Shown here: positions 1-64,000 of the stretch, piece by piece
Layout of the letters: every line of letters starts with the position of its first letter
Numbering within the stretch: position 1 is the stretch's first letter
Source of the DNA: Desulfovibrio fairfieldensis
Lineage (GTDB): Bacteria > Desulfobacterota > Desulfovibrionia > Desulfovibrionales > Desulfovibrionaceae
Assembly (NCBI RefSeq): GCF_001553605.1
Contig: NZ_CP014229.1
Span: forward strand, 2,322,501-2,386,500
DNA length: 64,000 bases
Reading direction: 5' to 3'
Made by a program: the position numbers and the translations under genes
The notes under the pieces: generated by a model
The model's database searches: none
Told to the model about the DNA's origin: nothing
Seen by the model: the letters and a program-made list of their open reading frames with translations, nothing else

Positions 1-1450
1 AGTTGGCAACGTAGCCCAGATCAAGGTAAACATTGAAGTTTTCGTACATCTTGTATTCGTTGACTAGGTTGAATTCCAGCAGACCGTCGTTGGTGGTCAG
101 ATACGGGCCGTCATACTTTCCGGAACCACGATTCCAGGAATAGGCATTGCTCATGTATTTGACTGCGGAGGTGCTGTTGGTGCCGCCCCAGTAGGCTACG
201 CGGAAAGTGTGCTTGAGGTCGTCCACAAAGCTCATGTCCCGGATCTGCAGACCCAAGCCCCAGGTACCCGCATAGCTCAGCGCGCCGAGGTCGTTAAAGG
301 CGGAAGCTCCACCCCAGGAATAAGGGCCGCCGTCGCCCAACATGGAGGTGAAGTTGCCGTAGGGGGCAATGGACGGCATGCGCTCGGAACCGTTTTTGGG
401 GTTGCCGTCGTCGCCCGAACCATACCAGCCGAAGATGCCGGGCACGCCCCAGTCCATCTTGTATTCCACCAGAGCCTTGGCCAGCCAGCCCTGGCGCTCG
501 GTGCTGCCGCGTTTGCTGGTCATGGGCACGCCGCCATAACCGCCCTTCCATGCGTCGTAACGGCCCATGCCTTCCACATAGCCATAATTGATGTCCACTT
601 CGATGTTCAGCGGATCCCAGGCGGTGATAGCAAAAGGCAGGCCGGCCCAGAACATGGAACCATAGGCCTTGCTGGTGTCGCCGAGGCTGCCCGGATAACC
701 ATTGAGGCCCGGATAGGGCGACAGGGTGTAATAAGGATTGCCGTCGGCAAAGCCTTTCGAATAGTCTGCGAATTTTGTGGTATTCTTACCCTTCATGCCG
801 AACATGGCCCAGGGGGTGATTTCAAAACCGTCCAGCGTCACCGGGGCCATCAGGCCAAAAAGGTCCATGTTGTCAAGGTAGTTGCTCTTGTCATCGCCGT
901 GATTGGTGACGCCCACGTAATTGTCGTTGAAGGGGCGCATCCAGAGCGCGGTCAGGCCAACAGTCTCATTGAACTGGTAGGAGGCCACCACGCCCGCCAC
1001 CGGAGCATCCATAACTGCGGTACCGCCGGCCTTGTTGGGCAGAATGACCTCATGCAGGCCCATGCGCACCTTGAGATCGGTCTGGGGCACCATCCAGTCA
1101 ATATAGGCCTGACGGACCCCGATCTGATTAGGACTGTCCGCCCCGAGAGCCCCACCGGTTTCTGCGTTGCCCCATTTCTGATTGCCGATCTGGAACTGGA
1201 CCGTACCGGACAGGGCTTCAGAGGCCACCGCATCCAATTGCAAGCGGATACGCTGACGCGCGCCGAACGTATCATTGTTGTTGACTTTCGTTTTTCCAGC
1301 CAAATTCCGCGTATGGCTGATGAGGTTGTTGTCGCCCACGCCGAAGCCCATCAGCCACTGCCCCTTGGCCTTGAAGTCGATGGCCGACGCGCCCGCGGCC
1401 GCGCCCAGCAGCATGCCCGCCGTCAACAGCAATGTCAGAACCTTTTTCAT
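1..1450 (-). CDS. Outer-membrane homotrimeric porin, C-terminus cut by the window edge
   Basis: The frame begins at an ATG at 1450 after a GGAAGG-type ribosome binding site and stays open to base 1, giving about 483 residues without a stop. Residues 1-23 form a signal peptide (MKKVLTLLLTAGMLLG..., cleavage probably after ASA), followed by IDFKAKGQW and alternating polar/aromatic stretches typical of beta-barrel strands. The start and overall pattern match the Desulfovibrio outer-membrane homotrimeric porin family, which passes small solutes across the outer membrane. The upstream region carries a dinucleotide repeat and a terminator hairpin, so expression may be controlled before the start codon. 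The family call is from recognition of the sequence style and was not searched. Confidence 0.85.
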   Translation of the reverse strand, partial: MKKVLTLLLTAGMLLGAAAGASAIDFKAKGQWLMGFGVGDNNLISHTRNLAGKTKVNNNDTFGARQRIRLQLDAVASEALSGTVQFQIGNQKWGNAETGGALGADSPNQIGVRQAYIDWMVPQTDLKVRMGLHEVILPNKAGGTAVMDAPVAGVVASYQFNETVGLTALWMRPFNDNYVGVTNHGDDKSNYLDNMDLFGLMAPVTLDGFEITPWAMFGMKGKNTTKFADYSKGFADGNPYYTLSPYPGLNGYPGSLGDTSKAYGSMFWAGLPFAITAWDPLNIEVDINYGYVEGMGRYDAWKGGYGGVPMTSKRGSTERQGWLAKALVEYKMDWGVPGIFGWYGSGDDGNPKNGSERMPSIAPYGNFTSMLGDGGPYSWGGASAFNDLGALSYAGTWGLGLQIRDMSFVDDLKHTFRVAYWGGTNSTSAVKYMSNAYSWNRGSGKYDGPYLTTNDGLLEFNLVNEYKMYENFNVYLDLGYVAN

Positions 1451-1565
1451 CTTCCGCCTTCCTTCCTGTTACAATTACCTACAGTTACCGGGCCAGCCCG
1501 GAGATTCTCCGCGCCCCACGCGCGGGAGAAAAATTTTGCCTTGCCTTCCGGCGCGCCGGTACACC

Positions 1566-1618
1566 GCCGAAAAACGCAAAAAGCCCGAAAACGCGCCGCA
1601 CAGGACGCGTTTTCGGGC
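1566..1618 (-). terminator. Strong terminator-like hairpin upstream of the porin
   Basis: A perfect 13-bp stem (1583-1595 with 1606-1618, 10-nt loop) is followed on the minus strand by two T5 runs. It lies about 130 nt before the porin start and points the same way. It must either end a short upstream transcript or act as an attenuator in the porin leader. Confidence 0.7.
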
Positions 1619-1664
1619 CAAATATCGTGCCGGCCGCCGCAACGGCTGGAACTTAATGCTAATT

Positions 1665-1700
<36 letters not shown>

Positions 1701-1949
1701 AGCCGAACAGACGAAAGAACGGACAGCTTCAGACGCAAAAGCGGCACGGCTCAAGACGCCGGGCACGACGTGCAGGCAGATGCCGCGGGAGAAAAAAAGC
1801 TGCCACATAGCTATATTCATGATTGTATCCATTTTTCTGTAAAAATTTTTATACCAGACCTCGACAAAAGGCAAGAAAAAATTCAGCCCGCCGGTTGGAC
1901 GCACGGGCGCGGGGCACCCCGACCGCTCAAGGCTGAAGCGCGGCCCTCA

Positions 1950-1978
1950 TTGACAGAGGTCCCGCAAGCGGATAAGAT
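1950..1978 (+). promoter_or_regulatory. Sigma-70-type promoter for guaB
   Basis: TTGACA at 1950-1955, a 17-nt spacer and TAAGAT at 1973-1978. Transcription would start about 40 nt before the guaB ATG, followed by a GAGGAAG ribosome binding site. Confidence 0.75.
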
Positions 1979-2025
1979 AATTTGCTAAAGTTTATGCAAT
2001 TATTTTAGCCCATTACGAGGAAGTC

Positions 2026-3483
2026 ATGTTCACCAATCGCGGCAAGGCGCTGACCTTTGACGACATTCTGCTGATTCCCGGCTATTCCGAAGTAACCCCC
2101 GACGCCGTTGACATCACTACCTGGCTCACGCCCTCCATCCCCCTGCGCATCCCCCTGCTCTCCGCCGCCATGGACACCGTGACGGAATCGGCCATGGCAA
2201 TTTCCATGGCCCGCATGGGCGGCATCGGCATCATCCACAAGAATATGCCCGTGGATCGCCAGCGCCTGGAAGTGGAACGGGTGAAAAAGAGTGAAAGCGG
2301 CATGATCCTGGACCCGGTGACCATTTCACCGCGCAATTCCGTGCAGGAAGCCCTGGATCTGATGTCCGACTTCCGCGTTTCGGGCCTGCCGGTGGTGGAT
2401 GGCGAACGCCTGGTGGGCATCCTGACCAACCGCGACGTGCGCTTTGTGGAAGACGCCCAGGCCGTGCGCGTGGCCGACGTGATGACCAGCGACAAGCTGA
2501 TCACCGTGCCCATGGGCACCTCCCTGGCCGAGGCCAAGCGCCATCTGCACGAGCACCGCATCGAAAAACTGCTGGTGGTGGATGAAAACAAACGCCTGCG
2601 CGGCCTCATCACCATGAAGGACATCGACAAGGTCCAGAAATATCCCAACGCCTGCAAGGACGCCAACGGCCGCCTGCGCGTGGGCGCGGCCATCGGCATC
2701 GGCAAGGATTCCGAAGCCAGGGCGGAACAGCTGCTGGAAGCCGGGGCCGACGTGCTGGTGCTGGACTCGGCCCACGGCCATTCGGTCAACGTGCTCAACG
2801 CCATCCGCCAGGTCAAGTCGAGCTTCCCCAACTGCCAGCTCATCGCGGGCAACGTGGCCACCTATGAAGGCGCGCGCGCCATTCTGGAAGCCGGGGCCGA
2901 CAGCGTGAAAGTGGGCATCGGGCCCGGCTCCATCTGCACCACCCGCATCGTGGCGGGCGTGGGCGTGCCCCAGGTCACGGCGGTCACGGACGGCAGCCGC
3001 GCCGCGCGCGAAATGGACCGCTGCTGCGTGGCCGACGGCGGCATCAAGTTCTCCGGCGACATCGTCAAGGCCCTGGTGGTGGGCGCGCACTCGGTGATGA
3101 TCGGCTCCCTCTTCGCCGGTACCGAGGAAAGCCCGGGCGAAACCATTCTCTACCAGGGCCGTACCTACAAAATTTATCGCGGCATGGGCTCCATCGACGC
3201 CATGAAGGAAGGCAGCTCGGACCGTTACTTCCAGGAAAAGACCAAAAAGCTGGTGCCCGAAGGCATTGTGGGCCGCGTGCCCTACCGGGGCCCGGTCATG
3301 GATGCCGTGTACCAGCTCATGGGCGGCCTGCGTTCGGGCATGGGCTATGTGGGAGCCAAGACTCTGGACGACCTTTTCCAGAATACCACCTTCTGCGAGA
3401 TTTCCGCCGCCGGTCTGCGCGAAAGCCATGTGCACGACGTGGTCATCACCAAGGAAGCGCCCAACTACCGCATCGAGAACTAG
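2026..3483 (+). CDS. guaB: Inosine-5'-monophosphate dehydrogenase
   Basis: Oxidises IMP to XMP with NAD+, the first committed step of GMP synthesis in the cytoplasm. The 485-residue length is normal. The TIM barrel is split by a pair of CBS domains at roughly residues 92-210. The catalytic loop GSICTTR places the nucleophilic cysteine at residue 304, and the mobile flap ([14 protein letters not shown]) follows. The start is an ATG 5 nt after GAGGAAG. It is followed after 22 nt by guaA, so the two GMP-specific enzymes are made together. No anomalies were seen. Confidence 0.97.
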
Positions 3484-3505
3484 CCCGCAAGGGCGAGGAT
3501 GGAAC

Positions 3506-5050
3506 ATGCCGCACAGCAAAGTCATTATCATCGACTACGGCTCCCAGGTCACCCAGCTCATTGCCCGCCGCGTGCGCGAGGCCGGGGTCTATTCCGAAAT
3601 CCATTCCTGTGTGACCACCGCCGCGCAGGTGGCGGAAATGCATCCCTCGGCCCTGATTCTTTCCGGCGGACCGGCCAGCGTGGGCGAAGCCGACGCCCCG
3701 GCCCTGGACCCCGGCTTTCTGGAACTGGGCGTGCCGGTGCTGGGCATCTGCTACGGCATGCAGCTTCTGGCTCAGAACATGGGCGGGCAACTGGCCCAGT
3801 CCCTGACGCGGGAATACGGCCCGGCGGAACTGACCTTCAGCGCGCCCTGCGCGCTCTGGGACGGCCTGGACGCCCGGAGCCCCTCCAGGGTCTGGATGAG
3901 CCACGGCGACAAGGTGCTGGCCCCGCCGCCGGGCTTCGCGGTGACGGGACGCACGCCCACCCTGGACGTGGCGGCCATGGCCGACGAAAAACGCGGAATC
4001 TACGCCGTGCAGTTCCATCCCGAAGTGCACCACAGCGTGGACGGCGAGCGCGTTCTGCAAAATTTCCTGTTCAAGGTGGCGCATATCACGCCGGACTGGA
4101 CCATGTCCTCCTTTGTGGAGCGCGTGGTCAAGGAAATGGCCGAACAGGTGGGCGACAGGCATGTGGTCTGCGCCCTGTCCGGCGGCATCGACTCCACGGT
4201 GGTGGCGGTTCTGCTGCACCGGGCCATCGGCAAGCGCCTGCATTGCATTTTTGTGGACAACGGCCTGTTGCGCCTGAACGAAGGCGAGGAAGTGGTCAAT
4301 TACCTGCGTGAGCACTTTGATCTCAATCTCGATTTCGTGCAGGCTCAGGAGCTCTTCCTCTCCCGCCTCAAGGGCGTGGAAGACCCGGAGAAAAAGCGCA
4401 AGATCATCGGCCACACCTTTATTGAAATCTTCGATGAGGAAGCCAAAAAACTGCCCCAGGTGGACTTTCTGGCCCAGGGCACGCTGTACCCCGACGTCAT
4501 TGAATCCGTCTCGCACAAGGGCCCCAGCGCGGTGATCAAAAGCCACCACAATGTGGGCGGCCTGCCCGATACCATGAAGCTCAAGCTCATCGAACCGCTG
4601 CGCGAACTCTTCAAGGATGAAGTGCGCAAAGTGGCGGCGGAGCTGGGCATGCCCGACTCCATTGTCTGGCGGCACCCCTTCCCCGGTCCGGGGCTGGCAA
4701 TCCGGGTGCTGGGCGAAATCACCGAGGAACGCCTGGGCATCCTGCGCCTGGCCGACAGGATCGTGCAGGAGGAACTGCGCGAATCCGGCTGGTACCGCAA
4801 GGTCTGGCAGGGCTTCGCGGTGCTGCTGCCGCTCAAGACCGTGGGCGTCATGGGCGACGGCCGCACCTACGAGCACGTCATCGCCCTGCGCGTGGTGGAC
4901 AGCGTGGACGCCATGACCGCTGACTGGGCCCGCCTGCCCGCGGATCTCATCGCGCGCATGTCCGGCCGGATCATCAATGAGGTCAAGGGCGTCAACCGCG
5001 TGGTTTATGATGTTTCCTCCAAGCCGCCCAGCACTATTGAGTGGGAATAA
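3506..5050 (+). CDS. guaA: GMP synthase (glutamine-hydrolysing)
   Basis: Converts XMP to GMP using ATP and ammonia from glutamine. The N-terminal class I amidotransferase has its nucleophile in GICYGMQ (Cys82) and the His-Glu pair in QFHPEV. The ATP-pyrophosphatase domain has SGGIDS at residues 225-230. A C-terminal dimerisation domain ends in TIEWE, as is usual. At 514 residues it is full length. The frame is open upstream, overlapping guaB, but the ATG at 3506 has a GAGGA ribosome binding site and gives the conserved start [14 protein letters not shown]. The next gene, tatB, begins 9 nt downstream. Confidence 0.97.
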
Positions 5051-5059
5051 GGAGGCTCT

Positions 5060-5617
5060 ATGTTCGGCATAGGCAGCACGGAACTTCTGGTCATCCTGGT
5101 GGTGGCGCTGATTGTGCTGGGGCCCAAAAGCCTCGCCAGCATCTCGCGCACCCTGGGCAAGGCCATGGGAGAATTCCGGCGCGTTTCCACGGACTTTCAG
5201 CGCACGCTCAATGCCGAGGTAGCGCAGGAAGAGGACGAAGAGCGCCGCAAGAAGGCGGCGGAAAAAGCCGCCAAAACAGCGGCCGAGGCTGAAGCGGCCA
5301 AGGCCGCCAGGCAGGAGCGCGCTGCGTCCGGCGAAGGAACGCCGACGGAAGAAGCGACTGCTCCGGAAACCTCCGGCACGGAAGCCGCGACGGCTCAGGC
5401 TGAAACAGAGGCTCCCTCCGCGGCCACGGCAGCCCCGGCTCCGGACGCATCTGAAACCGGCCCCACCATCGACGTGACGCCCGCGCCGCCGGAGCCACCG
5501 GCGGGCAGCCCTCTGGCCGAAGCCCTGGCCAGGACCAAAGCCGAAGCCGAGAGCGGAGCCGCCGCGCCCAAAGCCGACAATGCCGTTCCGGCCCCTGACA
5601 ACGGCGGCAAGGCATGA
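5060..5617 (+). CDS. tatB: Sec-independent translocase subunit TatB
   Basis: Part of the twin-arginine receptor complex in the inner membrane. Residues 1-22 (MFGIGSTELLVILVVALIVL) form the single membrane helix, followed by GPKSL and an amphipathic helix (residues about 25-50). This IGSTELL/GPKSL form fits TatB better than TatA. The rest (to 185 residues) is an Ala/Glu/Lys/Pro-rich tail, longer than needed for function and probably disordered. A GGAGG site precedes the ATG. Its stop overlaps the tatC start by four bases, so the pair is translationally coupled. No tatA is seen nearby. Confidence 0.9.
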   Translation: MFGIGSTELLVILVVALIVLGPKSLASISRTLGKAMGEFRRVSTDFQRTLNAEVAQEEDEERRKKAAEKAAKTAAEAEAAKAARQERAASGEGTPTEEATAPETSGTEAATAQAETEAPSAATAAPAPDASETGPTIDVTPAPPEPPAGSPLAEALARTKAEAESGAAAPKADNAVPAPDNGGKA

Positions 5618-6888
5618 GCGGCCCGGAAGACAAGCTGCGCGCTCCGGAAGCCGTAGCGGAAAGCGACGCCCCCGCTGTTCCTGCGGACGCTGCCGCCACG
5701 ACTGACAGTCCCTTGGGGTCTGAAAGCGGCACGGCGGCCGTAAGCCCTGCTGAATACGCGGAAAAATCCGGCCCGGAGAACGAAACGGGCACCGCGGATT
5801 TCGCGGATTTTGAAAGTTCCACGTTTTCCGGGCCCGAATGGCAACCCGACGCGCCCGCCACCGAAACCAATCATACGGGCGGCGCTGACGCGCCGTCTCC
5901 GGACGTGGCCGCCCAACTGGCCGCCGAGCTGGCCCGTACGGCGGAGCCCAATGCCGCCGCCGCTGCCGACGGCATGAACGGCGCGCCGCCGCTGCCGCCC
6001 TCCCCACCCACGGACACGCCCGCCGGATCCCCTGCTGAACCGCCCGCGCCCAGGCCGGACGGCAGCCCGGCCCCGGCGGAAGGCGGAGAGGGCGAGGAAG
6101 CCGCGGGCAAACCCATGAGCCTCATGGATCATCTGGGCGAATTGCGCGTGCGCCTGGTGCGTTGCTGCATTGCCGTGGGCCTGGGCTTTCTGGCCTGCTG
6201 GGCCGTGGTGGACCCCATTTTCAACGCCTTGGTGGACCCGCTGCTGGCCGTTCTGCCCAAGGGTTCACACGCCATCTACACCACCCTGCCCGAAGGCTTT
6301 TTCACCCGCATGTACATCGCCTTCGTGGCCGGTGTCTTTGTGGCCAGCCCGGTCATTTTCTATCAGGTCTGGTCTTTTATCGCGCCCGGCCTGTATGAAG
6401 AGGAAAAACGCTACATCATCCCGGTGGCCGTGCTTTCGGCCCTGTTTTTCATGGCCGGCGGCGCGTTCTGTTATTTCGTGGTCTTTCCCTATGCCTTCAG
6501 CTTTTTTGTAAGCTTCGCCACGGAAAGCATCGTGGCCATGCCCAAGGTCAGCGATTACCTGGGCTTTGTGCTCAAACTGATTCTGGCCTTCGGCCTGATC
6601 TTTGAAATGCCGCTGTTCGCCTTTTTCCTCGCGCGCATGGGCCTGATCACCGCGACCATGATGCGCAAGGCCCGGCGTTACGCCATCCTGGCCATCTTCG
6701 TGGTGGCCGCCATCCTGACCCCGCCGGACGTGGTTTCGCAACTCCTGATGGCCTGCCCCATGCTGGTGCTCTATGAACTGAGTATTCTGGTGGCAGCCAC
6801 GTTCGGACGCAAAAAGACAAAACCCGAGTCCGAGGAAAACGCCGAAAACCAGGCTGAAAGCGATGAAAAAAACGCGGAGGAAGCATGA
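5614..6888 (+). CDS. tatC: Sec-independent translocase TatC with a long N-terminal extension
   Basis: Multi-spanning core of the Tat export pathway, which recognises twin-arginine signal peptides together with TatB. The recognisable TatC core starts at residue 168 ([14 protein letters not shown]) and contains about six membrane helices. A charged tail ([13 protein letters not shown]...) ends the protein. The first 167 residues are acidic, Ala/Pro/Gly-rich and without a membrane segment. The start at 5614 overlaps the tatB stop (ATGA). The internal ATG at 6115 lacks a good ribosome binding site, so the extended form is the better reading. The extension would lie in the cytoplasm. Confidence 0.92.
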
Positions 6889-7487
6889 GCGCGCACGCCC
6901 CGCGTGAAGCCGCGCAAGAGCGGCACAGCGCGGAAACCCGCATCAGCCTGAGCCTGAATCTGGACGGCGAGGGCAAGACCCGGATCCAAACCGGTTTCGG
7001 CCTGCTGGACCACATGCTGACCCTGAGCATGTTCTGGGCGGGCATGGACTTGCAGCTCTCCTGCCAGGGAGACCTGGATGTGGACGCCCACCACAGCGTG
7101 GAAGACGTAGGCCTGACCTTGGGCCGCGCCCTGCTGGAAGCCCTGGGCGACAGGGCGGGCATCGCCCGCGTGGGCTACGGCCGCGTGCCCATGGACGAGG
7201 CGCTCAGCGAAGTTACAGTGGATCTTTCCGGCCGTCCCTGGCTGGAATGGCGCGGCGACGAGCTGCTGCCGCCGGTCATGGCCGGAGAGGAAAAAGACCT
7301 CTGGCGTGAATTTTACAAAGCTCTGGCAAGCAGCGCCCGCTGCAATCTGCACATTGCCTTTTTATACGGCAAAAACGGCCACCATCTGCTGGAATCGGCC
7401 GCCAAAGGCTTGGGCCTGGCCCTGCGCCAGGCCGTGCAGCGCCAGGGCACAACAACCATCAGAAGCACCAAGGGAGGCCTTGATTAA
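6885..7487 (+). CDS. hisB: Imidazoleglycerol-phosphate dehydratase
   Basis: Sixth step of histidine synthesis: dehydrates imidazole glycerol phosphate to imidazole acetol phosphate using manganese. At 200 residues it is the single-function form without a phosphatase domain. The two metal-binding His-His repeats are visible: DAHHSVED (His69/His70) and GKNGHH (His166/His167). The ATG overlaps the tatC stop, so it belongs to the same message as the tat genes. hisA follows after one intervening gene. The rest of the his pathway is not in this window. Confidence 0.96.
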
Positions 7488-8143
7488 TGCGTACTCGCCT
7501 GCATATATCGTTGTTGATTCTGCTTTGCCTGGTCCTGGCCGTTTCCTGTGCCAGGCGGCCGCGCAGCACGGCCGAGGTGCCGCGCTCCATTTCCTCCACC
7601 TACAAAATCTCCGTGGCGCCCTTTACCCAGCCCACCAACGCCAGCCAGCTCATTGTGGGCCGCATCCCTGAAGATCAGGGCCGCATTCCCGCCGATATGC
7701 TGTCGGCTCTGGACATGAAACTGCGCGAAGTGCTGATCAGCGGCACCAAACGCCAGTATACCTTCATTGCCCGCCAGAATCTGCCGCCGGATCTGACCAC
7801 CTTCCACAGTTCCGAGCAGCCCCAGGCCCTGCCCCTCTGGGTGGCCTACGGCAAAAAGCAGGGCGCGCAGTTGCTGCTGATCCCCCAGGTGCTGGACTGG
7901 CACCAGCGCGAAGGCTCCAAGGCGGGCGTCACCGAGTCGGCCCACGTGCGCGTGGAGTTCTTTTTACTCAAGGTGGACGACGGCTCGCTGATGAACCGCT
8001 CCATCTTTGAGGAAAAACAAGTGGGCCTGACGGAAAACCTGCTCACTGTGGGTTCTTTCTTCAAGCGCCGCGGCACCTGGGTCACGGCCGAAGACCTCAC
8101 CGTGGACGGCATGCGCAAAGCGGTCAAGGATCTGGGCTTATGA
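7487..8143 (+). CDS. Predicted lipoprotein of unknown function
   Basis: 218 residues. Residues 1-20 are a hydrophobic signal ending in the lipobox LAVS before Cys21, so it should be lipidated and face the periplasm. The mature part begins with an Arg-rich stretch, then reads like a compact mixed alpha/beta domain ([12 protein letters not shown]..., [16 protein letters not shown]), reminiscent of TolB-like or LpoB/CsgG-type N-terminal folds, but no specific family is recognised. The start overlaps the hisB stop by one base and the stop overlaps the hisA start, so all three are co-translated although the function looks unrelated to histidine synthesis. Confidence 0.8.
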
Positions 8144-8886
8144 TCATTTTCCCGGCGGTGGATATTCAGAACGGCAAGGCCGTGCGCCTCAAGCAGGGCC
8201 GCGCCCAGGACTCCACGGTTTTCGCCGAGGATCCGGTGGAGGCGGCCCGCACCTGGCAGGCGCGCGGCGCGCGCTGGCTGCATGTGGTGGACCTGGACGG
8301 CGCGTTTGACGGCGCGGCGCAGAGCCGGGCCATTGTGCAGCGCATCTGCCGGGAGCTCAGCATTCCCGTCCAACTGGGCGGCGGCATCCGCGACGAGGCC
8401 ACGGCCAGCGCCTATCTGGAGGCCGGGGTGACCCGCCTGATCATCGGCACCTTGGCCTTGGAGCAGCCCGAACTGTTCGCCCGCCTCTGCCGCGCCTTTC
8501 CCGGCCGAATCGGCGTCTCGCTGGACGCCGAGGCCGGACGCCTTAAAAGCCGGGGCTGGGTGGCGGACACCGGCCTGACTGTGGACGACGTGCTGCCCCG
8601 GCTTCAGGACGACGGCGCGGCCTTCATCATCTATACGGACATTGAGCGCGACGGCATGCAGAGCGGCGTCAATCTGGCCGCCCTGAGCCATTTGGCCCAT
8701 ACCGCCCGCGTGCCGGTCATCGCCGCGGGCGGCGTCGCCACGCTGGAAGACGTGCGGAAACTCTATCCTCTGAGCCGCGACAGCCGTCTGGCCGGTGCCG
8801 TCAGCGGCCGCGCCCTATACGCGGGCACGTTGCACCTGGAAGAAGCCAACGCCTGGATCGACGCCCAGGAGGCGACGGCAACCTAG
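8140..8886 (+). CDS. hisA: Phosphoribosylformimino-5-aminoimidazole carboxamide ribotide isomerase
   Basis: Fourth step of histidine synthesis: isomerises ProFAR to PRFAR. It is a 248-residue half-barrel-duplicated TIM barrel. The catalytic aspartates are in PAVDIQNGK (Asp8) and in [10 protein letters not shown]. Phosphate-binding glycines appear in QLGGGIRD and AAGGVAT. The ATG overlaps the upstream lipoprotein stop (ATGA). The TAG stop codon at 8884-8886 is also the first three bases of the repeat element that follows, meaning the element sits directly against the coding end. Confidence 0.95.
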
Positions 8887-9151
8887 AGCATTTCAACGTT
8901 GAAATGCTTTAATGCCGAACACGGTGAGGCACGCCGCGAAGGCCGACCCGACGGGCGGCCCGTAGGGCCGTGCCTGTAGCCCAAAGGGCGTACAGGCATT
9001 GAGAGCGACGCGGCGTGGATTCCGGAAAAGCGACCGAAGGCAGCCCGAAGGGCTGTCCCCGTTATACGGGGGTCGACAGCAGCGATAAGCGCGCCCTTTG
9101 ACGGAATGAACCCTTTGAAACGCAAAGCCTTTCAAAGGTAATCTGCTCTGA
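8884..9151 (+). repeat. Interspersed structured repeat, family 1, enlarged copy
   Basis: Begins TAGAGCATTTCAACG and ends TTTCAAAGGTAATCTGCTCTGA. It shares its first stem, CGCCGCGAA, GCGGCGTGGATTC and the 3' stem with the 142-bp copies at 46005 and 57263, but carries two extra blocks of about 70 and 50 nt that form their own hairpins (TGCCTGTA/TACAGGCA; AGCCC/GGGCT). The element supplies the stop codon of hisA. No open reading frame of note lies inside. Confidence 0.75.
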
Positions 9152-9158
9152 GCCAGTT

Positions 9159-9923
9159 ATGCGTATCTTCTTTCTGCTTCTACAGGCATTTATTCTGATG
9201 ACGCTGGGAGCGGCCGTCGCCTCCCTGCTCAACGAATTCGCCCTGCACATCGGCGGCGCGACGTCTCATGCCCTGATTCTTTTATGCCTGCTGGCCGATG
9301 GAGGCGTGCTGTTCAGCGGCCCCTTTGTCGCGCTGGCGGCGGCCATGTTCATTTTTCTGCTGCTCTCGGGCTACCGTATGCTGCGCTGGACGCGCTGGTT
9401 CGGCGTCGCCCTTAATCTCGGCCTGATCTGGCTCGGCCTGCGCTGGGATTTCCCGCCGTTTCTGATCGGCTATTTCGCCTGCAACTGCCTTATGCTGGCA
9501 CTGGTGCCGACGCGTCCGAACATGACCCTCACCCTGCGCTGGGGAGGCCTGCTCCTCGACGGCCTCTGGGGCCTTCTGGTTCTGCTCTGTCTGTTGACGG
9601 ACCCGCCGGGCGCCGCGCCGCTCACTCTGGCCTGCGTGCTGCCGCTTGTGTTCCTGTTCCGGGCCAATCAGAAAGCCGCGCAACGCCTGGCTGCCGACGG
9701 CGTTTACCGTCCGGCTCTGAAAACCTTTGCCGTCACCGCTCTGATCACTCTGGCTCTTGCCCTTCTGATGCCTTTGCTCGCCCCCTTCGCGGGCTTGAGC
9801 TGCCTCTTTTTGTTTTTCTGCATGGAAATGCAATATCTGCACTCCAATACACCTCCTTCGGATAAAAGCAGGCGCGCCTTGCTGGTCCGCCTGCTGGGAC
9901 GCATGCCCGCCGTAGCGGCTTGA
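9159..9923 (+). CDS. Hypothetical polytopic membrane protein
   Basis: 254 residues with about eight hydrophobic segments separated by short Arg-rich loops (for example RMLRWTRW and RANQKAAQR). It starts at an ATG just after the repeat element and has no strong ribosome binding site. No catalytic or transport motif is recognised. The segment order (two helices, short loop, several closely packed helices, last helix near 200-220, basic tail) fits a small inner-membrane protein. It is flanked by non-coding DNA on both sides, so its neighbours give no clue to its role. Confidence 0.65.
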   Translation: MRIFFLLLQAFILMTLGAAVASLLNEFALHIGGATSHALILLCLLADGGVLFSGPFVALAAAMFIFLLLSGYRMLRWTRWFGVALNLGLIWLGLRWDFPPFLIGYFACNCLMLALVPTRPNMTLTLRWGGLLLDGLWGLLVLLCLLTDPPGAAPLTLACVLPLVFLFRANQKAAQRLAADGVYRPALKTFAVTALITLALALLMPLLAPFAGLSCLFLFFCMEMQYLHSNTPPSDKSRRALLVRLLGRMPAVAA

Positions 9924-10022
9924 GCGTCGGTAAAATCCACTGGCCGGAGGATCATGCAGACGGCCTGACCGGCCAAGGGCCGCCGTCTTGCCAAAGTCCC
10001 GGCCCACGCTTATGATCTGTAT

Positions 10023-10168
10023 ATGTGTGCCATCAACCTTCCCATCCGCCGCCTGTTCTGCGGCTTTCCTGAAGAGCGCTACTGGCGCTCCCTGCTCTAA
10101 ACCCGCACCTTCCATTCTCCGGCTGAAAAGGCCGCGGTCACGCGGCCCCTGTCACATCCGTTTTTTTT
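10023..10168 (+). promoter_or_regulatory. Possible attenuator leader of the SMR pair
   Basis: A 25-codon open frame (10023-10100, starting MCAINLPIRRLFCGF) precedes a 7-bp stem (10130-10136 with 10141-10147) and, 13 nt later, a run of eight T (10161-10168) just before the transporter ribosome binding site. The order short peptide, hairpin, T-run resembles an attenuator, but the peptide lacks a clear ribosome binding site. Confidence 0.3.
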
Positions 10169-10182
10169 GCGGGGAATTTTAT

Positions 10183-10626
10183 ATGCTGACCACCAAACCG
10201 TTTCACTGGTATTGCCTGCTGGGAGCCATTGCTCTGGAAGTGGGCGGCACCACCGTCATGAAGCTGGCCCAGGGCTGGACCTTCGCCCATGCCGCTCTGC
10301 TGGGCCTGCTTCTCATGTGGCTGGCCATCGGCCTTTCCTATTACCTGCTGGCGCTTTCCACCACCGGCCTGCCCGTGGGCGTGGCCTTTGCCTTCTGGGA
10401 AGGCCTGGGCCTGACCCTGATCACTCTTTCCAGCGTGCTGATCCTGAACGAGGCGCTGACCTTCAAACGCGTTCTGGGCCTGATCTGCGTGCTGGCCGGG
10501 GCCCTGCTGGTGCACCACGGCACGGGCCACGGCGAAAGCCGGAAGCCGCGCCCGCATGACGCCGGGCGCAGTTCTTCCCCCGACGCTGAAAGCACGGACG
10601 CCGCGCCGGGCGCAGGGAGGCCGTGA
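10183..10626 (+). CDS. Small multidrug resistance (SMR) family transporter, first subunit
   Basis: 147 residues, of which about the first 108 form four membrane helices of the EmrE/SMR type, beginning FHWYCLLGAIALEVGGTTVMK with the conserved glutamate of the first helix (Glu in ALEVGGT). The C-terminal tail of about 35 residues is hydrophilic and unusual for the family. The ATG at 10183 has a GCGGGGA site. The frame is open further upstream but lacks family similarity there. The second SMR gene starts at the stop codon, so the two likely form a heterodimeric pair like MdtJ/MdtI. The substrate is unknown. Confidence 0.88.
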   Translation: MLTTKPFHWYCLLGAIALEVGGTTVMKLAQGWTFAHAALLGLLLMWLAIGLSYYLLALSTTGLPVGVAFAFWEGLGLTLITLSSVLILNEALTFKRVLGLICVLAGALLVHHGTGHGESRKPRPHDAGRSSSPDAESTDAAPGAGRP

Positions 10627-10964
10627 TGCACGCCCCTGCCGCCTTTTTCAATTTTTCCGTGCTGCTGGTCATCCTGGCCGCTGTTCTGGACATTCTGGCC
10701 AACCTGCTGTTGGCGCGCTCCCAGGGATTCCACCGCCGCTGGATAGGCTTCACGGCCCTGGCTCTGGTGGGCCTGGCTTTCTACTGCCTCTCCCTGGCGG
10801 TCAAGAACATGGATCTGGCCGTGGCCTACGCCATGTGGGGCAGCTTTGGCATTCTGGGCACCTCGCTTGGCGGCTGGCTCTTCTTCAAACAGCGCCTCAA
10901 GCCCTGCGCCTTCGCTGGTATGGGCCTGCTTATCGCGGGCATGCTGCTCCTGCATCTGGGGTAA
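10626..10964 (+). CDS. Small multidrug resistance family transporter, second subunit
   Basis: 112 residues, four membrane helices, ending in LLIAGMLLLHLG. The first helix (FSVLLVILAAVLDILANLLLARS) has Asp where EmrE has its essential Glu, and the GSFGILGT stretch matches the family. The ATG at 10626 overlaps the stop of the first subunit, with GGGAGG just before it. A GTG one codon earlier is an alternative. The pairing of Glu and Asp forms supports a two-gene heterodimer. Confidence 0.85.
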   Translation: MHAPAAFFNFSVLLVILAAVLDILANLLLARSQGFHRRWIGFTALALVGLAFYCLSLAVKNMDLAVAYAMWGSFGILGTSLGGWLFFKQRLKPCAFAGMGLLIAGMLLLHLG

Positions 10965-10996
10965 ACAGCCCGCAGAACTTCAGACAAGGAGGGACC

Positions 10997-12251
10997 ATGC
11001 TCAGCATGCCGGAGCATATGGGCCTGATGATGACCTTCGGGGAATATGAGCCCAGACACGGCTTTGCGATCTGGTGTCTCGGCTTTGCCCTGACTTTGTC
11101 TGAGCCGGCGGCGAAAAACGCTTTTGCTGACTTTTTTCGGCGTCTGCGGATTTATTCTGCTTGTGCTTCTTTTGGGCATTGTTGGCGGCGGCGTTATTCT
11201 TTTTGACTTTGAGACAAGCCTGGGCAGAGCGGCTTGCTTCACGGCAATTTTCTTTTTGAGCGTATGGGCCTTCGGCAGAGCCTGGGCGCGAGAAAGCAAA
11301 ATTCCTCCCGGCGACAGCCTGCCCTTGTGAGGGAAAACGCTTCTCCTGCTTTCGGCCCCAGGCTGTTTCGTGTGGGGGGCAGGCATCTATGCCGCCGGAC
11401 ATGTCCCCCTGGCAAATGCCTGTTACAATGCCGTTATCGCCAACGATATGAAACAACTGCGCCAATGTGTTGCCCTGCGTGCCGCCATCAGGCGGCACCC
11501 GGACTACAAGGGGGACTACAGCGTCAGGGCTTTTATGCCGGATACCTATGCCGCTTTTCATGAAATTGTGGCCGAAGACCGGGAACTGACGCCCCTGCGT
11601 CTGGAAATACTGCTTCTTTTGCTGCCGGAATTTGCCACTTCCTTTCATGGGGGGCATGTGCACCGTTTTTTCAGCCTGCCACCGTCGCCCTTGCGCCAAC
11701 GTCTCCTTGCCGCCATCCTTGAACAGAATTCAATGATCACAAGAGTGTCGCTGCAAGAATACGACAATCTCGTGGCCCGGGGAGACAAAGCCGCGCTTGC
11801 TCTCCTGCTGGAGCACGACTGGAAACACAAATATTCAGATCTGGCGCATCCGTTCAACCTCTTGCAAAATACCCGCCCCTCTCCCCTGCGCACGGAAATT
11901 TTGCAAAATATTCTGCGCCGGAAAAGAGATGCCTATCTCACGCCTGCGCGTCTGGCTTTTTTCGAAATGGAGAGCATGGGTGCGGAAACATTCTGTATGC
12001 TGCGCAGAGATAGAGACACAGCGGCCCTGAGCACGCCCGAAGTAACAGCCTGGCTGCAACGCTACAAGGAAGTGCTGGCCGCTTCAGCTCTGGAGGAACT
12101 GCTCAGAGGGGCCCCGACGCCGGAGTGGGAGGAGGAGCTGACAACACGCCTGCCCGCTCTTACGGACGAGGAACAACGAAAGGTTCATGACAGAAAGGAA
12201 TTGTACACGGATACAGCGCGATTTGGGCCGGATTATTGCGCCCGGCCATGA
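10997..12251 (+). pseudogene. Broken hypothetical membrane protein gene
   Basis: An ATG at 10997 follows an excellent ribosome binding site (AAGGAGGGACC) but its frame leaves the membrane-like sequence near 11090-11120. The sequence resumes in another frame (11094-11327: LTFFGVCGFILLVLLL..., two helices), hits an in-frame TGA at 11328-11330, and continues in the same frame as GKTLLLLSAPGCFVWGAGIY... to 12251. Joined, the parts make one plausible protein: three N-terminal membrane helices and a helical soluble domain of about 280 residues (residues such as DYKGDYSVRAFMPD). One frameshift plus one nonsense codon suggest decay. If intact, only 11370 (GTG)-12251 could be translated, from a poor start. 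The family was not recognised. Confidence 0.55.
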
Positions 12252-12288
12252 CCCGTCATGAGCGCCATGCTCCGGTAGTTTCACGAAA

Positions 12289-12333
12289 AAGCGCCCCTGA
12301 TCACTGAGGATCAGGGGCGCTTCGTATTTTTTC
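12289..12333. terminator. Bidirectional terminator between the broken gene and lon
   Basis: A perfect 12-bp stem (12291-12302 with 12309-12320) has T-rich runs outside on both strands, suited to ending transcription from both convergent genes. Confidence 0.85.
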
Positions 12334-12348
12334 TCTTGCCTTGCGGCG

Positions 12349-14793
12349 CTACTGCGCCGGTCGGCTTTCGCCGGTGCCGCTCTTGCCCTCGCCGTGCGCG
12401 CGCAGGGAATTGTAGATGGGTTTGGCCGTGGCCCGGCCCGAGAAGATTTCCTCCGGCGCGGCGGCCAGGGCCTGTGGCAGCACTTCGTCCACATGCTCCA
12501 CAAAGACCAGTTCCAGATCCCGGAGCACCTCGTCCGGCACTTCCTTGAGGTCCTTTTCATTGTCGCGCGGCATAATGACCTTTTTGATGCCGCTGCGCCG
12601 CGCGGCCAGCAGTTTTTCGCGCAGGCCGCCGATGGGCAGCACCCGCCCGCGCAGGGAGATTTCGCCGGTCATGGCCACGTCGTTGCGCACCGGAATGCCC
12701 AACAGGGCCGAGGTGATGGAGGTCGCCAGGGTAATGCCCGCCGAGGGACCGTCCTTGGGCGTGGCTCCGGCTGGCACATGCACGTGGATATCCACCTTGC
12801 GGTGAAAGCGCGGGTCCAGACCCAGCACTTCCGCGCGCGAACGCACATAGGACAGGGCCGCCTTGGCCGACTCGGTCATGACCTCGCCCAACTGGCCGGT
12901 GGTCACCACATGGCCCGCGCCGCTCATCAGGCTGGTTTCCACCAGCAGGATTTCGCCGCCGCGCTGATTATAGGCCAGCCCGGCGCAGACGCCCACCTGG
13001 GGCTCGTCCTCGCGTTCCTCATGGCGGTATTTCTTGACGCCCAGAAAACCCTGCAGGCTCTGTCGGGATATGGACACGCACTTGTCCAGATCGTCGTCCT
13101 CCACCAGACGGATGGCTGTTTTGCGGCAGAGGGCCGCAATTTCACGCTCCAGGTTGCGCACCCCGGCCTCGCGCGTGTAGCCACGGATAATCTCCAGCAA
13201 GGCATTTTCCGATATGCGGATGTTGCCTTCCTTGAGGCCGTGCTCCTCAACCTGGCGGGGCAGCAGGAAGCTCCGGGCGATGTGCCGTTTTTCCGTCTCC
13301 AGATAGCTGGACAGCTCGATAATTTCCATGCGGTCCAGCAGGGGGACCGGAATGGTGTGCAGGGAATTGGCCGTGGTGATGAAAAAGACCTTGGACAGGT
13401 CGTATTCCAGATCCAGATAGTGGTCCATGAAGGTATTGTTCTGCTCCGGGTCCAGCACCTCCAACAGGGCCGAGGCCGGATCGCCCCGGTAATCCGAAGT
13501 CATCTTGTCCACTTCATCCAGGCAGAACAGGGGATTGTTGTATTTGACCCGCTTCAGGGACTGAATGATCTTGCCCGGCAGTGCGCCCACATAGGTGCGG
13601 CGGTGGCCCCGGATTTCGGCCTCGTCGCGCACCCCGCCCAAGGAAAGGCGGATGAAATCGCGGCCCGTGGCCCGGGCCACGGATTTGGCCAGCGAGGTCT
13701 TGCCCACGCCGGGAGGACCCACAAAACAGAGAATGGGGCCTTTCAGACCGTGCGAAAGCTTCTGCACGGCCAAGTATTCCAGGATGCGCTCCTTGGGCTT
13801 TTCCAGGCCGTAGTGGTCGCCGTCCAGAATGGCGCGGGCCTTTTCAATGTCGATGTCGATGCTTTTCAGATCATTCCAGGGCAGGTCCAGAATCCAGTCC
13901 ACATAATTGCGCACCACCGTGTATTCGGCGGCCGAGGGCGGCATGGCGCGCAGCTTCTTCACTTCGGCGAGCGCCTTCTGCCGGGCCTCTTCGGGCATGT
14001 CGCGGCCCTTGAGCTTCTGCTCCAGCTCGTCCACCTCGGCCTGGGGATCGTCGTCGCGCCCCATTTCCTTGTTAATGGCCTTGATCTGCTCGTTGAGGTA
14101 GTACTCGCGCTGGTTGCGCTCCATCTGGACCTTGACCCGGTTCTTGATCCGCTTTTCCACCGAGGACAGGGCTACTTCGCCCTGCAACAGCTCATAGGTG
14201 CGCTCCAGGCGCTCGGTCACGTCGGAAAGTTCCAGCGCTTCCTGCTTTTTGCGGTACTCCACCTTGAGATGGGGCAAAATCGCGTCGGCCAGCGGGCCGG
14301 GCTCATGCAGGGCCAGGATGGAAAGCACGGCTTCCTGTGAAATTTTCTTGTTGTTTTTGCCGTACTCTTCCAGGGACTCGTGGGCCGCGCGGACCAGAGC
14401 CTCTTTTTCTTCCGGGCGGCTCTGGCTTTCCTCCAGACGGCGCACCCCGGCCAGCAAGCACTGGTCGGCCTCGCGCAAATCCTGCCAGACCGCGCGGTAC
14501 AGCCCCTCAAAGAGCACCTTGATGGTGCCGTCCGGCAGGCGCAGCATCTGCAAAACCTTGCTGACCACGCCCACGGCGCACAAATCGTCAGCCTCGGGCT
14601 TTTCCAGTTCCGGCTCGCGCTGGGCCACCAGGAAAATCTGTTTGCTGTACGAGGCCTGGGCCGCCTCTATGGCTTTGATGGAGGCTTCGCGCCCCACGAA
14701 AAGCGGCATGATCGAGCGGGGGAACATGACCACTTCCCGCAAGGGCATGACCGGCAGTTCCTGGAAGGCTTCCCCACGCACTGCGTCAGACAT
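12349..14793 (-). CDS. lon: ATP-dependent protease Lon
   Basis: Cytoplasmic AAA+ protease that degrades damaged and regulatory proteins. It has 814 residues: a LonN substrate-binding domain (about 10-200), a coiled region, an AAA+ module with Walker A GPPGVGKT at 359-366, and a protease domain with the Ser-Lys dyad at Ser684 (DGPSAGIT) and Lys727 (GGLREKLLA). The ATG follows GGGGAGAG. It is the last gene of the tig-clpP-clpX-lon order, but a 201-nt gap containing a repeat separates it from clpX, so it may have its own promoter. Confidence 0.97.
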
Positions 14794-14880
14794 AATTTCT
14801 CTCCCCGAAAGGCGTCAGCGGGCCGGGCCTCTTGGCCGCGGCCCACAAAAGCCAGTTTCGACATATCCGTTTGAAATGTA

Positions 14881-14989
14881 CAGCATTTCAACGTTGAACC
14901 GCTCCGCAAAGATTTGTCTGCAAATCCTTGCCACGAAATGCGCGTAGGTAGGCTTTGCCCGCCGTAAACGAGCATTTCAAGTGTTAAAG
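14881..14989 (+). repeat. Interspersed repeat, family 2, copy between clpX and lon
   Basis: About 109 nt beginning CAGCATTTCAACGTTGAA and ending CGAGCATTTCAAGTGTTAAAG. It matches, at roughly 80% by eye, the reverse complement of 45888-46000: the shared core reads GCAAATCCTTGCC, CGAAATG, GGCTTTGC, CGCCGTAAAC and GCATTTCA. It sits in the clpX-lon gap. Confidence 0.7.
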
Positions 14990-14994
14990 ATGTC

Positions 14995-16284
14995 CTAAGA
15001 TGCCTTGTCCGCGGACAAACGCTCTTCTTCACTCACGGCCTCGCCGCCATCCCCATAGAGCAGGACCGGCTCCTTGCCCTTTTCGATCACAGCCCGGTTG
15101 ATCAGGCATTCCTTGACGTTGGGCATGGACGGCAGCTTGAACATGATGTCCAGCATGATCTTTTCCATGACGTTGCGCAGGCCGCGCGCGCCGGTTTTGC
15201 GCTCAATGGCCCTGGCCGCAATGGCCTTGAGGGCATTGGGCGTGAAGCGCAGGGTCACATGATCCAGCTCGAAGAGCTTCTGGTACTGGCGTACCAAGGC
15301 GTTCTTGGGCTCGGTGAGAATGCGCACCAGATCCGGCTCGTCCAGTTCATCCACGTGGGTGATGATGGGAATGCGGCCCACGAATTCAGGAATCAGGCCG
15401 AACTGGACCAGATCCTGCGGATGAATTTTTTCCAGCAGTTCGGCCAGGGGCGTCTCCTTGCTGCTGCGCACTTTGGCGCCGAAGCCCATGGAACCGCCGC
15501 TCATGCGCGATTCCACAATCTTGTCCAGGCCCACAAAAGCGCCGCCCACGATGAACAGGATATTGCCCGTGTTCATGCGGATGAATTCCTGCTGCGGGTG
15601 CTTGCGCCCGCCCTTGGGCGGAATGTTGGCCTCGGTGCCTTCAATGATCTTCAGCAGGGCCTGCTGCACGCCTTCGCCGGACACGTCGCGGGTAATGGAG
15701 GGGCCGTCGCCCTTGCGTGAAATCTTGTCGATTTCGTCAATGTAAATGATGCCCTTACCGGCGGCCTCCAGGTCGTAATCCGCATTCTGGAGCAGCTGGA
15801 CCAGGATGTTTTCCACATCCTCGCCCACATAGCCGGCCTCGGTCAGGGTGGTGGCGTCGGCAATGGCGAAAGGCACGCGCAGCACCTTGGCAAGGGTCTT
15901 GGCCAGCAGGGTTTTGCCGCTGCCCGAGGGTCCCACCAGCAGGATGTTGCTTTTTTCCAGTTCCACGTCGTGGCCCAGGGCGTCGGCATAGAACACGCGC
16001 TTGTAGTGGTTGTGCACGGCCACGGAAAGAATTTTCTTGGCCTCGTGCTGCCCGATGACGTATTCGTCCAGCCTGTCCTTGATTTCCTGGGGCGAAAGCA
16101 GGCGTTCGCCGCTGTCCGGGCTTTCCATCTGGTCGCGGGCGATAATCTCGTTGCAAGCCTTGACGCAGTTGTCGCAGATGCTTGCGCCGTCCTGCACGAT
16201 GAGGTTGCGCACCTCCAGCTCGCTACGACCGCAGAAAGAGCAGCGCAACGGCTCGTTAACCGTGTTTTTTGTGGTATTGCCCAT
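14995..16284 (-). CDS. clpX: ClpX, ATP-dependent unfoldase of the ClpXP protease
   Basis: Unfolds substrates and feeds them to ClpP. 429 residues. The N-terminal zinc-binding domain has Cys15, Cys18, Cys37 and Cys40. Walker A is GPSGSGKT (118-125), and a Walker B (IIYIDEIDK) and sensor motifs follow. The IGF-type ClpP-docking loop is not canonical here; the stretch [14 protein letters not shown] (with GL) fits the known position. It starts 3 nt after the clpP stop. Confidence 0.97.
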
Positions 16285-16287
16285 GGC

Positions 16288-16896
16288 TTATTCGCTCTTT
16301 TCCTGCGCCATCTCTCGGCGTGAGGCCAGCACGCGGTCGATGATGCCGAGTTCCTTGGCTTCTTCAGGGGTCAAAAAATTATCGCGCTCCGTGGCCTTGA
16401 CCACGTCCTCATAGGGCCGCTTGGTGTTCTCCGCCAGCATGCGGTTGAGCCGCTCCTTGAGGCGGAGAACCTCGCGGGCGTGGATTTCGATATCCGTGGC
16501 CTGGCCCTGAAAACCGCCCGAAGGCTGGTGGATCATGATCTGACTGTTGGGGAGGGCAAAACGCATGCCCGGCTCACCGGCGGCCAGCAGAAAAGCCCCC
16601 ATGCTCGCCGCCCGGCCCATGCAGACCGTGGTGACCGGCGAGGTGATGTAGCGCATGGTGTCGTAGATGGCCAGACCGGCCGTCACCGATCCGCCGGGGG
16701 AATTGATGTACAGGTTGATTTCTTTTTCCGGGTCCTGGGACTCCAGGAAAAGAAGCTGGGCGCAGATCAGCGAAGCCACTGCGTCGTTGACCTCCGAGCC
16801 CAGAAGCACAATACGGTCCTTGAGCAACCGGGAATAAATATCATAGGCCCGCTCGGAACGGCCTGTGGTTTCAATGACCATGGGAACTAAAGACAT
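16288..16896 (-). CDS. clpP: ClpP, proteolytic subunit of the Clp protease
   Basis: 202 residues, serine peptidase that assembles into a double heptamer. The catalytic triad is visible: Ser98 (GRAASMGA), His123 (MIHQPSGG) and Asp172 (ERDNFLT). The N-terminus [25 protein letters not shown] is typical and gives a short propeptide. The ATG has a GAGGCGGA site. It is followed by clpX after 3 nt. A hairpin with a T-run lies between tig and clpP (16941-16975), so clpPX may be partly separated from tig. Confidence 0.98.
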
Positions 16897-16940
16897 ATAT
16901 CCGCCTCACGGTTTCCGGCCCGCCGCAAGCGCGGGCCGTG

Positions 16941-16975
16941 AAAACTGTAAAAGGCTGTTGACATGGCCAACAGCC
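16941..16975 (-). terminator. Hairpin with T-rich tail between tig and clpP
   Basis: A perfect 8-bp stem (16953-16960 with 16968-16975), read on the minus strand, is followed by TTTTACAGTTTT. It would partly or fully end the tig message. Two further GC-rich hairpins (around 16918-16938 and 17082-17103) occupy the rest of the 211-nt gap. Confidence 0.5.
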
Positions 16976-17107
16976 CCGAAAATCAGGAGCAGGTCGCGGC
17001 TTCGCCGCGTCGCAGCGACCGATTTTCGTGCCTCTCCGCACGGCGGCGCACGCCCGCCGCGCGGTGTTTGTCATCACGCGGAAGGCGGCCCTCAGGCCGC
17101 CTTTTCC

Positions 17108-18472
17108 TTACTTCGTTTCTTCCTTGGATTCGGCGGGGGCCTCCGCCGGAGTCTCGGCATCGCCGTCTCCGGTCCGGGGCTCCCTGGGTTCCACTTCCGT
17201 CACCTTGGCCTTGGCGTAGATCCGGTCCATGGCCTTGTCGGCCAACAGGCGGTCACGCAGCACAAAGATCAGGCCGGAACGCTCATAGCTCTCGCGCAGA
17301 GCCTTGAAGTCCTCGCCGCTGCGCAGGCTTTCCTGATAAATATGCGTATTGACTTCCTGGTCGGAAACCTCCAGGCCCTCTTTCTTGGCGATGGAGAGCA
17401 ACAGCACCTGGATGCGCGCCAGCTCCTCGGCCTGCGGCAGCATTTCCTTGCGCAGCTCCTCGGGGCTCTTGCCCAGAGATTCCAGGCCCTTGCCCTGACG
17501 TTCCAGGCGGGCCTTGAGGTCCGTCAGCAGGGTGCGCATCTGGATGTCCAGCAGGCTTTCGGGCAGGGGAAAATCCACCATCTTCAGCAGCCGGTCCAGC
17601 ATGGTTTTCTGGGCCGCGCTCTTGTTCAGATTTTCGCGGCTCTGGGTATAACTGCGGGTGATGGTTTCCTTGAGCTTGTCCACATTGTCCAGGCCCAGGC
17701 TTTTGGCCAGGTCGTCATTGAGCTCGGGCAGCTTGCGTTCCTTGACCGCGTGCACCTTGACCTTCATGGTCACGGTCTTGCCGGCCAGGTCCTTGGCGAT
17801 GAAGTCGTCGGGAAAACGGATTTCGCCCTCGCCTTCCTGGCCGTAGGGAATGGTTTTGACCAGAGCCTCGAAATCCTCAAGGGCCTGATGCTCGCCCAGT
17901 GCCAGGTCAAAATTCTCGGCCTTGACGCCCTCCAGGGGCTGGCCGTTCTCGTAAGCGGCGAAGTCAATGCTGGCGACCTGGCCGTCCACGGCCGGACCCG
18001 CGCCGTCCACCGGCACAAGCTGGGCGCGGTCGCGCCGGATGCGCTCAATGACATCCGCCACTTCCTGCTCCTTGACCTCTACCTTTTCCTGCTCCACTTC
18101 CATGCCTTCGTAGGGGGGCAGATCAAACGTGGGCAGCACTTCAAATTCAATGCTGTAAATATAGCCCTTGCCCCGCTCCAGAGCCTCCGCGCCGTCCACA
18201 TTGATGCCGGACAGGGGCTGCACGTCCAGGTTCTGCATGACCTCGTTGATATGCACGTTGATCAGATCCTGGCGGGCTTCTTCGTAAATCTTGTCGCGGA
18301 AGCGCTGTTCAATGACCGAAGCGGGCACCTTGCCCTTGCGGAAACCGTCCAGCTGCACGGAAGTTTTATACAAGGCCACGGCGCCCATGATGGCCGCTTC
18401 CACTTCCTGCGGTTCCGTGGTGATCACGATCTTTTTCTTAACCGGCGAAAGATCTTCAGCGCTGTATTCCAC
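17108..18472 (-). CDS. tig: Trigger factor, ribosome-bound chaperone and prolyl isomerase
   Basis: Binds near the exit tunnel via L23 and shields nascent chains. 454 residues from a GTG at 18472, chosen because AAAGGAG lies 7 nt before it and the product then starts [15 protein letters not shown], as in the family. The ribosome-binding signature GFRKGKVP lies near residue 45. The FKBP-like domain occupies about 150-245 and the C-terminal chaperone arms follow, ending in an acidic tail. The open frame extends further upstream, but that part has no family similarity. Confidence 0.95.
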
Positions 18473-18662
18473 GTGGGGCTCCTTTCTGGTAATGGGGATG
18501 TTGGCGCAGAAATCGAGGCTTGAACCCACAGGCTTTCGGCACCGGATCCAAACCGCCATTATTAAATAACATACTGTAATTCTTCATCACCAGCCGCAAG
18601 CCCGGAAACAGAAGCGCCTCGCGCGTCCCGAAACCGCAACCCGCAACCGGCGGCAATCGCTC

Positions 18663-18724
18663 TTGATACCGTAACTTACACCAAGATTCAAGACTTCGAT
18701 AAGCATCCGCAGCCATATCGTCAA
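18663..18724 (-). promoter_or_regulatory. Two tandem promoter candidates for tig
   Basis: TTGAAT/17/TATCAA (18691 down to 18663) and TTGACG/17/TATCGA (18724 down to 18696), both on the minus strand, 190-250 nt upstream of the tig GTG. Spacings are ideal but the -10 boxes are only moderate. Confidence 0.45.
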
Positions 18725-19367
18725 GAGAAGTTCAGCCGTGGGGCGTTTGCTCTGACAGCGGGAGCCGACGCCCGCGCGGCGTCCACTTTGAAAGTGGACA
18801 CAATTTCAAAGATCCTCCGTCTAGAATCTGCGGAAGGAGCGGGAGACATCCGCAAACTCTGAAAAATTTTGCGCCGGGCCTGCCGACGGAGTGCTTCTGG
18901 CTGTCTTGCCCGCAGTGTGGACAGATGAAGAACCCATCCTCCAAATGCCTGCTGGAATCCGCCCAGGACATCCTGCGCGCGGCCGCCTCGGGAAAGCCCC
19001 GCCACCGGAGACATGTGCCCTGCTGCCGGACCAGCGAAAAATCCGGACAAGCACACGTCCGCCCTGTTCCGGAAAAAGGATACGCATGCAAGGGCTCTCA
19101 GGCCCTGGCGTGGCAACGGTGATACGATTGGTGATCGTGGTGATACAAAAAGACAAAAAATAGGGCGGCAATGCCCACATTACCCCCTCCGATTTACCCA
19201 ATACGGCACAAGCCCTCCGCACATGGGACTGTACCCGGAAACCTGAATTCCGCACCTCCGGCCACCGCACAAGCCCCGAGGGAACGTCACAATACAGGCT
19301 TCACTGTGGAACCCGTCCAGGAGAGCCGCGCCCGGCAGCGAACAGACAGCAACCCGAAAAACAAGAG
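18725..19367. other. Gene-poor stretch between tig and tRNA-Leu
   Basis: No reading frame here has a credible start, ribosome binding site or recognisable family. It contains a 19-nt palindrome at 18781-18799 (GTCCACTTTG core), followed by ACAATTTCAAAG and TCTAGA, faintly like the end of the family 1 repeats. One minus-strand frame (about 18732-19091) contains FFICPHCGQ and a second cysteine pair, which could be the remnant of a zinc-ribbon protein, but this is weak. Confidence 0.4.
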
Positions 19368-19403
19368 CCCCTCATGCAACCAAGGAAACAGGAGCATGAG
19401 GGG
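19363..19403 (-). terminator. Terminator of tRNA-Leu
   Basis: A perfect 10-bp stem (19368-19377 with 19394-19403), then on the minus strand CTCTTGTTTTTCG. It lies 37 nt downstream of the tRNA 3' end. Confidence 0.75.
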
Positions 19404-19440
19404 TTTTATGAACTGCTTGTGTACAAGCGGTTATGGCTTC

Positions 19441-19524
19441 TGGTGCGAGAGGGGGGATTTGAACCCCCATACCTAGGGTGCTGGATTCTAAGTCCAGTGC
19501 GTCTACCAGTTCCGCCACTCTCGC
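19441..19524 (-). tRNA. tRNA-Leu, anticodon UAG
   Basis: Class II tRNA with acceptor GCGAGAG paired to CTCTCGC, D-arm GCGGAACTGGTAGACGC, anticodon stem CTGGA/TCCAG with loop CTTAGAA (anticodon TAG), a variable arm, T-arm GGGGTTCAAATCCCC and an encoded CCA end. It reads CUA and possibly other CUN codons. Confidence 0.97.
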
Positions 19525-19533
19525 AAAGGTATA

Positions 19534-19562
19534 TTAATAGCTTATTTGCGGGCGGGCCGCAA
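19534..19562 (-). promoter_or_regulatory. Promoter of tRNA-Leu
   Basis: TTGCGG, 17-nt spacer, TATTAA on the minus strand, ending about 10 nt before the mature tRNA 5' end. Confidence 0.6.
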
Positions 19563-19627
19563 GCCGCGCCATCTGCCTCGTGGAAAGCAAAGCCTGTACG
19601 TCATGGGTGCGTCCCGCCCCAATTCCC

Positions 19628-20686
19628 TCAACGCAACAGCAAGGCCTTGCCATCAGTCCTCGGTGGAAGCACTTCGCCCACCTCGCGGGCCAGGTCTCCG
19701 CCGCTCTCCAGCATGCCCCGCACCGGCCCCAGCAAGTCCGGCGGCACGGCCAGCAGTAAACCGCCCGAAGTCTGGGCGTCAAAAGTCACGCTCTCAAGAG
19801 CCTCATCCACGCCCGGCTCCACCAGGGTGGAACAGGCCCAGTGCTTGCGGTTCAGATGGCTGCCCGCCGGAATCAGTCCGTCACGCGCGTATTCCAGCAC
19901 ACGGGGCAAAAGGGGCAGAGCCGCCGTATCCAGAGCCACGCAGGCATTTGAGGCCAGGGCCATTTCCAGGGCATGGCCGCCCAGGCCGAAACCGGTGATA
20001 TCCGTGGCGGCGGGCAGATGGAACGCACGGATGACCGCGCCGCCCACCTTGTTCAGTCGTCCGCAGCAGCGGATCAGTTCGGCCTCGCTTTCCGCCGCGC
20101 CCTCCCAGCGGGCCTTGACCGCCGTGGCAAGAATGCCGGTGCCCAGCGCCTTGGTCAGCAGGAGGCGCTGTCCCGGCCTGAGTCCGTCGTTCACCGCAAT
20201 ATGCGCCGGATCGATAATGCCCGTCACGGCCAGACCATATTTCAATTCGTCGTCCTGCACGGTATGGCCGCCGGCCAGCACGGCCCCGGCCTCCAGCAGG
20301 GCGTCCTGGCCGCCGCGCAAAATGTTGGTCAGAGCTTGCTCGGGATCATCTTCCGCCAACCCTTGGGGAAAACAGGCCACGTTCATGGCGCACCAGGGTT
20401 CGCCCCCAAGAGCGTAGACATCGGACAAAGCATTGGCCGCCGCGATGCGGCCAAAGGCGAACGCGTCATTGACGATGGGCGCGAGGATGTCCACGGTCTG
20501 CACCAGGGCCTTGCCCGGCGGCACGGAGAGCACCACGGCGTCCTCGTTACGGGCGCGGCCAGCCAGCACCCTGACCTCCAATTCGGGCGGAGTTTCGGGC
20601 GCAAGACCGCGCAAAAGCCGCTCCAGGGCCCCTGGAGCCAACTTGGCCGCTCAGCCCGCGGCGCGGGCTTTTTCCAACAGCTTCAT
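19628..20686 (-). CDS. selD: Selenophosphate synthetase containing selenocysteine
   Basis: Makes selenophosphate from selenide and ATP for selenoprotein and selenouridine synthesis. A plain reading gives a protein starting at 20641 that lacks the active-site N-terminus. Reading from an ATG at 20686 through the in-frame TGA at 20651-20653 gives MKLLEKARAAG-Sec-AAKLAPGAL, the expected catalytic Sec/Cys followed by the essential lysine (Lys15), and restores the normal length (352 residues). The stem GCTCCAG/CTGGAGC with a 5-nt loop begins 12 nt after the UGA, where a bacterial SECIS element should be. Later motifs (NEDAVVL, AGGHTVQDDE, DPQTSGG-like DAQTSGGLLL) fit SelD. selA, selB and the Sec tRNA are not in the window. 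Confidence 0.88.
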
Positions 20687-20913
20687 CTTCAAATTTCCGT
20701 TAGAACATTTCACAATGAACAATCAGGCACGTTCACTCCAACGATGCGACTTGTTCAAACTACGGGAAATTTTGCACGCTGCCAAGAAGGAGGCTGCAGT
20801 GCTGCTTTCCCGGTCCGCAAGCTTTCCTCCTGAACGGCACCCGCACGCCGCGCGACTACAGTCCAACCCATGGAAAACAGGCAAAAAGCCCTGCTCTGAA
20901 AGAGCATAAAAGG
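20687..20913. other. Non-coding gap upstream of selD
   Basis: 227 nt between selD and the hairpin at 20914. A plus-strand frame from 20714 (65 codons, MNNQARSLQRCDLF...) has no ribosome binding site and no recognised family, and probably is not a gene. The selD promoter should lie here, but no good -35/-10 pair was found. Confidence 0.4.
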
Positions 20914-20937
20914 AACCCCCCGGCATAGCCGGGGGTT
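20914..20937. terminator. Terminator hairpin on the left flank of the IS200-like element
   Basis: Stem of C-rich and G-rich arms (20914-20924 with 20928-20937). On the minus strand it is followed by CCTTTTATG, so it can end transcription of tnpA. A near-identical hairpin lies on the other side of the element at 21578-21600. Confidence 0.6.
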
Positions 20938-21014
20938 CTTCATATGCGCCTGTAAGGCTTTCTTACCAGCTGCGCCCTAGCAGGCGCTCTTGCGATCTGA
21001 CATTTGCATTTCTG

Positions 21015-21473
21015 TTACTTGCGGCCCGTAAACGGGCTCCTTGGGTAGGGTAGGCTCAACTGATCGCCAAGTTTATCCGACTCCAGCTGATGCTTGATGT
21101 AATCCTGAATCTTGGCCTTATTCTTGCCCACTGTATCGACGTAATACCCACGGCACCAAAATTCTCGATTGCGGTATTTGAACTTCAAATCCCCAAATTG
21201 TTCATAGATCATGAGACTACTCTTACCCTTCAGATAGCCCATAAAACTCGACACACTCATTTTGGGGGGAATCTCAAGCAGCATGTGGATGTGGTCTGGG
21301 CAACATTCTGCCTCCACTATTTTTACATCCTTCCATTCGCACAACTTGCGCAGAATTTCGCCAATGGCGCGCTTCTTTTCACCATAGAACACCTGGCGGC
21401 GATATTTAGGCGCAAAAACAATGTGATATTTGCAGTTCCACCTTGTGTGGGCTAAACTTTTGGCGTCACCCAT
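21015..21473 (-). CDS. tnpA: IS200/IS605 family transposase TnpA
   Basis: Single-strand DNA transposase of the Y1 HUH type, 152 residues. The HUH motif is His61-Ile-His63 (DHIHMLLEIP) and the nucleophile is Tyr125 in KIQDYIKHQ. Length, N-terminus (SLAHTRWNCKYHIVFAPKYRR) and the conserved GYYVDTVG stretch are complete, so the gene looks functional. The ribosome binding site AAAAGGAGG is at the edge of the long inverted repeat, so folding of the message should hide it and keep translation low, as known for IS200. Confidence 0.95.
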   Translation of the reverse strand: MGDAKSLAHTRWNCKYHIVFAPKYRRQVFYGEKKRAIGEILRKLCEWKDVKIVEAECCPDHIHMLLEIPPKMSVSSFMGYLKGKSSLMIYEQFGDLKFKYRNREFWCRGYYVDTVGKNKAKIQDYIKHQLESDKLGDQLSLPYPRSPFTGRK

Positions 21474-21480
21474 CGTGACC

Positions 21481-21541
21481 TCCTTTTGATTTGTTGACTC
21501 GCAGTTGCCAGACCGCGAGACTTTTTAACAAATCAAAAGGA
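21481..21541 (-). promoter_or_regulatory. Left-end inverted repeat hiding the tnpA ribosome binding site
   Basis: Perfect 15-nt arms (21481-21495 and 21527-21541) around a small GC-rich stem. In the tnpA message the second arm includes the AAAAGGA of the Shine-Dalgarno sequence. Confidence 0.65.
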
Positions 21542-21577
21542 GTTTTACTGACATGGGCAAAGCTGTAAGCTTTTTAG

Positions 21578-21600
21578 AACCCCCCGCCTAGCGGGGGGTT
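21578..21600 (+). terminator. Terminator hairpin on the right flank of the IS200-like element
   Basis: Perfect 10-bp stem (21578-21587 with 21591-21600) followed on the plus strand by TTCTCC after GGTT. It resembles the hairpin at 20914-20937 in sequence. It could protect the element from outside transcription. Confidence 0.55.
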
Positions 21601-21610
21601 TTCTCCATAC

Positions 21611-21636
21611 AAAAAAGGGGAGCCCGAAGACTCCCC
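21611..21636 (-). terminator. Terminator of the ribosomal protein cluster
   Basis: Stem GGGGAG/CTCCCC (21617-21622 with 21631-21636) followed on the minus strand by six T. It lies 28 nt after the rplQ stop. Confidence 0.85.
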
Positions 21637-21663
21637 TTTTGCAAAAGCTGCTTTGCTTGCGCC

Positions 21664-22176
21664 CTATTCGGCGGCGCCTGCTTCCTGCGCGGCCCCTTCT
21701 TCAGCCTTGGGCTTGCGGGTACGCTTGGGTTTGGCGGCCGCTTCACCGGCCGGAGCGGCGTCAGCGGCTTTGGCCGCCTTCTTGTCCTTGCCCGCCTTGG
21801 CGTCCGCAACCGGCTCGGCCGCACGGGACAACTCGATAATAGCCATGGGGGCATTATCGCCCTTACGCGGCATGGCCAGTTTGAGCACGCGGGTGTAGCC
21901 GCCCGGCACGCCGGCAAACAGCGGGCCGATTTCATCAAAAAGACGCTTGACCAAGGCGTGGTCGTTGAGCACCCGGTAGGCCAGACGGCGAGAGTGCAGA
22001 TCGTTGCGCTTGGCCAGCGTGATCAGGGGTTCCACCACCCGGCGCAATTCCTTGGCCTTCATCTCCGTGGTGCGGATTTTGCCGTGGATCAGAAGCGCCT
22101 TAGCGAGATTGTGCAACAGGGCCTTACGGTGCGCGGGCGTGCGCGAGAGTTTCCTGCCGGAATTGCTATGCCTCAT
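21664..22176 (-). CDS. rplQ: 50S ribosomal protein L17 with a C-terminal tail
   Basis: Residues 1-117 are a normal L17 ([23 protein letters not shown]...). The protein continues to 170 residues with an Ala/Lys-rich low-complexity tail ([11 protein letters not shown]..., [12 protein letters not shown]), longer than the usual 115-130. It starts inside the end of rpoA (11-nt overlap), so the two are coupled, and is the last gene of the alpha operon. Confidence 0.95.
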
Positions 22177-23209
22177 TTTGCTGCTTCCTTTTCCATTCCT
22201 GATATTTCTTGTCGAAGCCGTCGACCTTCATACCAAAGTCAAGGCCCATGTCCAGAAGAACACTTTTGATTTCGTCCAGCGACTTGCGTCCGAAATTCTT
22301 GGTTTTGAGCATCTCGCCTTCGGAGCGCTGCACCAGTTCGCCCACCAGAGCGATATTGGCACTACGCAGGCAGTTGGTGGCGCGCACGGAGAGCTCAAGA
22401 TCGTCAATGCTCTTGAACAGATGCTCGTTCACCTCGCCGCCGTCACTGCTGCCCAGACGCATATCGCCGGAAACGCGCTCATCAAAATTGATAAAGACCG
22501 AAATCTGGTCCTTGATGATCTTGGCGCTGTAGGCAATGGCATCCTCTGGCGTGAGCGAGCCGTCGGTCCAGACTTCCAGCAGCAGGCGGTCATAGTTGGT
22601 CATCTGGCCCACGCGGGCCTGTTCGACCGTATACGCCACCTTGCGCACCGGGGAAAAACTGGAATCCAGCTTGATCAGACCGATTTCCTCGGACAGACCT
22701 TCGTGCATGTCGGCGGGCACATAGCCCTTGCCCATACGCGCTTCCAGCTCCATTTCCAGCACGACATCCTCGGTGAGGGTGGCGATGTGCAACTCAGGGT
22801 TGAGCACCTCCACATGCTGGTTAGTCTGGATCTGGGCGGCCGTCACCGGACCTTTCCGGTCCACGCGCAGGATCAGGCGCTGGGGCTCGTCCGTGTCCAG
22901 GCGCAGACGGACCTGCTTGAGATTCAGGATGACGTCGGTAACGTCCTCCAGCACGCCGTGGATGGTGGTAAACTCATGCTGCACGCCGGTGATTTTCACC
23001 GAGACAAAGGCCGCCCCTTGCAGGGAGGCCAGAAGGACGCGCCGCATGGCGTTGCCGATGGTGGTGCCGTAGCCCCGCTCCAAAGGCTCGCAAATAAACT
23101 TGCCGTGCGTGCCGCTGGCCGTCTCTTCCTCACGCAAAATCTGGTCGGGCTTCACGAGCTCCGACCAGTTGCGCGCATTGATAAGGCGTTCGCCTTGTTT
23201 AATAAGCAT
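22166..23209 (-). CDS. rpoA: RNA polymerase alpha subunit
   Basis: 347 residues. The N-terminal dimerisation domain (about 1-235) nucleates assembly of the polymerase. After a linker the C-terminal domain (about 255-335) contains [18 protein letters not shown] and [11 protein letters not shown], the surface that contacts UP elements and activators. It follows rpsD by 11 nt, in the standard alpha operon position. Confidence 0.98.
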
Positions 23210-23220
23210 GCGCCCCCCGC

Positions 23221-23847
23221 TTATTTCGAGTAAAGTTCGACAATCAACTGCTCGTTGACGGGGAACTGAATATCATCGCGCTGCGGCAAGGCTTTCACGG
23301 TGCCCTTGAAAGCGGCACCGTCGGCTTCAAGCCAACCAGGGCAGCCGCGACGGGCGATCACTTCCTGGGCTTCGGCCAGAACAGGAATTTTACGATTCTT
23401 TTCGGGCACTTCCACAGAGTCTCCCACCTTCACCTGCAGGGAGGGAATGGTGACCTTGTGGCCGTTCAGGGTAAAGATGCCGTGACGCACCAGCTGGCGG
23501 GCCTGGTTGCGGGAGTTGGCAAACCCCAGACGGTACACCACGTTGTCCAGACGGCGTTCCAGGATGACCAGCAGATTCGTGCCGGTGACGCCCTTCTGCA
23601 TTTCGGCTTTTTCAAAGTAGCCGTGGAACTGGCGCTCCAGCACGCCGTAAGCGCGGCGGGTCTTCTGCTTCTCCCGCAGCTGCACCGCGTATTCGCTGAC
23701 CTTCTTCCGCGCGCGGCCGTGCTGGCCGGGGGCGTAGGGGCGGCGATCATAAGCGCACTTGTCGGTAAAGCAACGATCACCTTTCAGGAACAGCTTGCAG
23801 CCCTCGCGGCGGCAGATCCGGCATTTGGCTTCAGTATATTTGGCCAT
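23221..23847 (-). CDS. rpsD: 30S ribosomal protein S4, zinc-binding form
   Basis: 208 residues. It binds 16S rRNA early in assembly and helps form the mRNA entry. The N-terminus has Cys9, Cys12, Cys26 and Cys31, the zinc-binding (C+) version. The S4 RNA-binding domain is at about 98-160 ([22 protein letters not shown]). A separation of 46 nt from rpsK. Confidence 0.98.
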
Positions 23848-23893
23848 GAATGAGTCCTCTTCGTTTGTACGGCGCTGCCCCGGCAGCGCGAAA

Positions 23894-24283
23894 CTAGACG
23901 CGGCGGCGCTTGGGCGGCCGGCAGCCGTTGTGCGGGATGGGCGTCACGTCACGGATGAAAGCCACCCGGAAGCCCACGGCGGCAATGGCGCGCATGGCGG
24001 CCTCACGACCGGAGCCGGGACCCTTCACATAGACGCCCACGGTACGCATGCCGTTGTCCTGCGCCTTGCGGGCGGCGGTTTCAGCGGCCACCTGGGCGGC
24101 GAAGGGCGTGGACTTGCGCGAGCCCTTGAAGCCGCTCTGGCCCGAAGAGGCCCAAGAGACAGCATTGCCGCGCGTATCCGTAAAGGTGATGATGGTATTA
24201 TTGAACGAAGCCTGGATATGGGCAATGCCCACAGGCACGTTCTTCTTTTCCTTTTTCTTGACCGCTTTCTTGGGTCTGGCCAT
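23894..24283 (-). CDS. rpsK: 30S ribosomal protein S11
   Basis: 129 residues, platform protein near the mRNA exit. It begins with a Lys-rich [15 protein letters not shown] tail and has the conserved [14 protein letters not shown] and [20 protein letters not shown] end. 44 nt after rpsM. Confidence 0.98.
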
Positions 24284-24327
24284 GACTATCCCTCAATCTG
24301 GCTAAAAAAACGAGTAAATGAGCGCGC

Positions 24328-24696
24328 CTACTTTTTCTTGCCCACAGCGCCGCGGCGCGGCCCCTTACGGGTGCGCGCGTTGGTGTGGGTGCGCTGGCCG
24401 TGCACGGGCAGACCGCGACGATGACGCAGCCCCCGGTAGCAGCCGATATCCATAAGCCGCTTGATATTGCTCGAAACTTCACGGCGCAGATCGCCTTCCA
24501 CCTTGAAGTTCTGTTCGAGTTCCTTGCGGATCTCGTTCACTTCGTCAGCTGAGAGATCGTCAATGCTACGCTCCCAGTTGACGCCGGTGGAGTCAAGGAT
24601 CTTCAGGGCCGTCGTGCGACCGATGCCGTAAATGTAGGTAAGCGCAATGTCCACCCGTTTGCCGCGCGGCAAATCAACACCTGCTATTCTCGCCAC
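24328..24696 (-). CDS. rpsM: 30S ribosomal protein S13
   Basis: 122 residues, head protein contacting the P-site tRNA and the L5 bridge. Typical start [26 protein letters not shown] and basic end ([21 protein letters not shown]). It lies 15 nt after rpmJ. Confidence 0.98.
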
Positions 24697-24711
24697 AATA
24701 TGTCTCCTGCC

Positions 24712-24825
24712 CTAGCCCTGGCGCTGCTTGTGCCGGGGGTTTTCGCAGATAACTCGAAGCACTCCCTTGCGCCGGATCACTTTGCACTTGGGGCATATTT
24801 TCTTGACGGAAGGTCTGACTTTCAT
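24712..24825 (-). CDS. rpmJ: 50S ribosomal protein L36, zinc-binding form
   Basis: 37 residues ([20 protein letters not shown]...), complete. Zinc ligands Cys11, Cys14, Cys27 and His32 are all present, so this is the zinc-dependent version. A GGAGAT site precedes the ATG. It is the first gene after the alpha-operon promoter and folded leader. Confidence 0.97.
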
Positions 24826-24828
24826 CGC

Positions 24829-24895
24829 ATATCTCCACTGATAGCCGTTTGGCCGTTGTGACGGCCCGTCCTGACGGCCCCGGCTATTTCGGGGC
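24829..24895 (-). promoter_or_regulatory. Folded leader of rpmJ-rpsM-rpsK-rpsD-rpoA-rplQ
   Basis: Between map and rpmJ, a stem ATAGCCG/CGGCTAT closes a GC-rich region containing repeated GGCCGTC/GACGGCC pairs (24841-24890). A likely place for ribosomal-protein feedback on the alpha operon (S4 in E. coli), although the fold itself is not recognised. Confidence 0.45.
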
Positions 24896-24906
24896 AGGAA
24901 CAGGCA

Positions 24907-24935
24907 TCTTTATCTATCTTTGCCTATTCTGTCAA
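24907..24935 (-). promoter_or_regulatory. Internal promoter for the alpha operon
   Basis: TTGACA, 17-nt spacer, TAAAGA on the minus strand. The -35 box overlaps the map stop codon, so L36 through L17 can be transcribed apart from secY-map. Confidence 0.7.
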
Positions 24936-25726
24936 CCATCAATTGTGTGCCGGTTCAGACCGCGATCCGAAATACTCAGGATTCTCGGCCCTTCCGGGGT
25001 GATCGCCACGCTGTGCTCAAAATGAGCGGCCCATTGGCCGTCACGGGTCACAGCGGTCCATTTGTCATCCAGGATGTCCACTTCATAGGTACCGGCAGTG
25101 ACCATGGGCTCAATGGCAATGACCATGCCGTTCTGCAGGGTCAGCCCATGCATGCCGGGCCTGAAGTTGGGCACCTCCGGCTTTTCGTGCATCTTCGCGC
25201 CCACGCCGTGGCCCACGAAGCGACGCACCACATTGAAACCGGCGGCTTCCACATAGTCCTGCACGGCGGCGCCGATATCATAGACGTCATTGCCTGCCCG
25301 CGCTTTCTCAATGCCCACATAGAGACTTTCCTCGGTCACCCGCATCAGCCTGCGGGCCTCGTCGCTCACCTGCCCCACCGGGTAGGTACGGGCGGCGTCG
25401 CCCACGAAACCTTCGAAGACCACTCCCATGTCGATGCTGACGATGTCCCCCTCCTGTAGCAGCCGCGCGGAGGGAAAGCCGTGCACCACCTGCTCGTTGA
25501 CCGAGCAGCAGACGGCAAAGGGATAGCCGCAGTAACCGAGAAAAGCCGGTTTCACCTTGTAGTCGGCGCACATGTCGCGCGCCAGTTCTTCCAGGCGCAT
25601 GGTGGGAAGGCCGGGCGCCACCATATCGCCCACGGCGTCAAGAATATTGGCGACCATGCGGTTGGCTTCACGCAGACAACCCACTTCCCGCTCATTTTTA
25701 ATGAATGCGCCGTGATATTTTTTCAT
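24932..25726 (-). CDS. map: Methionine aminopeptidase, type I
   Basis: Removes the starting methionine from new proteins. 264 residues. The five metal ligands are visible: Asp99, Asp110, His173, Glu206 and Glu237, plus the substrate histidine His83. It starts 15 nt after secY, the usual order, and stands next to the ribosomal genes whose products it processes. Confidence 0.97.
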   Translation of the reverse strand: MKKYHGAFIKNEREVGCLREANRMVANILDAVGDMVAPGLPTMRLEELARDMCADYKVKPAFLGYCGYPFAVCCSVNEQVVHGFPSARLLQEGDIVSIDMGVVFEGFVGDAARTYPVGQVSDEARRLMRVTEESLYVGIEKARAGNDVYDIGAAVQDYVEAAGFNVVRRFVGHGVGAKMHEKPEVPNFRPGMHGLTLQNGMVIAIEPMVTAGTYEVDILDDKWTAVTRDGQWAAHFEHSVAITPEGPRILSISDRGLNRHTIDG

Positions 25727-25741
25727 GCTCCACGCCCCGCG

Positions 25742-27055
25742 CTATGCTTTTCCGCCCTTGCGCGCTTTCTGCATCAAGCCTTGGTACTGGCTTGAAATCA
25801 TGTGCGATTCAACCTGATTCATGAAGTCCATGGCCACGCCCACCAGAATCAGCAGGCTGGTGCCGCCGAAGTAGAACGGCACGTTGAAGTTGCTGATCAG
25901 CAACATGGGCAGCAGGCAAACGAGGGAAATATACACCGCGCCCGAAAGCGTCAGCCGCGAAAGCACGGTATCAATGTATTCCTGCGTCTTTTCGCCCGGA
26001 CGGATGCCCGGAATGAAGCCGCCGGCCTTCTTCAGATTTTCGGACATATCCTTGGGATCAAAGATGATGGCCGTGTAGAAATAGCAGAAGAAGAACATCA
26101 GGGCCACGTAAATGATATTGTACAGAATGCCGTGGGGCGAAAAGAGCTCCGCCGCCCGCTTCACATACTCGTTGGTCGAAAACTGGCCGATGGTGGCCGG
26201 GAAGAGCAACAACGAGGAGGCGAAAATGGGCGGAATGACGCCCGCCGTGTTCAGGCGCAGAGGCAGATGCGAATTCTGCCCGCCGAACATCTTCCGGCCC
26301 ACCTGACGCTTGGCGTAACTGATGGGGATTCGCCGCTGAGCCCGCTCCACAAAGACGATGCAGACCGTCACGGCGGCCATGAACACCACAATGACCACGG
26401 CCATGAAGATGCTCATGTCACCGGCCTGAATCAGGGCCACGGACTGAATGATGCCGCGCGGAATACCCACGACGATGCCGCAGAAGATGATCAGCGAAAT
26501 GCCGTTGCCGATGCCCCGCTCGGTGATCTGCTCACCCAGCCACATGACCAGCACCGAACCCGCGGTAAAGGTCATCATTGTCACCAGCCGGAAATGCCAG
26601 CCCGGATTGAGCACAATGGGCGAACCGGCGGGACTGGTCATATTTTCCAGGCCCACGGCGATGCCCAAGCCCTGCACCAGTGTGATCAGCACCGTGAGGT
26701 AACGGGTATACTGGGTGATTTTGCGACGGCCCGCCTGCCCTTCTTCCTTTGCCATGCGCTTGATGTCCGGGCTGACCACCTGCAAAAGCTGCATGATGAT
26801 GGACGCCGAAATATACGGCATGACGCCCAGCGCAAAGACGGAAACGTTACGCAGGCCACCGCCCGAGAACATGTCGAAGAGGCTGAACAGGGTGCCGGAC
26901 ATGCTTTCAAAGAAAGAAGCCAGGGCCGCGGCGTCCACGCCGGGCACCGGCACATGCACGCCGATCCGGTAGCAGCACAAAATCAGGAAGGTCCAGCCCA
27001 GGCGTTTGGCCAGGGCGGGCTGGCCCGCCATATTGTTTGCCGATCCTACTGCCAT
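25742..27055 (-). CDS. secY: Protein translocase channel subunit SecY
   Basis: Ten-helix inner-membrane channel for Sec export. From the ATG at 27055 (MAVGSANNMAGQPALAKRLG) it has 437 residues. The frame is open 18 codons further upstream with a basic stretch lacking family similarity, so the shorter start is preferred although its ribosome binding site (AACGAG) is weak. Typical motifs: PVPGVDAA in the plug region, GIMPYISASI-like VMPYISASIIMQ, and the cytosolic loop RRIPISYAKRQVGRK. A palindrome-rich 120-nt gap separates it from rplO. Confidence 0.96.
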   Translation of the reverse strand: MAVGSANNMAGQPALAKRLGWTFLILCCYRIGVHVPVPGVDAAALASFFESMSGTLFSLFDMFSGGGLRNVSVFALGVMPYISASIIMQLLQVVSPDIKRMAKEEGQAGRRKITQYTRYLTVLITLVQGLGIAVGLENMTSPAGSPIVLNPGWHFRLVTMMTFTAGSVLVMWLGEQITERGIGNGISLIIFCGIVVGIPRGIIQSVALIQAGDMSIFMAVVIVVFMAAVTVCIVFVERAQRRIPISYAKRQVGRKMFGGQNSHLPLRLNTAGVIPPIFASSLLLFPATIGQFSTNEYVKRAAELFSPHGILYNIIYVALMFFFCYFYTAIIFDPKDMSENLKKAGGFIPGIRPGEKTQEYIDTVLSRLTLSGAVYISLVCLLPMLLISNFNVPFYFGGTSLLILVGVAMDFMNQVESHMISSQYQGLMQKARKGGKA

Positions 27056-27102
27056 GAAAGACTCGTTGCGTTTGCGCGCCCGAGGGCGCCGTATGCGCGT
27101 AA

Positions 27103-27172
27103 GCGTCATAGCCCGCCGCGCGCGGCGGGCTATGACGCCGCAATATTCCGTTCCGGCCGCTCGAGCGGCCGG
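27103..27172. repeat. Two perfect palindromes between rplO and secY
   Basis: 27103-27138 is a perfect 36-bp palindrome (each arm GCGTCATAGCCCGCCGCG or its complement, no loop). 27153-27172 is a perfect 20-bp palindrome centred on TCGA. Both would form hairpins in the message just after rplO. No T-run follows, so they are not ordinary terminators. Confidence 0.85.
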
Positions 27173-27175
27173 GGA

Positions 27176-27640
27176 TTATTCGGCTGCGGGAACTGCTTCC
27201 AGCTCGCTGACTTCACCACCGGCCTGGCGGATCTTCTCCGCCGCGGCCTGGCTGAACTTGTGGGCTTCCACCTTGAGGGCGGATTTCACTTCACCGCGCG
27301 AAAGAATTTTCACCGGCGCGCCCAACCGGGCGAGACCCCGGGCGTAAATGTCATCCAAGGTAATGCTGCCCTTGCCCTCAAAGGCCTGGGTCAGCACATC
27401 CAGGTTGATCACGTCGTACGTCACTTTGAAGGGCGCGTTCTTGAAGCCGTGTTTAGGCAGACGACGCTGCAGAGGCATCTGGCCGCCTTCAAAGCCGGGG
27501 CGCACGCCGCCGCCGGCACGGGCATTCTGGCCTTTGTGACCCTTGCCCGACGTGCCGCCCAAGCCGGAACCACCGCCCCGGCCCACCCGGCGGCGGGTCT
27601 TGCGCTCTTCCGGAAAGGGAAAGAGATTGTGCAGTTGCAT
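27176..27640 (-). CDS. rplO: 50S ribosomal protein L15
   Basis: 154 residues. Gly/Arg-rich N-terminus (MQLHNLFPFPEERKTRRRVGRGGGSG) that threads into 23S rRNA, then the globular domain. It is normally next to secY, as here, but separated by 120 nt of palindromic DNA instead of the usual few bases. Confidence 0.98.
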   Translation of the reverse strand: MQLHNLFPFPEERKTRRRVGRGGGSGLGGTSGKGHKGQNARAGGGVRPGFEGGQMPLQRRLPKHGFKNAPFKVTYDVINLDVLTQAFEGKGSITLDDIYARGLARLGAPVKILSRGEVKSALKVEAHKFSQAAAEKIRQAGGEVSELEAVPAAE

Positions 27641-27661
27641 ACTATACTCCTCGCGCGGCCG

Positions 27662-27838
27662 TTAGTCCACGACGGCCACAAGGTGCGAAACTTTGGCAAT
27701 GATGCCCCGAATGGCCGGGGTGTCCTTGAACGTCTTGACCGTCTCGCGACGCTTGAGGCCAAGGGAGTCCAGCATTTTGCGCTGGGCCGGCGTGGTGCCG
27801 ATGCGCGAGCGCACGAGTTTGACCTTGATTTCCGTCAT
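27662..27838 (-). CDS. rpmD: 50S ribosomal protein L30
   Basis: 58 residues, MTEIKVKLVRSRIGTTPAQR..., the short bacterial form. It starts 2 nt after the rpsE stop and lies 21 nt before rplO. Confidence 0.96.
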   Translation of the reverse strand: MTEIKVKLVRSRIGTTPAQRKMLDSLGLKRRETVKTFKDTPAIRGIIAKVSHLVAVVD

Positions 27839-27840
27839 GG

Positions 27841-28362
27841 CTACTTCCTCGGAGCTTCCAGCTTCTTGCCGCGCAGGACCGACACATCCTCGGCGCTACG
27901 CAGGGAAACAAGACCCTGTATGGTGGCGCGAAGCACGTTATGCGGATTATTGGTGCCGATGGCCTTGGCCAGCACGTCGCGCACTCCCACGGCCTCCATC
28001 ACGGCGCGCACGGCGCCGCCGGCGATGATGCCGGTACCCTCGGAGGCGGGTTTGAGCATGACGCGGCCCGCGCCGAAGCGGCCCAGCACCTCATAGGGCA
28101 GGGTCCCTTCGACCAAGGGCACATGCACGCGGTTTTTGCGCGCGCGCTCCGTAGCCTTGCGCAGAGCCTCAGGCACTTCCTGGGCCTTGCCCAGACCAAA
28201 GCCCACGCCGCCCTTGCCGTCGCCCACCACCACAAGGGCGCTGAAGCTGAAACGGCGACCGCCCTTGACCACTTTGGCCACACGGTTGAGGGAGACGATC
28301 TTTTCGATTTCGCCCAGCTCGTTCTGCTGGGTTTCGCTATTGTTCGAGTTATCCTGACGCAT
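27841..28362 (-). CDS. rpsE: 30S ribosomal protein S5
   Basis: 173 residues. The S5 RNA-binding domain ([24 protein letters not shown]) and the C-terminal domain are complete, with a short Asn/Gln-rich N-terminus. It contributes to decoding accuracy and the mRNA entry pore. One base after rplR. Confidence 0.98.
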
Positions 28363-28363
28363 A

Positions 28364-28723
28364 TTAGAACTCCAGACCGCCTTCGCGGGCGCCGTCGGCT
28401 ACAGCCTTGACGCGACCGTGATAAATATACCCGTTGCGATCGAATACCACCTTGCTGATATTCTTTTCCTTGGCCAAGCGGGCAATTTCCTTGCCCACGC
28501 GTTCGGCGCCGCTCTTGTTGCAGTGCAGGCCGGATTCGGTTTTGGAAAGGCTAAGGGTGGAGGCGGACACCAGAGTCGCGCCTTCCAGATCGTTCACGAT
28601 CTGGGCGTAAATATGCAGGTTGGACCTGTAGACCACGAGACGCGGACGTTCAGCCGTGCCGTTGACCTTTTTGCGGATGCGGATCTTGCGGCGCTGACGG
28701 GATTCATTCTTGCTATAATTCAT
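28364..28723 (-). CDS. rplR: 50S ribosomal protein L18
   Basis: 119 residues, binds 5S rRNA with L5. Conserved [20 protein letters not shown] and [26 protein letters not shown] end. 10 nt after rplF. Confidence 0.98.
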
Positions 28724-28733
28724 GACGCAGCCC

Positions 28734-29273
28734 CTACTTCTTGCCGCCGGACTTGCCCACCTTGCGGCGGATGGTCTCGGTCACGTACTTGATGCCCTTG
28801 CCCTTGTACGGCTCGGGCTTGCGGATACGGCGGATCCTGGCGGCCATTTCGCCCACCAGTTCCTTGTCCACGCCGCTGATGGTCAACACCTGGCCTTCCA
28901 CGGCGGCCTTGATACCGGCGGGCAGTTCCAGCACCACGGGGTGGGAAAAGCCCACGGCCAGTTCAATGATGTTGCCTTTCACGGCCACGCGATAGCCCAC
29001 GCCGATGACTTCCAGGGCCTTGGAAAAGCCCTTGGTCACGCCGTCGATGCAGTTGGCCAGCAGCGTGCGGCGCAGGCCGTGCTGCGAACGGCTTTCACGG
29101 GTTTCTTCGAGGCGGGTCAATGTCACATGCCCGTCGGCCAGCTCATACTTGAGCAGAGAGCAGAGAGGCGTGCTCAGCGAGCCCTTGGGGCCTTTCACTT
29201 CCACAACATCCGTTCCGATCTTGACTTCGACGCCATTGGGAACGGGAATGGGCAGTTTACCTATGCGAGACAT
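28734..29273 (-). CDS. rplF: 50S ribosomal protein L6
   Basis: 179 residues from the ATG at 29273 ([17 protein letters not shown]). The frame is open eight codons further up, but this start is the family one. Two repeated domains, and the C-terminal [11 protein letters not shown] motif is present. 10 nt after rpsH. Confidence 0.97.
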
Positions 29274-29283
29274 AACGCACCGC

Positions 29284-29664
29284 CTACCAGATTTCACACA
29301 GAAGTTCGCCGCCCACCTTCTTCTCGTGGGCGGTCATGCCGTCCAGCACGCCGCTGGACGTGGACAGAATGCAAATGCCGAGGCCGTTCTGCACCTTGGG
29401 GATCTGACGCGAATTCACGTACACCCGGCGGCCCGGAGTGCTCACGCGCTTCAGGCCCGAAATGACGGGCTTGCCCTTCAGGTACTTGAGAGTGATGGTG
29501 ATGGTACTGTCGGCCACGGCCACGTCTTCGACGTAACCTTCCTGCTTGAGGATGGCGGCTAACGATTCCTTCATCTTCGAGCGCGGCACATTCACTTCCT
29601 TGTGCAGGGCCAAATGTGCGTTGCGGATACGGGTCAGCATATCCGCAATGGGATCTGTCAACAT
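29284..29664 (-). CDS. rpsH: 30S ribosomal protein S8
   Basis: 126 residues, primary 16S rRNA binder and, in E. coli, repressor of the spc operon. Start MLTDPIADMLTRIRNAHLA and end STSSGVLDGMTAHEKKVGGELLCEIW. An unusual 109-nt gap with hairpins separates it from rpsN. Confidence 0.98.
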   Translation of the reverse strand: MLTDPIADMLTRIRNAHLALHKEVNVPRSKMKESLAAILKQEGYVEDVAVADSTITITLKYLKGKPVISGLKRVSTPGRRVYVNSRQIPKVQNGLGICILSTSSGVLDGMTAHEKKVGGELLCEIW

Positions 29665-29773
29665 CGAAAGCTCCTGAGAGTTTTGAGCGCGGGGTTAACG
29701 GCCCGATGCCGCCACTTCCCACAGGCGCGGTGTTCTCCGCGCCGCCCGGACGCTCCCGCGTCCGGCAATGCTT
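29665..29773 (-). other. Hairpin-rich gap between rpsN and rpsH
   Basis: Contains a perfect 8-bp stem CCGGACGC/GCGTCCGG around 29747-29766 and GGCGCGG/CCGCGCC pairing just beside it. In a cluster where most gaps are under 15 nt, this may be a processing or feedback site. Confidence 0.4.
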
Positions 29774-29959
29774 TTACCAGCTCGACTTGCGCACGCCGGG
29801 CAACTCGCCGCGCAGGGCCATGTTGCGGAAGCAGATACGGCAGATGCCGAACTGGCGCAAAAAGGCGCGGGAACGACCGCACAGCGGGCAACGATTGTAG
29901 GCGCGCGCACTGAACTTGGGCTTACGTTTGGCCTTCACTTCCAGCGAAGTACGGGACAT
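29774..29959 (-). CDS. rpsN: 30S ribosomal protein S14, zinc-binding type Z
   Basis: 61 residues with Cys24, Cys27, Cys40 and Cys43, the short zinc-dependent form rather than the 101-residue form of E. coli. 11 nt after rplE. Confidence 0.98.
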
Positions 29960-29970
29960 ACGGCAGACTC

Positions 29971-30510
29971 CTATTTACGGAACGGCATGCCCAACTGGTC
30001 CAGAAGGAACTTGCCTTCCTTGTCCGTGGCCGCCGAAGTAACAATGGTGATGTTCATGCCCTTGGGATTTTCCACACGGTCGATTTCCAGCTCGGGAAAG
30101 ATGGTGTGTTCCTTGATGCCCAAGGTGAAGTTGCCGCGCCCGTCAAAGCCGCGATCCGGAATGCCGCGGAAGTCGCGCACCCGGGGCAGGGCAAAGTTCA
30201 TGAGCTTGTCCAGGAAGTCCCACATGCGGTCCTTGCGCAGGGTGACGCGAGCGCCGATGGGCATGCCTTCGCGCAGCTTGAAAGCGGCAATGGATTTCTT
30301 GGCGCGGGTCACCACAGCTTTCTGGCCGGCAATGGCGGTCAGTTCCGCCACGGCCTCCTCCATGATCTTGTTGTTCTGGGTGGCGGCGCCAAGGCCGATG
30401 TTCAGAGAGATTTTTTCAATCCCGGGCAGCTGCATAGAGGAGGTATAATTGAACTCCTTCTGCAACACCGGAACCACTTTCTCTCTATATATCTTTTCAA
30501 GGCGTGTCAT
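29971..30510 (-). CDS. rplE: 50S ribosomal protein L5
   Basis: 179 residues, carries 5S rRNA into the large subunit. Typical motifs [14 protein letters not shown] and [23 protein letters not shown]-like [12 protein letters not shown]. 9 nt after rplX. Confidence 0.98.
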
Positions 30511-30519
30511 CGTATCACC

Positions 30520-30852
30520 TTATTCCATGACTTCGTTGCACTTTTTGCAGAAGCGCACTTTCTTTTGCTTGCCTTCGGACTCGATGTACTTGTAGCCCAC
30601 CTTGGTGGCTTTGCCGCACGCCGAGCAGACCACCATGACGTTGGAGACATGGATGGGCATTTCCTTTTCCACGATGCCGCCGGGCTGCTGGGCATAGGGA
30701 TTGGGGCGCATGTGGCGTTTGGCCATATTGGTCTTTTCCACCAACACGCGATCCTTTTTGCGCAGGATCTTGAGCACCTTGCCGATCTTGCCCGCGTCCT
30801 TGCCGGTGATCACCATCACCTTGTCGTCCTTGCGGATGCGATACGTTTTCAT
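30520..30852 (-). CDS. rplX: 50S ribosomal protein L24
   Basis: 110 residues, assembly-initiating protein with the KOW motif ([16 protein letters not shown]). The C-terminal part has [14 protein letters not shown] and [10 protein letters not shown], two CxxC pairs, so this version may bind zinc. Confidence 0.97.
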
Positions 30853-30861
30853 GACGATCTC

Positions 30862-31230
30862 CTAGAGCACTTCCGGGGCAAGGGAAATAATTTTCATGAA
30901 GTTCTGGGCGCGCAGCTCACGGGCCACGGGGCCGAAGATACGCGTGCCCACCGGCTCGCCCTGGTTGGAGAGCAGCACGGCGGCGTTGCCGTCGAACTTG
31001 ATGTAGCTGCCGTCCATGCGCCGCACTTCCTTGGCGGTGCGCACGATAACGGCCTTCATCACGTCGCCCTTCTTCACCTTGCTGTGGGGCATGGCTTCCT
31101 TGACGGAAACCATGATGATGTCGCCCACCGAGGCGTAACGGCGGTGCGAACCGCCCAGCACCTTGATGCAGGCCACCTTTTTGGCGCCGGAATTGTCGGC
31201 CACCTGAAGCGTTGATTCTACCTGGATCAT
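30862..31230 (-). CDS. rplN: 50S ribosomal protein L14
   Basis: 122 residues, [19 protein letters not shown] with the conserved [14 protein letters not shown] and FGPVARELR. It forms a bridge to 16S rRNA. 9 nt after rpsQ. Confidence 0.98.
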
Positions 31231-31239
31231 GGCACTACC

Positions 31240-31503
31240 CTACACGGCTTTTTCAATGATGGAGACCAGATGCCAGCGCTTGTTGCGCGACATGGGACGG
31301 AACTCCACGATTTTGACCTTGTCGCCCATACCGCATTCGTTCATGGGATCATGAGCCGTGAACTTCTTGCGGCGCCTCACATACTTTTTGAGCAGAGGGT
31401 GCTTGACCAGGGTCTCAACGCGCACGACAATGGTTTTGTCGTTCTTGTCGCTCACCACAATGCCGGTCAGCGTTCTGCCCTTGCGTTCTTCCAGAGCTTG
31501 CAT
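31240..31503 (-). CDS. rpsQ: 30S ribosomal protein S17
   Basis: 87 residues, OB-fold: [21 protein letters not shown] then [27 protein letters not shown]. 2 nt after rpmC. Confidence 0.98.
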
Positions 31504-31505
31504 TT

Positions 31506-31736
31506 TCAGGCCCTCTGTTCCTTTTCGTTCAACACGGTCTCAATGCGCGCCACCTGCTTCCGCATGGCTTTCAGCTCGGAAGTCTTTTCAAGCTGCGCCG
31601 CGGCGTGCTTGAAGCGGGCGTTCATCAGTTCCTGCCGCTGCTCGGTCAGCTTGCCGCGCAGTTCTTCCGCGCTCATATCGCGCAGCTTGTCGGCGGCATC
31701 CCGGACAGCCTTGTCACTTTTTTTCTTGGCAGCCAT
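31506..31736 (-). CDS. rpmC: 50S ribosomal protein L29
   Basis: 76 residues with a slightly longer Lys-rich N-terminus ([20 protein letters not shown]) than usual, then the two-helix L29 fold. It sits at the tunnel exit, near the trigger factor docking protein L23. One-base overlap with rplP. Confidence 0.96.
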
Positions 31737-32149
31737 TAGAAGCCCTCCCTCACCACGATGACAGTCTTGACAGGCAGCTTGTGCGCCGCGCGGGTCAAGG
31801 CTTCGCGGGCCAGTTCCAGGCTGACGCCCTTGATTTCATACAGCACGCGGCCGGGTTTGACCGGCGCGCACCAGCCCACCGGCGCGCCCTTACCGGAACC
31901 CTGACGGGTTTCCAGAGGCTTGGAGGTGACCGGACGGTCCGGAAAAACGCGAATCCAGACTTTGCCGCCGCGCTTGATGTGACGCATCATGGCGATACGG
32001 GCGGCCTCAATCTGCTGGCTGGACAGATGTCCGTGCTGCACGGCCTTCAGGCCGATGTCGCCGAAGGCAATGGAGGCGCCGCGCGTAGCCAGCCCGCGCA
32101 AACGGCCTTTCTGCCACTTGCGGAATTTAACTTTTTTGGGCGCAAGCAT
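31736..32149 (-). CDS. rplP: 50S ribosomal protein L16
   Basis: 137 residues: [19 protein letters not shown], then [21 protein letters not shown]. Contacts the A-site tRNA. One-base overlap with rpsC. Confidence 0.98.
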
Positions 32150-32790
32150 TATTGTTCAACCTCTTTGTCAAGGATTTCACCCTTGTAGATCCACACCTTG
32201 ACACCAATGATGCCATAGGTGGTACGCGCTTCGGCAAAGCCGAAGTCAATGTCGGCGCGCAGGGTCTGCAAGGGCACGCGACCGTCGCGATACCATTCGG
32301 TACGGGCGATTTCAGCTCCGGCCAGACGACCGGCGCACGTCACCTTGATGCCTTCGCCGCCGAACTTGCGGGCCATGGACACGGTACGCTTCATGGCGCG
32401 CCGGAAGGCCACGCGGCGCTCCAGCTGCTGGGCGATATTCTCGGCCACGAGCTGGGCGTCCACTTCGGGACGGCGGATTTCATTCACTTCCAGGGAGAAT
32501 TCGCGCCCGAACTTCTGGCGCAGGTCTCCACGCAGCTTTTCAATTTCCACGCCCTTGCGCCCGATGACGATGCCGGGGCGGGCCGTGGAAAGAATCAGGC
32601 GCACTTTGCCGCCAGCGCGTTCGATCTCGATCTTGGACAACCCCGCATGATAGAGGAGCTTTTTGACGAACGCGCGGATCTTGCTGTCTTCGTAGACAAA
32701 GGCAGGATATTCCTTCTTGCTGAACCAGCGGGACTGCCAGTTCTTGTTATACCCAAGCCGGAAGCCGAACGGATGTACTTTCTGACCCAT
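32149..32790 (-). CDS. rpsC: 30S ribosomal protein S3
   Basis: 213 residues with the type II KH domain ([21 protein letters not shown]) and the C-terminal domain ending in [13 protein letters not shown]. 3 nt after rplV. Confidence 0.98.
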
Positions 32791-32793
32791 AGC

Positions 32794-33132
32794 CTATTCC
32801 TGCCCTTCTGCGAGTATGACGGTGATGTGGCTGGTGCGCTTGTGAATCTTGCTGGCCCGGCCCTGAGCGCGGGGCATGAAGCGCTTCCACGAAGGGCCTT
32901 CGTTGACCACGATTTCCTTCACCACCATGGCATCCACATCCACGCCGCCCAGCTGCGAGGCATTGGCCAACGCGCTTTTGAGCACGCCGAAGAGCACGCC
33001 CGCGGGCTTGTTGGGGGTGAAGCGCAGAAGATTCATGGCTTCCTCAACCCCAAGGCCCTGCACGTTTTTAGCCACAAGCCGGGTCTTGCGCGGCGAAACG
33101 CGCTGGAATTTCGCAATAGCTTTCGATTCCAT
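32794..33132 (-). CDS. rplV: 50S ribosomal protein L22
   Basis: 112 residues. The extended loop that lines the exit tunnel is present (SWKRFMPRAQGRASKIHKRTSH), where macrolide resistance changes can arise. 9 nt after rpsS. Confidence 0.98.
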   Translation of the reverse strand: MESKAIAKFQRVSPRKTRLVAKNVQGLGVEEAMNLLRFTPNKPAGVLFGVLKSALANASQLGGVDVDAMVVKEIVVNEGPSWKRFMPRAQGRASKIHKRTSHITVILAEGQE

Positions 33133-33141
33133 AGTTCTACC

Positions 33142-33426
33142 CTACTTCTTGCCGGCCTTGGCCTTTTTATCGGCAGCGTGCCCGTGGAAGGTACGGGTGG
33201 GCGAAAATTCGCCCAACTTGTGGCCCACCATGTTTTCGGTGACAAACACCGGCACGAACTTCTTGCCATTGTGCACCGCGAAGGTCAGTCCCACCATTTC
33301 CGGCAGGATGGTCGAGCGGCGCGACCAGGTCTTGAGCACGCGACGGTCGCTGTTGGCCACCGCGCTGTCGACCTTGTTCATCAAATGGCCGTCCACGAAC
33401 GGCCCTTTTTTCAATGATCTCGGCAT
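33142..33426 (-). CDS. rpsS: 30S ribosomal protein S19
   Basis: 94 residues: [19 protein letters not shown] with [21 protein letters not shown]. Head protein contacting S13. 9 nt after rplB. Confidence 0.98.
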
Positions 33427-33435
33427 GAGCTACTC

Positions 33436-34284
33436 CTACTTCTGGCCGCGGCGTTTGATGATCAGCCGGGAAGAGGCCTTCTTCTTGTCACGGGTCTTGT
33501 AACCCTTGGCGGGCATGCCCCACGGCGACACAGGATGGCGGCCGCCGGAGCTTCTGCCTTCACCGCCGCCCAACGGGTGGTCGATGGGGTTCATGGCCAC
33601 GCCGCGCACCTGGGGCCGACGGCCCAGCCAGCGGTTACGGCCGGCTTTGCCCAGCGAGATGTTTTCGTGGTGGATGTTGCCCACCTGCCCCACGGTGGCC
33701 ACGCAGGAGGCCAGTACCTTGCGCACTTCGCCCGAGGGCAGGCGCAGCAGGGCGTATTTGCCTTCCTTGGCCACAAGCTGGGCGTAGGTGCCTGCGGCAC
33801 GGCAGAGCTGGCCGCCCTTGCCGGGGTAGAGCTCCACATTATGGATCACGGTACCCACGGGAATACGGGCCATTTCCAGCGCGTTGCCGGGCTTGATATC
33901 GGCCGTTGCGCCGCTGCGGGTGCTGACGCCGCTCATGACCACGTCGCCCTGGTTCAGGCCCACGGGCGCGAGGATATAGCGCTTTTCGCCGTCCGCATAG
34001 TGCAGCAGCGCAATGCGGGCGGTGCGGTTGGGATCGTATTCAATCTGCGCCACAGTGGCTTCAATGCCGGTCTTGTCCCGCTTGAAGTCGATGAGGCGGT
34101 ACAGGCGTTTGACGCCGCCGCCGCGACGGCGACTGGTGACGCGGCCACGGTTGTTGCGGCCGGCCTTCTTGGGCAGACCTTCGGTGAGCGACTTCTCAGG
34201 GCGCGTCCGGGTGATTTCCTCAAAGTCGGAAACCGTCTGGAAGCGACGCCCCGCGGAGGTCGGTTTCAGCTTGCGGACAGCCAT
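33436..34284 (-). CDS. rplB: 50S ribosomal protein L2
   Basis: 282 residues. The peptidyl-transferase-proximal loop [24 protein letters not shown] is intact, including the histidine at its tip. Ends in a basic [16 protein letters not shown]. 2 nt after rplW. Confidence 0.98.
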
Positions 34285-34286
34285 GA

Positions 34287-34577
34287 TTACACTCCCTCGA
34301 AGAACTCGATTTTATCGCCCTGGCGCAGCGTCACATACGCTTTCTTCCAGCCGGGCTTGCGGCCCACAACGCGGCCCTGGCGCTCCCTCACGGAAGGCGC
34401 GCGGCGCACTACGTTGACCGCTTCCACTTTCACATCAAAAGCCTTTTCCACAGCCTGCCTGATCTCAAGTTTGTTGGCCTTGGGATGGACATAAAAAGCC
34501 ACCTGTTGCGCCTCATCCTTGAGCAGCGTCGTCTTTTCCGTCAACAGGGGCTTGAGCAGAACGTACGTCGTTTCCAT
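34287..34577 (-). CDS. rplW: 50S ribosomal protein L23
   Basis: 96 residues from the ATG at 34577 ([19 protein letters not shown]). The frame is open upstream but overlaps rplD. Docking site for trigger factor and signal recognition particle. The ATG lies 1 nt from the rplD stop. Confidence 0.97.
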
Positions 34578-34578
34578 C

Positions 34579-35211
34579 TTAAGCCCCCTTCTTGGCAAAA
34601 CGCGCCTGCACAGACTCCACGGCCCCTTCCAGAAGCACAAGCTGCTTGTGCTTGAGCACGTCCAGCACGCTCAAGCGATCGGGCGTGGTCAGGGTCAGGC
34701 CGGGGATGTTGCGGGCCGAGCGGCTCAGAGCCTCATTGTCCTCGGGCGTCACGATGAGCGCCTTTCCGAGGCCGAGAGCACCGGCCACCTTGGCAAAATG
34801 CTTGGTCTTGGCTTCGGGCAGTTCAATGCCCTTGACCACCAGCAGGCTTTCACCGGCCAGACGGCTCGACAAAGCCATCTTGAGAGCCAGGGCGCGCACT
34901 TTGCTGTTGACCTTGAAGCCGTAGTCGCGCGGGCTGGGTCCGAAGATGATGGCGCCGCCGCGCCAGATAGGCGAACGGTTGGAGCCGGAGCGAGCCCGGC
35001 CGGTGCCCTTCTGCTTCCAAGGCTTGGCGCCGCCGCCGGAGACGAACGCGCGGGTCTTGGCATTGTGCGTGCCGGCGCGTTTGGCCGCCATCTGGGCGCG
35101 CACCACGAGGTTGAGGATTTCAGGCCTAACCTCGATTTCGAACACGTCGGAAGCCAGCGTCATTTCGCCGCTTTCCTGCTTGTTCTGGTCGTATACTTTC
35201 ACGGTAGCCAT
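34579..35211 (-). CDS. rplD: 50S ribosomal protein L4
   Basis: 210 residues. The loop reaching into the exit tunnel is seen as KPWKQKGTGRARSGSNRSPIW. In E. coli this protein also represses its own operon through the S10 leader, so it is the first candidate ligand for the structured leader found upstream here. Confidence 0.98.
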   Translation of the reverse strand: MATVKVYDQNKQESGEMTLASDVFEIEVRPEILNLVVRAQMAAKRAGTHNAKTRAFVSGGGAKPWKQKGTGRARSGSNRSPIWRGGAIIFGPSPRDYGFKVNSKVRALALKMALSSRLAGESLLVVKGIELPEAKTKHFAKVAGALGLGKALIVTPEDNEALSRSARNIPGLTLTTPDRLSVLDVLKHKQLVLLEGAVESVQARFAKKGA

Positions 35212-35221
35212 GTTGCTTCCC

Positions 35222-35851
35222 CTACTGCTTGCGGATCAGCACCAGCCCGTTCTTGGGGCCGGGCACGGAACCTTTGACCAGAATGACGTTGTCCTCGGGA
35301 CGCACGCCGACGATCAGAAGGCCCATTTCCGTCACGGTTTCATTGCCCCAATGGCCCGCCATCTTACGTCCTTTGAAGACGTGGCCGGGGAAGGTGTTGT
35401 TACCTACCGAACCATTGTTGCGGTGCACCTTTTCGCAGCCGTGCGTATCCTTGGAGCCGGCGAAGTTCCAGCGGCGCATACGGCCCTGGTAGCCCTTGCC
35501 CATGCTCTTGCCGGTCACCTTGACCACATCGCCGGCGGCGAAGATGTCCACGGTGAGCTGCTGGCCGGGCTGCTGCTCGGGCGCGCCCGAAAGCCGGATT
35601 TCACGCGTGTGGCGGAAAAGCCCGGTGCCGGCCTTGGCGAAGTGGCCGCGCATAGCTTTGTCCACATGCTTTTCCTTGGCTTCGGTCAGCGCGATCTGCA
35701 GGGCGTTGTAGCCGTCCTTTTCCACGGTTTTGACCTGGGTGACGGGGCAGGGCCCGGCCTCAATGACCGTCACGGCCACGGCGGCGCCGTCACCGGCGAA
35801 GATGCGGGTCATGCCAAGTTTGCGACCCAAAATTCCCATTTTCTCAGCCAT
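35222..35851 (-). CDS. rplC: 50S ribosomal protein L3
   Basis: 209 residues, start [22 protein letters not shown] and the central loop [19 protein letters not shown] near the peptidyl transferase centre. 12 nt after rpsJ. Confidence 0.98.
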
Positions 35852-35863
35852 GACTGCCTCTCG

Positions 35864-36181
35864 CTAGAGCTTGATTTCCACGTCCACACCGGCGGGCAAG
35901 GAGAGCTTGCCCAGCGCGTCGACGGTCTGCTGCGTGGGTTCCAGAATATCCATAAGCCGCTTGTGAATGCGCATTTCAAACTGCTCACGGGACTTCTTGT
36001 CCACGTGCACGGAGCGCTGAATGGTGTACTTATGGATGTTGGTGGGCAGGGGAATGGGCCCCGCCACACCGGCACCGGTATTGCGCGCCGTATCCACGAT
36101 TTCCGCAACGGCTTTATCCAGAATGCGGTAATCGTAGGCTTTGAGCTTGATCCGAATGCGATCGCTGCTAACAGTTGTCAT
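35864..36181 (-). CDS. rpsJ: 30S ribosomal protein S10 (also antitermination factor NusE)
   Basis: 105 residues from the ATG at 36181, preceded by GGAGTAGGCACA. The frame is open 35 codons upstream, but that part has no family similarity. Typical [22 protein letters not shown] and [20 protein letters not shown]. First gene of the cluster. Confidence 0.98.
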
Positions 36182-36717
36182 TGTGCCTACTCCGTTTGCA
36201 AAAACATCCCGCGCGGCCGACACGGCCCCGGCGGGCTCCTTCACAGCATACGCGGGCCATGAAGCACGGCCCGAAGGCCACCACACCCTGGCGACGGACG
36301 GAACAAGGCTACGTAAGGGGCTGCGCGAGTCGCGCGCATCACACCTGAAATCAGGAGTTCGGAAGATGATGGACGCCTGGGCGCTCCGGCATCATCCGTG
36401 TGATGCTCCCCGGCGCAGCCCAGGCCTGGCCGCCGATGAAAACGGCGGCGCGGCGGTCCCGCAGGGTCACCAAATGGGGTTTACCCCCAATACCTTACAG
36501 CCCCGGGTCACTCCGGCCTCTCGGCCTCGGTGGGGTCCGTCCTCGGGCTGGAACGGCTCGACATTGTCCGGCATTTGGTAACGCCTGCGAATGTCAAAGC
36601 CCGTGGCGGCGATGGAACCATGATGGCATCCGAACCGCTTCCGGGCGCAGCAGGACAGGCTCAACCTGCCCTTCCCTGCCGTCCAGGGAATGCTTCCACA
36701 GGAAAACCCGTTGAAGC
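36182..36717 (-). promoter_or_regulatory. Long structured leader of the S10 operon
   Basis: No credible gene. An 11-bp stem (36466-36476 with 36572-36582, one G-U pair) closes a 117-nt domain that contains GGGGT/ACCCC (36477-36488) and GGCC-TCTC-GGCC (36515-36526) hairpins. Nearer to rpsJ a second long stem (36375-36384 with 36413-36425) encloses GCATCA/TGATGC. Such architecture upstream of rpsJ suggests autoregulation. Confidence 0.6.
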
Positions 36718-36724
36718 GACGTCT

Positions 36725-36753
36725 TGTTTAGCCAAAACCCGGCCTGACGTCAA
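36725..36753 (-). promoter_or_regulatory. Candidate promoter of the ribosomal protein cluster
   Basis: TTGACG, 17-nt spacer, TAAACA on the minus strand, giving a leader of about 535 nt before rpsJ. The -10 is only moderate. Confidence 0.5.
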
Positions 36754-36832
36754 GGCTTTTCCATAAAAAAATTCAATCGGCCGCAAGGCCGCCGCCCCTG
36801 CTCCGGCGCGCCGCGCGGGCCGGGCCATCTGC

Positions 36833-36862
36833 TTGACAAAGCGGGTCGCCCGGGCCTACATG
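36833..36862 (+). promoter_or_regulatory. Candidate promoter of the TPR/receiver gene
   Basis: TTGACA at 36833-36838, 18-nt spacer, TACATG at 36857-36862 on the plus strand, about 190 nt upstream of the ATG at 37058. Divergent from the ribosomal cluster. Confidence 0.5.
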
Positions 36863-37057
36863 CTCTCGATAAACTATGCCGTGTGCTTGCGTCCCCGCGC
36901 CTTTTCCGCGCCCGGCCTTCATCCTACCTACGAAATGCGGTAGCTCAGACGTGTTACGCAGCGCCAGGCCGGAGCGAAAAGTTATACTTTCCGGCCTGTT
37001 CGGCATGCCTTTTCAGACAACCAGCGGTCGTTTTGTCCGCGACAGCAGGAGCCATCC

Positions 37058-38578
37058 ATGCCTATTGATCCGGCCCTCAAGGCCAAACAAAATCTATATG
37101 AAGATACTGTCATCCACTATATGAACAAGGAAGACGGCCACGTCATCGTACTCAGCGACGACCAGGCTTTCTCCACCCAACTGCGCCTGACACTGGCCAA
37201 GGAGCTGGGACTCTCCTCCCCCAACATGCTCACGGCCCTGTCCGATCCGCATCAGTTGCTGCGCGTGCTGCGCGAAGTGACCCCCAAGCACCCGGCCCCG
37301 ATGCTGTTTCTGGAGCGGATCATGGGCGGCCAGGATCTCAGTTTTCTGGTCAACCAGATCAAGCAGGCCTACAGCAAGCTGCGGATCATCATCCTGACCA
37401 CAGACGTGCAACGCGACCGGCTCATGCTTTTGCACGAAGTGGGCGCGGACAACTTCATCGCCAAACCGGTGTCCGTGAATACGCTGATCGAAAAAATGGC
37501 CTTCACCCTCAAGCCGCAAAGCAAACTCGGCCAGGCCATTGATCTGGCCAAGTCTTTTCTGGCCCACCAGAAATACGCCGAGGCTCTGGCCGCCTGCCAG
37601 AAGATCCTGACGCTCAAGCCCGGCAGCGCCGCGGCCTACCTGGTTATCGGTGATACCCAGCGCGCCATGAAGGATTATGAAAAAGCGCGCGTGGCCTATG
37701 AAACGGCGGCCAAATCCGCCGACCTCTACCTTGCGCCGCTGCAACGGATGGCCGAAATGTATGAGGAACTGGGCGACCAGCAATCCCAGTTGCGCTGTCT
37801 GCAAAAGCTCGACGCCATCTCGCCGCTCAACGTCAACCGCAAGGTGAGCCTTGGGGAAATCCACCTGGCCATGGGCGAGCCGGAAAAGGCCGAGGAGCTC
37901 TTCGACAAGGCCATGGCCCAGATCACCAAGGAGGCCATGGACGGCATCAGCGCCCTTTCAGGCCGCATCGCCTCCATCTATGCCGACCGCGACCCGGCCA
38001 AGGCCGAAAAATTTCTGCGCAACAGCCTGGAGGTCAAGGGCAAATATCTCTCCAAGGGCGACATCATGCTCTTCAACCAGTTGGGCATCAGCCTGCGCAA
38101 GCAGGGCCGCTGGAAGGACGCCATCACCGAATACAAACGGGCCATCAAGATCGCGCCCGAAGATGAAAATCTCTATTATAATGTCGGCATGGCCTTCGCT
38201 GAAGGCGGCGACTTTTTGCAGGCCAAGGCCAATTTGCTGAAAGCCGTGGACCTCAATCCGGACATCCCCGGCGCCAGCCCCAACATCGCCTATAATTTCG
38301 GGGCGGTCTTCCTTCAGTCCAAGGACCGCGAGCGGGCGTCCCAGTTCTTCAAACTGGCCCTGCAGCTGCGCCCCGATTTCCCGGCCGCCCAGGACGGCCT
38401 GAAACGGGCGGGGGGTAATAGAGACGCGCCATGTCTTCAGAACACCGCGACGACACCCTGGGCGACGAGAGCCTGGCCGAATCCATCATCGTCAATGAGA
38501 CGGATTCGTTCATTTACATCAGCGATCCTCAGACGCATGATGTGCTCTATGTCAATAACTTCGGCAAAAGGCTGCTGA
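37058..38578 (+). CDS. Receiver-domain/TPR protein with a non-canonical phosphorylation site
   Basis: The N-terminal 30-150 region has a CheY-like receiver fold: acidic pair Asp34-Asp35 (LSDDQAF), Thr114/115 (ILTTD) and Lys136 (IAKPVS). The position of the phosphorylated aspartate is Glu86 (MLFLERIMGG), so it may be locked on or be purely a binding module. From about 165 to 450 follow six or seven TPR repeats (for example GKYAEALAACQ-like KYAEALAACQKILTLKPG, KDAITEYKRAIKIAPEDENLYYNVG). After residue 453 the frame becomes Arg/Ser-rich noise overlapping the next gene by 148 nt. A G6 run at 38410-38415 is followed by TAATAG in the -1 frame, so the true end is probably there. SD: CAGGAG. Confidence 0.85.
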   Translation: MPIDPALKAKQNLYEDTVIHYMNKEDGHVIVLSDDQAFSTQLRLTLAKELGLSSPNMLTALSDPHQLLRVLREVTPKHPAPMLFLERIMGGQDLSFLVNQIKQAYSKLRIIILTTDVQRDRLMLLHEVGADNFIAKPVSVNTLIEKMAFTLKPQSKLGQAIDLAKSFLAHQKYAEALAACQKILTLKPGSAAAYLVIGDTQRAMKDYEKARVAYETAAKSADLYLAPLQRMAEMYEELGDQQSQLRCLQKLDAISPLNVNRKVSLGEIHLAMGEPEKAEELFDKAMAQITKEAMDGISALSGRIASIYADRDPAKAEKFLRNSLEVKGKYLSKGDIMLFNQLGISLRKQGRWKDAITEYKRAIKIAPEDENLYYNVGMAFAEGGDFLQAKANLLKAVDLNPDIPGASPNIAYNFGAVFLQSKDRERASQFFKLALQLRPDFPAAQDGLKRAGGNRDAPCLQNTATTPWATRAWPNPSSSMRRIRSFTSAILRRMMCSMSITSAKGC

Positions 38579-39855
38579 ACCTGCGTGACGTCAGGGGGCA
38601 CAAGTGCTACCGCCTCTTTCATGGCAGGGAAACACCTTGTGAATTTTGCACCAACCATCTGCTCAGCAGCGAAAAATTTTACATCTGGGAGCATTTTAAC
38701 GAGCTCATCGGCCGAAGCTATCTGCTCAAAGACAAACTCATTGCATGGAAGGGGCGCCAAGCGCGTCTGGAAATAGCCGTGGATATCACGATAAAAGAGG
38801 ACACCGGCCGCTCCGTCAAGGACAAGCTGGAAATGCAGCACGCCCTGGTGGAATGTCTGCGCATCTTTTATGCGGGCACAACCTTCGACGGAGCCATCAA
38901 CGCCATTCTGTGCAAACTGGGGCAGATGCATCAGGCCGACCGGGCCTATGTCTTCGAATACTTCACCAACGATCTGGGACAAACCCTGGTCAGCAACACC
39001 TATGAGTGGTGCGCCGCCGGCGTCGAGCCTCAGATGGACAAACTGCAGAATCTGCCTGTGGATATTCTTGAGAGCTGGCGCAGGCTGTTCGGCTCCGAGC
39101 AAAGCATCGTCATCCGGGATTTGGAAGATATCAGGGAAAACCATCCGGAGCCATATGATTTTCTGAAGCCGCAGCAGATCACCAGTCTGATGGCTTCGCT
39201 GCTTATGGTGGACGGCATGGCCACCGGTTTTATCGGCGTGGACAATCCCCGGCACATGGGGGATGACCTTTCCCTGCTCTGGTCCCTGGCCTACTTTGTA
39301 GCCATGGAGCAGAAAAAACGGCGGATGGAAAGCGATATTCTGTACCTGAGCTGGCACGACGATCTTACCGGACTGGGCAACCGGCACAGCTACATGCGCC
39401 TGCTGCACGAACTGGACACTCCGGACAACGCCGAACTCGGCGTGGCTTTTGTGGATCTCAACGGCCTGAAAGCCCTCAACGACAGCGAGGGGCACATGGC
39501 CGGGGACGCCTTCCTTAAATGCATGGGTGAGGTGTTCACCCGGCACTTCAGAAAAGACGAGGTTTTCCGCATCGGCGGCGACGAATTCGTCATCATCTGC
39601 CGGGGCATTCCCGCGTCTCTCTTCAAGAAGAGACTCCAGGCCATGCGCGCCGAGGCCGAGAATCTGTACCCGGCGGCCCTGGCTCTGGGCAGCGTCTGGA
39701 AAAAAAACGGGACCAGCCCTTCCGAGATGGCCCGCCTTGCGGACAAACGCATGTACGCGGACAAGCGCCGTCATTACTGCGACCGCAACCGGACCGGTCA
39801 GCCCGTCCGCGTCTGCCGGTCAGCGCCGGCCGGCATCATGCAGAAAGCGCTTTAA
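38431..39855 (+). CDS. PAS-GAF-GGDEF diguanylate cyclase
   Basis: Predicted to make cyclic di-GMP in response to a signal. 474 residues: a PAS domain (about 15-115) with the cluster HKCYRLFHGRETPCEFC, a GAF-like domain (about 145-300) and a GGDEF domain with the intact active site GGDEF at 382-386. The usual inhibitory RxxD site five residues upstream is not present (FRKD instead). No membrane helices, so cytoplasmic. It starts just after the preceding receiver/TPR protein's likely true stop, so both may act in one pathway. Its last 12 codons overlap the end of the convergent GT92 gene. Confidence 0.9.
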   Translation: MSSEHRDDTLGDESLAESIIVNETDSFIYISDPQTHDVLYVNNFGKRLLNLRDVRGHKCYRLFHGRETPCEFCTNHLLSSEKFYIWEHFNELIGRSYLLKDKLIAWKGRQARLEIAVDITIKEDTGRSVKDKLEMQHALVECLRIFYAGTTFDGAINAILCKLGQMHQADRAYVFEYFTNDLGQTLVSNTYEWCAAGVEPQMDKLQNLPVDILESWRRLFGSEQSIVIRDLEDIRENHPEPYDFLKPQQITSLMASLLMVDGMATGFIGVDNPRHMGDDLSLLWSLAYFVAMEQKKRRMESDILYLSWHDDLTGLGNRHSYMRLLHELDTPDNAELGVAFVDLNGLKALNDSEGHMAGDAFLKCMGEVFTRHFRKDEVFRIGGDEFVIICRGIPASLFKKRLQAMRAEAENLYPAALALGSVWKKNGTSPSEMARLADKRMYADKRRHYCDRNRTGQPVRVCRSAPAGIMQKAL

Positions 39856-40959
39856 CGCCTCCGCCGTCTCCGTTTTGCGCAGCCGGGTATAACAGCGGCC
39901 GATTTCCTCATAAATCCAGGTCCGGAGCGCCGCGTCCTCCCGGGCCGCGAACAGGGCCGCGCCCAGCAATTCCAGTCCTTTTTCCGTCTCATCCCGCAGA
40001 AAATGCAGATTGGCTCCCAGCATCAGGGTCAGTGGCGTGGCCTGATAGCGGCGCAACCGCGCGTAGCGCCGGAAGGCCCGCTCCATGTCGCCGGATTGCC
40101 CCAGGGTCGCAATGGCCGCGATCTCCTCCTCAGGGCTAGCCCCGCAATCCCGCGTGACCACGGCAGCGAGTTCTTCAGGCGGCATGCGGCCGAACGCCTT
40201 CTGCACGGGCAGAAAAGGCGCAATGGCCATATCAGGCGTACCGGTCCGACTGCTCTGACGGTAAAAATCCTCCAGGGTCCAGCCGTCGCTCCCGCGTACG
40301 GCGGTAGCCAGGCCGCGTTGGATTTTTTCCTCAAAATCCTGCTGTGATTTATAAAAATAATGATTGATGCGGATTTTTTCCGCCACGGGATAGGAAGAGG
40401 CTCCCAGTACGGGCACGCGGTCCTCGTTGACGCAGAAGCGTCCCTCCGCATAGGCGAAGTGATGCGGCGACAGGGGCTTGAGCGCCCATTGGGGCTGCAC
40501 CAGGCTTTTTATGTGATGATGCAGGCAAAGGCCGTCGGTGTAGCTGCGCGTCACGCCCGCCGACGGCCTGCGCAAATGGCCGCCGGAGCCGAAGACCATC
40601 CAGTGCGCCGCCAGACCGGCCCAGGCCTCATAGTCTTCCAGCAGATCCCGCACGTCGCGGCGGCCCAGAGGCAGCACGAATTCATCAATATCAATAAAAG
40701 CCAGCCAACGGCTGCGTGTTTTCCACTGGCGCAGACAATGGTAGTAGGCCGACAACTGCGGGGCCTCGCGCCGGGGAAAGTCAACGACCGTCAGCAGACC
40801 GGCGTCGGCCAGATCCGCCAGCGTCCGCGCCGCGGGCACGGCGCTGCCGTTGTCGTAGAGCACAATATGCTCGAAGCCCACGGCAAAATGGTGCAGCGCC
40901 CACTCGCGCAGATGGGGCGTCTCATCCTTGGCGATGGCGCAGACGCAGGCGTAGTACAC
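39820..40959 (-). CDS. Glycosyltransferase family 92-like protein
   Basis: 379 residues from a GTG at 40959, chosen because GGAGGG lies 8 nt before it and the product then starts VYYACVCAIAKDETPHLREWALHHF, matching the GT92/DUF23 pattern (CAIAKDE...EW..H...G..H..LYDN.S). The metal-binding DxD-like motif is in WLAFIDIDEFVLP. After about residue 260 the sequence becomes helical, possibly a TPR-like tail. Donor and acceptor are unknown; cell-surface glycan work is likely. Starts 19 nt after the ftsY stop. Confidence 0.8.
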   Translation of the reverse strand: MYYACVCAIAKDETPHLREWALHHFAVGFEHIVLYDNGSAVPAARTLADLADAGLLTVVDFPRREAPQLSAYYHCLRQWKTRSRWLAFIDIDEFVLPLGRRDVRDLLEDYEAWAGLAAHWMVFGSGGHLRRPSAGVTRSYTDGLCLHHHIKSLVQPQWALKPLSPHHFAYAEGRFCVNEDRVPVLGASSYPVAEKIRINHYFYKSQQDFEEKIQRGLATAVRGSDGWTLEDFYRQSSRTGTPDMAIAPFLPVQKAFGRMPPEELAAVVTRDCGASPEEEIAAIATLGQSGDMERAFRRYARLRRYQATPLTLMLGANLHFLRDETEKGLELLGAALFAAREDAALRTWIYEEIGRCYTRLRKTETAEALKRFLHDAGRR

Positions 40960-40978
40960 AGACGGCCCTCCGGTTCGG

Positions 40979-42478
40979 TTAATTTCCGGCGGCGGGCTCA
41001 CCCAGCAGGGCGCGGGCGTAATCCGCGCCGTTGAAGGGGCGCAGATCCTCCATTTTTTCACCCAGACCCACAAAGGTGATGGGCAGATGATGCTGCATGG
41101 CCACGGCAATAGCCACGCCGCCCTTGGCCGTGCCGTCCAGTTTGGTCAGGATCAGCTCGTCCACACCGGCGGCCTCCTTAAAAAGCTTGGTCTGGGAAAG
41201 GGCATTCTGGCCGGTGGTGGCGTCCAGCACCAGAATGCTGCGGTGCGGCGCGCCGGGATGCTTCTTGCCCAGCACCTGGCGGATCTTGGTCAGCTCTTCC
41301 ATCAGGTTGACCTTGGTCTGCAAGCGCCCGGCGGTATCCACAAAGAGCACGTCCACACCTTCCCGCACGGCCCGCTCCACAGCCTCAAAGGCCACGGAGG
41401 CCGGGTCCGAGCCCGCCGGACGGGCATGGAACAGAGCGCCCACCCGCTCGGCCCAGACCTGCAACTGCTCAATGGCCGCCGCGCGGAACGTGTCCCCGGC
41501 CGCGATCATCACCTTCTTGCCCTGCATGCGCGCGCGATGGGCCAGCTTGGCGATGGTGGTGGTCTTGCCCACGCCGTTGACCCCGATCATCAGCACCACT
41601 TCGGGCGGATTCACGGCCGAAATGCGGCGCGGCGCGTGGAAGATCTCCTCCAGTTCGGCCAGCAGCAGTTCACGGGCCTGTTCGGCGCGGGTGGCTTTTT
41701 CCCTCCGGGCGCGCTCCTTGAGACGCTCCACCAGTTCCAGCGAAGGCTCGTAACCCAGGTCGGCCATGATGAAGAGCTCTTCCAGCTCTTCCCAGAACTG
41801 CTCGTCCAGTTCGCCGTGGCCGGCGAAAAGCGTGTCCAGGCGACGCGCGAACTGTTCGCGGGTGCGCGAGAGCCCTTCGCTGATCTTCAGAAAAAGACGG
41901 CTGCGCTCATCTTCCTCATCCTCCAGGTCCAGGGCCAGGGCCAGGCGGTATTGCAGTTCCGAGCGGAATTCCTCCACATAGCGGTATTCCATGCGCTCAA
42001 GCCAGTCCTGAAAATCGTGCACAAAGGCCTGAACCTCATCCTGCGGCGCGTCCAGGGAGCGCAGCAGAAATGCCAGGCGCTGCCAGAGCAGGTCGCCGAC
42101 GCCGTCCACATCCTCCAGGATGATGCCCAGCCAGATTGAAAGCCGGGGTTCGGCCTCGCGCAGGCGCAGGGTCAGGGCCTCGTCTTCCCCGGAGATGCCG
42201 GAAGCCGGAGCGGGCGCCCCCGCAACCCCCTTTTCCTCAAACGGAGTGGGGGCGGGTTCCGGAACAACTTCCGGGGCCGGGCTCACAGGCGCCGCAGCTT
42301 CCTGGGGCAGTGCGGCCCCGCCCCCAGGCTCACGCGCGGGCGCTGTTTCGGGCTCATGCCGCGCTTCAGCCCCAATTTCGGAAGATTGCGACTCGTCCGC
42401 GGCATCGGAAGGCTGCGGCGCATTTTCATCCTGGCGCGATCCGCCGAAGATTTTTTTGACGGCTGAAAAAAAGCCCAT
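40979..42478 (-). CDS. ftsY: Signal recognition particle receptor FtsY
   Basis: Membrane-associated GTPase that receives SRP-ribosome complexes for co-translational insertion. 499 residues from the ATG at 42478 (AAGGAG site; [13 protein letters not shown] is an amphipathic membrane-targeting start). An acidic Ala/Pro/Glu-rich A domain of about 150 residues, then N and G domains with G1 [10 protein letters not shown] near residue 298, DTAGRLQTK, and [10 protein letters not shown]. Upstream frame extension has no similarity. Confidence 0.97.
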
Positions 42479-42531
42479 GACACACTCCTTGCTTGTGGAA
42501 GCCCCGCGCAAAAAGTTACCCAGCGCTTCCC

Positions 42532-43575
42532 TTATTTCTCTCCACCCAACGCCGCCAGCACATCCTCCAGGGCGCGCATGCACTCTTCCACGGCCAGCGC
42601 GGCGGTTTCACACTGCGGGTCATTGAGGGCCGCCTGCATGGCCCGTGCCGCCTCGGCCAGGCGGGTCGCGCCCAGACAGGGGGCCGCCAGTTCGAGCATG
42701 CGCCCCAGATGACAGAGCCCCGCCGTTTCGCCGTCCGCGTACAGGCGGCTCAGGAGTTCGGGCGCGCGGGCAAAACACTGGCGGAACAGCCCGGCGGTAA
42801 TCTGCCAGGCGTCGGCATGCTTGCGCTGGAAACTCCGGCCCAGCGCCGGATTGACCGGCGCAAAACAAGACACGGGCGCGCCGTGGGCCTGTGGAGTCCG
42901 GCCCTCCCGCCCGTCCGGAGCGTTATCGCCCTCGGCCGTGGAAACGCTCAGACCCAGCACGATTTTTTCCGGCGCGGACGCATCAGGTCCGGGCAGGGCC
43001 GCATCCGTTTTCCGGGCCAGCAGGCGGCGCAGGCGGGCCAGATCCCCCCAGTGCCAGAGCAGCAAAAGCAGCACTCCGGTCCAGAACAGGGCCGCCAGGG
43101 CAAACCGCCAGACTTCGCGCCGGGCCGTCAGGGCCTGCTCCTCCGCGCTCAAACGCGGCGAGAGATATACTTCCACCGAGCCGACGGTCCGGCCTTCCAT
43201 CTTGAGCGGATTCATGCCCTGTACGGTGTTTTCCGCGATTTCATCGTCCCAGGGCACGGGCTCCCACTGATAATTGCGACGCTGGCCTTCCAGCATGCCC
43301 CGCTTGGTCTGGACCTTGACCGCGTAAATGCTGTCGTCCTCCATGGCGGCCATGACGATGGTGCGGGCCGTCAGCTCGTCCAGCTCCCAGGCGGGCAAAG
43401 AAAGCAAGGCCGCCAGTTGCGCGGCCGTGCGCCCGGCCTCGCTGATGAGCCGGTTTTCCGCATCCCGGCGGCTGCTGTTCAGATTCCAGAGGCCGAGCAG
43501 CAGAAAAAGCAGAAGTCCCGCCGCCCAGGCGGCCAAAGCCAGCCAGCGGCGCGTGCCGTGTGTAATGTAGGGCAT
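42532..43575 (-). CDS. Membrane protein with a C-terminal HPt-like domain
   Basis: 347 residues. A membrane helix at about 10-30, a periplasmic segment to about 155 (AENRLISEAGRTAAQLAALLS..., sensor-like), a second helix (about 158-178), then a cytoplasmic linker. The last 90 residues fit a histidine-phosphotransfer bundle: LCHLGRMLELAAPCLGATRLAEAARAMQAAL, with the histidine in place but the usual following Lys-Gly changed to Gly-Arg. No kinase or GGDEF domain is attached. Lies between murJ and ftsY in one transcript. The role, perhaps in cell-envelope signalling, is inferred. Confidence 0.65.
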   Translation of the reverse strand: MPYITHGTRRWLALAAWAAGLLLFLLLGLWNLNSSRRDAENRLISEAGRTAAQLAALLSLPAWELDELTARTIVMAAMEDDSIYAVKVQTKRGMLEGQRRNYQWEPVPWDDEIAENTVQGMNPLKMEGRTVGSVEVYLSPRLSAEEQALTARREVWRFALAALFWTGVLLLLLWHWGDLARLRRLLARKTDAALPGPDASAPEKIVLGLSVSTAEGDNAPDGREGRTPQAHGAPVSCFAPVNPALGRSFQRKHADAWQITAGLFRQCFARAPELLSRLYADGETAGLCHLGRMLELAAPCLGATRLAEAARAMQAALNDPQCETAALAVEECMRALEDVLAALGGEK

Positions 43576-43617
43576 ATATTTCGTGTGCGCAAAGCCGGCG
43601 GCCTTACGCCCTCCTTC

Positions 43618-45339
43618 TCATTTTGCGCGCAGCTCGCGCAGGCGGCCCGCCAGAGCGGCCAGATCCTCATTGCCCAAGACGGCCAGACAGAGCAGCCATC
43701 CCGCCAGCCCGGCGGCAATAGCCAGGGCCAGTGCGCTCCACTGCCCGCCCCACCAGCAACCGGCCGTCCGCGCGGCCGATGCCGCCCAAACGGCCAGGGC
43801 AGCGGCAGTTCCGGCGGCCAGAGCCGCCGCCGCCTGCTGCGCCAGCACCCGCCGAGGCACTGCCGGAGCGGCCTGCCCGCAACGTCGCAAGGCCAGGCGC
43901 AGCCCGCGCCAGAGCAGGCAGGTCTGGAGCCAGAGTCCCAAGCTCACGGCCAAGGCCGGGGCCATGGACGACCAAAGCGCGGGAAGACTATGGCCCAGCA
44001 CGGTCCCGGCCGCAAGTGTCGCCGCCACGGCCCAGCCCGCGCTGACGGCGGTGCGCCGCGTTTCGGCCAGAGCGTTGCAGCCCGCCAGCAAACTGCGGTT
44101 GAGCGCAAAAGCGGGCAGGCCCGGCAGATAGGCCCAGAGCGCCAGCCCGGTTTCATACGCGGCCCGGTCGTCAAAAGCTCCGTGCCGCAGCAGGGCGTCC
44201 ACCAGGTCCGGACCCACGGCCCAGAGACCGGCGGCGGCGGGCAGGCTGAACAGCAGGGTCCAGCGCAGGGCCGTGCCCAGTTGCCCGGCAAAGGCCGAAA
44301 AATTCCGTTCCGCCGCAAGGCGGCTCAAGGTGGGCAGGCTGGCCATGCCCAGACAGACGCCCACCAGGCCCAGCGGCAGTTCCAGCAGGCGCTCGGCGTA
44401 ATACAGCGCCGCCACCTGCCCCTGGCCCAGGCCCGACGCCAGGCTCATGGCCGCCAGCATGGCCAACTGCGGCGCGGCGGCCCCCAGCAGGCCGGCGGGC
44501 AGCTGCGCCAGGCAGCGCCAGGCAACCCGGCCCGGATTTTCACGCGTCGCTTGCGCCCGGATGTCGTAATCCGGACGGCCAGGCCAATCAGGACGATCAG
44601 GCCGATCTGGGCGCACCGGCTCCGGCAACGCCTTGTCCGGCAGCAGGCGGCGCAGGGCCAGCCACTGCGCCAGCCATTGGACCAGCCCGCCGCAGAACAT
44701 GCCCAGAGCCAGGGTGGACGCGGGCGGCCAGCCGCCAAGGGCTGCGGCGGCCGTAAACAGCAACATGGTCAGGTTGAACAGCGCGGGCGACAGGGCGGGC
44801 AGCCAGAAAATCCCCATGCTGTGCAGCAGAGCCATGCCCAAGGCGGCCATACCCGCCGTAAGCAGGTAGGGCAGGCAGATCCGCAGCAGATCCGTCACCC
44901 GCGCCGCTTCCGGGCCGGAAAAGCCGGGAGCCAGCGCCGAGGCCAGCCAGGGCGCCGACAGCAGGCCAGCCAGGGTCAACACGACCAGCACCAGGCCCAG
45001 GCGCACGGCCAGAGCCGACGCCAGGGGACGCAAGGCATGCGCCCGCCCCCGCTCCTCCGCCGCATCGCCCGCCGGGCCGTGGGAACGGCGCACCAGACCG
45101 GCGGTAAGGGTCATGGACAAGGAGCCTTCACCCAGCAGGCGGCGCAGCACATGGGGCAGACGCATGGCCGCCACCAGGGCGTCCGCCGCCGCCCCGCCGC
45201 CCAGCAGCCAGGCCATGCCCATATCCCTGGCCAGGCCCAGCAGACGCGAACCGAGGGTAAAGCCGCCCAACAGGGCCGCCGTGCGCAGCATCCCGCCCGA
45301 AGCGGCCCGCGCGGGTTGAGGACAGGCGCGATCCGGCAT
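43618..45339 (-). CDS. murJ: Lipid II flippase MurJ
   Basis: Moves the peptidoglycan precursor lipid II across the inner membrane. 573 residues, about 14 helices, MOP/MviN superfamily. The first helix and loop (FTLGSRLLGLARDMGMAWLLG) and the DALVAAMRLPHVLRRLLGEGSLS stretch are characteristic, including the arginines needed for function. It lies between queF and the HPt-like gene, 30 nt after queF. Confidence 0.95.
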   Translation of the reverse strand: MPDRACPQPARAASGGMLRTAALLGGFTLGSRLLGLARDMGMAWLLGGGAAADALVAAMRLPHVLRRLLGEGSLSMTLTAGLVRRSHGPAGDAAEERGRAHALRPLASALAVRLGLVLVVLTLAGLLSAPWLASALAPGFSGPEAARVTDLLRICLPYLLTAGMAALGMALLHSMGIFWLPALSPALFNLTMLLFTAAAALGGWPPASTLALGMFCGGLVQWLAQWLALRRLLPDKALPEPVRPDRPDRPDWPGRPDYDIRAQATRENPGRVAWRCLAQLPAGLLGAAAPQLAMLAAMSLASGLGQGQVAALYYAERLLELPLGLVGVCLGMASLPTLSRLAAERNFSAFAGQLGTALRWTLLFSLPAAAGLWAVGPDLVDALLRHGAFDDRAAYETGLALWAYLPGLPAFALNRSLLAGCNALAETRRTAVSAGWAVAATLAAGTVLGHSLPALWSSMAPALAVSLGLWLQTCLLWRGLRLALRRCGQAAPAVPRRVLAQQAAAALAAGTAAALAVWAASAARTAGCWWGGQWSALALAIAAGLAGWLLCLAVLGNEDLAALAGRLRELRAK

Positions 45340-45369
45340 GCTCAGATCCGTTTCTCCGACGCCGAGCCC

Positions 45370-45870
45370 TCAGGACCGGTGCGGATCAATCTCCGACCGC
45401 CAGGCCCGCACGGCCTCGCGCACGCGCCGGTCCTGCTCCTCGGGCATTTCCTTGAACTCCTCGGCGAAAACATGGATGCGCGTGCCGCCGCGCGGCACGA
45501 ACAGGCCTTTGACCCGGCACCAGCAGGGCGCGAGCAGCTCGCGCAGGTCTTCCAGCACGGTGTTGGTGATCGTCTCCATGAAGGACTGGTGATTGCGGAA
45601 GGCGAACATATAGAGTTTAAAGCTCTTGGATTCCACGCAGAGCTTGTCCGGCACGTATTCCACACTGATGGTCCCGCAGTCCGGCTGGCCGGTCACCGGG
45701 CAGAGCGAGGTGAATTCGGGGAAACTGATGCTGATCACATAGGGCCGCTGCGGGTAACAATTGGGAAAGGACTCCAGCAGACCGACGCCGGGGCCGTCCT
45801 CAAAGGCCGGAAGACGGCCCGTGCCGAGGATATGCAGATTCTGGGTCTGGTCCTGACTGCGGGTGGGCAT
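45370..45870 (-). CDS. queF: NADPH-dependent 7-cyano-7-deazaguanine reductase, type I
   Basis: Reduces preQ0 to preQ1 in queuosine synthesis. 166 residues, the single-domain (YkvM) form. The catalytic pair is Cys57 (TSLCPVTGQPD) and Asp64, with Glu80 in VESKSFKLYMFAFRN, the T-fold QueF motif. SD AAGGAG. Heads the murJ-ftsY transcript; no preQ1 riboswitch fold was seen upstream. Confidence 0.97.
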   Translation of the reverse strand: MPTRSQDQTQNLHILGTGRLPAFEDGPGVGLLESFPNCYPQRPYVISISFPEFTSLCPVTGQPDCGTISVEYVPDKLCVESKSFKLYMFAFRNHQSFMETITNTVLEDLRELLAPCWCRVKGLFVPRGGTRIHVFAEEFKEMPEEQDRRVREAVRAWRSEIDPHRS

Positions 45871-45887
45871 GCGCTACTCCTTGGAAC

Positions 45888-45896
45888 ATTATAACA
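45888..45896 (-). promoter_or_regulatory. Extended -10 element of queF
   Basis: TGT followed by a perfect TATAAT on the minus strand, 18 nt before the queF ATG. No good -35, as expected for an extended -10 promoter. Confidence 0.55.
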
Positions 45897-46003
45897 CATG
45901 AAATGCGCGGTTACGGCGGCAAAGGCCGCCTGCTCCCATTTCGCGGCAAGGATTTGTCCGCAAATTTTTACAGAGCAGTCGAGGCATTTCATGCGTCAAC
46001 CGT
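45888..46003 (-). repeat. Interspersed repeat, family 2, copy upstream of queF
   Basis: Reverse complement aligns to 14881-14989 with about 80% identity by eye over some 95 nt (ACAAATCCTTGCC, CGAAATG, CTTTGC, CGCCGTAA, GCATTTCA). Its end reads TGTGTTATAATG on the minus strand, which supplies the extended -10 of the queF promoter. It directly abuts a family 1 copy. Confidence 0.7.
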
Positions 46004-46004
46004 C

Positions 46005-46146
46005 TAGAGCAGATTAACTTTGAAATTTTACAAATTTCAAAGTTGACATTCTGGCGAAAAACGTGCTTTTCGCCAGAATCCACGCCGTTTCGCGGCGCGC
46101 CGCGCCGTGTGCGGCGTTAAAGCAATTTCAAAGTGAAATGGCTCTA
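46005..46146 (-). repeat. Interspersed structured repeat, family 1, 142-bp copy
   Basis: Read on the minus strand it starts TTAGAGCCATTTCAC and ends TAATCTGCTCTA. Same length and order as the copy at 57263: stem 1 (TTTCACTTTGAAA), GCCGCACAC/GCGGCGCGCCGCG, GGCGTGGATTCTGGCG with a long stem closing on CGCCAGAAT, and CTTTGAAATT/AATTTCAAAG. The ends form an inverted TAGAGC.../...GCTCTA pair. Confidence 0.8.
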
Positions 46147-46207
46147 ACTCACATCATTCCGGCAACCCGCCGGAAAAAACACGGGAAGCCTCCGGCGCGT
46201 AACGGAC

Positions 46208-46236
46208 TTGTAACCCATTGCGCTTACGGCTACAAT
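46208..46236 (+). promoter_or_regulatory. Promoter of the MogA-like gene
   Basis: TTGTAA at 46208-46213, 17-nt spacer, TACAAT at 46231-46236. Transcription would begin about 215 nt before the start codon, leaving a long leader with hairpins (for example GTCCTTC/GAAGGAC at about 46316-46350). Confidence 0.6.
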
Positions 46237-46457
46237 ATTCTATTCGAGCGCTGCCCGGGGCGCTGCCTCCGGAGCAGGTTGACGCTGAAATTAATTTGCT
46301 CTGAAAAAAATTTTGTCCTTCCTGCCCAAAAAACGCTTTTTGTGAAGGACATACGTCCGCGAGGCATGCGGCCGGAGCAAAAAAATGCGTCTGTCTTGGC
46401 CGCCGAAGAAATTTTTTCAGCAACAGCGCCGGGCAAGCAATCCCTTTCGGAGTACCC

Positions 46458-47273
46458 ATGCATCTCAGCCTGCGATTACAGCCCTGCCGGACCGGCGACG
46501 GGCTGCCGCTTTTTCCCGCCCCCCTGCCCGGTGCGGACGTCTGGCCCGCCCACTGCCTGACGAAAGCCGCTCCCCGGCCCATGACCCGGATGCGGGTAGG
46601 AACCCGCCTGTATACAGAGGACGGGACGGCGCTGTTCTGCGTCACCGGGCGCATCTGGCTGACCACGCCGCCCGGGCTGCGCCATGCGCACGCCTACAAT
46701 TGTCCCATACTTACCGCCCTCACGGATATCGCGCCGCTCCCCAATCTGGACGACGCCGTACGCCTGGAAGTGCGCAAGGAAGGCCGTTCCCTGGCCTGGG
46801 TCACACTTTCGGACAAGGGTTCCCAGGGCATGCGCGAGGACTTGAGCGGCCCGGCCATCGCGGATCTGGCGGCGGCGCACCTGCCCCTCTGCCACAGCCA
46901 GGGTTTCCTGCTGCCGGATGAAGCCTCGCAATTGCGTGCCCTGCTTACGGATCTGGCCCTGAACCAGGGCTATGACCTGATCTGTACCACCGGCGGCACG
47001 GGGCTTTCCCCGCGCGACATCACGCCCCAGGTCACGGCGGCCCTGTTGGACCTGCCCCTGCCCGGCTTCAGCCAGGCCATGCTGGCCGCGAGCCTGGACA
47101 AAACGCCGCACGCCGCCATTTCCCGCGCCGTGGCCGGGGTACTGGGCCAGAGCATCATCATCAATCTGCCGGGCAGCCGCAAGGGCGTGCAGGAAAACCT
47201 GGCCGCCGTGCTGCCCGCCCTCCCCCATGCCTTTGACAAACTGCACGGCGACCCCGCCGACTGTGGAGGATAA
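46458..47273 (+). CDS. MogA/MoaB-type molybdopterin protein with an extra N-terminal domain
   Basis: Residues about 110-270 form the molybdopterin-binding fold used to adenylylate molybdopterin: VTLSDKGSQGMREDLSGPAI, TTGGTGLSPRDITPQ and INLPGSRKGVQENL. The first 105 residues (RLQPCRTGDGLPLFPAPLP...) are an extra domain, not recognised. It probably serves molybdenum or tungsten cofactor synthesis for formate dehydrogenases. SD TTCGGAG. The next gene begins after 5 nt. Confidence 0.85.
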   Translation: MHLSLRLQPCRTGDGLPLFPAPLPGADVWPAHCLTKAAPRPMTRMRVGTRLYTEDGTALFCVTGRIWLTTPPGLRHAHAYNCPILTALTDIAPLPNLDDAVRLEVRKEGRSLAWVTLSDKGSQGMREDLSGPAIADLAAAHLPLCHSQGFLLPDEASQLRALLTDLALNQGYDLICTTGGTGLSPRDITPQVTAALLDLPLPGFSQAMLAASLDKTPHAAISRAVAGVLGQSIIINLPGSRKGVQENLAAVLPALPHAFDKLHGDPADCGG

Positions 47274-47277
47274 CAGC

Positions 47278-48141
47278 ATGCGCACGCCTTTCGGCCAGTT
47301 TGCCGACATCTGCCGGATGATCAAGATCGAGCACTCCGTCTTCGCGCTGCCCTATGCCTGGGCCGGGGCCGTTCTGGCCGCGCGGGGCCTGCCGCCGTTG
47401 CGCAGCCTGATTTTTCTGACCATCGGCATGGTGGCCGTGCGCTCCTTTGCCATGGCCTTCAACCGCCTGGTGGATCTGCCCTTTGACCGCGACAATCCGC
47501 GCACCATGGATCGCCCCCTGGTCACCGGCGACATCAGCGTCGCCCAGACCTGGGCCTTTTGCGGGGCCACGGCCCTGATTTTCATCATTGCCTGCGCCTG
47601 CCTGAACAGCCTCTGTTTCTGGCTGGCCGTACCGGCCCTGCTGTTCGCGGCCGCCTACAGCCTGCTCAAGCGTTTCACCGCCCTCTGCCACTTCTGGCTG
47701 GGAGCCACCCTGGGCCTGGCCCCGCTGGCCGGATGGATCAGCGTGAACCCCGCGGGCATGGATCTTTCGCCCGTGCTGCTCTTCCTGGCCGTGACCTTCT
47801 GGGTGGGCGCCTTTGACATTTATTACGCCTTTCAGGACCTGGATTTCGACCTGGCCTTCGATCTGCGTTCCGTGCCCTCGGTCTACGGGCCGGACACGGC
47901 CCTGGCCCTGGCGGCCTTCTCCCATGTGATGACCGCCATTTTCCTGCTGCTGACAGGCTTGGCGGCCCATCTCTCCTGGCCTTGGTACGCCATTTGCCTG
48001 GGCATCGGCGTTCTGCTTCTGGTGGAACACAGGCTGATGCGCCCCCAGGATCTGCGCCATGTGAACACCGCCTTTTTCACGCTCAACGGGATCATCTCGC
48101 CGGTGGTGCTGGTCGGCGTGATCCTGGGCATTTACATCTGA
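47278..48141 (+). CDS. mqnP: UbiA-family prenyltransferase, probably MqnP
   Basis: 287 residues, eight or nine helices. The two aspartate-rich prenyl-diphosphate motifs are NRLVDLPFDRDNPRT and FQDLDFDLAFDLRSVPS. The ATG at 47278 follows GTGGAGGAT. The family attaches a polyprenyl chain to an aromatic ring. In organisms using the futalosine route for menaquinone the equivalent enzyme is MqnP, which fits best here; UbiA proper is less likely for an anaerobe. No other mqn gene is in the window to confirm this. Confidence 0.75.
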   Translation: MRTPFGQFADICRMIKIEHSVFALPYAWAGAVLAARGLPPLRSLIFLTIGMVAVRSFAMAFNRLVDLPFDRDNPRTMDRPLVTGDISVAQTWAFCGATALIFIIACACLNSLCFWLAVPALLFAAAYSLLKRFTALCHFWLGATLGLAPLAGWISVNPAGMDLSPVLLFLAVTFWVGAFDIYYAFQDLDFDLAFDLRSVPSVYGPDTALALAAFSHVMTAIFLLLTGLAAHLSWPWYAICLGIGVLLLVEHRLMRPQDLRHVNTAFFTLNGIISPVVLVGVILGIYI

Positions 48142-48152
48142 CCGGAATCATC

Positions 48153-48752
48153 ATGCCCCGTAAAAAAAATTATCAGTGGCAGGCTGGCGGCAATGCGGAC
48201 AATGCGGAAGCCCCCAGCCGTTCGGCCAAAAAACGCCAAAGCCTGGCCCTCCAGGCATTGGGCGAGGAACTGACCCGCCTGTCCCCGGCGGAACTGCGAC
48301 ATCTTGACCTGACGCCGGATCTGAGGGAAGCCCTGACCCTGTATGCCCGCATCCGCGATCATGAGGGCCGCCGCCGACAAATGCAGTATATCGGCCGCCT
48401 GATGCGCGAAACCGCTGCCGGGCCCCTGCGCGCGGCCCTGGACGCCAGGCGGGACGCGGCCGCGGCCGACACCGCGCGCTTCCACCAGGTGGAGCAATGG
48501 CGCGAGCGCTTCCTGGCCGCGCCCGAAACGGAAGTGGAAAGCCTGCTGGAGGCGCTGCTGCGGGCCATGCCGGACGCTGACGCCGTTCCGGCGGACCGGC
48601 CCGCGCCTGGGGAACTGCGCCGCTGTGTCCGGGAAGCGCGGGAGGCCAGCGCCGCCCAGGCGACAACAACGGCAAAAATCGCGCCGCATGCCTCCCGCGC
48701 CCTGTTCCGGGCCCTGGCCCGCGCACTGGCCCCAGCCCCGGACAAAGCCTGA
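48153..48752 (+). CDS. darP: DarP/YjgA (DUF615) ribosome-associated protein
   Basis: 199 residues, rich in Arg and Ala. Conserved RRRQMQYIGRLMRE around residue 75 is the DUF615 hallmark, and the C-terminal half is helical. In E. coli it binds the free large subunit and aids its late assembly. ATG at 48153, 11 nt after mqnP. A 14-nt gap separates its stop from the converging LysE gene. Confidence 0.85.
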   Translation: MPRKKNYQWQAGGNADNAEAPSRSAKKRQSLALQALGEELTRLSPAELRHLDLTPDLREALTLYARIRDHEGRRRQMQYIGRLMRETAAGPLRAALDARRDAAAADTARFHQVEQWRERFLAAPETEVESLLEALLRAMPDADAVPADRPAPGELRRCVREAREASAAQATTTAKIAPHASRALFRALARALAPAPDKA

Positions 48753-48765
48753 CGCGGGACGCGAT

Positions 48766-49362
48766 CTACATAAACATCTGCAGCACGCTGGCCGCCAGCA
48801 ACCCGGCCAGCAGCAGGTTGAGCGCGCGGCCGTGCCGCCGGAACGTCTCCCGCAGCAGGCCGCCCGCCCCGGCCCAAAGCAGATTGCAGGCGACGCCCAG
48901 CGCCGCGAACACGAGGGCGCAGCCCAGTACATGCGGTCCGTCCGGCGCATGCGGCAGTACAAAGCTGGTCAGGGCCGTGAGGCCGCAGAGCAGCACCTTC
49001 ACATTGACGAATTGCAGCGCAAGCCCGCTCCAGAATCCCAACGGGCGGCCCGTAGCGCCGCTGCCCCCCTCCTCTCCCACGCCGCCCGCCGCCATCCGCC
49101 AAGCCAGCCAGAGAATATAGAGCGCGCCCGGCCAGACCAGCCAAGCGGCCAGCCCCGGCAGCATGCGCGCCAGAACGAGCGCCGCGCCCCCGCAGAGCAG
49201 CATGACGGCCAGAAAACCGGCGCTGATGCCCGCCAGCAGGGGAACGCTGCGACGCAGGCCGTGCGCCGCGACGCTGCTCAGAGCCAGAATGTTATTGGGG
49301 CCCGGCGTCACGGCGGCGATCAGCGCGTAGCTCAGGAAGGAACAGAAGGCGACGAAAGACAT
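48766..49362 (-). CDS. LysE/RhtB family amino-acid exporter
   Basis: 198 residues, six helices. Start MSFVAFCSFLSYALIAAVTPGPNN with the family signature TPGPNN. The ATG at 49362 has AGGAGAATGTC. Exports amino acids or related small molecules, substrate unknown. Divergent from a LysR regulator 103 nt away, so it is its likely target. Confidence 0.9.
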   Translation of the reverse strand: MSFVAFCSFLSYALIAAVTPGPNNILALSSVAAHGLRRSVPLLAGISAGFLAVMLLCGGAALVLARMLPGLAAWLVWPGALYILWLAWRMAAGGVGEEGGSGATGRPLGFWSGLALQFVNVKVLLCGLTALTSFVLPHAPDGPHVLGCALVFAALGVACNLLWAGAGGLLRETFRRHGRALNLLLAGLLAASVLQMFM

Positions 49363-49465
49363 GACATTCTCCTTGCTTTTTCCCAGCATAGCGTCGATAG
49401 TTCCATCGGAATAGTGAATATTTTTGCTTTTACTCTTCGATGAATTCGATGAAAAGGAGGCGAGC
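49363..49465. promoter_or_regulatory. Divergent promoter region of the LysE and LysR genes
   Basis: 103 nt, AT-rich in the middle, with dyads such as ATAGTTCCATCGGAATAG-like halves and TTCGATGAA/TTCGATGAA near the LysR start. LysR-type binding sites (T-N11-A) would be here, but the exact site is not identified. Confidence 0.45.
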
Positions 49466-50428
49466 ATGGATCTGCGCCGTCTGGAGGCCCTCAACGCCGT
49501 GGTGGACGAGGGCAGCTTCGAGAAAGCCGCGCGCCGCCTCTGCTGCGCGCAATCCACGGTCACCTTCCAGATTCGCCAACTGGAACAGGAACTGGGTCTG
49601 CAATTGTTCGAGAAAGTGGGCCGCCGCATGCGTCTCACCGAGGCAGGCCACGGCCTCATGCCTCAAGTGCGCGAACTGGCCAGAGCCCTGGACGGTCTGC
49701 ACGCGGCGGCCCGGCGGGAAGAGCCGCGTGGCCTGCTGCGCGTGGCTGTGGGCGAAACCCTGCTGGCCTGCAAGCTGCCCGAGGTTCTGCGCCGTTTCCG
49801 GGCCCGCGCCCCGGAAGCGCGTCTGCACCTGCAATCGCTCAACTGTTACGTGATCCGGGATGCGCTGCTCAACGGCGCGGCGGACGTGGGGGTGTTTTAC
49901 AGCCAGGGACCGGACGCCTCGCTGGCGCAGGAATCTCTGGGGGATTTTCCCCTGGCTCTGGTAGCCGCGCCGCAGTCGGCGGACATGGATTTCACCCGCC
50001 CGGACCAGAAGTTGCCCACCAGCCTGATTATCAACGAACCCCAGTGTATGTTCCGGCTGTTCTTTGAAAACACGCTGCGCCGCCGCAACATCAGCCTGAA
50101 CGGAACCATTGAGCTGCTGAGTATTGAAAGCATCAAAAGCTGCGTGGCCGCCGATCTGGGGGTTTCCTATTTGCCCCGCTTCTGCGTGGAGCGGGAATTG
50201 CGCGAAGGCCTGCTCCGCGAGCTGCCCTTTGTCGAACCGGCCCACACTCTGCACGCCGTCTGCGCCCGTCACGTCAATAAGGCCCAGAGCCCGGCCCTGC
50301 GTCTCTTCACGACACTGGCAGAGGAATGTATCGGCGGCGTTTTGCCTGGCGGCGCGGGCCCTGACAGCCGACTGGCGGACCGCATGCAAAAAACTCCGCC
50401 GCAAGACTTGACGGCGGCCAGCCGATAG
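49466..50428 (+). CDS. LysR-family transcriptional regulator
   Basis: 320 residues, starting at the ATG at 49466 (AAAAGGAGG site). N-terminal helix-turn-helix (MDLRRLEALNAVVDEGSFEKAARRL, then QSTVTFQIRQLEQEL) and a C-terminal effector domain of about 200 residues. It probably controls the divergent exporter. A promoter for the downstream tRNA overlaps its last codons. Confidence 0.93.
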   Translation: MDLRRLEALNAVVDEGSFEKAARRLCCAQSTVTFQIRQLEQELGLQLFEKVGRRMRLTEAGHGLMPQVRELARALDGLHAAARREEPRGLLRVAVGETLLACKLPEVLRRFRARAPEARLHLQSLNCYVIRDALLNGAADVGVFYSQGPDASLAQESLGDFPLALVAAPQSADMDFTRPDQKLPTSLIINEPQCMFRLFFENTLRRRNISLNGTIELLSIESIKSCVAADLGVSYLPRFCVERELREGLLRELPFVEPAHTLHAVCARHVNKAQSPALRLFTTLAEECIGGVLPGGAGPDSRLADRMQKTPPQDLTAASR

Positions 50429-50436
50429 GATAGAAG
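50408..50436 (+). promoter_or_regulatory. Promoter of tRNA-Thr
   Basis: TTGACG, 17-nt spacer, TAGAAG, ending 17 nt before the tRNA, inside the last codons of the LysR gene. Confidence 0.5.
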
Positions 50437-50453
50437 CCATCTTCGTTAACAGC

Positions 50454-50529
50454 GCCCTTGTAGCTCAGTCGGTAGAGTGCATCCTTGGTAAGGATGAGGT
50501 CATCAGTTCAATCCTGATCAAGGGCTCCA
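50454..50529 (+). tRNA. tRNA-Thr, anticodon GGU
   Basis: 76 nt. Acceptor GCCCTTG/CAAGGGC, D-arm AGCTCAGTCGGTAGAGT, anticodon stem CATCC/GGATG with loop TTGGTAA (GGT), T-arm ATCAGTTCAATCCTGAT, encoded CCA. Reads ACC and ACU. Confidence 0.97.
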
Positions 50530-50575
50530 GAAAAAGTACCCGCGTCTATATGGCATAGGCGTCAGATTATGATGA

Positions 50576-50608
50576 CAAAGGCCCGGTTTCGTGGAAACCG
50601 GGCCTTTG
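50576..50608 (+). terminator. Hairpin after tRNA-Thr
   Basis: Perfect 15-bp stem (50576-50590 with 50594-50608, 3-nt loop). The T-run is within the stem side (CCTTTGCG), so it is a terminator with a weak tail. Confidence 0.6.
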
Positions 50609-50711
50609 CGCCGCCTGGGGCGGTAAAATCATCGGGCGGAGAGGCATAAAAGCCGGTAACGCCCGCATACTTAATGATTCCATGGGCATTTTTCGCGCAA
50701 GGCAGGCGGCC

Positions 50712-51059
50712 ATGCAGATTCCCGTTCCCCTTGTCACCGTGGGCCTGCTCACGCTGTCCAATATCTTCATGACCTTCGCCTGGTACGGGCATCTGCGTTA
50801 CAAGGGCGCGGCCCTGCCGCTGGTAATCCTCACCAGCTGGGGCATCGCCTTTTTCGAATATCTGTTGCAGGTACCGGCCAACCGCATCGGTTACGGTTAT
50901 TTTTCCGCCGCTGAGCTGAAAACCATTCAGGAAGTCATCTCCCTGAGCGTCTTCATGCTTTTTTCAACATTCTGGCTGCATGAATCCCTGCGCTGGAACC
51001 ATATTCTGGGCTTTGCGCTGATCGTGCTGGCGGCCTGGGTCATCTTCAAGGAGTGGTAG
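50712..51059 (+). CDS. DUF486 / DMT-like small membrane protein
   Basis: 115 residues from the ATG at 50712, four helices. Signature sequences TFAWYGHLRYK, FFEYLLQVPANRIGYG and AAELKTIQEVISLSVF mark the DUF486 family, distantly related to drug/metabolite transporters. An ATG 10 codons upstream is possible but less like the family. The function is unknown; it lies 6 nt before a TSUP exporter. Confidence 0.85.
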   Translation: MQIPVPLVTVGLLTLSNIFMTFAWYGHLRYKGAALPLVILTSWGIAFFEYLLQVPANRIGYGYFSAAELKTIQEVISLSVFMLFSTFWLHESLRWNHILGFALIVLAAWVIFKEW

Positions 51060-51065
51060 GGCCGC

Positions 51066-51845
51066 ATGTTCACCCTCACGCTGAGCACCATCCTGATCTG
51101 CACCGGCGCGGCCCTGCTGGGCGGCTTTATTGACGCCATCGCCGGGGGCGGCGGCCTGATCACCATGCCCGCCCTGCTGCTCACCGGCGTGCCGCCGCAT
51201 CTGGCCCTGGGTACCAACAAGGTCAGTTCCTGCGTGGGCACCAGCGTGGCCCTGGGCAATTTCGCCCGCAGCCATCTGGTGCTCTGGCGTCTGGCCCTGG
51301 CGGGGCTGGTCTTTTCCCTGTTGGGGGCTTACGCCGGTTCCATCCTGGCTCTTTATGTGAACAGCGAAATTCTGGGCAAAATCCTGGTGGGCCTGCTGCC
51401 TGTGGGCATGTGCGCCACCCTGCTGCCCAAAAAGGAGCGTGAATGCGCGCCCCGCCCGCTGGAAGGCGCGCGCTTCTGGACGCTGGTGCCCCTGGTCTGC
51501 CTGTTGATCGGCGCGTATGACGGCTTTTTCGGGCCGGGTACGGGCAGTTTTCTGATCCTGGCCTTTCACTGGATTCTGCGTGTGGGGCTCATCGAGGCCT
51601 CGGCCACCTCCAAGGTGCTCAACCTGGCTTCCAATTTCGGCGCGGTGGTGGCTTTCATCTGGCACGGCAAGGTGCTCTGGCCCTTGGCCCTGGCCATGAC
51701 CGGGGGGTCCGTAATCGGCAACTGGCTGGGCAGCCGCACGGCCATCCGGGTGGGCGCCAAGGCCGTGCGGCGCTTCCTGACTGTCTCGCTGTCCCTGCTG
51801 TTGCTTACCCTGATCTGGCAATACTTTCTGGCTCCGGCCCGTTGA
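51066..51845 (+). CDS. TSUP-family sulfite/organosulfonate exporter (TauE/SafE)
   Basis: 259 residues, about eight helices. Conserved LLGGFIDAIAGGGGLITMPALLL and GPGTGSFL, typical of TauE/SafE/YfcA. Predicted to move sulfite, sulfonates or similar anions; the substrate cannot be read from sequence, though sulfite handling suits a sulfate reducer. It starts 6 nt after the DUF486 gene. Confidence 0.9.
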   Translation: MFTLTLSTILICTGAALLGGFIDAIAGGGGLITMPALLLTGVPPHLALGTNKVSSCVGTSVALGNFARSHLVLWRLALAGLVFSLLGAYAGSILALYVNSEILGKILVGLLPVGMCATLLPKKERECAPRPLEGARFWTLVPLVCLLIGAYDGFFGPGTGSFLILAFHWILRVGLIEASATSKVLNLASNFGAVVAFIWHGKVLWPLALAMTGGSVIGNWLGSRTAIRVGAKAVRRFLTVSLSLLLLTLIWQYFLAPAR

Positions 51846-51865
51846 GCCTGGGACCACAGCTTGCC

Positions 51866-51893
51866 TTGCCGTTTCGGCGCATGTTACTATAAT
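51866..51893 (+). promoter_or_regulatory. Promoter of the GlcG-like gene
   Basis: TTGCCG, 16-nt spacer, TATAAT (51888-51893), about 60 nt before the ATG at 51954. Confidence 0.6.
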
Positions 51894-51953
51894 GCCGCTT
51901 CAGCGGAGCCGCCGCACGGCGGTCCGCCCCCACCCTTTACAAGGAGCAGCGTT

Positions 51954-52457
51954 ATGCGTCGCATTCTTCCCCTTGCTCTGATGCTTCTTCTGCTGGCCGC
52001 CACGGTTCAGGCCGCCGGTCCTCAAAAACAACTGCCCGGCGATCTGACCTTGGCCCAGGCCCAGGAAGTGCTCAAGGCCGCCCTGGTCAAAGCCGAAGCC
52101 CAGGGCGTGCCCATGAATATCGCCGTGGTGGACGCGGGCGGCAACCTCAAAGCCTTTGCGCGCGAGGACGGCGCGTTTCTGGGCAGCATCGACGTCGCCA
52201 CCAAAAAAGCCCGCACGGCCCGTTTCTTCAATATGTCTACAGCCCAGTTGGGCGCGGCCTCCCAGCCCGGCAAAGAGCTGTACGGCATTGAAGTCACCAA
52301 TGACGGGCTGGTCATTTTCGGCGGCGGCGAGCTGCTGATCAAGGACGGCGTCATTGTGGGCGCCATCGGCGTGAGCGGCGGCTCGGTGGCCGAGGACACA
52401 AATGTGGCCAAGGCAGGCGCGGCGGCCTTTGACTCCACGGCCGGGAAGAGCAAATAA
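51954..52457 (+). CDS. Exported GlcG/HbpS-like (DUF336) protein
   Basis: 167 residues. Signal peptide 1-20 (MRRILPLALMLLLLAATVQA), then a compact domain with LTLAQAQEVLKAAL, MNIAVVDAGGNLKAFARED, IEVTNDGLVIFGGGELL, GAIGVSGGS, the GlcG/HbpS pattern. Some relatives bind heme or cobalamin in the periplasm; the histidines of HbpS are not obvious, so the ligand is unknown. SD AAGGAG. It stands alone. Confidence 0.88.
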   Translation: MRRILPLALMLLLLAATVQAAGPQKQLPGDLTLAQAQEVLKAALVKAEAQGVPMNIAVVDAGGNLKAFAREDGAFLGSIDVATKKARTARFFNMSTAQLGAASQPGKELYGIEVTNDGLVIFGGGELLIKDGVIVGAIGVSGGSVAEDTNVAKAGAAAFDSTAGKSK

Positions 52458-52476
52458 CGGATAATTGACATTCCAT

Positions 52477-52506
52477 GAGAAAGCCCGGCTTGCGCCGGGC
52501 TTTCTC
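52477..52506. terminator. Bidirectional terminator
   Basis: 13-bp stem GAGAAAGCCCGGC (52477-52489) with its complement (52494-52506), tetra-nucleotide loop, between two convergent genes. It touches the last base of the glycosylase stop codon. Confidence 0.75.
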
Positions 52507-53209
52507 ATTCAGACGCGCTTTTCCGTGCCGTTGTACGGCGCGGCGCGCTTCGGGATGCGACTTTGGACGTCGCTTTGGGCGCGGGATCCGTGAGGCCCGG
52601 AACGGCCCCGCCGGCCACGGCCCAGAGGTACAGACTGGCTACTGTGGCATGGGGCGCGTAACGCCGCCGGTATTTGTCGAAGAGTTTGCGGTCGACACGA
52701 CGGTGGCGGTAAAGCATGCGCAGGCCGCGCTGAATAGCCAGATCGCCGTAACTGATGACGTCGGGCCGCTGCAGCGAGAAAGTCATCAGCATTTCGGCCG
52801 TCCAGACGCCCACGCCGGGCAGGCGCGCCAGTTCGGCGCAGAGCGCGTCGTCGGGCAGGGTCCGCAGGGCCTCCACATCGAATTCGCCGGAAAGCACCCT
52901 CTCGGCGGCCGCCTTCATATAGCCCACTTTGCGGAAAGACAGGCCGAAAGCCTGCAAGCCAGCCTCGGACGTTCCCCGGATGACGCCGGGCGTGATCGCG
53001 CCCAGGCCCGCGCGCATGCGCGCCCAGATGGTCTGCTGAGCCCTGGTGGCGATCTGCTGGCCCACAATGGCGTGAATCAGAGCCTCAAAGAGGTCCGGCA
53101 CGACCTCACGGCGCACCGGGCCGATCAGCTCGATGATTTCGGCTAGGCGCTTGTCCCGCGCCTTGAGGTGGGCGATTTCCTGTTCGCCGTATGTAAAGTA
53201 CTGCGCCAT
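52505..53209 (-). CDS. HhH-GPD DNA glycosylase, AlkA/Mag type
   Basis: Removes alkylated purines from DNA. 234 residues from the ATG at 53209. Helix-hairpin-helix LARLPGVGVWTAEML then the catalytic aspartate in VISYGDLAIQRGL. The N-terminal helical bundle has LFEALIHAIVGQQIA. The C-terminal 35 residues are Ser/Arg/Lys-rich. The upstream frame reaches a TTG at 53260, which is less likely. Overlaps the terminator at its 3' end. Confidence 0.85.
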   Translation of the reverse strand: MAQYFTYGEQEIAHLKARDKRLAEIIELIGPVRREVVPDLFEALIHAIVGQQIATRAQQTIWARMRAGLGAITPGVIRGTSEAGLQAFGLSFRKVGYMKAAAERVLSGEFDVEALRTLPDDALCAELARLPGVGVWTAEMLMTFSLQRPDVISYGDLAIQRGLRMLYRHRRVDRKLFDKYRRRYAPHATVASLYLWAVAGGAVPGLTDPAPKATSKVASRSAPRRTTARKSASE

Positions 53210-53248
53210 GGCAATGCCGACCGGGGCAACTCCCCTTGGTCCACTCCC

Positions 53249-53274
53249 AGAGCAATTCAAAGTGAAATTGCTCT
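53249..53274. repeat. Solo first stem of family 1
   Basis: A 26-nt inverted repeat (AGAGCAATTC... to ...GAAATTGCTCT) identical in style to stem 1 of the 142-bp copies, without the rest of the element. Confidence 0.65.
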
Positions 53275-53290
53275 AAAGGTAAAGTTTGAG

Positions 53291-53345
53291 AAAAAAAGGG
53301 CGCGTGGGAGAGAAACTTTGTTCACCAAAGTTTCTCTCCCCCACG
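53291..53345 (-). terminator. Terminator of the UPF0210-ACT unit
   Basis: 18-bp stem (53303-53320 with 53326-53345, two extra C), followed on the minus strand by CCC and seven T. It begins 6 nt after the UPF0210 stop. Confidence 0.85.
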
Positions 53346-53350
53346 AAACG

Positions 53351-54736
53351 TCAGTTTTTCAGGCTGTGGATGGGCGCGGGAATCCGCCCGCCCAGACCGA
53401 TGAAGCCTGAAGCGTCGCCCGGCGTCACCGGAATGATGGCGGCCTTGCCCAGCAGGCCGCCGAAGGAAACCTCGTCGCCCACGCCTTTGCCGGGCACAGG
53501 AATCACGCGCACGGCCGTGGTCTTGTGGTTGATCATGCCGATAGCCATTTCATCGGCGATGAGCCCGGAGATAGTGGCCGCGGGCGTGTCGCCGGGGATG
53601 GCGATCATGTCCAGCCCCACGGAGCAGACGCTGGTCATGGCCTCCAGCTTTTCGATGCTCAGGCGGCCGGACATGGCCGCGGCCTCAATGCTGGAATCCT
53701 CGGATACCGGGATAAAGGCCCCGGACAGGCCGCCCACCGAGGAGGAGGCAAAAGCGCCGCCCTTTTTCACCGCGTCGTTGAGCATGGCGAGCACCGCCGT
53801 ACTGCCGGGCGCGCCGATGCTGGACAGGCCCAGGCTCTGAAAAATTTCGCCCACCGAGTCGCCCACCGCCGGGGTGGGGGCCAGGGAAAGGTCGGCCACG
53901 CCGAAGGGGATGCCCAGCCGCCGGGCCACTTCGGTTCCGATCATCTCGCCCACGCGGGTTACCTTGTAAGCCGTGCGCTTGATGACCTCGGCCATATCCA
54001 GCAGGGTCAGGCGGCCGCCCTGCTCGTTGTGTCCGGCGGCCAAAGCCCGGTCAATGGCCTTCTTGACCACGCCGGGGCCGGAAACGCCCACATTGATGAC
54101 CACGTCCGGCTCGCCCACGCCCAGATAGGCCCCGGCCATGAAGGGCACGTCCTGCGGAATATTGGCAAATACCACCAGTTTGGCGCAACCGATGCCGCCG
54201 CGCTCGGCCGTGGCCTGGGCCACCCGGAGAATCTGCTCGCCCATCAGAGCCACGGCGTCCATATTGATGCCGCTGCGCGAGGAGGCCACGTTGATGGAGG
54301 AACAGATGCGGTCGGTCTGGGCCAGAGCGTCGGGCAGGGCCTCGATGAGGGCGCGGTCGCCCTTGGCGAACCCCTTTTCCACCAGGGCCGTGAAGCCGCC
54401 CAGAAAATCCACCCCGGCTTCCTTGGCGGCCTCGTCCAGGGCGCGGCAGATGCGCACCATGCCGTCCGGGCCGAAGGGCGCGCCCACCACGGCGATAGGG
54501 CTGACGCTGATGCGCTTGTTGACCACCGGGATGCCGTACTTGTCGCCTACTTCGTCGCAAACGGCCACGAGCTGCGAGGCATAGCGGCGCAGCTTGGCCC
54601 GCACGTTGGCGGTGAAGAGATCCAGATCGTGGCTCACGCAGTCAAACAGGCTCACGCCCAGGGTGACGGTGCGCACATCCAGATGCTCGTTGCGGAGCAT
54701 GTTCAGGGTGCTGATGACTTCGCGTTCTGAAAGCAT
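53351..54736 (-). CDS. UPF0210 (PFL-like, DUF711) protein
   Basis: 461 residues, a large family named after a distant similarity to pyruvate formate lyase but lacking its glycyl-radical motif. Conserved RTVTLGVSL, GFTALVEKGF, ICSSINVASSRSGINMDAV, GEPDVVINVGVSGPGVV and GHNEQGGRLTLLDMAEV. Function unknown. Preceded by an ACT-domain gene with which it is found in many genomes, so the pair probably works together. Confidence 0.9.
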   Translation of the reverse strand: MLSEREVISTLNMLRNEHLDVRTVTLGVSLFDCVSHDLDLFTANVRAKLRRYASQLVAVCDEVGDKYGIPVVNKRISVSPIAVVGAPFGPDGMVRICRALDEAAKEAGVDFLGGFTALVEKGFAKGDRALIEALPDALAQTDRICSSINVASSRSGINMDAVALMGEQILRVAQATAERGGIGCAKLVVFANIPQDVPFMAGAYLGVGEPDVVINVGVSGPGVVKKAIDRALAAGHNEQGGRLTLLDMAEVIKRTAYKVTRVGEMIGTEVARRLGIPFGVADLSLAPTPAVGDSVGEIFQSLGLSSIGAPGSTAVLAMLNDAVKKGGAFASSSVGGLSGAFIPVSEDSSIEAAAMSGRLSIEKLEAMTSVCSVGLDMIAIPGDTPAATISGLIADEMAIGMINHKTTAVRVIPVPGKGVGDEVSFGGLLGKAAIIPVTPGDASGFIGLGGRIPAPIHSLKN

Positions 54737-54841
54737 GGCGTATCCTGTGTACCATGCGCGGCCTGCCGCCCTGCAAGAGGACCGGGCTGCCGCTGCAAAG
54801 CTGAATGTTGTTTCCCGGCAAAAAGCCGGGCGCGGCTGTCC

Positions 54842-55405
54842 TTAAAAAGAACTCACTCTGTGGACGGCCTCGAAAATATCGCGGTGCTGCACGCTCACGC
54901 GCAGATGGCGGCTCTGGCCCTCGCAGGCCAGCTCGCGGCGCAGGCGGCCCAGATCCGCATCCTCGGGCACCATGACCTCAAACACGAAGAGCGCGTGATC
55001 CTCCCCGCCCTCGCCCAGGATGGCCTTGAGACTTTCGATGTTCACGCCGTGGCGGGCGAATACGCGGCTCATGGCCGCGATGAGTCCGGGCTTGTCCGGA
55101 CCGTCGGCGGTGACCACAAAGGGATCGCACTTGAGGTCTTTGCCCCACTGCCCCTCAATGGCCGGACGCACCAGGACGGAGAGATCCACCTGGGCTTCGG
55201 CCAGACCGGCGGTGAGCTGCTCGCGCAGTTCCTCGGCGCTGCGGCCCTCCGGAGCCTGGACCACGAAAATGGCCGCGAACTCGCCGGAAAGGATGGTCTG
55301 GGTCACTTCCACGATATTGCAGCCCGTTTCACCCAGGATGCGGCTCACCGTGGCGACCACGCCGGGGCAGTCGCGGCCGAGAAAGGAGGCGGTGTATTTC
55401 TGCAT
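54842..55405 (-). CDS. Tandem ACT-domain protein (GcvR-like, UPF0237-type)
   Basis: 187 residues from the ATG at 55405 (CAAGGACAGTGTC site). Two ACT domains: 1-90 (KYTASFLGRDCPGVVATVSRIL) and 95-187 (TADGPDKPGLIAAMSRVFARHG). ACT domains bind small amino-acid-like ligands. GcvR is a related two-ACT protein in the glycine cleavage control, but here the neighbour is UPF0210, so a ligand-sensing partner for it is inferred. 105 nt before UPF0210. Confidence 0.85.
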   Translation of the reverse strand: MQKYTASFLGRDCPGVVATVSRILGETGCNIVEVTQTILSGEFAAIFVVQAPEGRSAEELREQLTAGLAEAQVDLSVLVRPAIEGQWGKDLKCDPFVVTADGPDKPGLIAAMSRVFARHGVNIESLKAILGEGGEDHALFVFEVMVPEDADLGRLRRELACEGQSRHLRVSVQHRDIFEAVHRVSSF

Positions 55406-55666
55406 GACACTGTCCTTGGAAAAGCGCCGGTTGCCCTGGAAATCGCGCCTCCGGCGGAAAGCGCACTTATACACGCAAACACGGGCACAGTTCAAGCCCG
55501 GAAAGGCCTTCCCGCCCGCGGCACGGTCGCCCCGGACGGCCGGACAATCTTGACGCTCCCGGCTGAATGGCATACCGTAACGCTCCTTTCCTGAACAGTG
55601 ACGAACATGACGGCGCGGGGCCTGGCCTCGCGGATCGTCAAGGCAGGGCCAGAGCGGGGGAATTCA

Positions 55667-57250
55667 GTGGAAAACCGGGAAAAGAAGAAAAAGCCTGTTG
55701 TCAAACTGGGCACCAAGTCTTCGCATGCGGCCTACTTCATGCCCATGCTGGAAAGTTTCGCCGCGCGCGATGATCTCAACGAGGTCATCAAAAACCGGGT
55801 CAGCAAAGCCTGTGACCTGCTGGACGCGGGCGTGCCCCTTTTTCCCAATGATTTCCACAAAGACCATGCCGTTTCCTGGGTGCTGGAAAAGTTCGGCGGC
55901 CTGGAAGGCGACGACCTGGAAAAACAGGAAGACGTCTTTGCCATTGCCGGGCGCATCGTCTCTTTGCGCTCCTTCGGCAAGGTGGCCTTCTTCCACCTCA
56001 TGGACCAAAGCGGCCGCATCCAGTGCTATGCCTCGCGCGAGCATCTGGACGAAGAGACTTACAAGATCGTCAAGAAGCTGGACGTGGGCGACATTGTGGG
56101 CGTTTCCGGCCACTTGTTCCGCACCAAGACCGGCGAACTGACCATCGCCTGTCGCAGCCTCAAACTGATCACCCGCTCCATGCGGCCCCTGCCCGAAAAA
56201 TACCACGGCCTCAAGGACATGGAGACGCGCTACCGCCAGCGCTATGTGGACCTCATCGTCACGCCGCGCGCGCGGGAGATCTTCGCCAAGCGCAGCCTGA
56301 TCGTGCGCGAGTTCCGCCGCTTCATGGAGGAGCACGGCTTCATGGAGGTGGAAACCCCCATCATGCAGCCCCTGGCCGGGGGCGCCACGGCCAAGCCGTT
56401 CAAAACCCACCATAACGCGCTGGACCTGGATCTTTTTCTGCGCATCGCGCCGGAGCTCTACCTCAAACGCCTGCTGGTGGGCGGCTTTGAAAAAGTCTTT
56501 GAGCTGAACCGCAGTTTCCGCAACGAAGGCATCGACACCCGCCACAATCCGGAATTCACCATGTGTGAATTCTACTGGGCCTACGCCACGTTTGAAGATC
56601 TCATGAACTTCACGGAGAAGCTCTTCGCCCATCTGGCCATGGCGGCCTGCGGCACCACGGTGGTGACATATCAGGGCCAGGAAATCGACCTCACGCCCGG
56701 CCACTGGAAGCGCCTCAGCTTCCACGACTCGCTTACGGAAATCGGCGGGCATTCCCCTGATTTTTACAATGATTACAGCAAAGTGCGCAACTATATCCGC
56801 GAGCGCGGCGAAAAGGCCGCAGACAGCGAAAGCCTGCAAAAACTCCAGGCCAAGCTCTTTGACCTGGATGTGGAAGGCAAGCTGATCCAGCCGCATTTCA
56901 TCTATCATTATCCCACGGAAATCTCGCCCCTCTCCCGCCGCAACGACCTGCGGCCGGAAATCACGGACCGCTTTGAACTGTTCATTACCGGACGCGAGCT
57001 GTCCAACGCCTTTTCCGAGCTCAATGATCCCGTGGACCAGCGCCTGCGCTTTGAAGAGCAGGTGCGCGAACGGGAAGCCGGCGACGACGAAGCCCACAGC
57101 ATGGACGAGGACTATCTGCGCGCCCTGGAATACGGCATGCCCCCGGCGGCGGGACAGGGCGTGGGCATCGACCGCCTGGTCATGTTGCTCACGGATTCGG
57201 CTTCCATCCGCGAGGTCATTCTCTTTCCTCTGCTGCGGCCGGAGTTTTAG
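55667..57250 (+). CDS. lysS: Lysyl-tRNA synthetase, class II
   Basis: About 527 residues from a GTG at 55667 (GCGGGGGAATTCA upstream); ATG codons at 55598 and 55607 are alternatives, as the start is uncertain. OB-fold anticodon-binding domain at about 65-180, then class II core: motif 2 RNEGIDTRHNPEFT and motif 3 GVGIDRLVMLLTD. Charges tRNA-Lys. An N-terminal basic extension (ENREKKKKPVV) is slightly longer than E. coli. Confidence 0.95.
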   Translation: MENREKKKKPVVKLGTKSSHAAYFMPMLESFAARDDLNEVIKNRVSKACDLLDAGVPLFPNDFHKDHAVSWVLEKFGGLEGDDLEKQEDVFAIAGRIVSLRSFGKVAFFHLMDQSGRIQCYASREHLDEETYKIVKKLDVGDIVGVSGHLFRTKTGELTIACRSLKLITRSMRPLPEKYHGLKDMETRYRQRYVDLIVTPRAREIFAKRSLIVREFRRFMEEHGFMEVETPIMQPLAGGATAKPFKTHHNALDLDLFLRIAPELYLKRLLVGGFEKVFELNRSFRNEGIDTRHNPEFTMCEFYWAYATFEDLMNFTEKLFAHLAMAACGTTVVTYQGQEIDLTPGHWKRLSFHDSLTEIGGHSPDFYNDYSKVRNYIRERGEKAADSESLQKLQAKLFDLDVEGKLIQPHFIYHYPTEISPLSRRNDLRPEITDRFELFITGRELSNAFSELNDPVDQRLRFEEQVREREAGDDEAHSMDEDYLRALEYGMPPAAGQGVGIDRLVMLLTDSASIREVILFPLLRPEF

Positions 57251-57262
57251 GGAAGCGCTGAT

Positions 57263-57404
57263 TAGAGCAATTTCACTTTAAAATTGCTCTAACGCCGCAC
57301 ACAGTGCGGCGCGCCGCGAAGCGGCGTGGATTCTGCCGAAAACCACGTTTTTCGGCAGAATGAGCTTTTGAAACGTAGAGCGTTTCAAAAGCAAAACACT
57401 CTGA
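57263..57404 (+). repeat. Interspersed structured repeat, family 1, 142-bp copy
   Basis: Begins 12 nt after lysS with TAGAGCAATTTCAC and ends with AAAACACTCTGA. Four stems in order: TAGAGCAATTT/AAATTGCTCTA; CGCCGCACAC with GTGCGGCG and GCCGCGAAGCGGCG; ATTCTGCCGAAAA/TTTTCGGCAGAAT; CTTTTGAAACG/CGTTTCAAAAG. Same length as the copy at 46005 (142 bp). Confidence 0.8.
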
Positions 57405-57410
57405 ATGAGC

Positions 57411-57448
57411 AAGGCCCTCGCATCTGTCGGGATGCGGGGGCCTTTTTT
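57411..57448 (+). terminator. Terminator of lysS
   Basis: Stem of 14 bp (57411-57424 with 57431-57444, one G-T), then T6. Confidence 0.85.
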
Positions 57449-57458
57449 ATGTCTGTAA

Positions 57459-57613
57459 ACGGCGCGGCGGCCTGCAACCGCCGCGCCGTTGCCCGCGCCC
57501 CTCAGGAAGGGACAAGGACGCGGACCTCGGGAGAAACCGTCCTCCGGGGAAGCGAGTAGCGGCGGACGGCTGTCCGGACGCGGCGGTTCCGCACGTTACG
57601 GAGCCGCCGCGTT
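57459..57613 (-). other. Inverted repeats after the autotransporter gene
   Basis: Two GC-rich inverted repeats: a perfect 13-bp stem (57459-57471 with 57479-57491) and a near-perfect 14-nt pair about 57578-57613 (ACGCGGCGG/CCGCCGCGT). The first, read on the minus strand, ends in GTTTACAG, giving at best a weak terminator for the autotransporter. Confidence 0.5.
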
Positions 57614-57639
57614 GATGCGGATACAATCAGCCTTTCGGG

Positions 57640-60042
57640 CTAGAACTCATAGCGGAAGGTGCCGAACACGCCGTGCGCCGTGCTGTGGGCTCCTGCCTGC
57701 ACATTGTAGTTCACGCCGAAGCTGACGTTGTCGTTGCCGAATTCCAGACCGGCCTGACCCATGTAGGAGATATAATCCATGGTCTGGGTATCCAGTTCCG
57801 CCGTGCCGTTCACGCCGGTGAAGCGCACGTCGCTGCGGGCCTTGATGTCCCCGGACGCCGGAATCACGGCCAGATCCAGGCAGGGCTTGACGTGCCAGCC
57901 GTTGCCCGTGGCAATCTGCTTGGAGAAGGCCACGCCCACCGGGAAGGTCCAGATGTTCTGACTGATGCCGTCGCCCTTGAGCAGCGTGCCGCCGCTCTTT
58001 ACGTCGTATTCGTCGGTGTTCAGGCTCATGTAGCGCACGCCCACATGCGGGATGATGTCCAGATACTGGGTTTCCAGCTTGTACTCGCCGCGCAGGCCCG
58101 CGCTGATGGCATAGGCCGTCACGTCGCTCTTGAGCTTGCCCATCCGCATCCCGGCGGGCAGATCCTGCTCCAGCTTGTTGTAGGTGGAGGTGTAGTTCAC
58201 GTCGGCGGTCACGCCGAAGTTGTTCTGTGCCCAGCCCAGATACGCGCCCAGGCCCCAGAAGTTCATATTGTTGGTGGTTTCGTTGAAGTCGCCGGAGCCA
58301 GTGGCATAGCCGCCGCCGATATTGAAGGTGATGCCCGCGCGGATGGCGTTGTCAAAGGTATAGTCAGCGCCGATGGCCACGCCGCCCAGGCCGCCGCTGT
58401 AGTCCAGATTAAAGCCGCCGCCTTCCAGACCCCAGCCGTTGGAGCTCTGGTACAGGGGCATGATCCACATGGCGAAGCCGGTCTTGGAAGCGTCACCGGC
58501 GGAAGCGCCGGACACGGAACCGTCCATAGCCATGCTCTGTATGGCGTTGCCTCCGGGCTGGGCCAGGCTGGTACGCTGGGTCACGGCATTGCCCGCCGCG
58601 TTGCTGGCCGCCATGGTCATCTGCGGCACCGCGCCGACAAGCGCCATGCGCGCCGCGCTTTCAATGGTCACGGCGGCCTGCTTGGCGTCCGTGATATAAT
58701 TATTGTCCGTAGCGCGCGATAGGAAGCGGCGGCCGCGTTCGGCCGCAAAATAGTCGTTGCGCCCGGCCGCGTACATGCCCACGGCCAGTCTGCCCAGCTC
58801 GCCGTCCAGCGTGGGCAGCGCCTCGGCGGCGGATTTGGCCCGGGTCGTGACCTCGCCGGTGATGGCATCAAAGCTGAAACCGAGGAATGACGTGCTGCTG
58901 AGCAGATTATCGCCGCTCCAGCCATCCTGGTTGCCCGTCTGGGTGACGGTAACGCCCTTCGTGACGGTGTACTGTTGATTCGCTTTGGCCCCGCTGATGC
59001 GCAGTTTCGCGCCGTCATTCACAGTGACGCTGCCGTTGCCCTGAATCACGCCCGTGCCGTCCCCGGCGGACCGGGCGCTGACGTTAAACAGGGAGCCGGA
59101 ATTGAAGGTCAGCGCGTAACTTGCTGTGGTAGTGATTTTTCCGCTGTCCGCCACGGCCAGGGTTCCGCCGTCATTGACGGCCATGGTCGAATTTTGGGCC
59201 AGAACCAGCTTGCCCGCATTGGTCACAGTGCCGCCGTTCTGGGTCAGTTTCGCGGCATCCGTGCCGTTGCCCAGCGTGAGATTGCCCGCTTCCGCGATGT
59301 TCAGCGCGCCGCCCGCCATATTCACATTATCGCCGGTTGTGATGAGGCCGTAGCCGGTAACGTTGATGACGGCATTGCCTTCAATGCTGTTGGCTCCCAT
59401 GCCGCCGAACTGAATATGCGCGGCCTTGCCGTTGCTGCCGTTCATGGTGACTGTGCCGCCTTTGAACTGCGCGCCGATGACGGAACCGCCGAACAACTGG
59501 CTGTTGTCGTTCATCACGATGGCACCGTCGTTGACGATCATGCCCTTATAGCCGCCGATGTAGGCCGAGGCGGCCGTATCGCTCTTGCCGGTCAACGTCA
59601 GCGTGCCGCCATTGATGGTGACGGTATTGGCGTCAACGGTGGCGAGCCCCTGACTGCCGTCGATGTTCAGCGAACCGCTTTCCATCCTGAAGTCCATGCC
59701 CTGGAAAACGGGGTTTCCCGAATACACGTAATGGGTCAGGCGTCCGCCATCGCTGATGGTCAGCGACCCGCCGCGAATAATAACCTTTTTCGCCTCAAGG
59801 TATTGCGCATTCTGTCCCCCGACGTCGGTCGGCGACGTCTTATGGTTCGTAGCTGTGTAGGTTTCAGGGCCGCTGATGACCACTTCGTCATCGTTCCAGT
59901 TCGCAGCAGCCGCCAGGCCCGCGCCGCCCGGAACCAGCGCCCCGACGACGGCCAGAGAGCCGAAGACGTTGAGCAGGCCGCATTTTTTGAGTACCGCCCG
60001 ATACTTATTGACAAGATTCCCGATAGCGCCCTTCGTAAGCAT
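57640..60042 (-). CDS. Autotransporter (type Va secretion) surface protein
   Basis: 800 residues. An extended signal peptide (about 1-46; MLTKGAIGNLVNKYRAVLKK..., then hydrophobic LLNVFGSLAVVGALV). The passenger to about residue 470 is a Gly/Asn/Thr-rich beta-helix with repeats such as VTINGGTLTLTG, GAIVMNDNS and GGTLAVADSG, low in cysteine. From about 525 on is the beta-barrel (FAMWIMPLYQSSNGWGLEGGG...), ending with FRYEF, the terminal Phe needed for outer-membrane insertion. SD GGGAGG. Probably an adhesin-like surface protein, with variable expression suspected from the upstream repeats. Confidence 0.92.
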   Translation of the reverse strand: MLTKGAIGNLVNKYRAVLKKCGLLNVFGSLAVVGALVPGGAGLAAAANWNDDEVVISGPETYTATNHKTSPTDVGGQNAQYLEAKKVIIRGGSLTISDGGRLTHYVYSGNPVFQGMDFRMESGSLNIDGSQGLATVDANTVTINGGTLTLTGKSDTAASAYIGGYKGMIVNDGAIVMNDNSQLFGGSVIGAQFKGGTVTMNGSNGKAAHIQFGGMGANSIEGNAVINVTGYGLITTGDNVNMAGGALNIAEAGNLTLGNGTDAAKLTQNGGTVTNAGKLVLAQNSTMAVNDGGTLAVADSGKITTTASYALTFNSGSLFNVSARSAGDGTGVIQGNGSVTVNDGAKLRISGAKANQQYTVTKGVTVTQTGNQDGWSGDNLLSSTSFLGFSFDAITGEVTTRAKSAAEALPTLDGELGRLAVGMYAAGRNDYFAAERGRRFLSRATDNNYITDAKQAAVTIESAARMALVGAVPQMTMAASNAAGNAVTQRTSLAQPGGNAIQSMAMDGSVSGASAGDASKTGFAMWIMPLYQSSNGWGLEGGGFNLDYSGGLGGVAIGADYTFDNAIRAGITFNIGGGYATGSGDFNETTNNMNFWGLGAYLGWAQNNFGVTADVNYTSTYNKLEQDLPAGMRMGKLKSDVTAYAISAGLRGEYKLETQYLDIIPHVGVRYMSLNTDEYDVKSGGTLLKGDGISQNIWTFPVGVAFSKQIATGNGWHVKPCLDLAVIPASGDIKARSDVRFTGVNGTAELDTQTMDYISYMGQAGLEFGNDNVSFGVNYNVQAGAHSTAHGVFGTFRYEF

Positions 60043-60432
60043 AACATACCTCCCAGGAGCCTCCGCTCCTCAAAAATTCCTACGGAGCCCAATGCTCCCT
60101 TCCTTCGCCGACAGATGGACTGTCGGTTTCCGGCTGGGCTTCGAGAATTTGCGGGAGAGCTATCTTGATGGAATAATGAATATTTTTTTAAAGTAAAAAA
60201 CTGTGAAATTTTTATTAGCAATATGATATTGCAAATTTAAGCTGCTGGAAGTATCATCATCTAAATATTCATTGACAGTCCATCTGTTGATGAACTGTAG
60301 ACATATCGCCTGAGTATGCGTACAGACAGTCCAGCCATCAGCCGGAAATGCAGTCAACCAACTCATTTTTCTTGTTTTTTACGTCCGAAGTGACGCCCCC
60401 GGGCGGATTCCTTTCGCTCCTGCGGCCTGAAA
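60043..60432. other. AT-rich region upstream of the autotransporter, with interrupted inverted repeats
   Basis: A 24-nt sequence at 60263-60286 (AAATATTCATT and GACAGTCCATCTG) has its reverse complement upstream in two pieces: 60112-60124 (CAGATGGACTGTC) and 60175-60185 (AATGAATATTT), split by a 50-nt insertion. The enclosed segment (60186-60262) is very AT-rich, with a GCAATAT-G-ATATTGC palindrome, and looks promoter-like in both orientations. No gene is present. Confidence 0.65.
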
Positions 60433-60570
60433 ATTGACAAACCCTCGTCACAAAAAACGAGGGTTTGTCAATGGTCTGATCCCGCTTGACGACACAAAAA
60501 TCAGTCGCTGTACGGCACGACAAAGCCGTGACCTGCTCCTGATTTTTGGTCGCGTTGACCTTGTCAACGC
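60433..60570 (+). other. Three successive hairpins upstream of lolC/E
   Basis: A perfect 16-bp stem with 8-nt loop (60433-60448 with 60457-60472), both arms carrying TTGACA; a 9-bp AAAAATCAG/CTGATTTTT stem enclosing an inner ACGGC/GCCGT hairpin (60496-60547), with T5 before GG; and GCGTTGAC/GTCAACGC (60552-60570). No coding frame is credible. Possibly a small RNA with terminator or a leader of the lol operon. Confidence 0.5.
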
Positions 60571-60646
60571 TCTGGTACCGTTGCAAAGGTACGTTGCTCT
60601 AAAAAAAGTCTTGAATCTCAGGCCAAGCTGGGCCAGAATGCCGCAA

Positions 60647-61873
60647 ATGTCCTTCGAACTCTTTGTGGCCTTGCGCTACCTCTTTTCACGGCGCAAGCAG
60701 ACTTTTATCTACATCATCTCCCTGATGTCCATTCTGGGAGTGGCTATCGGCGTGGGCGCGCTGGTGGTGGTTCTGGGCGTGTACAACGGCCTGACCACGG
60801 ACATGCGCGACAAGATCTTGGGCGCCAACGCCCACGCCATTGTCATGTCCTATGTGCCCTCGGCTTTTGAGCACGACCAGGACCTGACCCAACGCATCCG
60901 CTCGGTGGACGGCGTCACCGGCGCAACGCCCTTTATTTACACCGAAGTGATGCTTTCCGCGGGCGGCGGCGTCAAGGGCGTGGTGCTGCGCGGCATCGAC
61001 CCGGCCAGCGCGCCCGAGGTGCTCTCCCTGCTGCACCAGATGCGTTCCGGTTCGCCGGATGATCTGCAAAAAGAGGGTACGCCGGGCATCATCATCGGCG
61101 AGGAGCTGGCCCGCCGCCTGGGCTTGGCCGTAGGCAGCCGGGTCAACCTGCTCTCCCCTTCAGGCCAGAAGACCGCCTCCGGCTATTCCCCGCGCATCCG
61201 GCCTTTTGAAGTCGTGGGCATCTTCAAGACCGGCATGTTCGAGTACGATTCCTCCCTGGCTTTCGTCACCCTGAACGCCGCCCGCGACGTGCTGGGCCTG
61301 CCGCCGGGCTTTCTCTCGGGCATTGAAATCACGGTCAGGGACGTCTTCAAGGCCGATCAGGTCGCCGCGCGCCTGTCCACGGAACTGGGTTCGCCTTTCT
61401 ACGTGCGCACCTGGATGGAAATGAACGCCAACCTCTTCGCGGCCCTCAAGCTCGAAAAGGTCGGCATGTTCATTCTGCTGGCCATGGTGGTGTTGATCGG
61501 CTCTTTCTCCATCGTCACCACCCTGGTCATGCTGGTCATGGAAAAAACCCGCGACATCGCCATCATGATGTCCATGGGGGCCACGCGCGGCATGATCCGC
61601 CGCATCTTCATGCTTCAGGGCACTATCATCGGCGTCATCGGCACGCTGCTGGGCTATGTTTTCGGCCTGAGTCTGGGCTGGCTGCTCAAGCGCTACCAGT
61701 TCATCAAACTGCCTGAAAACGTCTACACCCTGGACCATCTGCCCATCATCATCACGGTTTCCGATGTGCTCATCGTAGGGGCCAGCGCCATGCTGCTCTG
61801 TTTTCTGGCCACTCTTTATCCGGCGCGCCAGGCCGCCCGCCTCGAACCGGCCGAAGCCCTGCGCTACGAATAA
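60647..61873 (+). CDS. lolC: Lipoprotein-releasing system permease LolC/LolE
   Basis: Inner-membrane part of the ABC machine that releases lipoproteins to the periplasmic carrier. 408 residues from the ATG at 60647 (MSFELFVALRYLFSRRKQTF), with an N-terminal helix (about 20-45), a large periplasmic domain, and three C-terminal helices. Conserved LGANAHAIVM, DIAIMMSMGATRGMIRRIFM and QAARLEPAEALRYE ends. Only one such gene is present, so it may serve as a LolC/LolE homodimer. The frame extends upstream into the hairpin region, but that part is not coding. No strong ribosome binding site. Confidence 0.93.
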   Translation: MSFELFVALRYLFSRRKQTFIYIISLMSILGVAIGVGALVVVLGVYNGLTTDMRDKILGANAHAIVMSYVPSAFEHDQDLTQRIRSVDGVTGATPFIYTEVMLSAGGGVKGVVLRGIDPASAPEVLSLLHQMRSGSPDDLQKEGTPGIIIGEELARRLGLAVGSRVNLLSPSGQKTASGYSPRIRPFEVVGIFKTGMFEYDSSLAFVTLNAARDVLGLPPGFLSGIEITVRDVFKADQVAARLSTELGSPFYVRTWMEMNANLFAALKLEKVGMFILLAMVVLIGSFSIVTTLVMLVMEKTRDIAIMMSMGATRGMIRRIFMLQGTIIGVIGTLLGYVFGLSLGWLLKRYQFIKLPENVYTLDHLPIIITVSDVLIVGASAMLLCFLATLYPARQAARLEPAEALRYE

Positions 61874-61875
61874 TC

Positions 61876-62562
61876 ATGTCCGAGCTCTACAAATTTTCTG
61901 ACGTGGGAAAAAAGTTTTCCGGGCCTGGAGAAAATCTTGAAATTTTCAAGAATATCAATTTGATTGTGGAAGAAGGCGAAGCCCTGGCCATTGTGGGGGC
62001 TTCCGGTTCCGGCAAGTCCACCCTCTTGCATCTTATGGGGGCTCTTGATACTCCAAGCACGGGCGTCGTGGCCTTTGACGGCCGGGATATGGCCCTGATG
62101 AGCCCGGACCGGAAAGCAGCTTTCCGCAATAAAACCTTGGGCTTTGTTTTTCAGTTCCATCATCTCCTGCCGGAATTTTCGGCACTGGAAAACGTGTCCA
62201 TGCCCGCCCTCATCGGCGGCGCGCGCCGGACCGCCGTATTGCTCGAAGCCCGCGCCATGCTGGAGCGGGTAGGCTTGGCCGCCCGCGCGGACAGCAAGAT
62301 TGCCACCCTGTCAGGCGGCGAGCGCCAACGGGTAGCCATCGCCCGCGCGGTCCTGTTGCGGCCGCGCGTCCTTCTGGCCGACGAACCTACCGGCAATCTG
62401 GATGAAATCAGCGGCGCCCAGGTGGGGGATCTGCTGCAGGAACTCAACCGCGAACTGGGCATGACCCTGATAGTGGTGACGCATAATCTGGAATTGGCCG
62501 CCAGAATGGACCGCGGCCTGGAACTTAGAGCGGGGGCTCTGTATGAGAAGTCTTTTGCATAG
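61876..62562 (+). CDS. lolD: Lipoprotein-releasing ABC transporter ATPase LolD
   Basis: 228 residues. Walker A GASGSGKST, signature LSGGERQRVA, Walker B VLLADEPTGNLD and the LolD-type FQFHHLLPEFSALENV motif. Energises release of lipoproteins. Starts 2 nt after lolC. The first 60 codons are richer in A/T than the neighbours. Confidence 0.96.
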   Translation: MSELYKFSDVGKKFSGPGENLEIFKNINLIVEEGEALAIVGASGSGKSTLLHLMGALDTPSTGVVAFDGRDMALMSPDRKAAFRNKTLGFVFQFHHLLPEFSALENVSMPALIGGARRTAVLLEARAMLERVGLAARADSKIATLSGGERQRVAIARAVLLRPRVLLADEPTGNLDEISGAQVGDLLQELNRELGMTLIVVTHNLELAARMDRGLELRAGALYEKSFA

Positions 62563-64000
62563 TGTGCTGTTCAGGGCCGTGTGCCTTGCCGCCCTGGCCT
62601 GCGCCTTACAGGCGCTGTCCGCCCAGAATGCCATGGCGGCCAAGGCCGGGCAGCCCCTGGTTCTGGTGCTGCCCTTCCAGGTCAATGCCGGGCCGGACAT
62701 GCCCGATGCCTCCCGCGATGTGCCGCAGCTCATCGTCAGCCAGCTGGAACAGAACGGCCTCAAGGCCGTGCCCATGAACCGGGCCCGCGCCCTGTTCGAA
62801 CGCAGCGGCGACAACAGCATCGATCTGGCCACGGCCCGTCGCCTTGGGCGCCAAGCCGGCGCCAAACTGGTCATTTACGGCAGCTTCAATCAATTGGGCG
62901 ACGGCTTCACCATGGACACCCGCTTGGTGCCCGTGGAGCAGGGCGAAGCCGTGCCCGCCGGTTTTGAGCGCAATTCCCTGGTGGCTCTGAGCGAGTGCGC
63001 CACGGCCGTGGCCGGGCGCGCTTCGGACATGCTGGGCGCCGCCGCGCCCGCCGCGCCCGCCGCTCCGGCCCCGCAGGCCGACAACGGCCCCGGCTTCGTG
63101 CCCATGCACTCCCCGGCGGCCGCCGGCGACGGCCTGGCCGACGTGCAGGTGCGCGGCATGAAGATCATGGACCCGGACACCGTGCTCATGCGCCTGACCA
63201 TCCGCAAGGGCGACAAGCCGGACGCCAACGCCATCAACGAAGAAGTCAAACGCATCTGGGACATGGGCTATTTCAGCGATGTGCAGGCCTCCATGGAAGG
63301 CAGCGTCCTGGTTTTCACCGTGGTGGAAAAGCCGCGCATCGATAATATCGTGGTGGAAGGCTCCAAGGATATCGACCAGGAAGATGTGCTGGCCGCCATG
63401 GGCACCAAGTCCGGCAGCGTGCTCAACGAGCAGATGCTTTCCGACGATTTGCAGAAAATCACCGAACTCTACCGCAAGGAAGGCTATTACCTGGCCAAGG
63501 CCACCTATCGCCTGGAAGACCGGCAGGGCGGCCGGGGCGCGGTGCTGGTCATCTCCGTGGACGAGGGCAACAAGCTCTATATCAAGGAAGTGAAGATCGA
63601 GGGCCTCAAGGAACTCAAGCAGGGCGACATGGACAAGTACATGGCGCTCAAGCCCCGCAACATCTTCTCCTGGTTCACGGGCAGCGGCGTGCTCAAGGAT
63701 GAATACCTGGAGCGCGACACCAACGCCATTGCCGCCTACGGCCTGAACGAAGGCTTCATCGACATGCAGGTTTCCGCGCCGCAGGTGGACTATAAGCCCG
63801 ACGGCATCTACATCACCTTCACCGTGCACGAGGGCCCTCGCTATACCGTGCGTAACGTGAAATTCGCCGGCGACGTCATCGACAGCGAAGACAACATGCT
63901 CAAGGTGGTGCAGATGGACGATTGGGAGAAGTCCAACAAATACTTCTCCCTGACGGTCATGCAGGAAGACTCCAAGCGCCTGACGGACTACTACGCCGAC
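62543..64000 (+). CDS. bamA: BamA outer-membrane assembly protein, N-terminal part, cut by the window edge
   Basis: 486 codons visible. A signal peptide (about 1-32) is followed by a TolB-like/CsgG-like N-terminal domain (about 36-150: LVLVLPFQVNAGPDMP..., VIYGSFNQLGDGFTMDTR), an Ala/Pro-rich linker (about 165-180), then POTRA domains from about 195 (VQVRGMKIMDPDTVLMRL, IDNIVVEGSKDIDQEDVL, KEVKIEGLKELKQGDMDK). The beta-barrel lies outside the window. It overlaps the end of lolD by 20 nt. The N-terminal domain is absent from E. coli BamA. Confidence 0.9.
   Translation, partial: MRSLLHSVLFRAVCLAALACALQALSAQNAMAAKAGQPLVLVLPFQVNAGPDMPDASRDVPQLIVSQLEQNGLKAVPMNRARALFERSGDNSIDLATARRLGRQAGAKLVIYGSFNQLGDGFTMDTRLVPVEQGEAVPAGFERNSLVALSECATAVAGRASDMLGAAAPAAPAAPAPQADNGPGFVPMHSPAAAGDGLADVQVRGMKIMDPDTVLMRLTIRKGDKPDANAINEEVKRIWDMGYFSDVQASMEGSVLVFTVVEKPRIDNIVVEGSKDIDQEDVLAAMGTKSGSVLNEQMLSDDLQKITELYRKEGYYLAKATYRLEDRQGGRGAVLVISVDEGNKLYIKEVKIEGLKELKQGDMDKYMALKPRNIFSWFTGSGVLKDEYLERDTNAIAAYGLNEGFIDMQVSAPQVDYKPDGIYITFTVHEGPRYTVRNVKFAGDVIDSEDNMLKVVQMDDWEKSNKYFSLTVMQEDSKRLTDYYAD

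Follow-up and report, generated by a model that had tools for sequence, protein, structure and literature searches.

The 64,000-nt stretch of DNA analysed here (the window) carries, on its minus strand, a gene for a surface autotransporter preceded by a short AT-rich segment that lies between two inverted sites. The features of this locus, in window coordinates, are the following.

57640–60042, minus strand: gene for an autotransporter of 800 aa (Pfam PF03797, E 1.1e-31), predicted to be the gene controlled
60110–60124, plus strand: site L, putative recombination site on the autotransporter side, GACAG-ATGGA-CTGTC, core at 60115–60119; exact inverted pair
60124–60274, no strand: predicted invertible segment, AT-rich, kept in three sister modules; relatives show both orientations
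60175–60185, plus strand: internal repeat of 11 nt (AATGAATATTT), repeating the arm next to site R; second arm piece of an earlier annotation
60179–60207, minus strand: weaker promoter-like match TTCACA-N17-AATATT, toward the autotransporter, from the consensus scan only
60229–60257, plus strand: predicted promoter TTGCAA-N17-TATCAT, away from the autotransporter (OFF), expected start near 60264; conserved position and consensus scan
60274–60288, minus strand: site R, putative recombination site and partner of site L, GACAG-TCCAT-CTGTT in plus-strand letters, core at 60279–60283

As a first-pass annotation of this DNA had described, the reverse complement of 60263–60286 (AAATATTCATTGACAGTCCATCTG) is found in two pieces, 60112–60124 (CAGATGGACTGTC) and 60175–60185 (AATGAATATTT), with a gap of 50 nt. 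That annotation tentatively explained the gap by a 50-nt insertion in one arm, an explanation that we discard: the real pair is 60110–60124 with 60274–60288, and the 11-nt piece at 60175–60185 lies outside the recombination site and is separate from 60112–60124. It is a weaker repeat, matching at 9 of 11 positions in three sister modules. Within the real pair, ACAG-ATGGA-CTGT at 60111–60123 has its inverted partner at 60275–60287, 151 nt apart, and both sites are palindromes of 13–15 nt in opposite orientation with a common 5-nt core. Between this element and the downstream FtsX/MacB-type permease gene, positions 60433–60472 form a perfect 16-bp hairpin with an 8-nt loop, which is not a standard terminator because no T-run follows it.

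Region 60043–60432 matches three further places of the same 3,699,310-base contig at 76–82% identity, and each of the four module copies precedes an autotransporter gene. An autotransporter-domain search of the genome returned four strong matches, exactly the four module-linked genes, along with one weak match below the cut-off. At up to one mismatch, the site ACAGATGNACTGTC is found eight times in 3.70 Mb, always as part of one of four inverted pairs, while the control gave 0 matches; this eight-site, four-pair pattern is far beyond chance. The pairs are spaced by ~150 nt at the four loci and their variable base (G, T, T and C) is the same within each locus, the cores reading ATGGA at the window locus, ATGTA at two loci and ATGCA at the locus next to a recombinase gene. 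The module is complete and present in three more copies, at odds with the first-pass suggestion that it might be the scar of a switch. Searching 79 genomes of the genus at the DNA level with the module as query yielded only one other near-full-length match; the site pattern is far more sensitive than such a whole-module search. The two sister switches that have the core ATGTA in common (L005:5710–5885 and L006:5618–5793) lie 234 kb apart in opposite orientation, and recombination between them could therefore invert that stretch of the chromosome.

In most elements of this type, the inner segment holds a conserved TTGCCA-N17-TATTGA, with 17 nt between the end of its −10 box and one of the sites. 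Promoters were called by consensus match and conservation, and the one at 60229–60257 was also recovered by an independent consensus scan. All four modules of the genome lie in one orientation, with the promoter pointing away from the autotransporter. As in an inverton, the promoter inside the segment would drive the flanking gene in one orientation. An initial reading of the locus as a short inverted repeat around an AT-rich promoter segment before a surface autotransporter is supported. The main uncertainty in the OFF call comes from the promoter-like match at 60207–60179, which faces the autotransporter in the present orientation, so that the call may be wrong. The inner segment has a second conserved motif, roughly TAAC..TGAAATAAT, to which an accessory protein such as IHF might bind.

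The window itself holds no recombinase gene, as noted at first pass; the gene for one of the matching family lies beside a sister module ~1.9 Mb away. This tyrosine recombinase gene (genome positions 484163–485122; 320 aa in the shorter reading, 349 aa as open frame) ends 112 nt from the fourth module. Its product has Phage_integrase and SAM-like domains, is similar to solved XerA, XerD and integrase proteins, and carries the catalytic motif HDLRH, aligned with the His of the solved recombinases. In the IntDes tyrosine recombinases of Desulfovibrio, of unknown function, a Tyr replaces the first His of the catalytic pentad (PMC8138268); these enzymes belong to the same bacterial group, whereas the candidate keeps this His, which rules out its membership in the IntDes subgroup. 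Other tyrosine recombinases are present in the genome, but the nearest is just 34% identical to the candidate, the sole member of its family, so that the four switches have their best candidate enzyme in the product of 484163–485122. A putative cognate recombinase is encoded beside the fourth module, as it is beside many elements of relatives. A serine-invertase switch of the Hin/Mpi type was ruled out, since the genome gave no match to the serine resolvase/invertase family (PF00239), for which the control was positive in 10 of 14. On its other side the recombinase gene is flanked by phage structural genes: at L007:6161–10832 it sits between the switch and genes for phage tail and internal-virion proteins. 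The enzyme could be descended from a phage integrase, or a prophage could have integrated next to its gene. Among viral contigs there was neither a relative of the recombinase nor a match to the module-specific pattern.

The absence of a recombinase gene next to the window module and the single orientation of the four modules could also be read as the signs of a former switch that is now locked, with the sites as relics and a promoter that no longer flips in this strain. We consider this improbable, given that the genome encodes a recombinase of the right family with its frame open and that both sites are intact around a locus-specific core (ATGGA, compared with ATGTA and ATGCA in the sister modules), a paired change that is unlikely under neglect.

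Same-family recombinases of other Desulfovibrionaceae have, shortly past their 3' end, two inverted GACAG-N5-CTGTC sites with ~150 nt of AT-rich DNA between them. We searched 288 genomes of the family with the pattern ACAG-N5-CTGT, 128–158 nt, ACAG-N5-CTGT, leaving the core free. By hand counts from the resulting table, this search recovered 49 elements in 21 genomes, with up to 10 per genome; six further matches had unmatched cores and did not resemble the elements in sequence, the same number as the reversed-pattern control gave. A match to the recombinase family lies beside 27 of the 50 elements fetched with flanks, a share that is biased because some loci were found via the recombinase, and its 3' end is toward the element every time.

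The cores vary between elements, yet they are identical within the pair in 48 of the 49 elements of the core-free search, which is the unbiased figure. In the set of 50 elements, gathered with up to one core mismatch allowed, 49 pairs matched, compared with a mean of 2.8 and a maximum of 11 among shuffled partners, and a single difference was found among 250 core positions. The sole mismatched element (L134:5273–5448, AAGCA versus AAACA) is in ON orientation before a polyketide synthase gene. For the 38 elements that have both flanks, within-pair identity is 100% at each of the five core positions, as opposed to 56, 46, 36, 46 and 90% between loci, and is at background a few nt beyond the site. 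Tyrosine recombinases need identity at the centre of their palindromic site for strand exchange, and inverted repeats with an identical crossover core, as found here, are a trait of invertons. The GACAG-N5-CTGTC dyad, in two copies at fixed spacing, would also suit a dimeric regulator whose operators flank the promoter and repress it by looping. Such operators need neither an asymmetric centre, variable between loci, nor its matching within the pair, and the element co-occurs with a recombinase rather than with one regulator, which leaves this explanation with a very small probability.

Orientation was assigned with a leave-one-out promoter profile at fixed position, chosen because general sigma70 scoring of each end misjudged a few elements. 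Most elements of the family have the promoter away from the neighboring gene, and eight have it toward that gene. Among recombinase-anchored elements, the promoter points toward the recombinase in 22, an OFF state for the far-side gene, and is clearly reversed in L053, L097 and L098; L101, L119, L134, L136 and L138 are ON as judged by the side of their cargo. The profile gave no clear direction for L096 (recombinase-anchored), L123, L135, L137 and L140, and the cargo side is uncertain in L109, L112, L115 and L141, where promoter direction is clear. Homologous glycosyltransferase genes are found in both states (L101 ON and L120 OFF, 58% identical), and so are homologous polyketide synthase genes (L134 ON and L104 OFF, 59% identical); L136 ON and L063 OFF, with 46% identity over 138 residues, make a weaker case. 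All these orientations were taken from consensus assemblies, and the two orientations are those of homologous elements in different genomes, a further trait of invertons. Homologous cargo in both states indicates past inversion of the segment between its sites within the family. In the ON elements L101, L119 and L098, all in other genomes, the adjacent recombinase is absent or frame-broken, which speaks against the model of a recombinase-driven switch; at L098:5232–6058 it matches in two frames, which suggests that the gene is frameshifted and its switch possibly locked.

Both sites are palindromic around their 5-nt centres, and these centres are complementary to each other, so that the core pairing could in principle arise without DNA inversion, from leader-RNA hairpins whose 5-nt loops pair as kissing loops. 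RNA pairing would, however, allow G-U changes, at odds with the one difference in 250 core positions, and a promoter located between the sites implies a transcript containing just one of them. The segments also occur in both orientations, the neighboring gene encodes a DNA recombinase, and a search of Rfam over the element gave no family match, only two sub-threshold microRNA matches, which fall elsewhere, at the 60433–60472 hairpin. We thus hold out scarcely any chance for paired RNA loops, and this and the regulator-operator reading were both rejected.

Collectively, these data make it highly probable that 60110–60288 is an invertible promoter, that is, a phase-variation switch, served by one recombinase in trans and sequenced in the OFF state; the switch is real and probably working. 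Two inverted sites with the same 5-nt crossover core flank a segment holding a predicted sigma70-type promoter, and the recombinase encoded at 484163–485122 would bind the arms, exchange strands in the core and invert the segment. As sequenced, the predicted promoter faces away from the autotransporter (OFF); once flipped, transcription would start near 60134, ~90 nt before the start codon, and proceed through site L into the autotransporter gene (ON). We propose that this one enzyme serves the four autotransporter switches in trans. Recombination between most of these loci would be disfavored by their different cores (ATGGA, ATGTA twice and ATGCA), which would largely limit exchange to partners at the same locus. 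Whether this extends to the whole family seems to us an even bet: one recombinase could serve several loci, with the 5-nt core as a locus address that allows flips within a locus, keeps different loci from rearranging with one another and, when switches duplicate, changes on the two sides together.

The best-known cases of promoter inversion are those of Bacteroides, Escherichia coli and Clostridioides difficile. At the E. coli fimS switch, a tyrosine recombinase (FimB or FimE) flips the promoter before a gene for a surface structure; fimS is one locus with two dedicated recombinases, whereas here one recombinase gene is set against four loci. In C. difficile, several separate switches of surface and motility genes (flg, cwpV and others) depend on RecV to invert (PMC7446863), which resembles our case in that one site-specific recombinase serves several surface-gene switches, a requirement proven for RecV and proposed here. 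The present switches differ from those of RecV in phylum, in their common arms around a 5-nt core particular to each locus, and in the conserved promoter within the segment. Invertible promoters of Bacteroidales adjoin an invertase (PMC8748976), and their tyrosine-type invertase genes are oriented so that the switch promoter does not drive them (PMC11892184). The arrangement is alike here, a promoter between short inverted repeats with an undriven tyrosine-type invertase beside it, and the Bacteroidales cargo comprises surface and glycan genes; sites, phylum and promoter consensus are different (−33 TTTG and −7 TANNTTTGY versus TTGCCA-N17-TATTGA here). In the open full-text literature searched, no paper links Desulfovibrio with 'inverton', and only two broad gut-microbiota articles join Desulfovibrio, 'invertible promoter' and 'phase variation'.

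Beyond autotransporters, the cargo of the family includes a chemoreceptor, flagellin, glycosyltransferases, polyketide synthases and a DegT-type aminotransferase; most of these functions concern the cell surface or secondary metabolites, in keeping with phase variation. If our interpretation is right, autotransporters, flagellin, chemoreceptor, glycosyltransferases and polyketide synthases are randomly switched in these bacteria, and a reference genome displays one state only. The family-wide spread, a recombinase likely acting in trans and the locus-specific cores are what sets these switches apart, and the fifty elements with their 30 distinct cores are a natural data set on the use of overlap sequences by tyrosine recombinases. 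In one draft genome (G031, L103–L112), seven of ten elements are no more than 700 nt from a contig end, compared with ~6% expected for each; mixed orientations would fit this placement, as would repeats at which the assembly broke. In many relatives (L046, L101, L116 and L118), the sequence GATTTTTT follows the site palindrome of the promoter-distal end; it resembles an intrinsic terminator and would be upstream of the promoter in either orientation.
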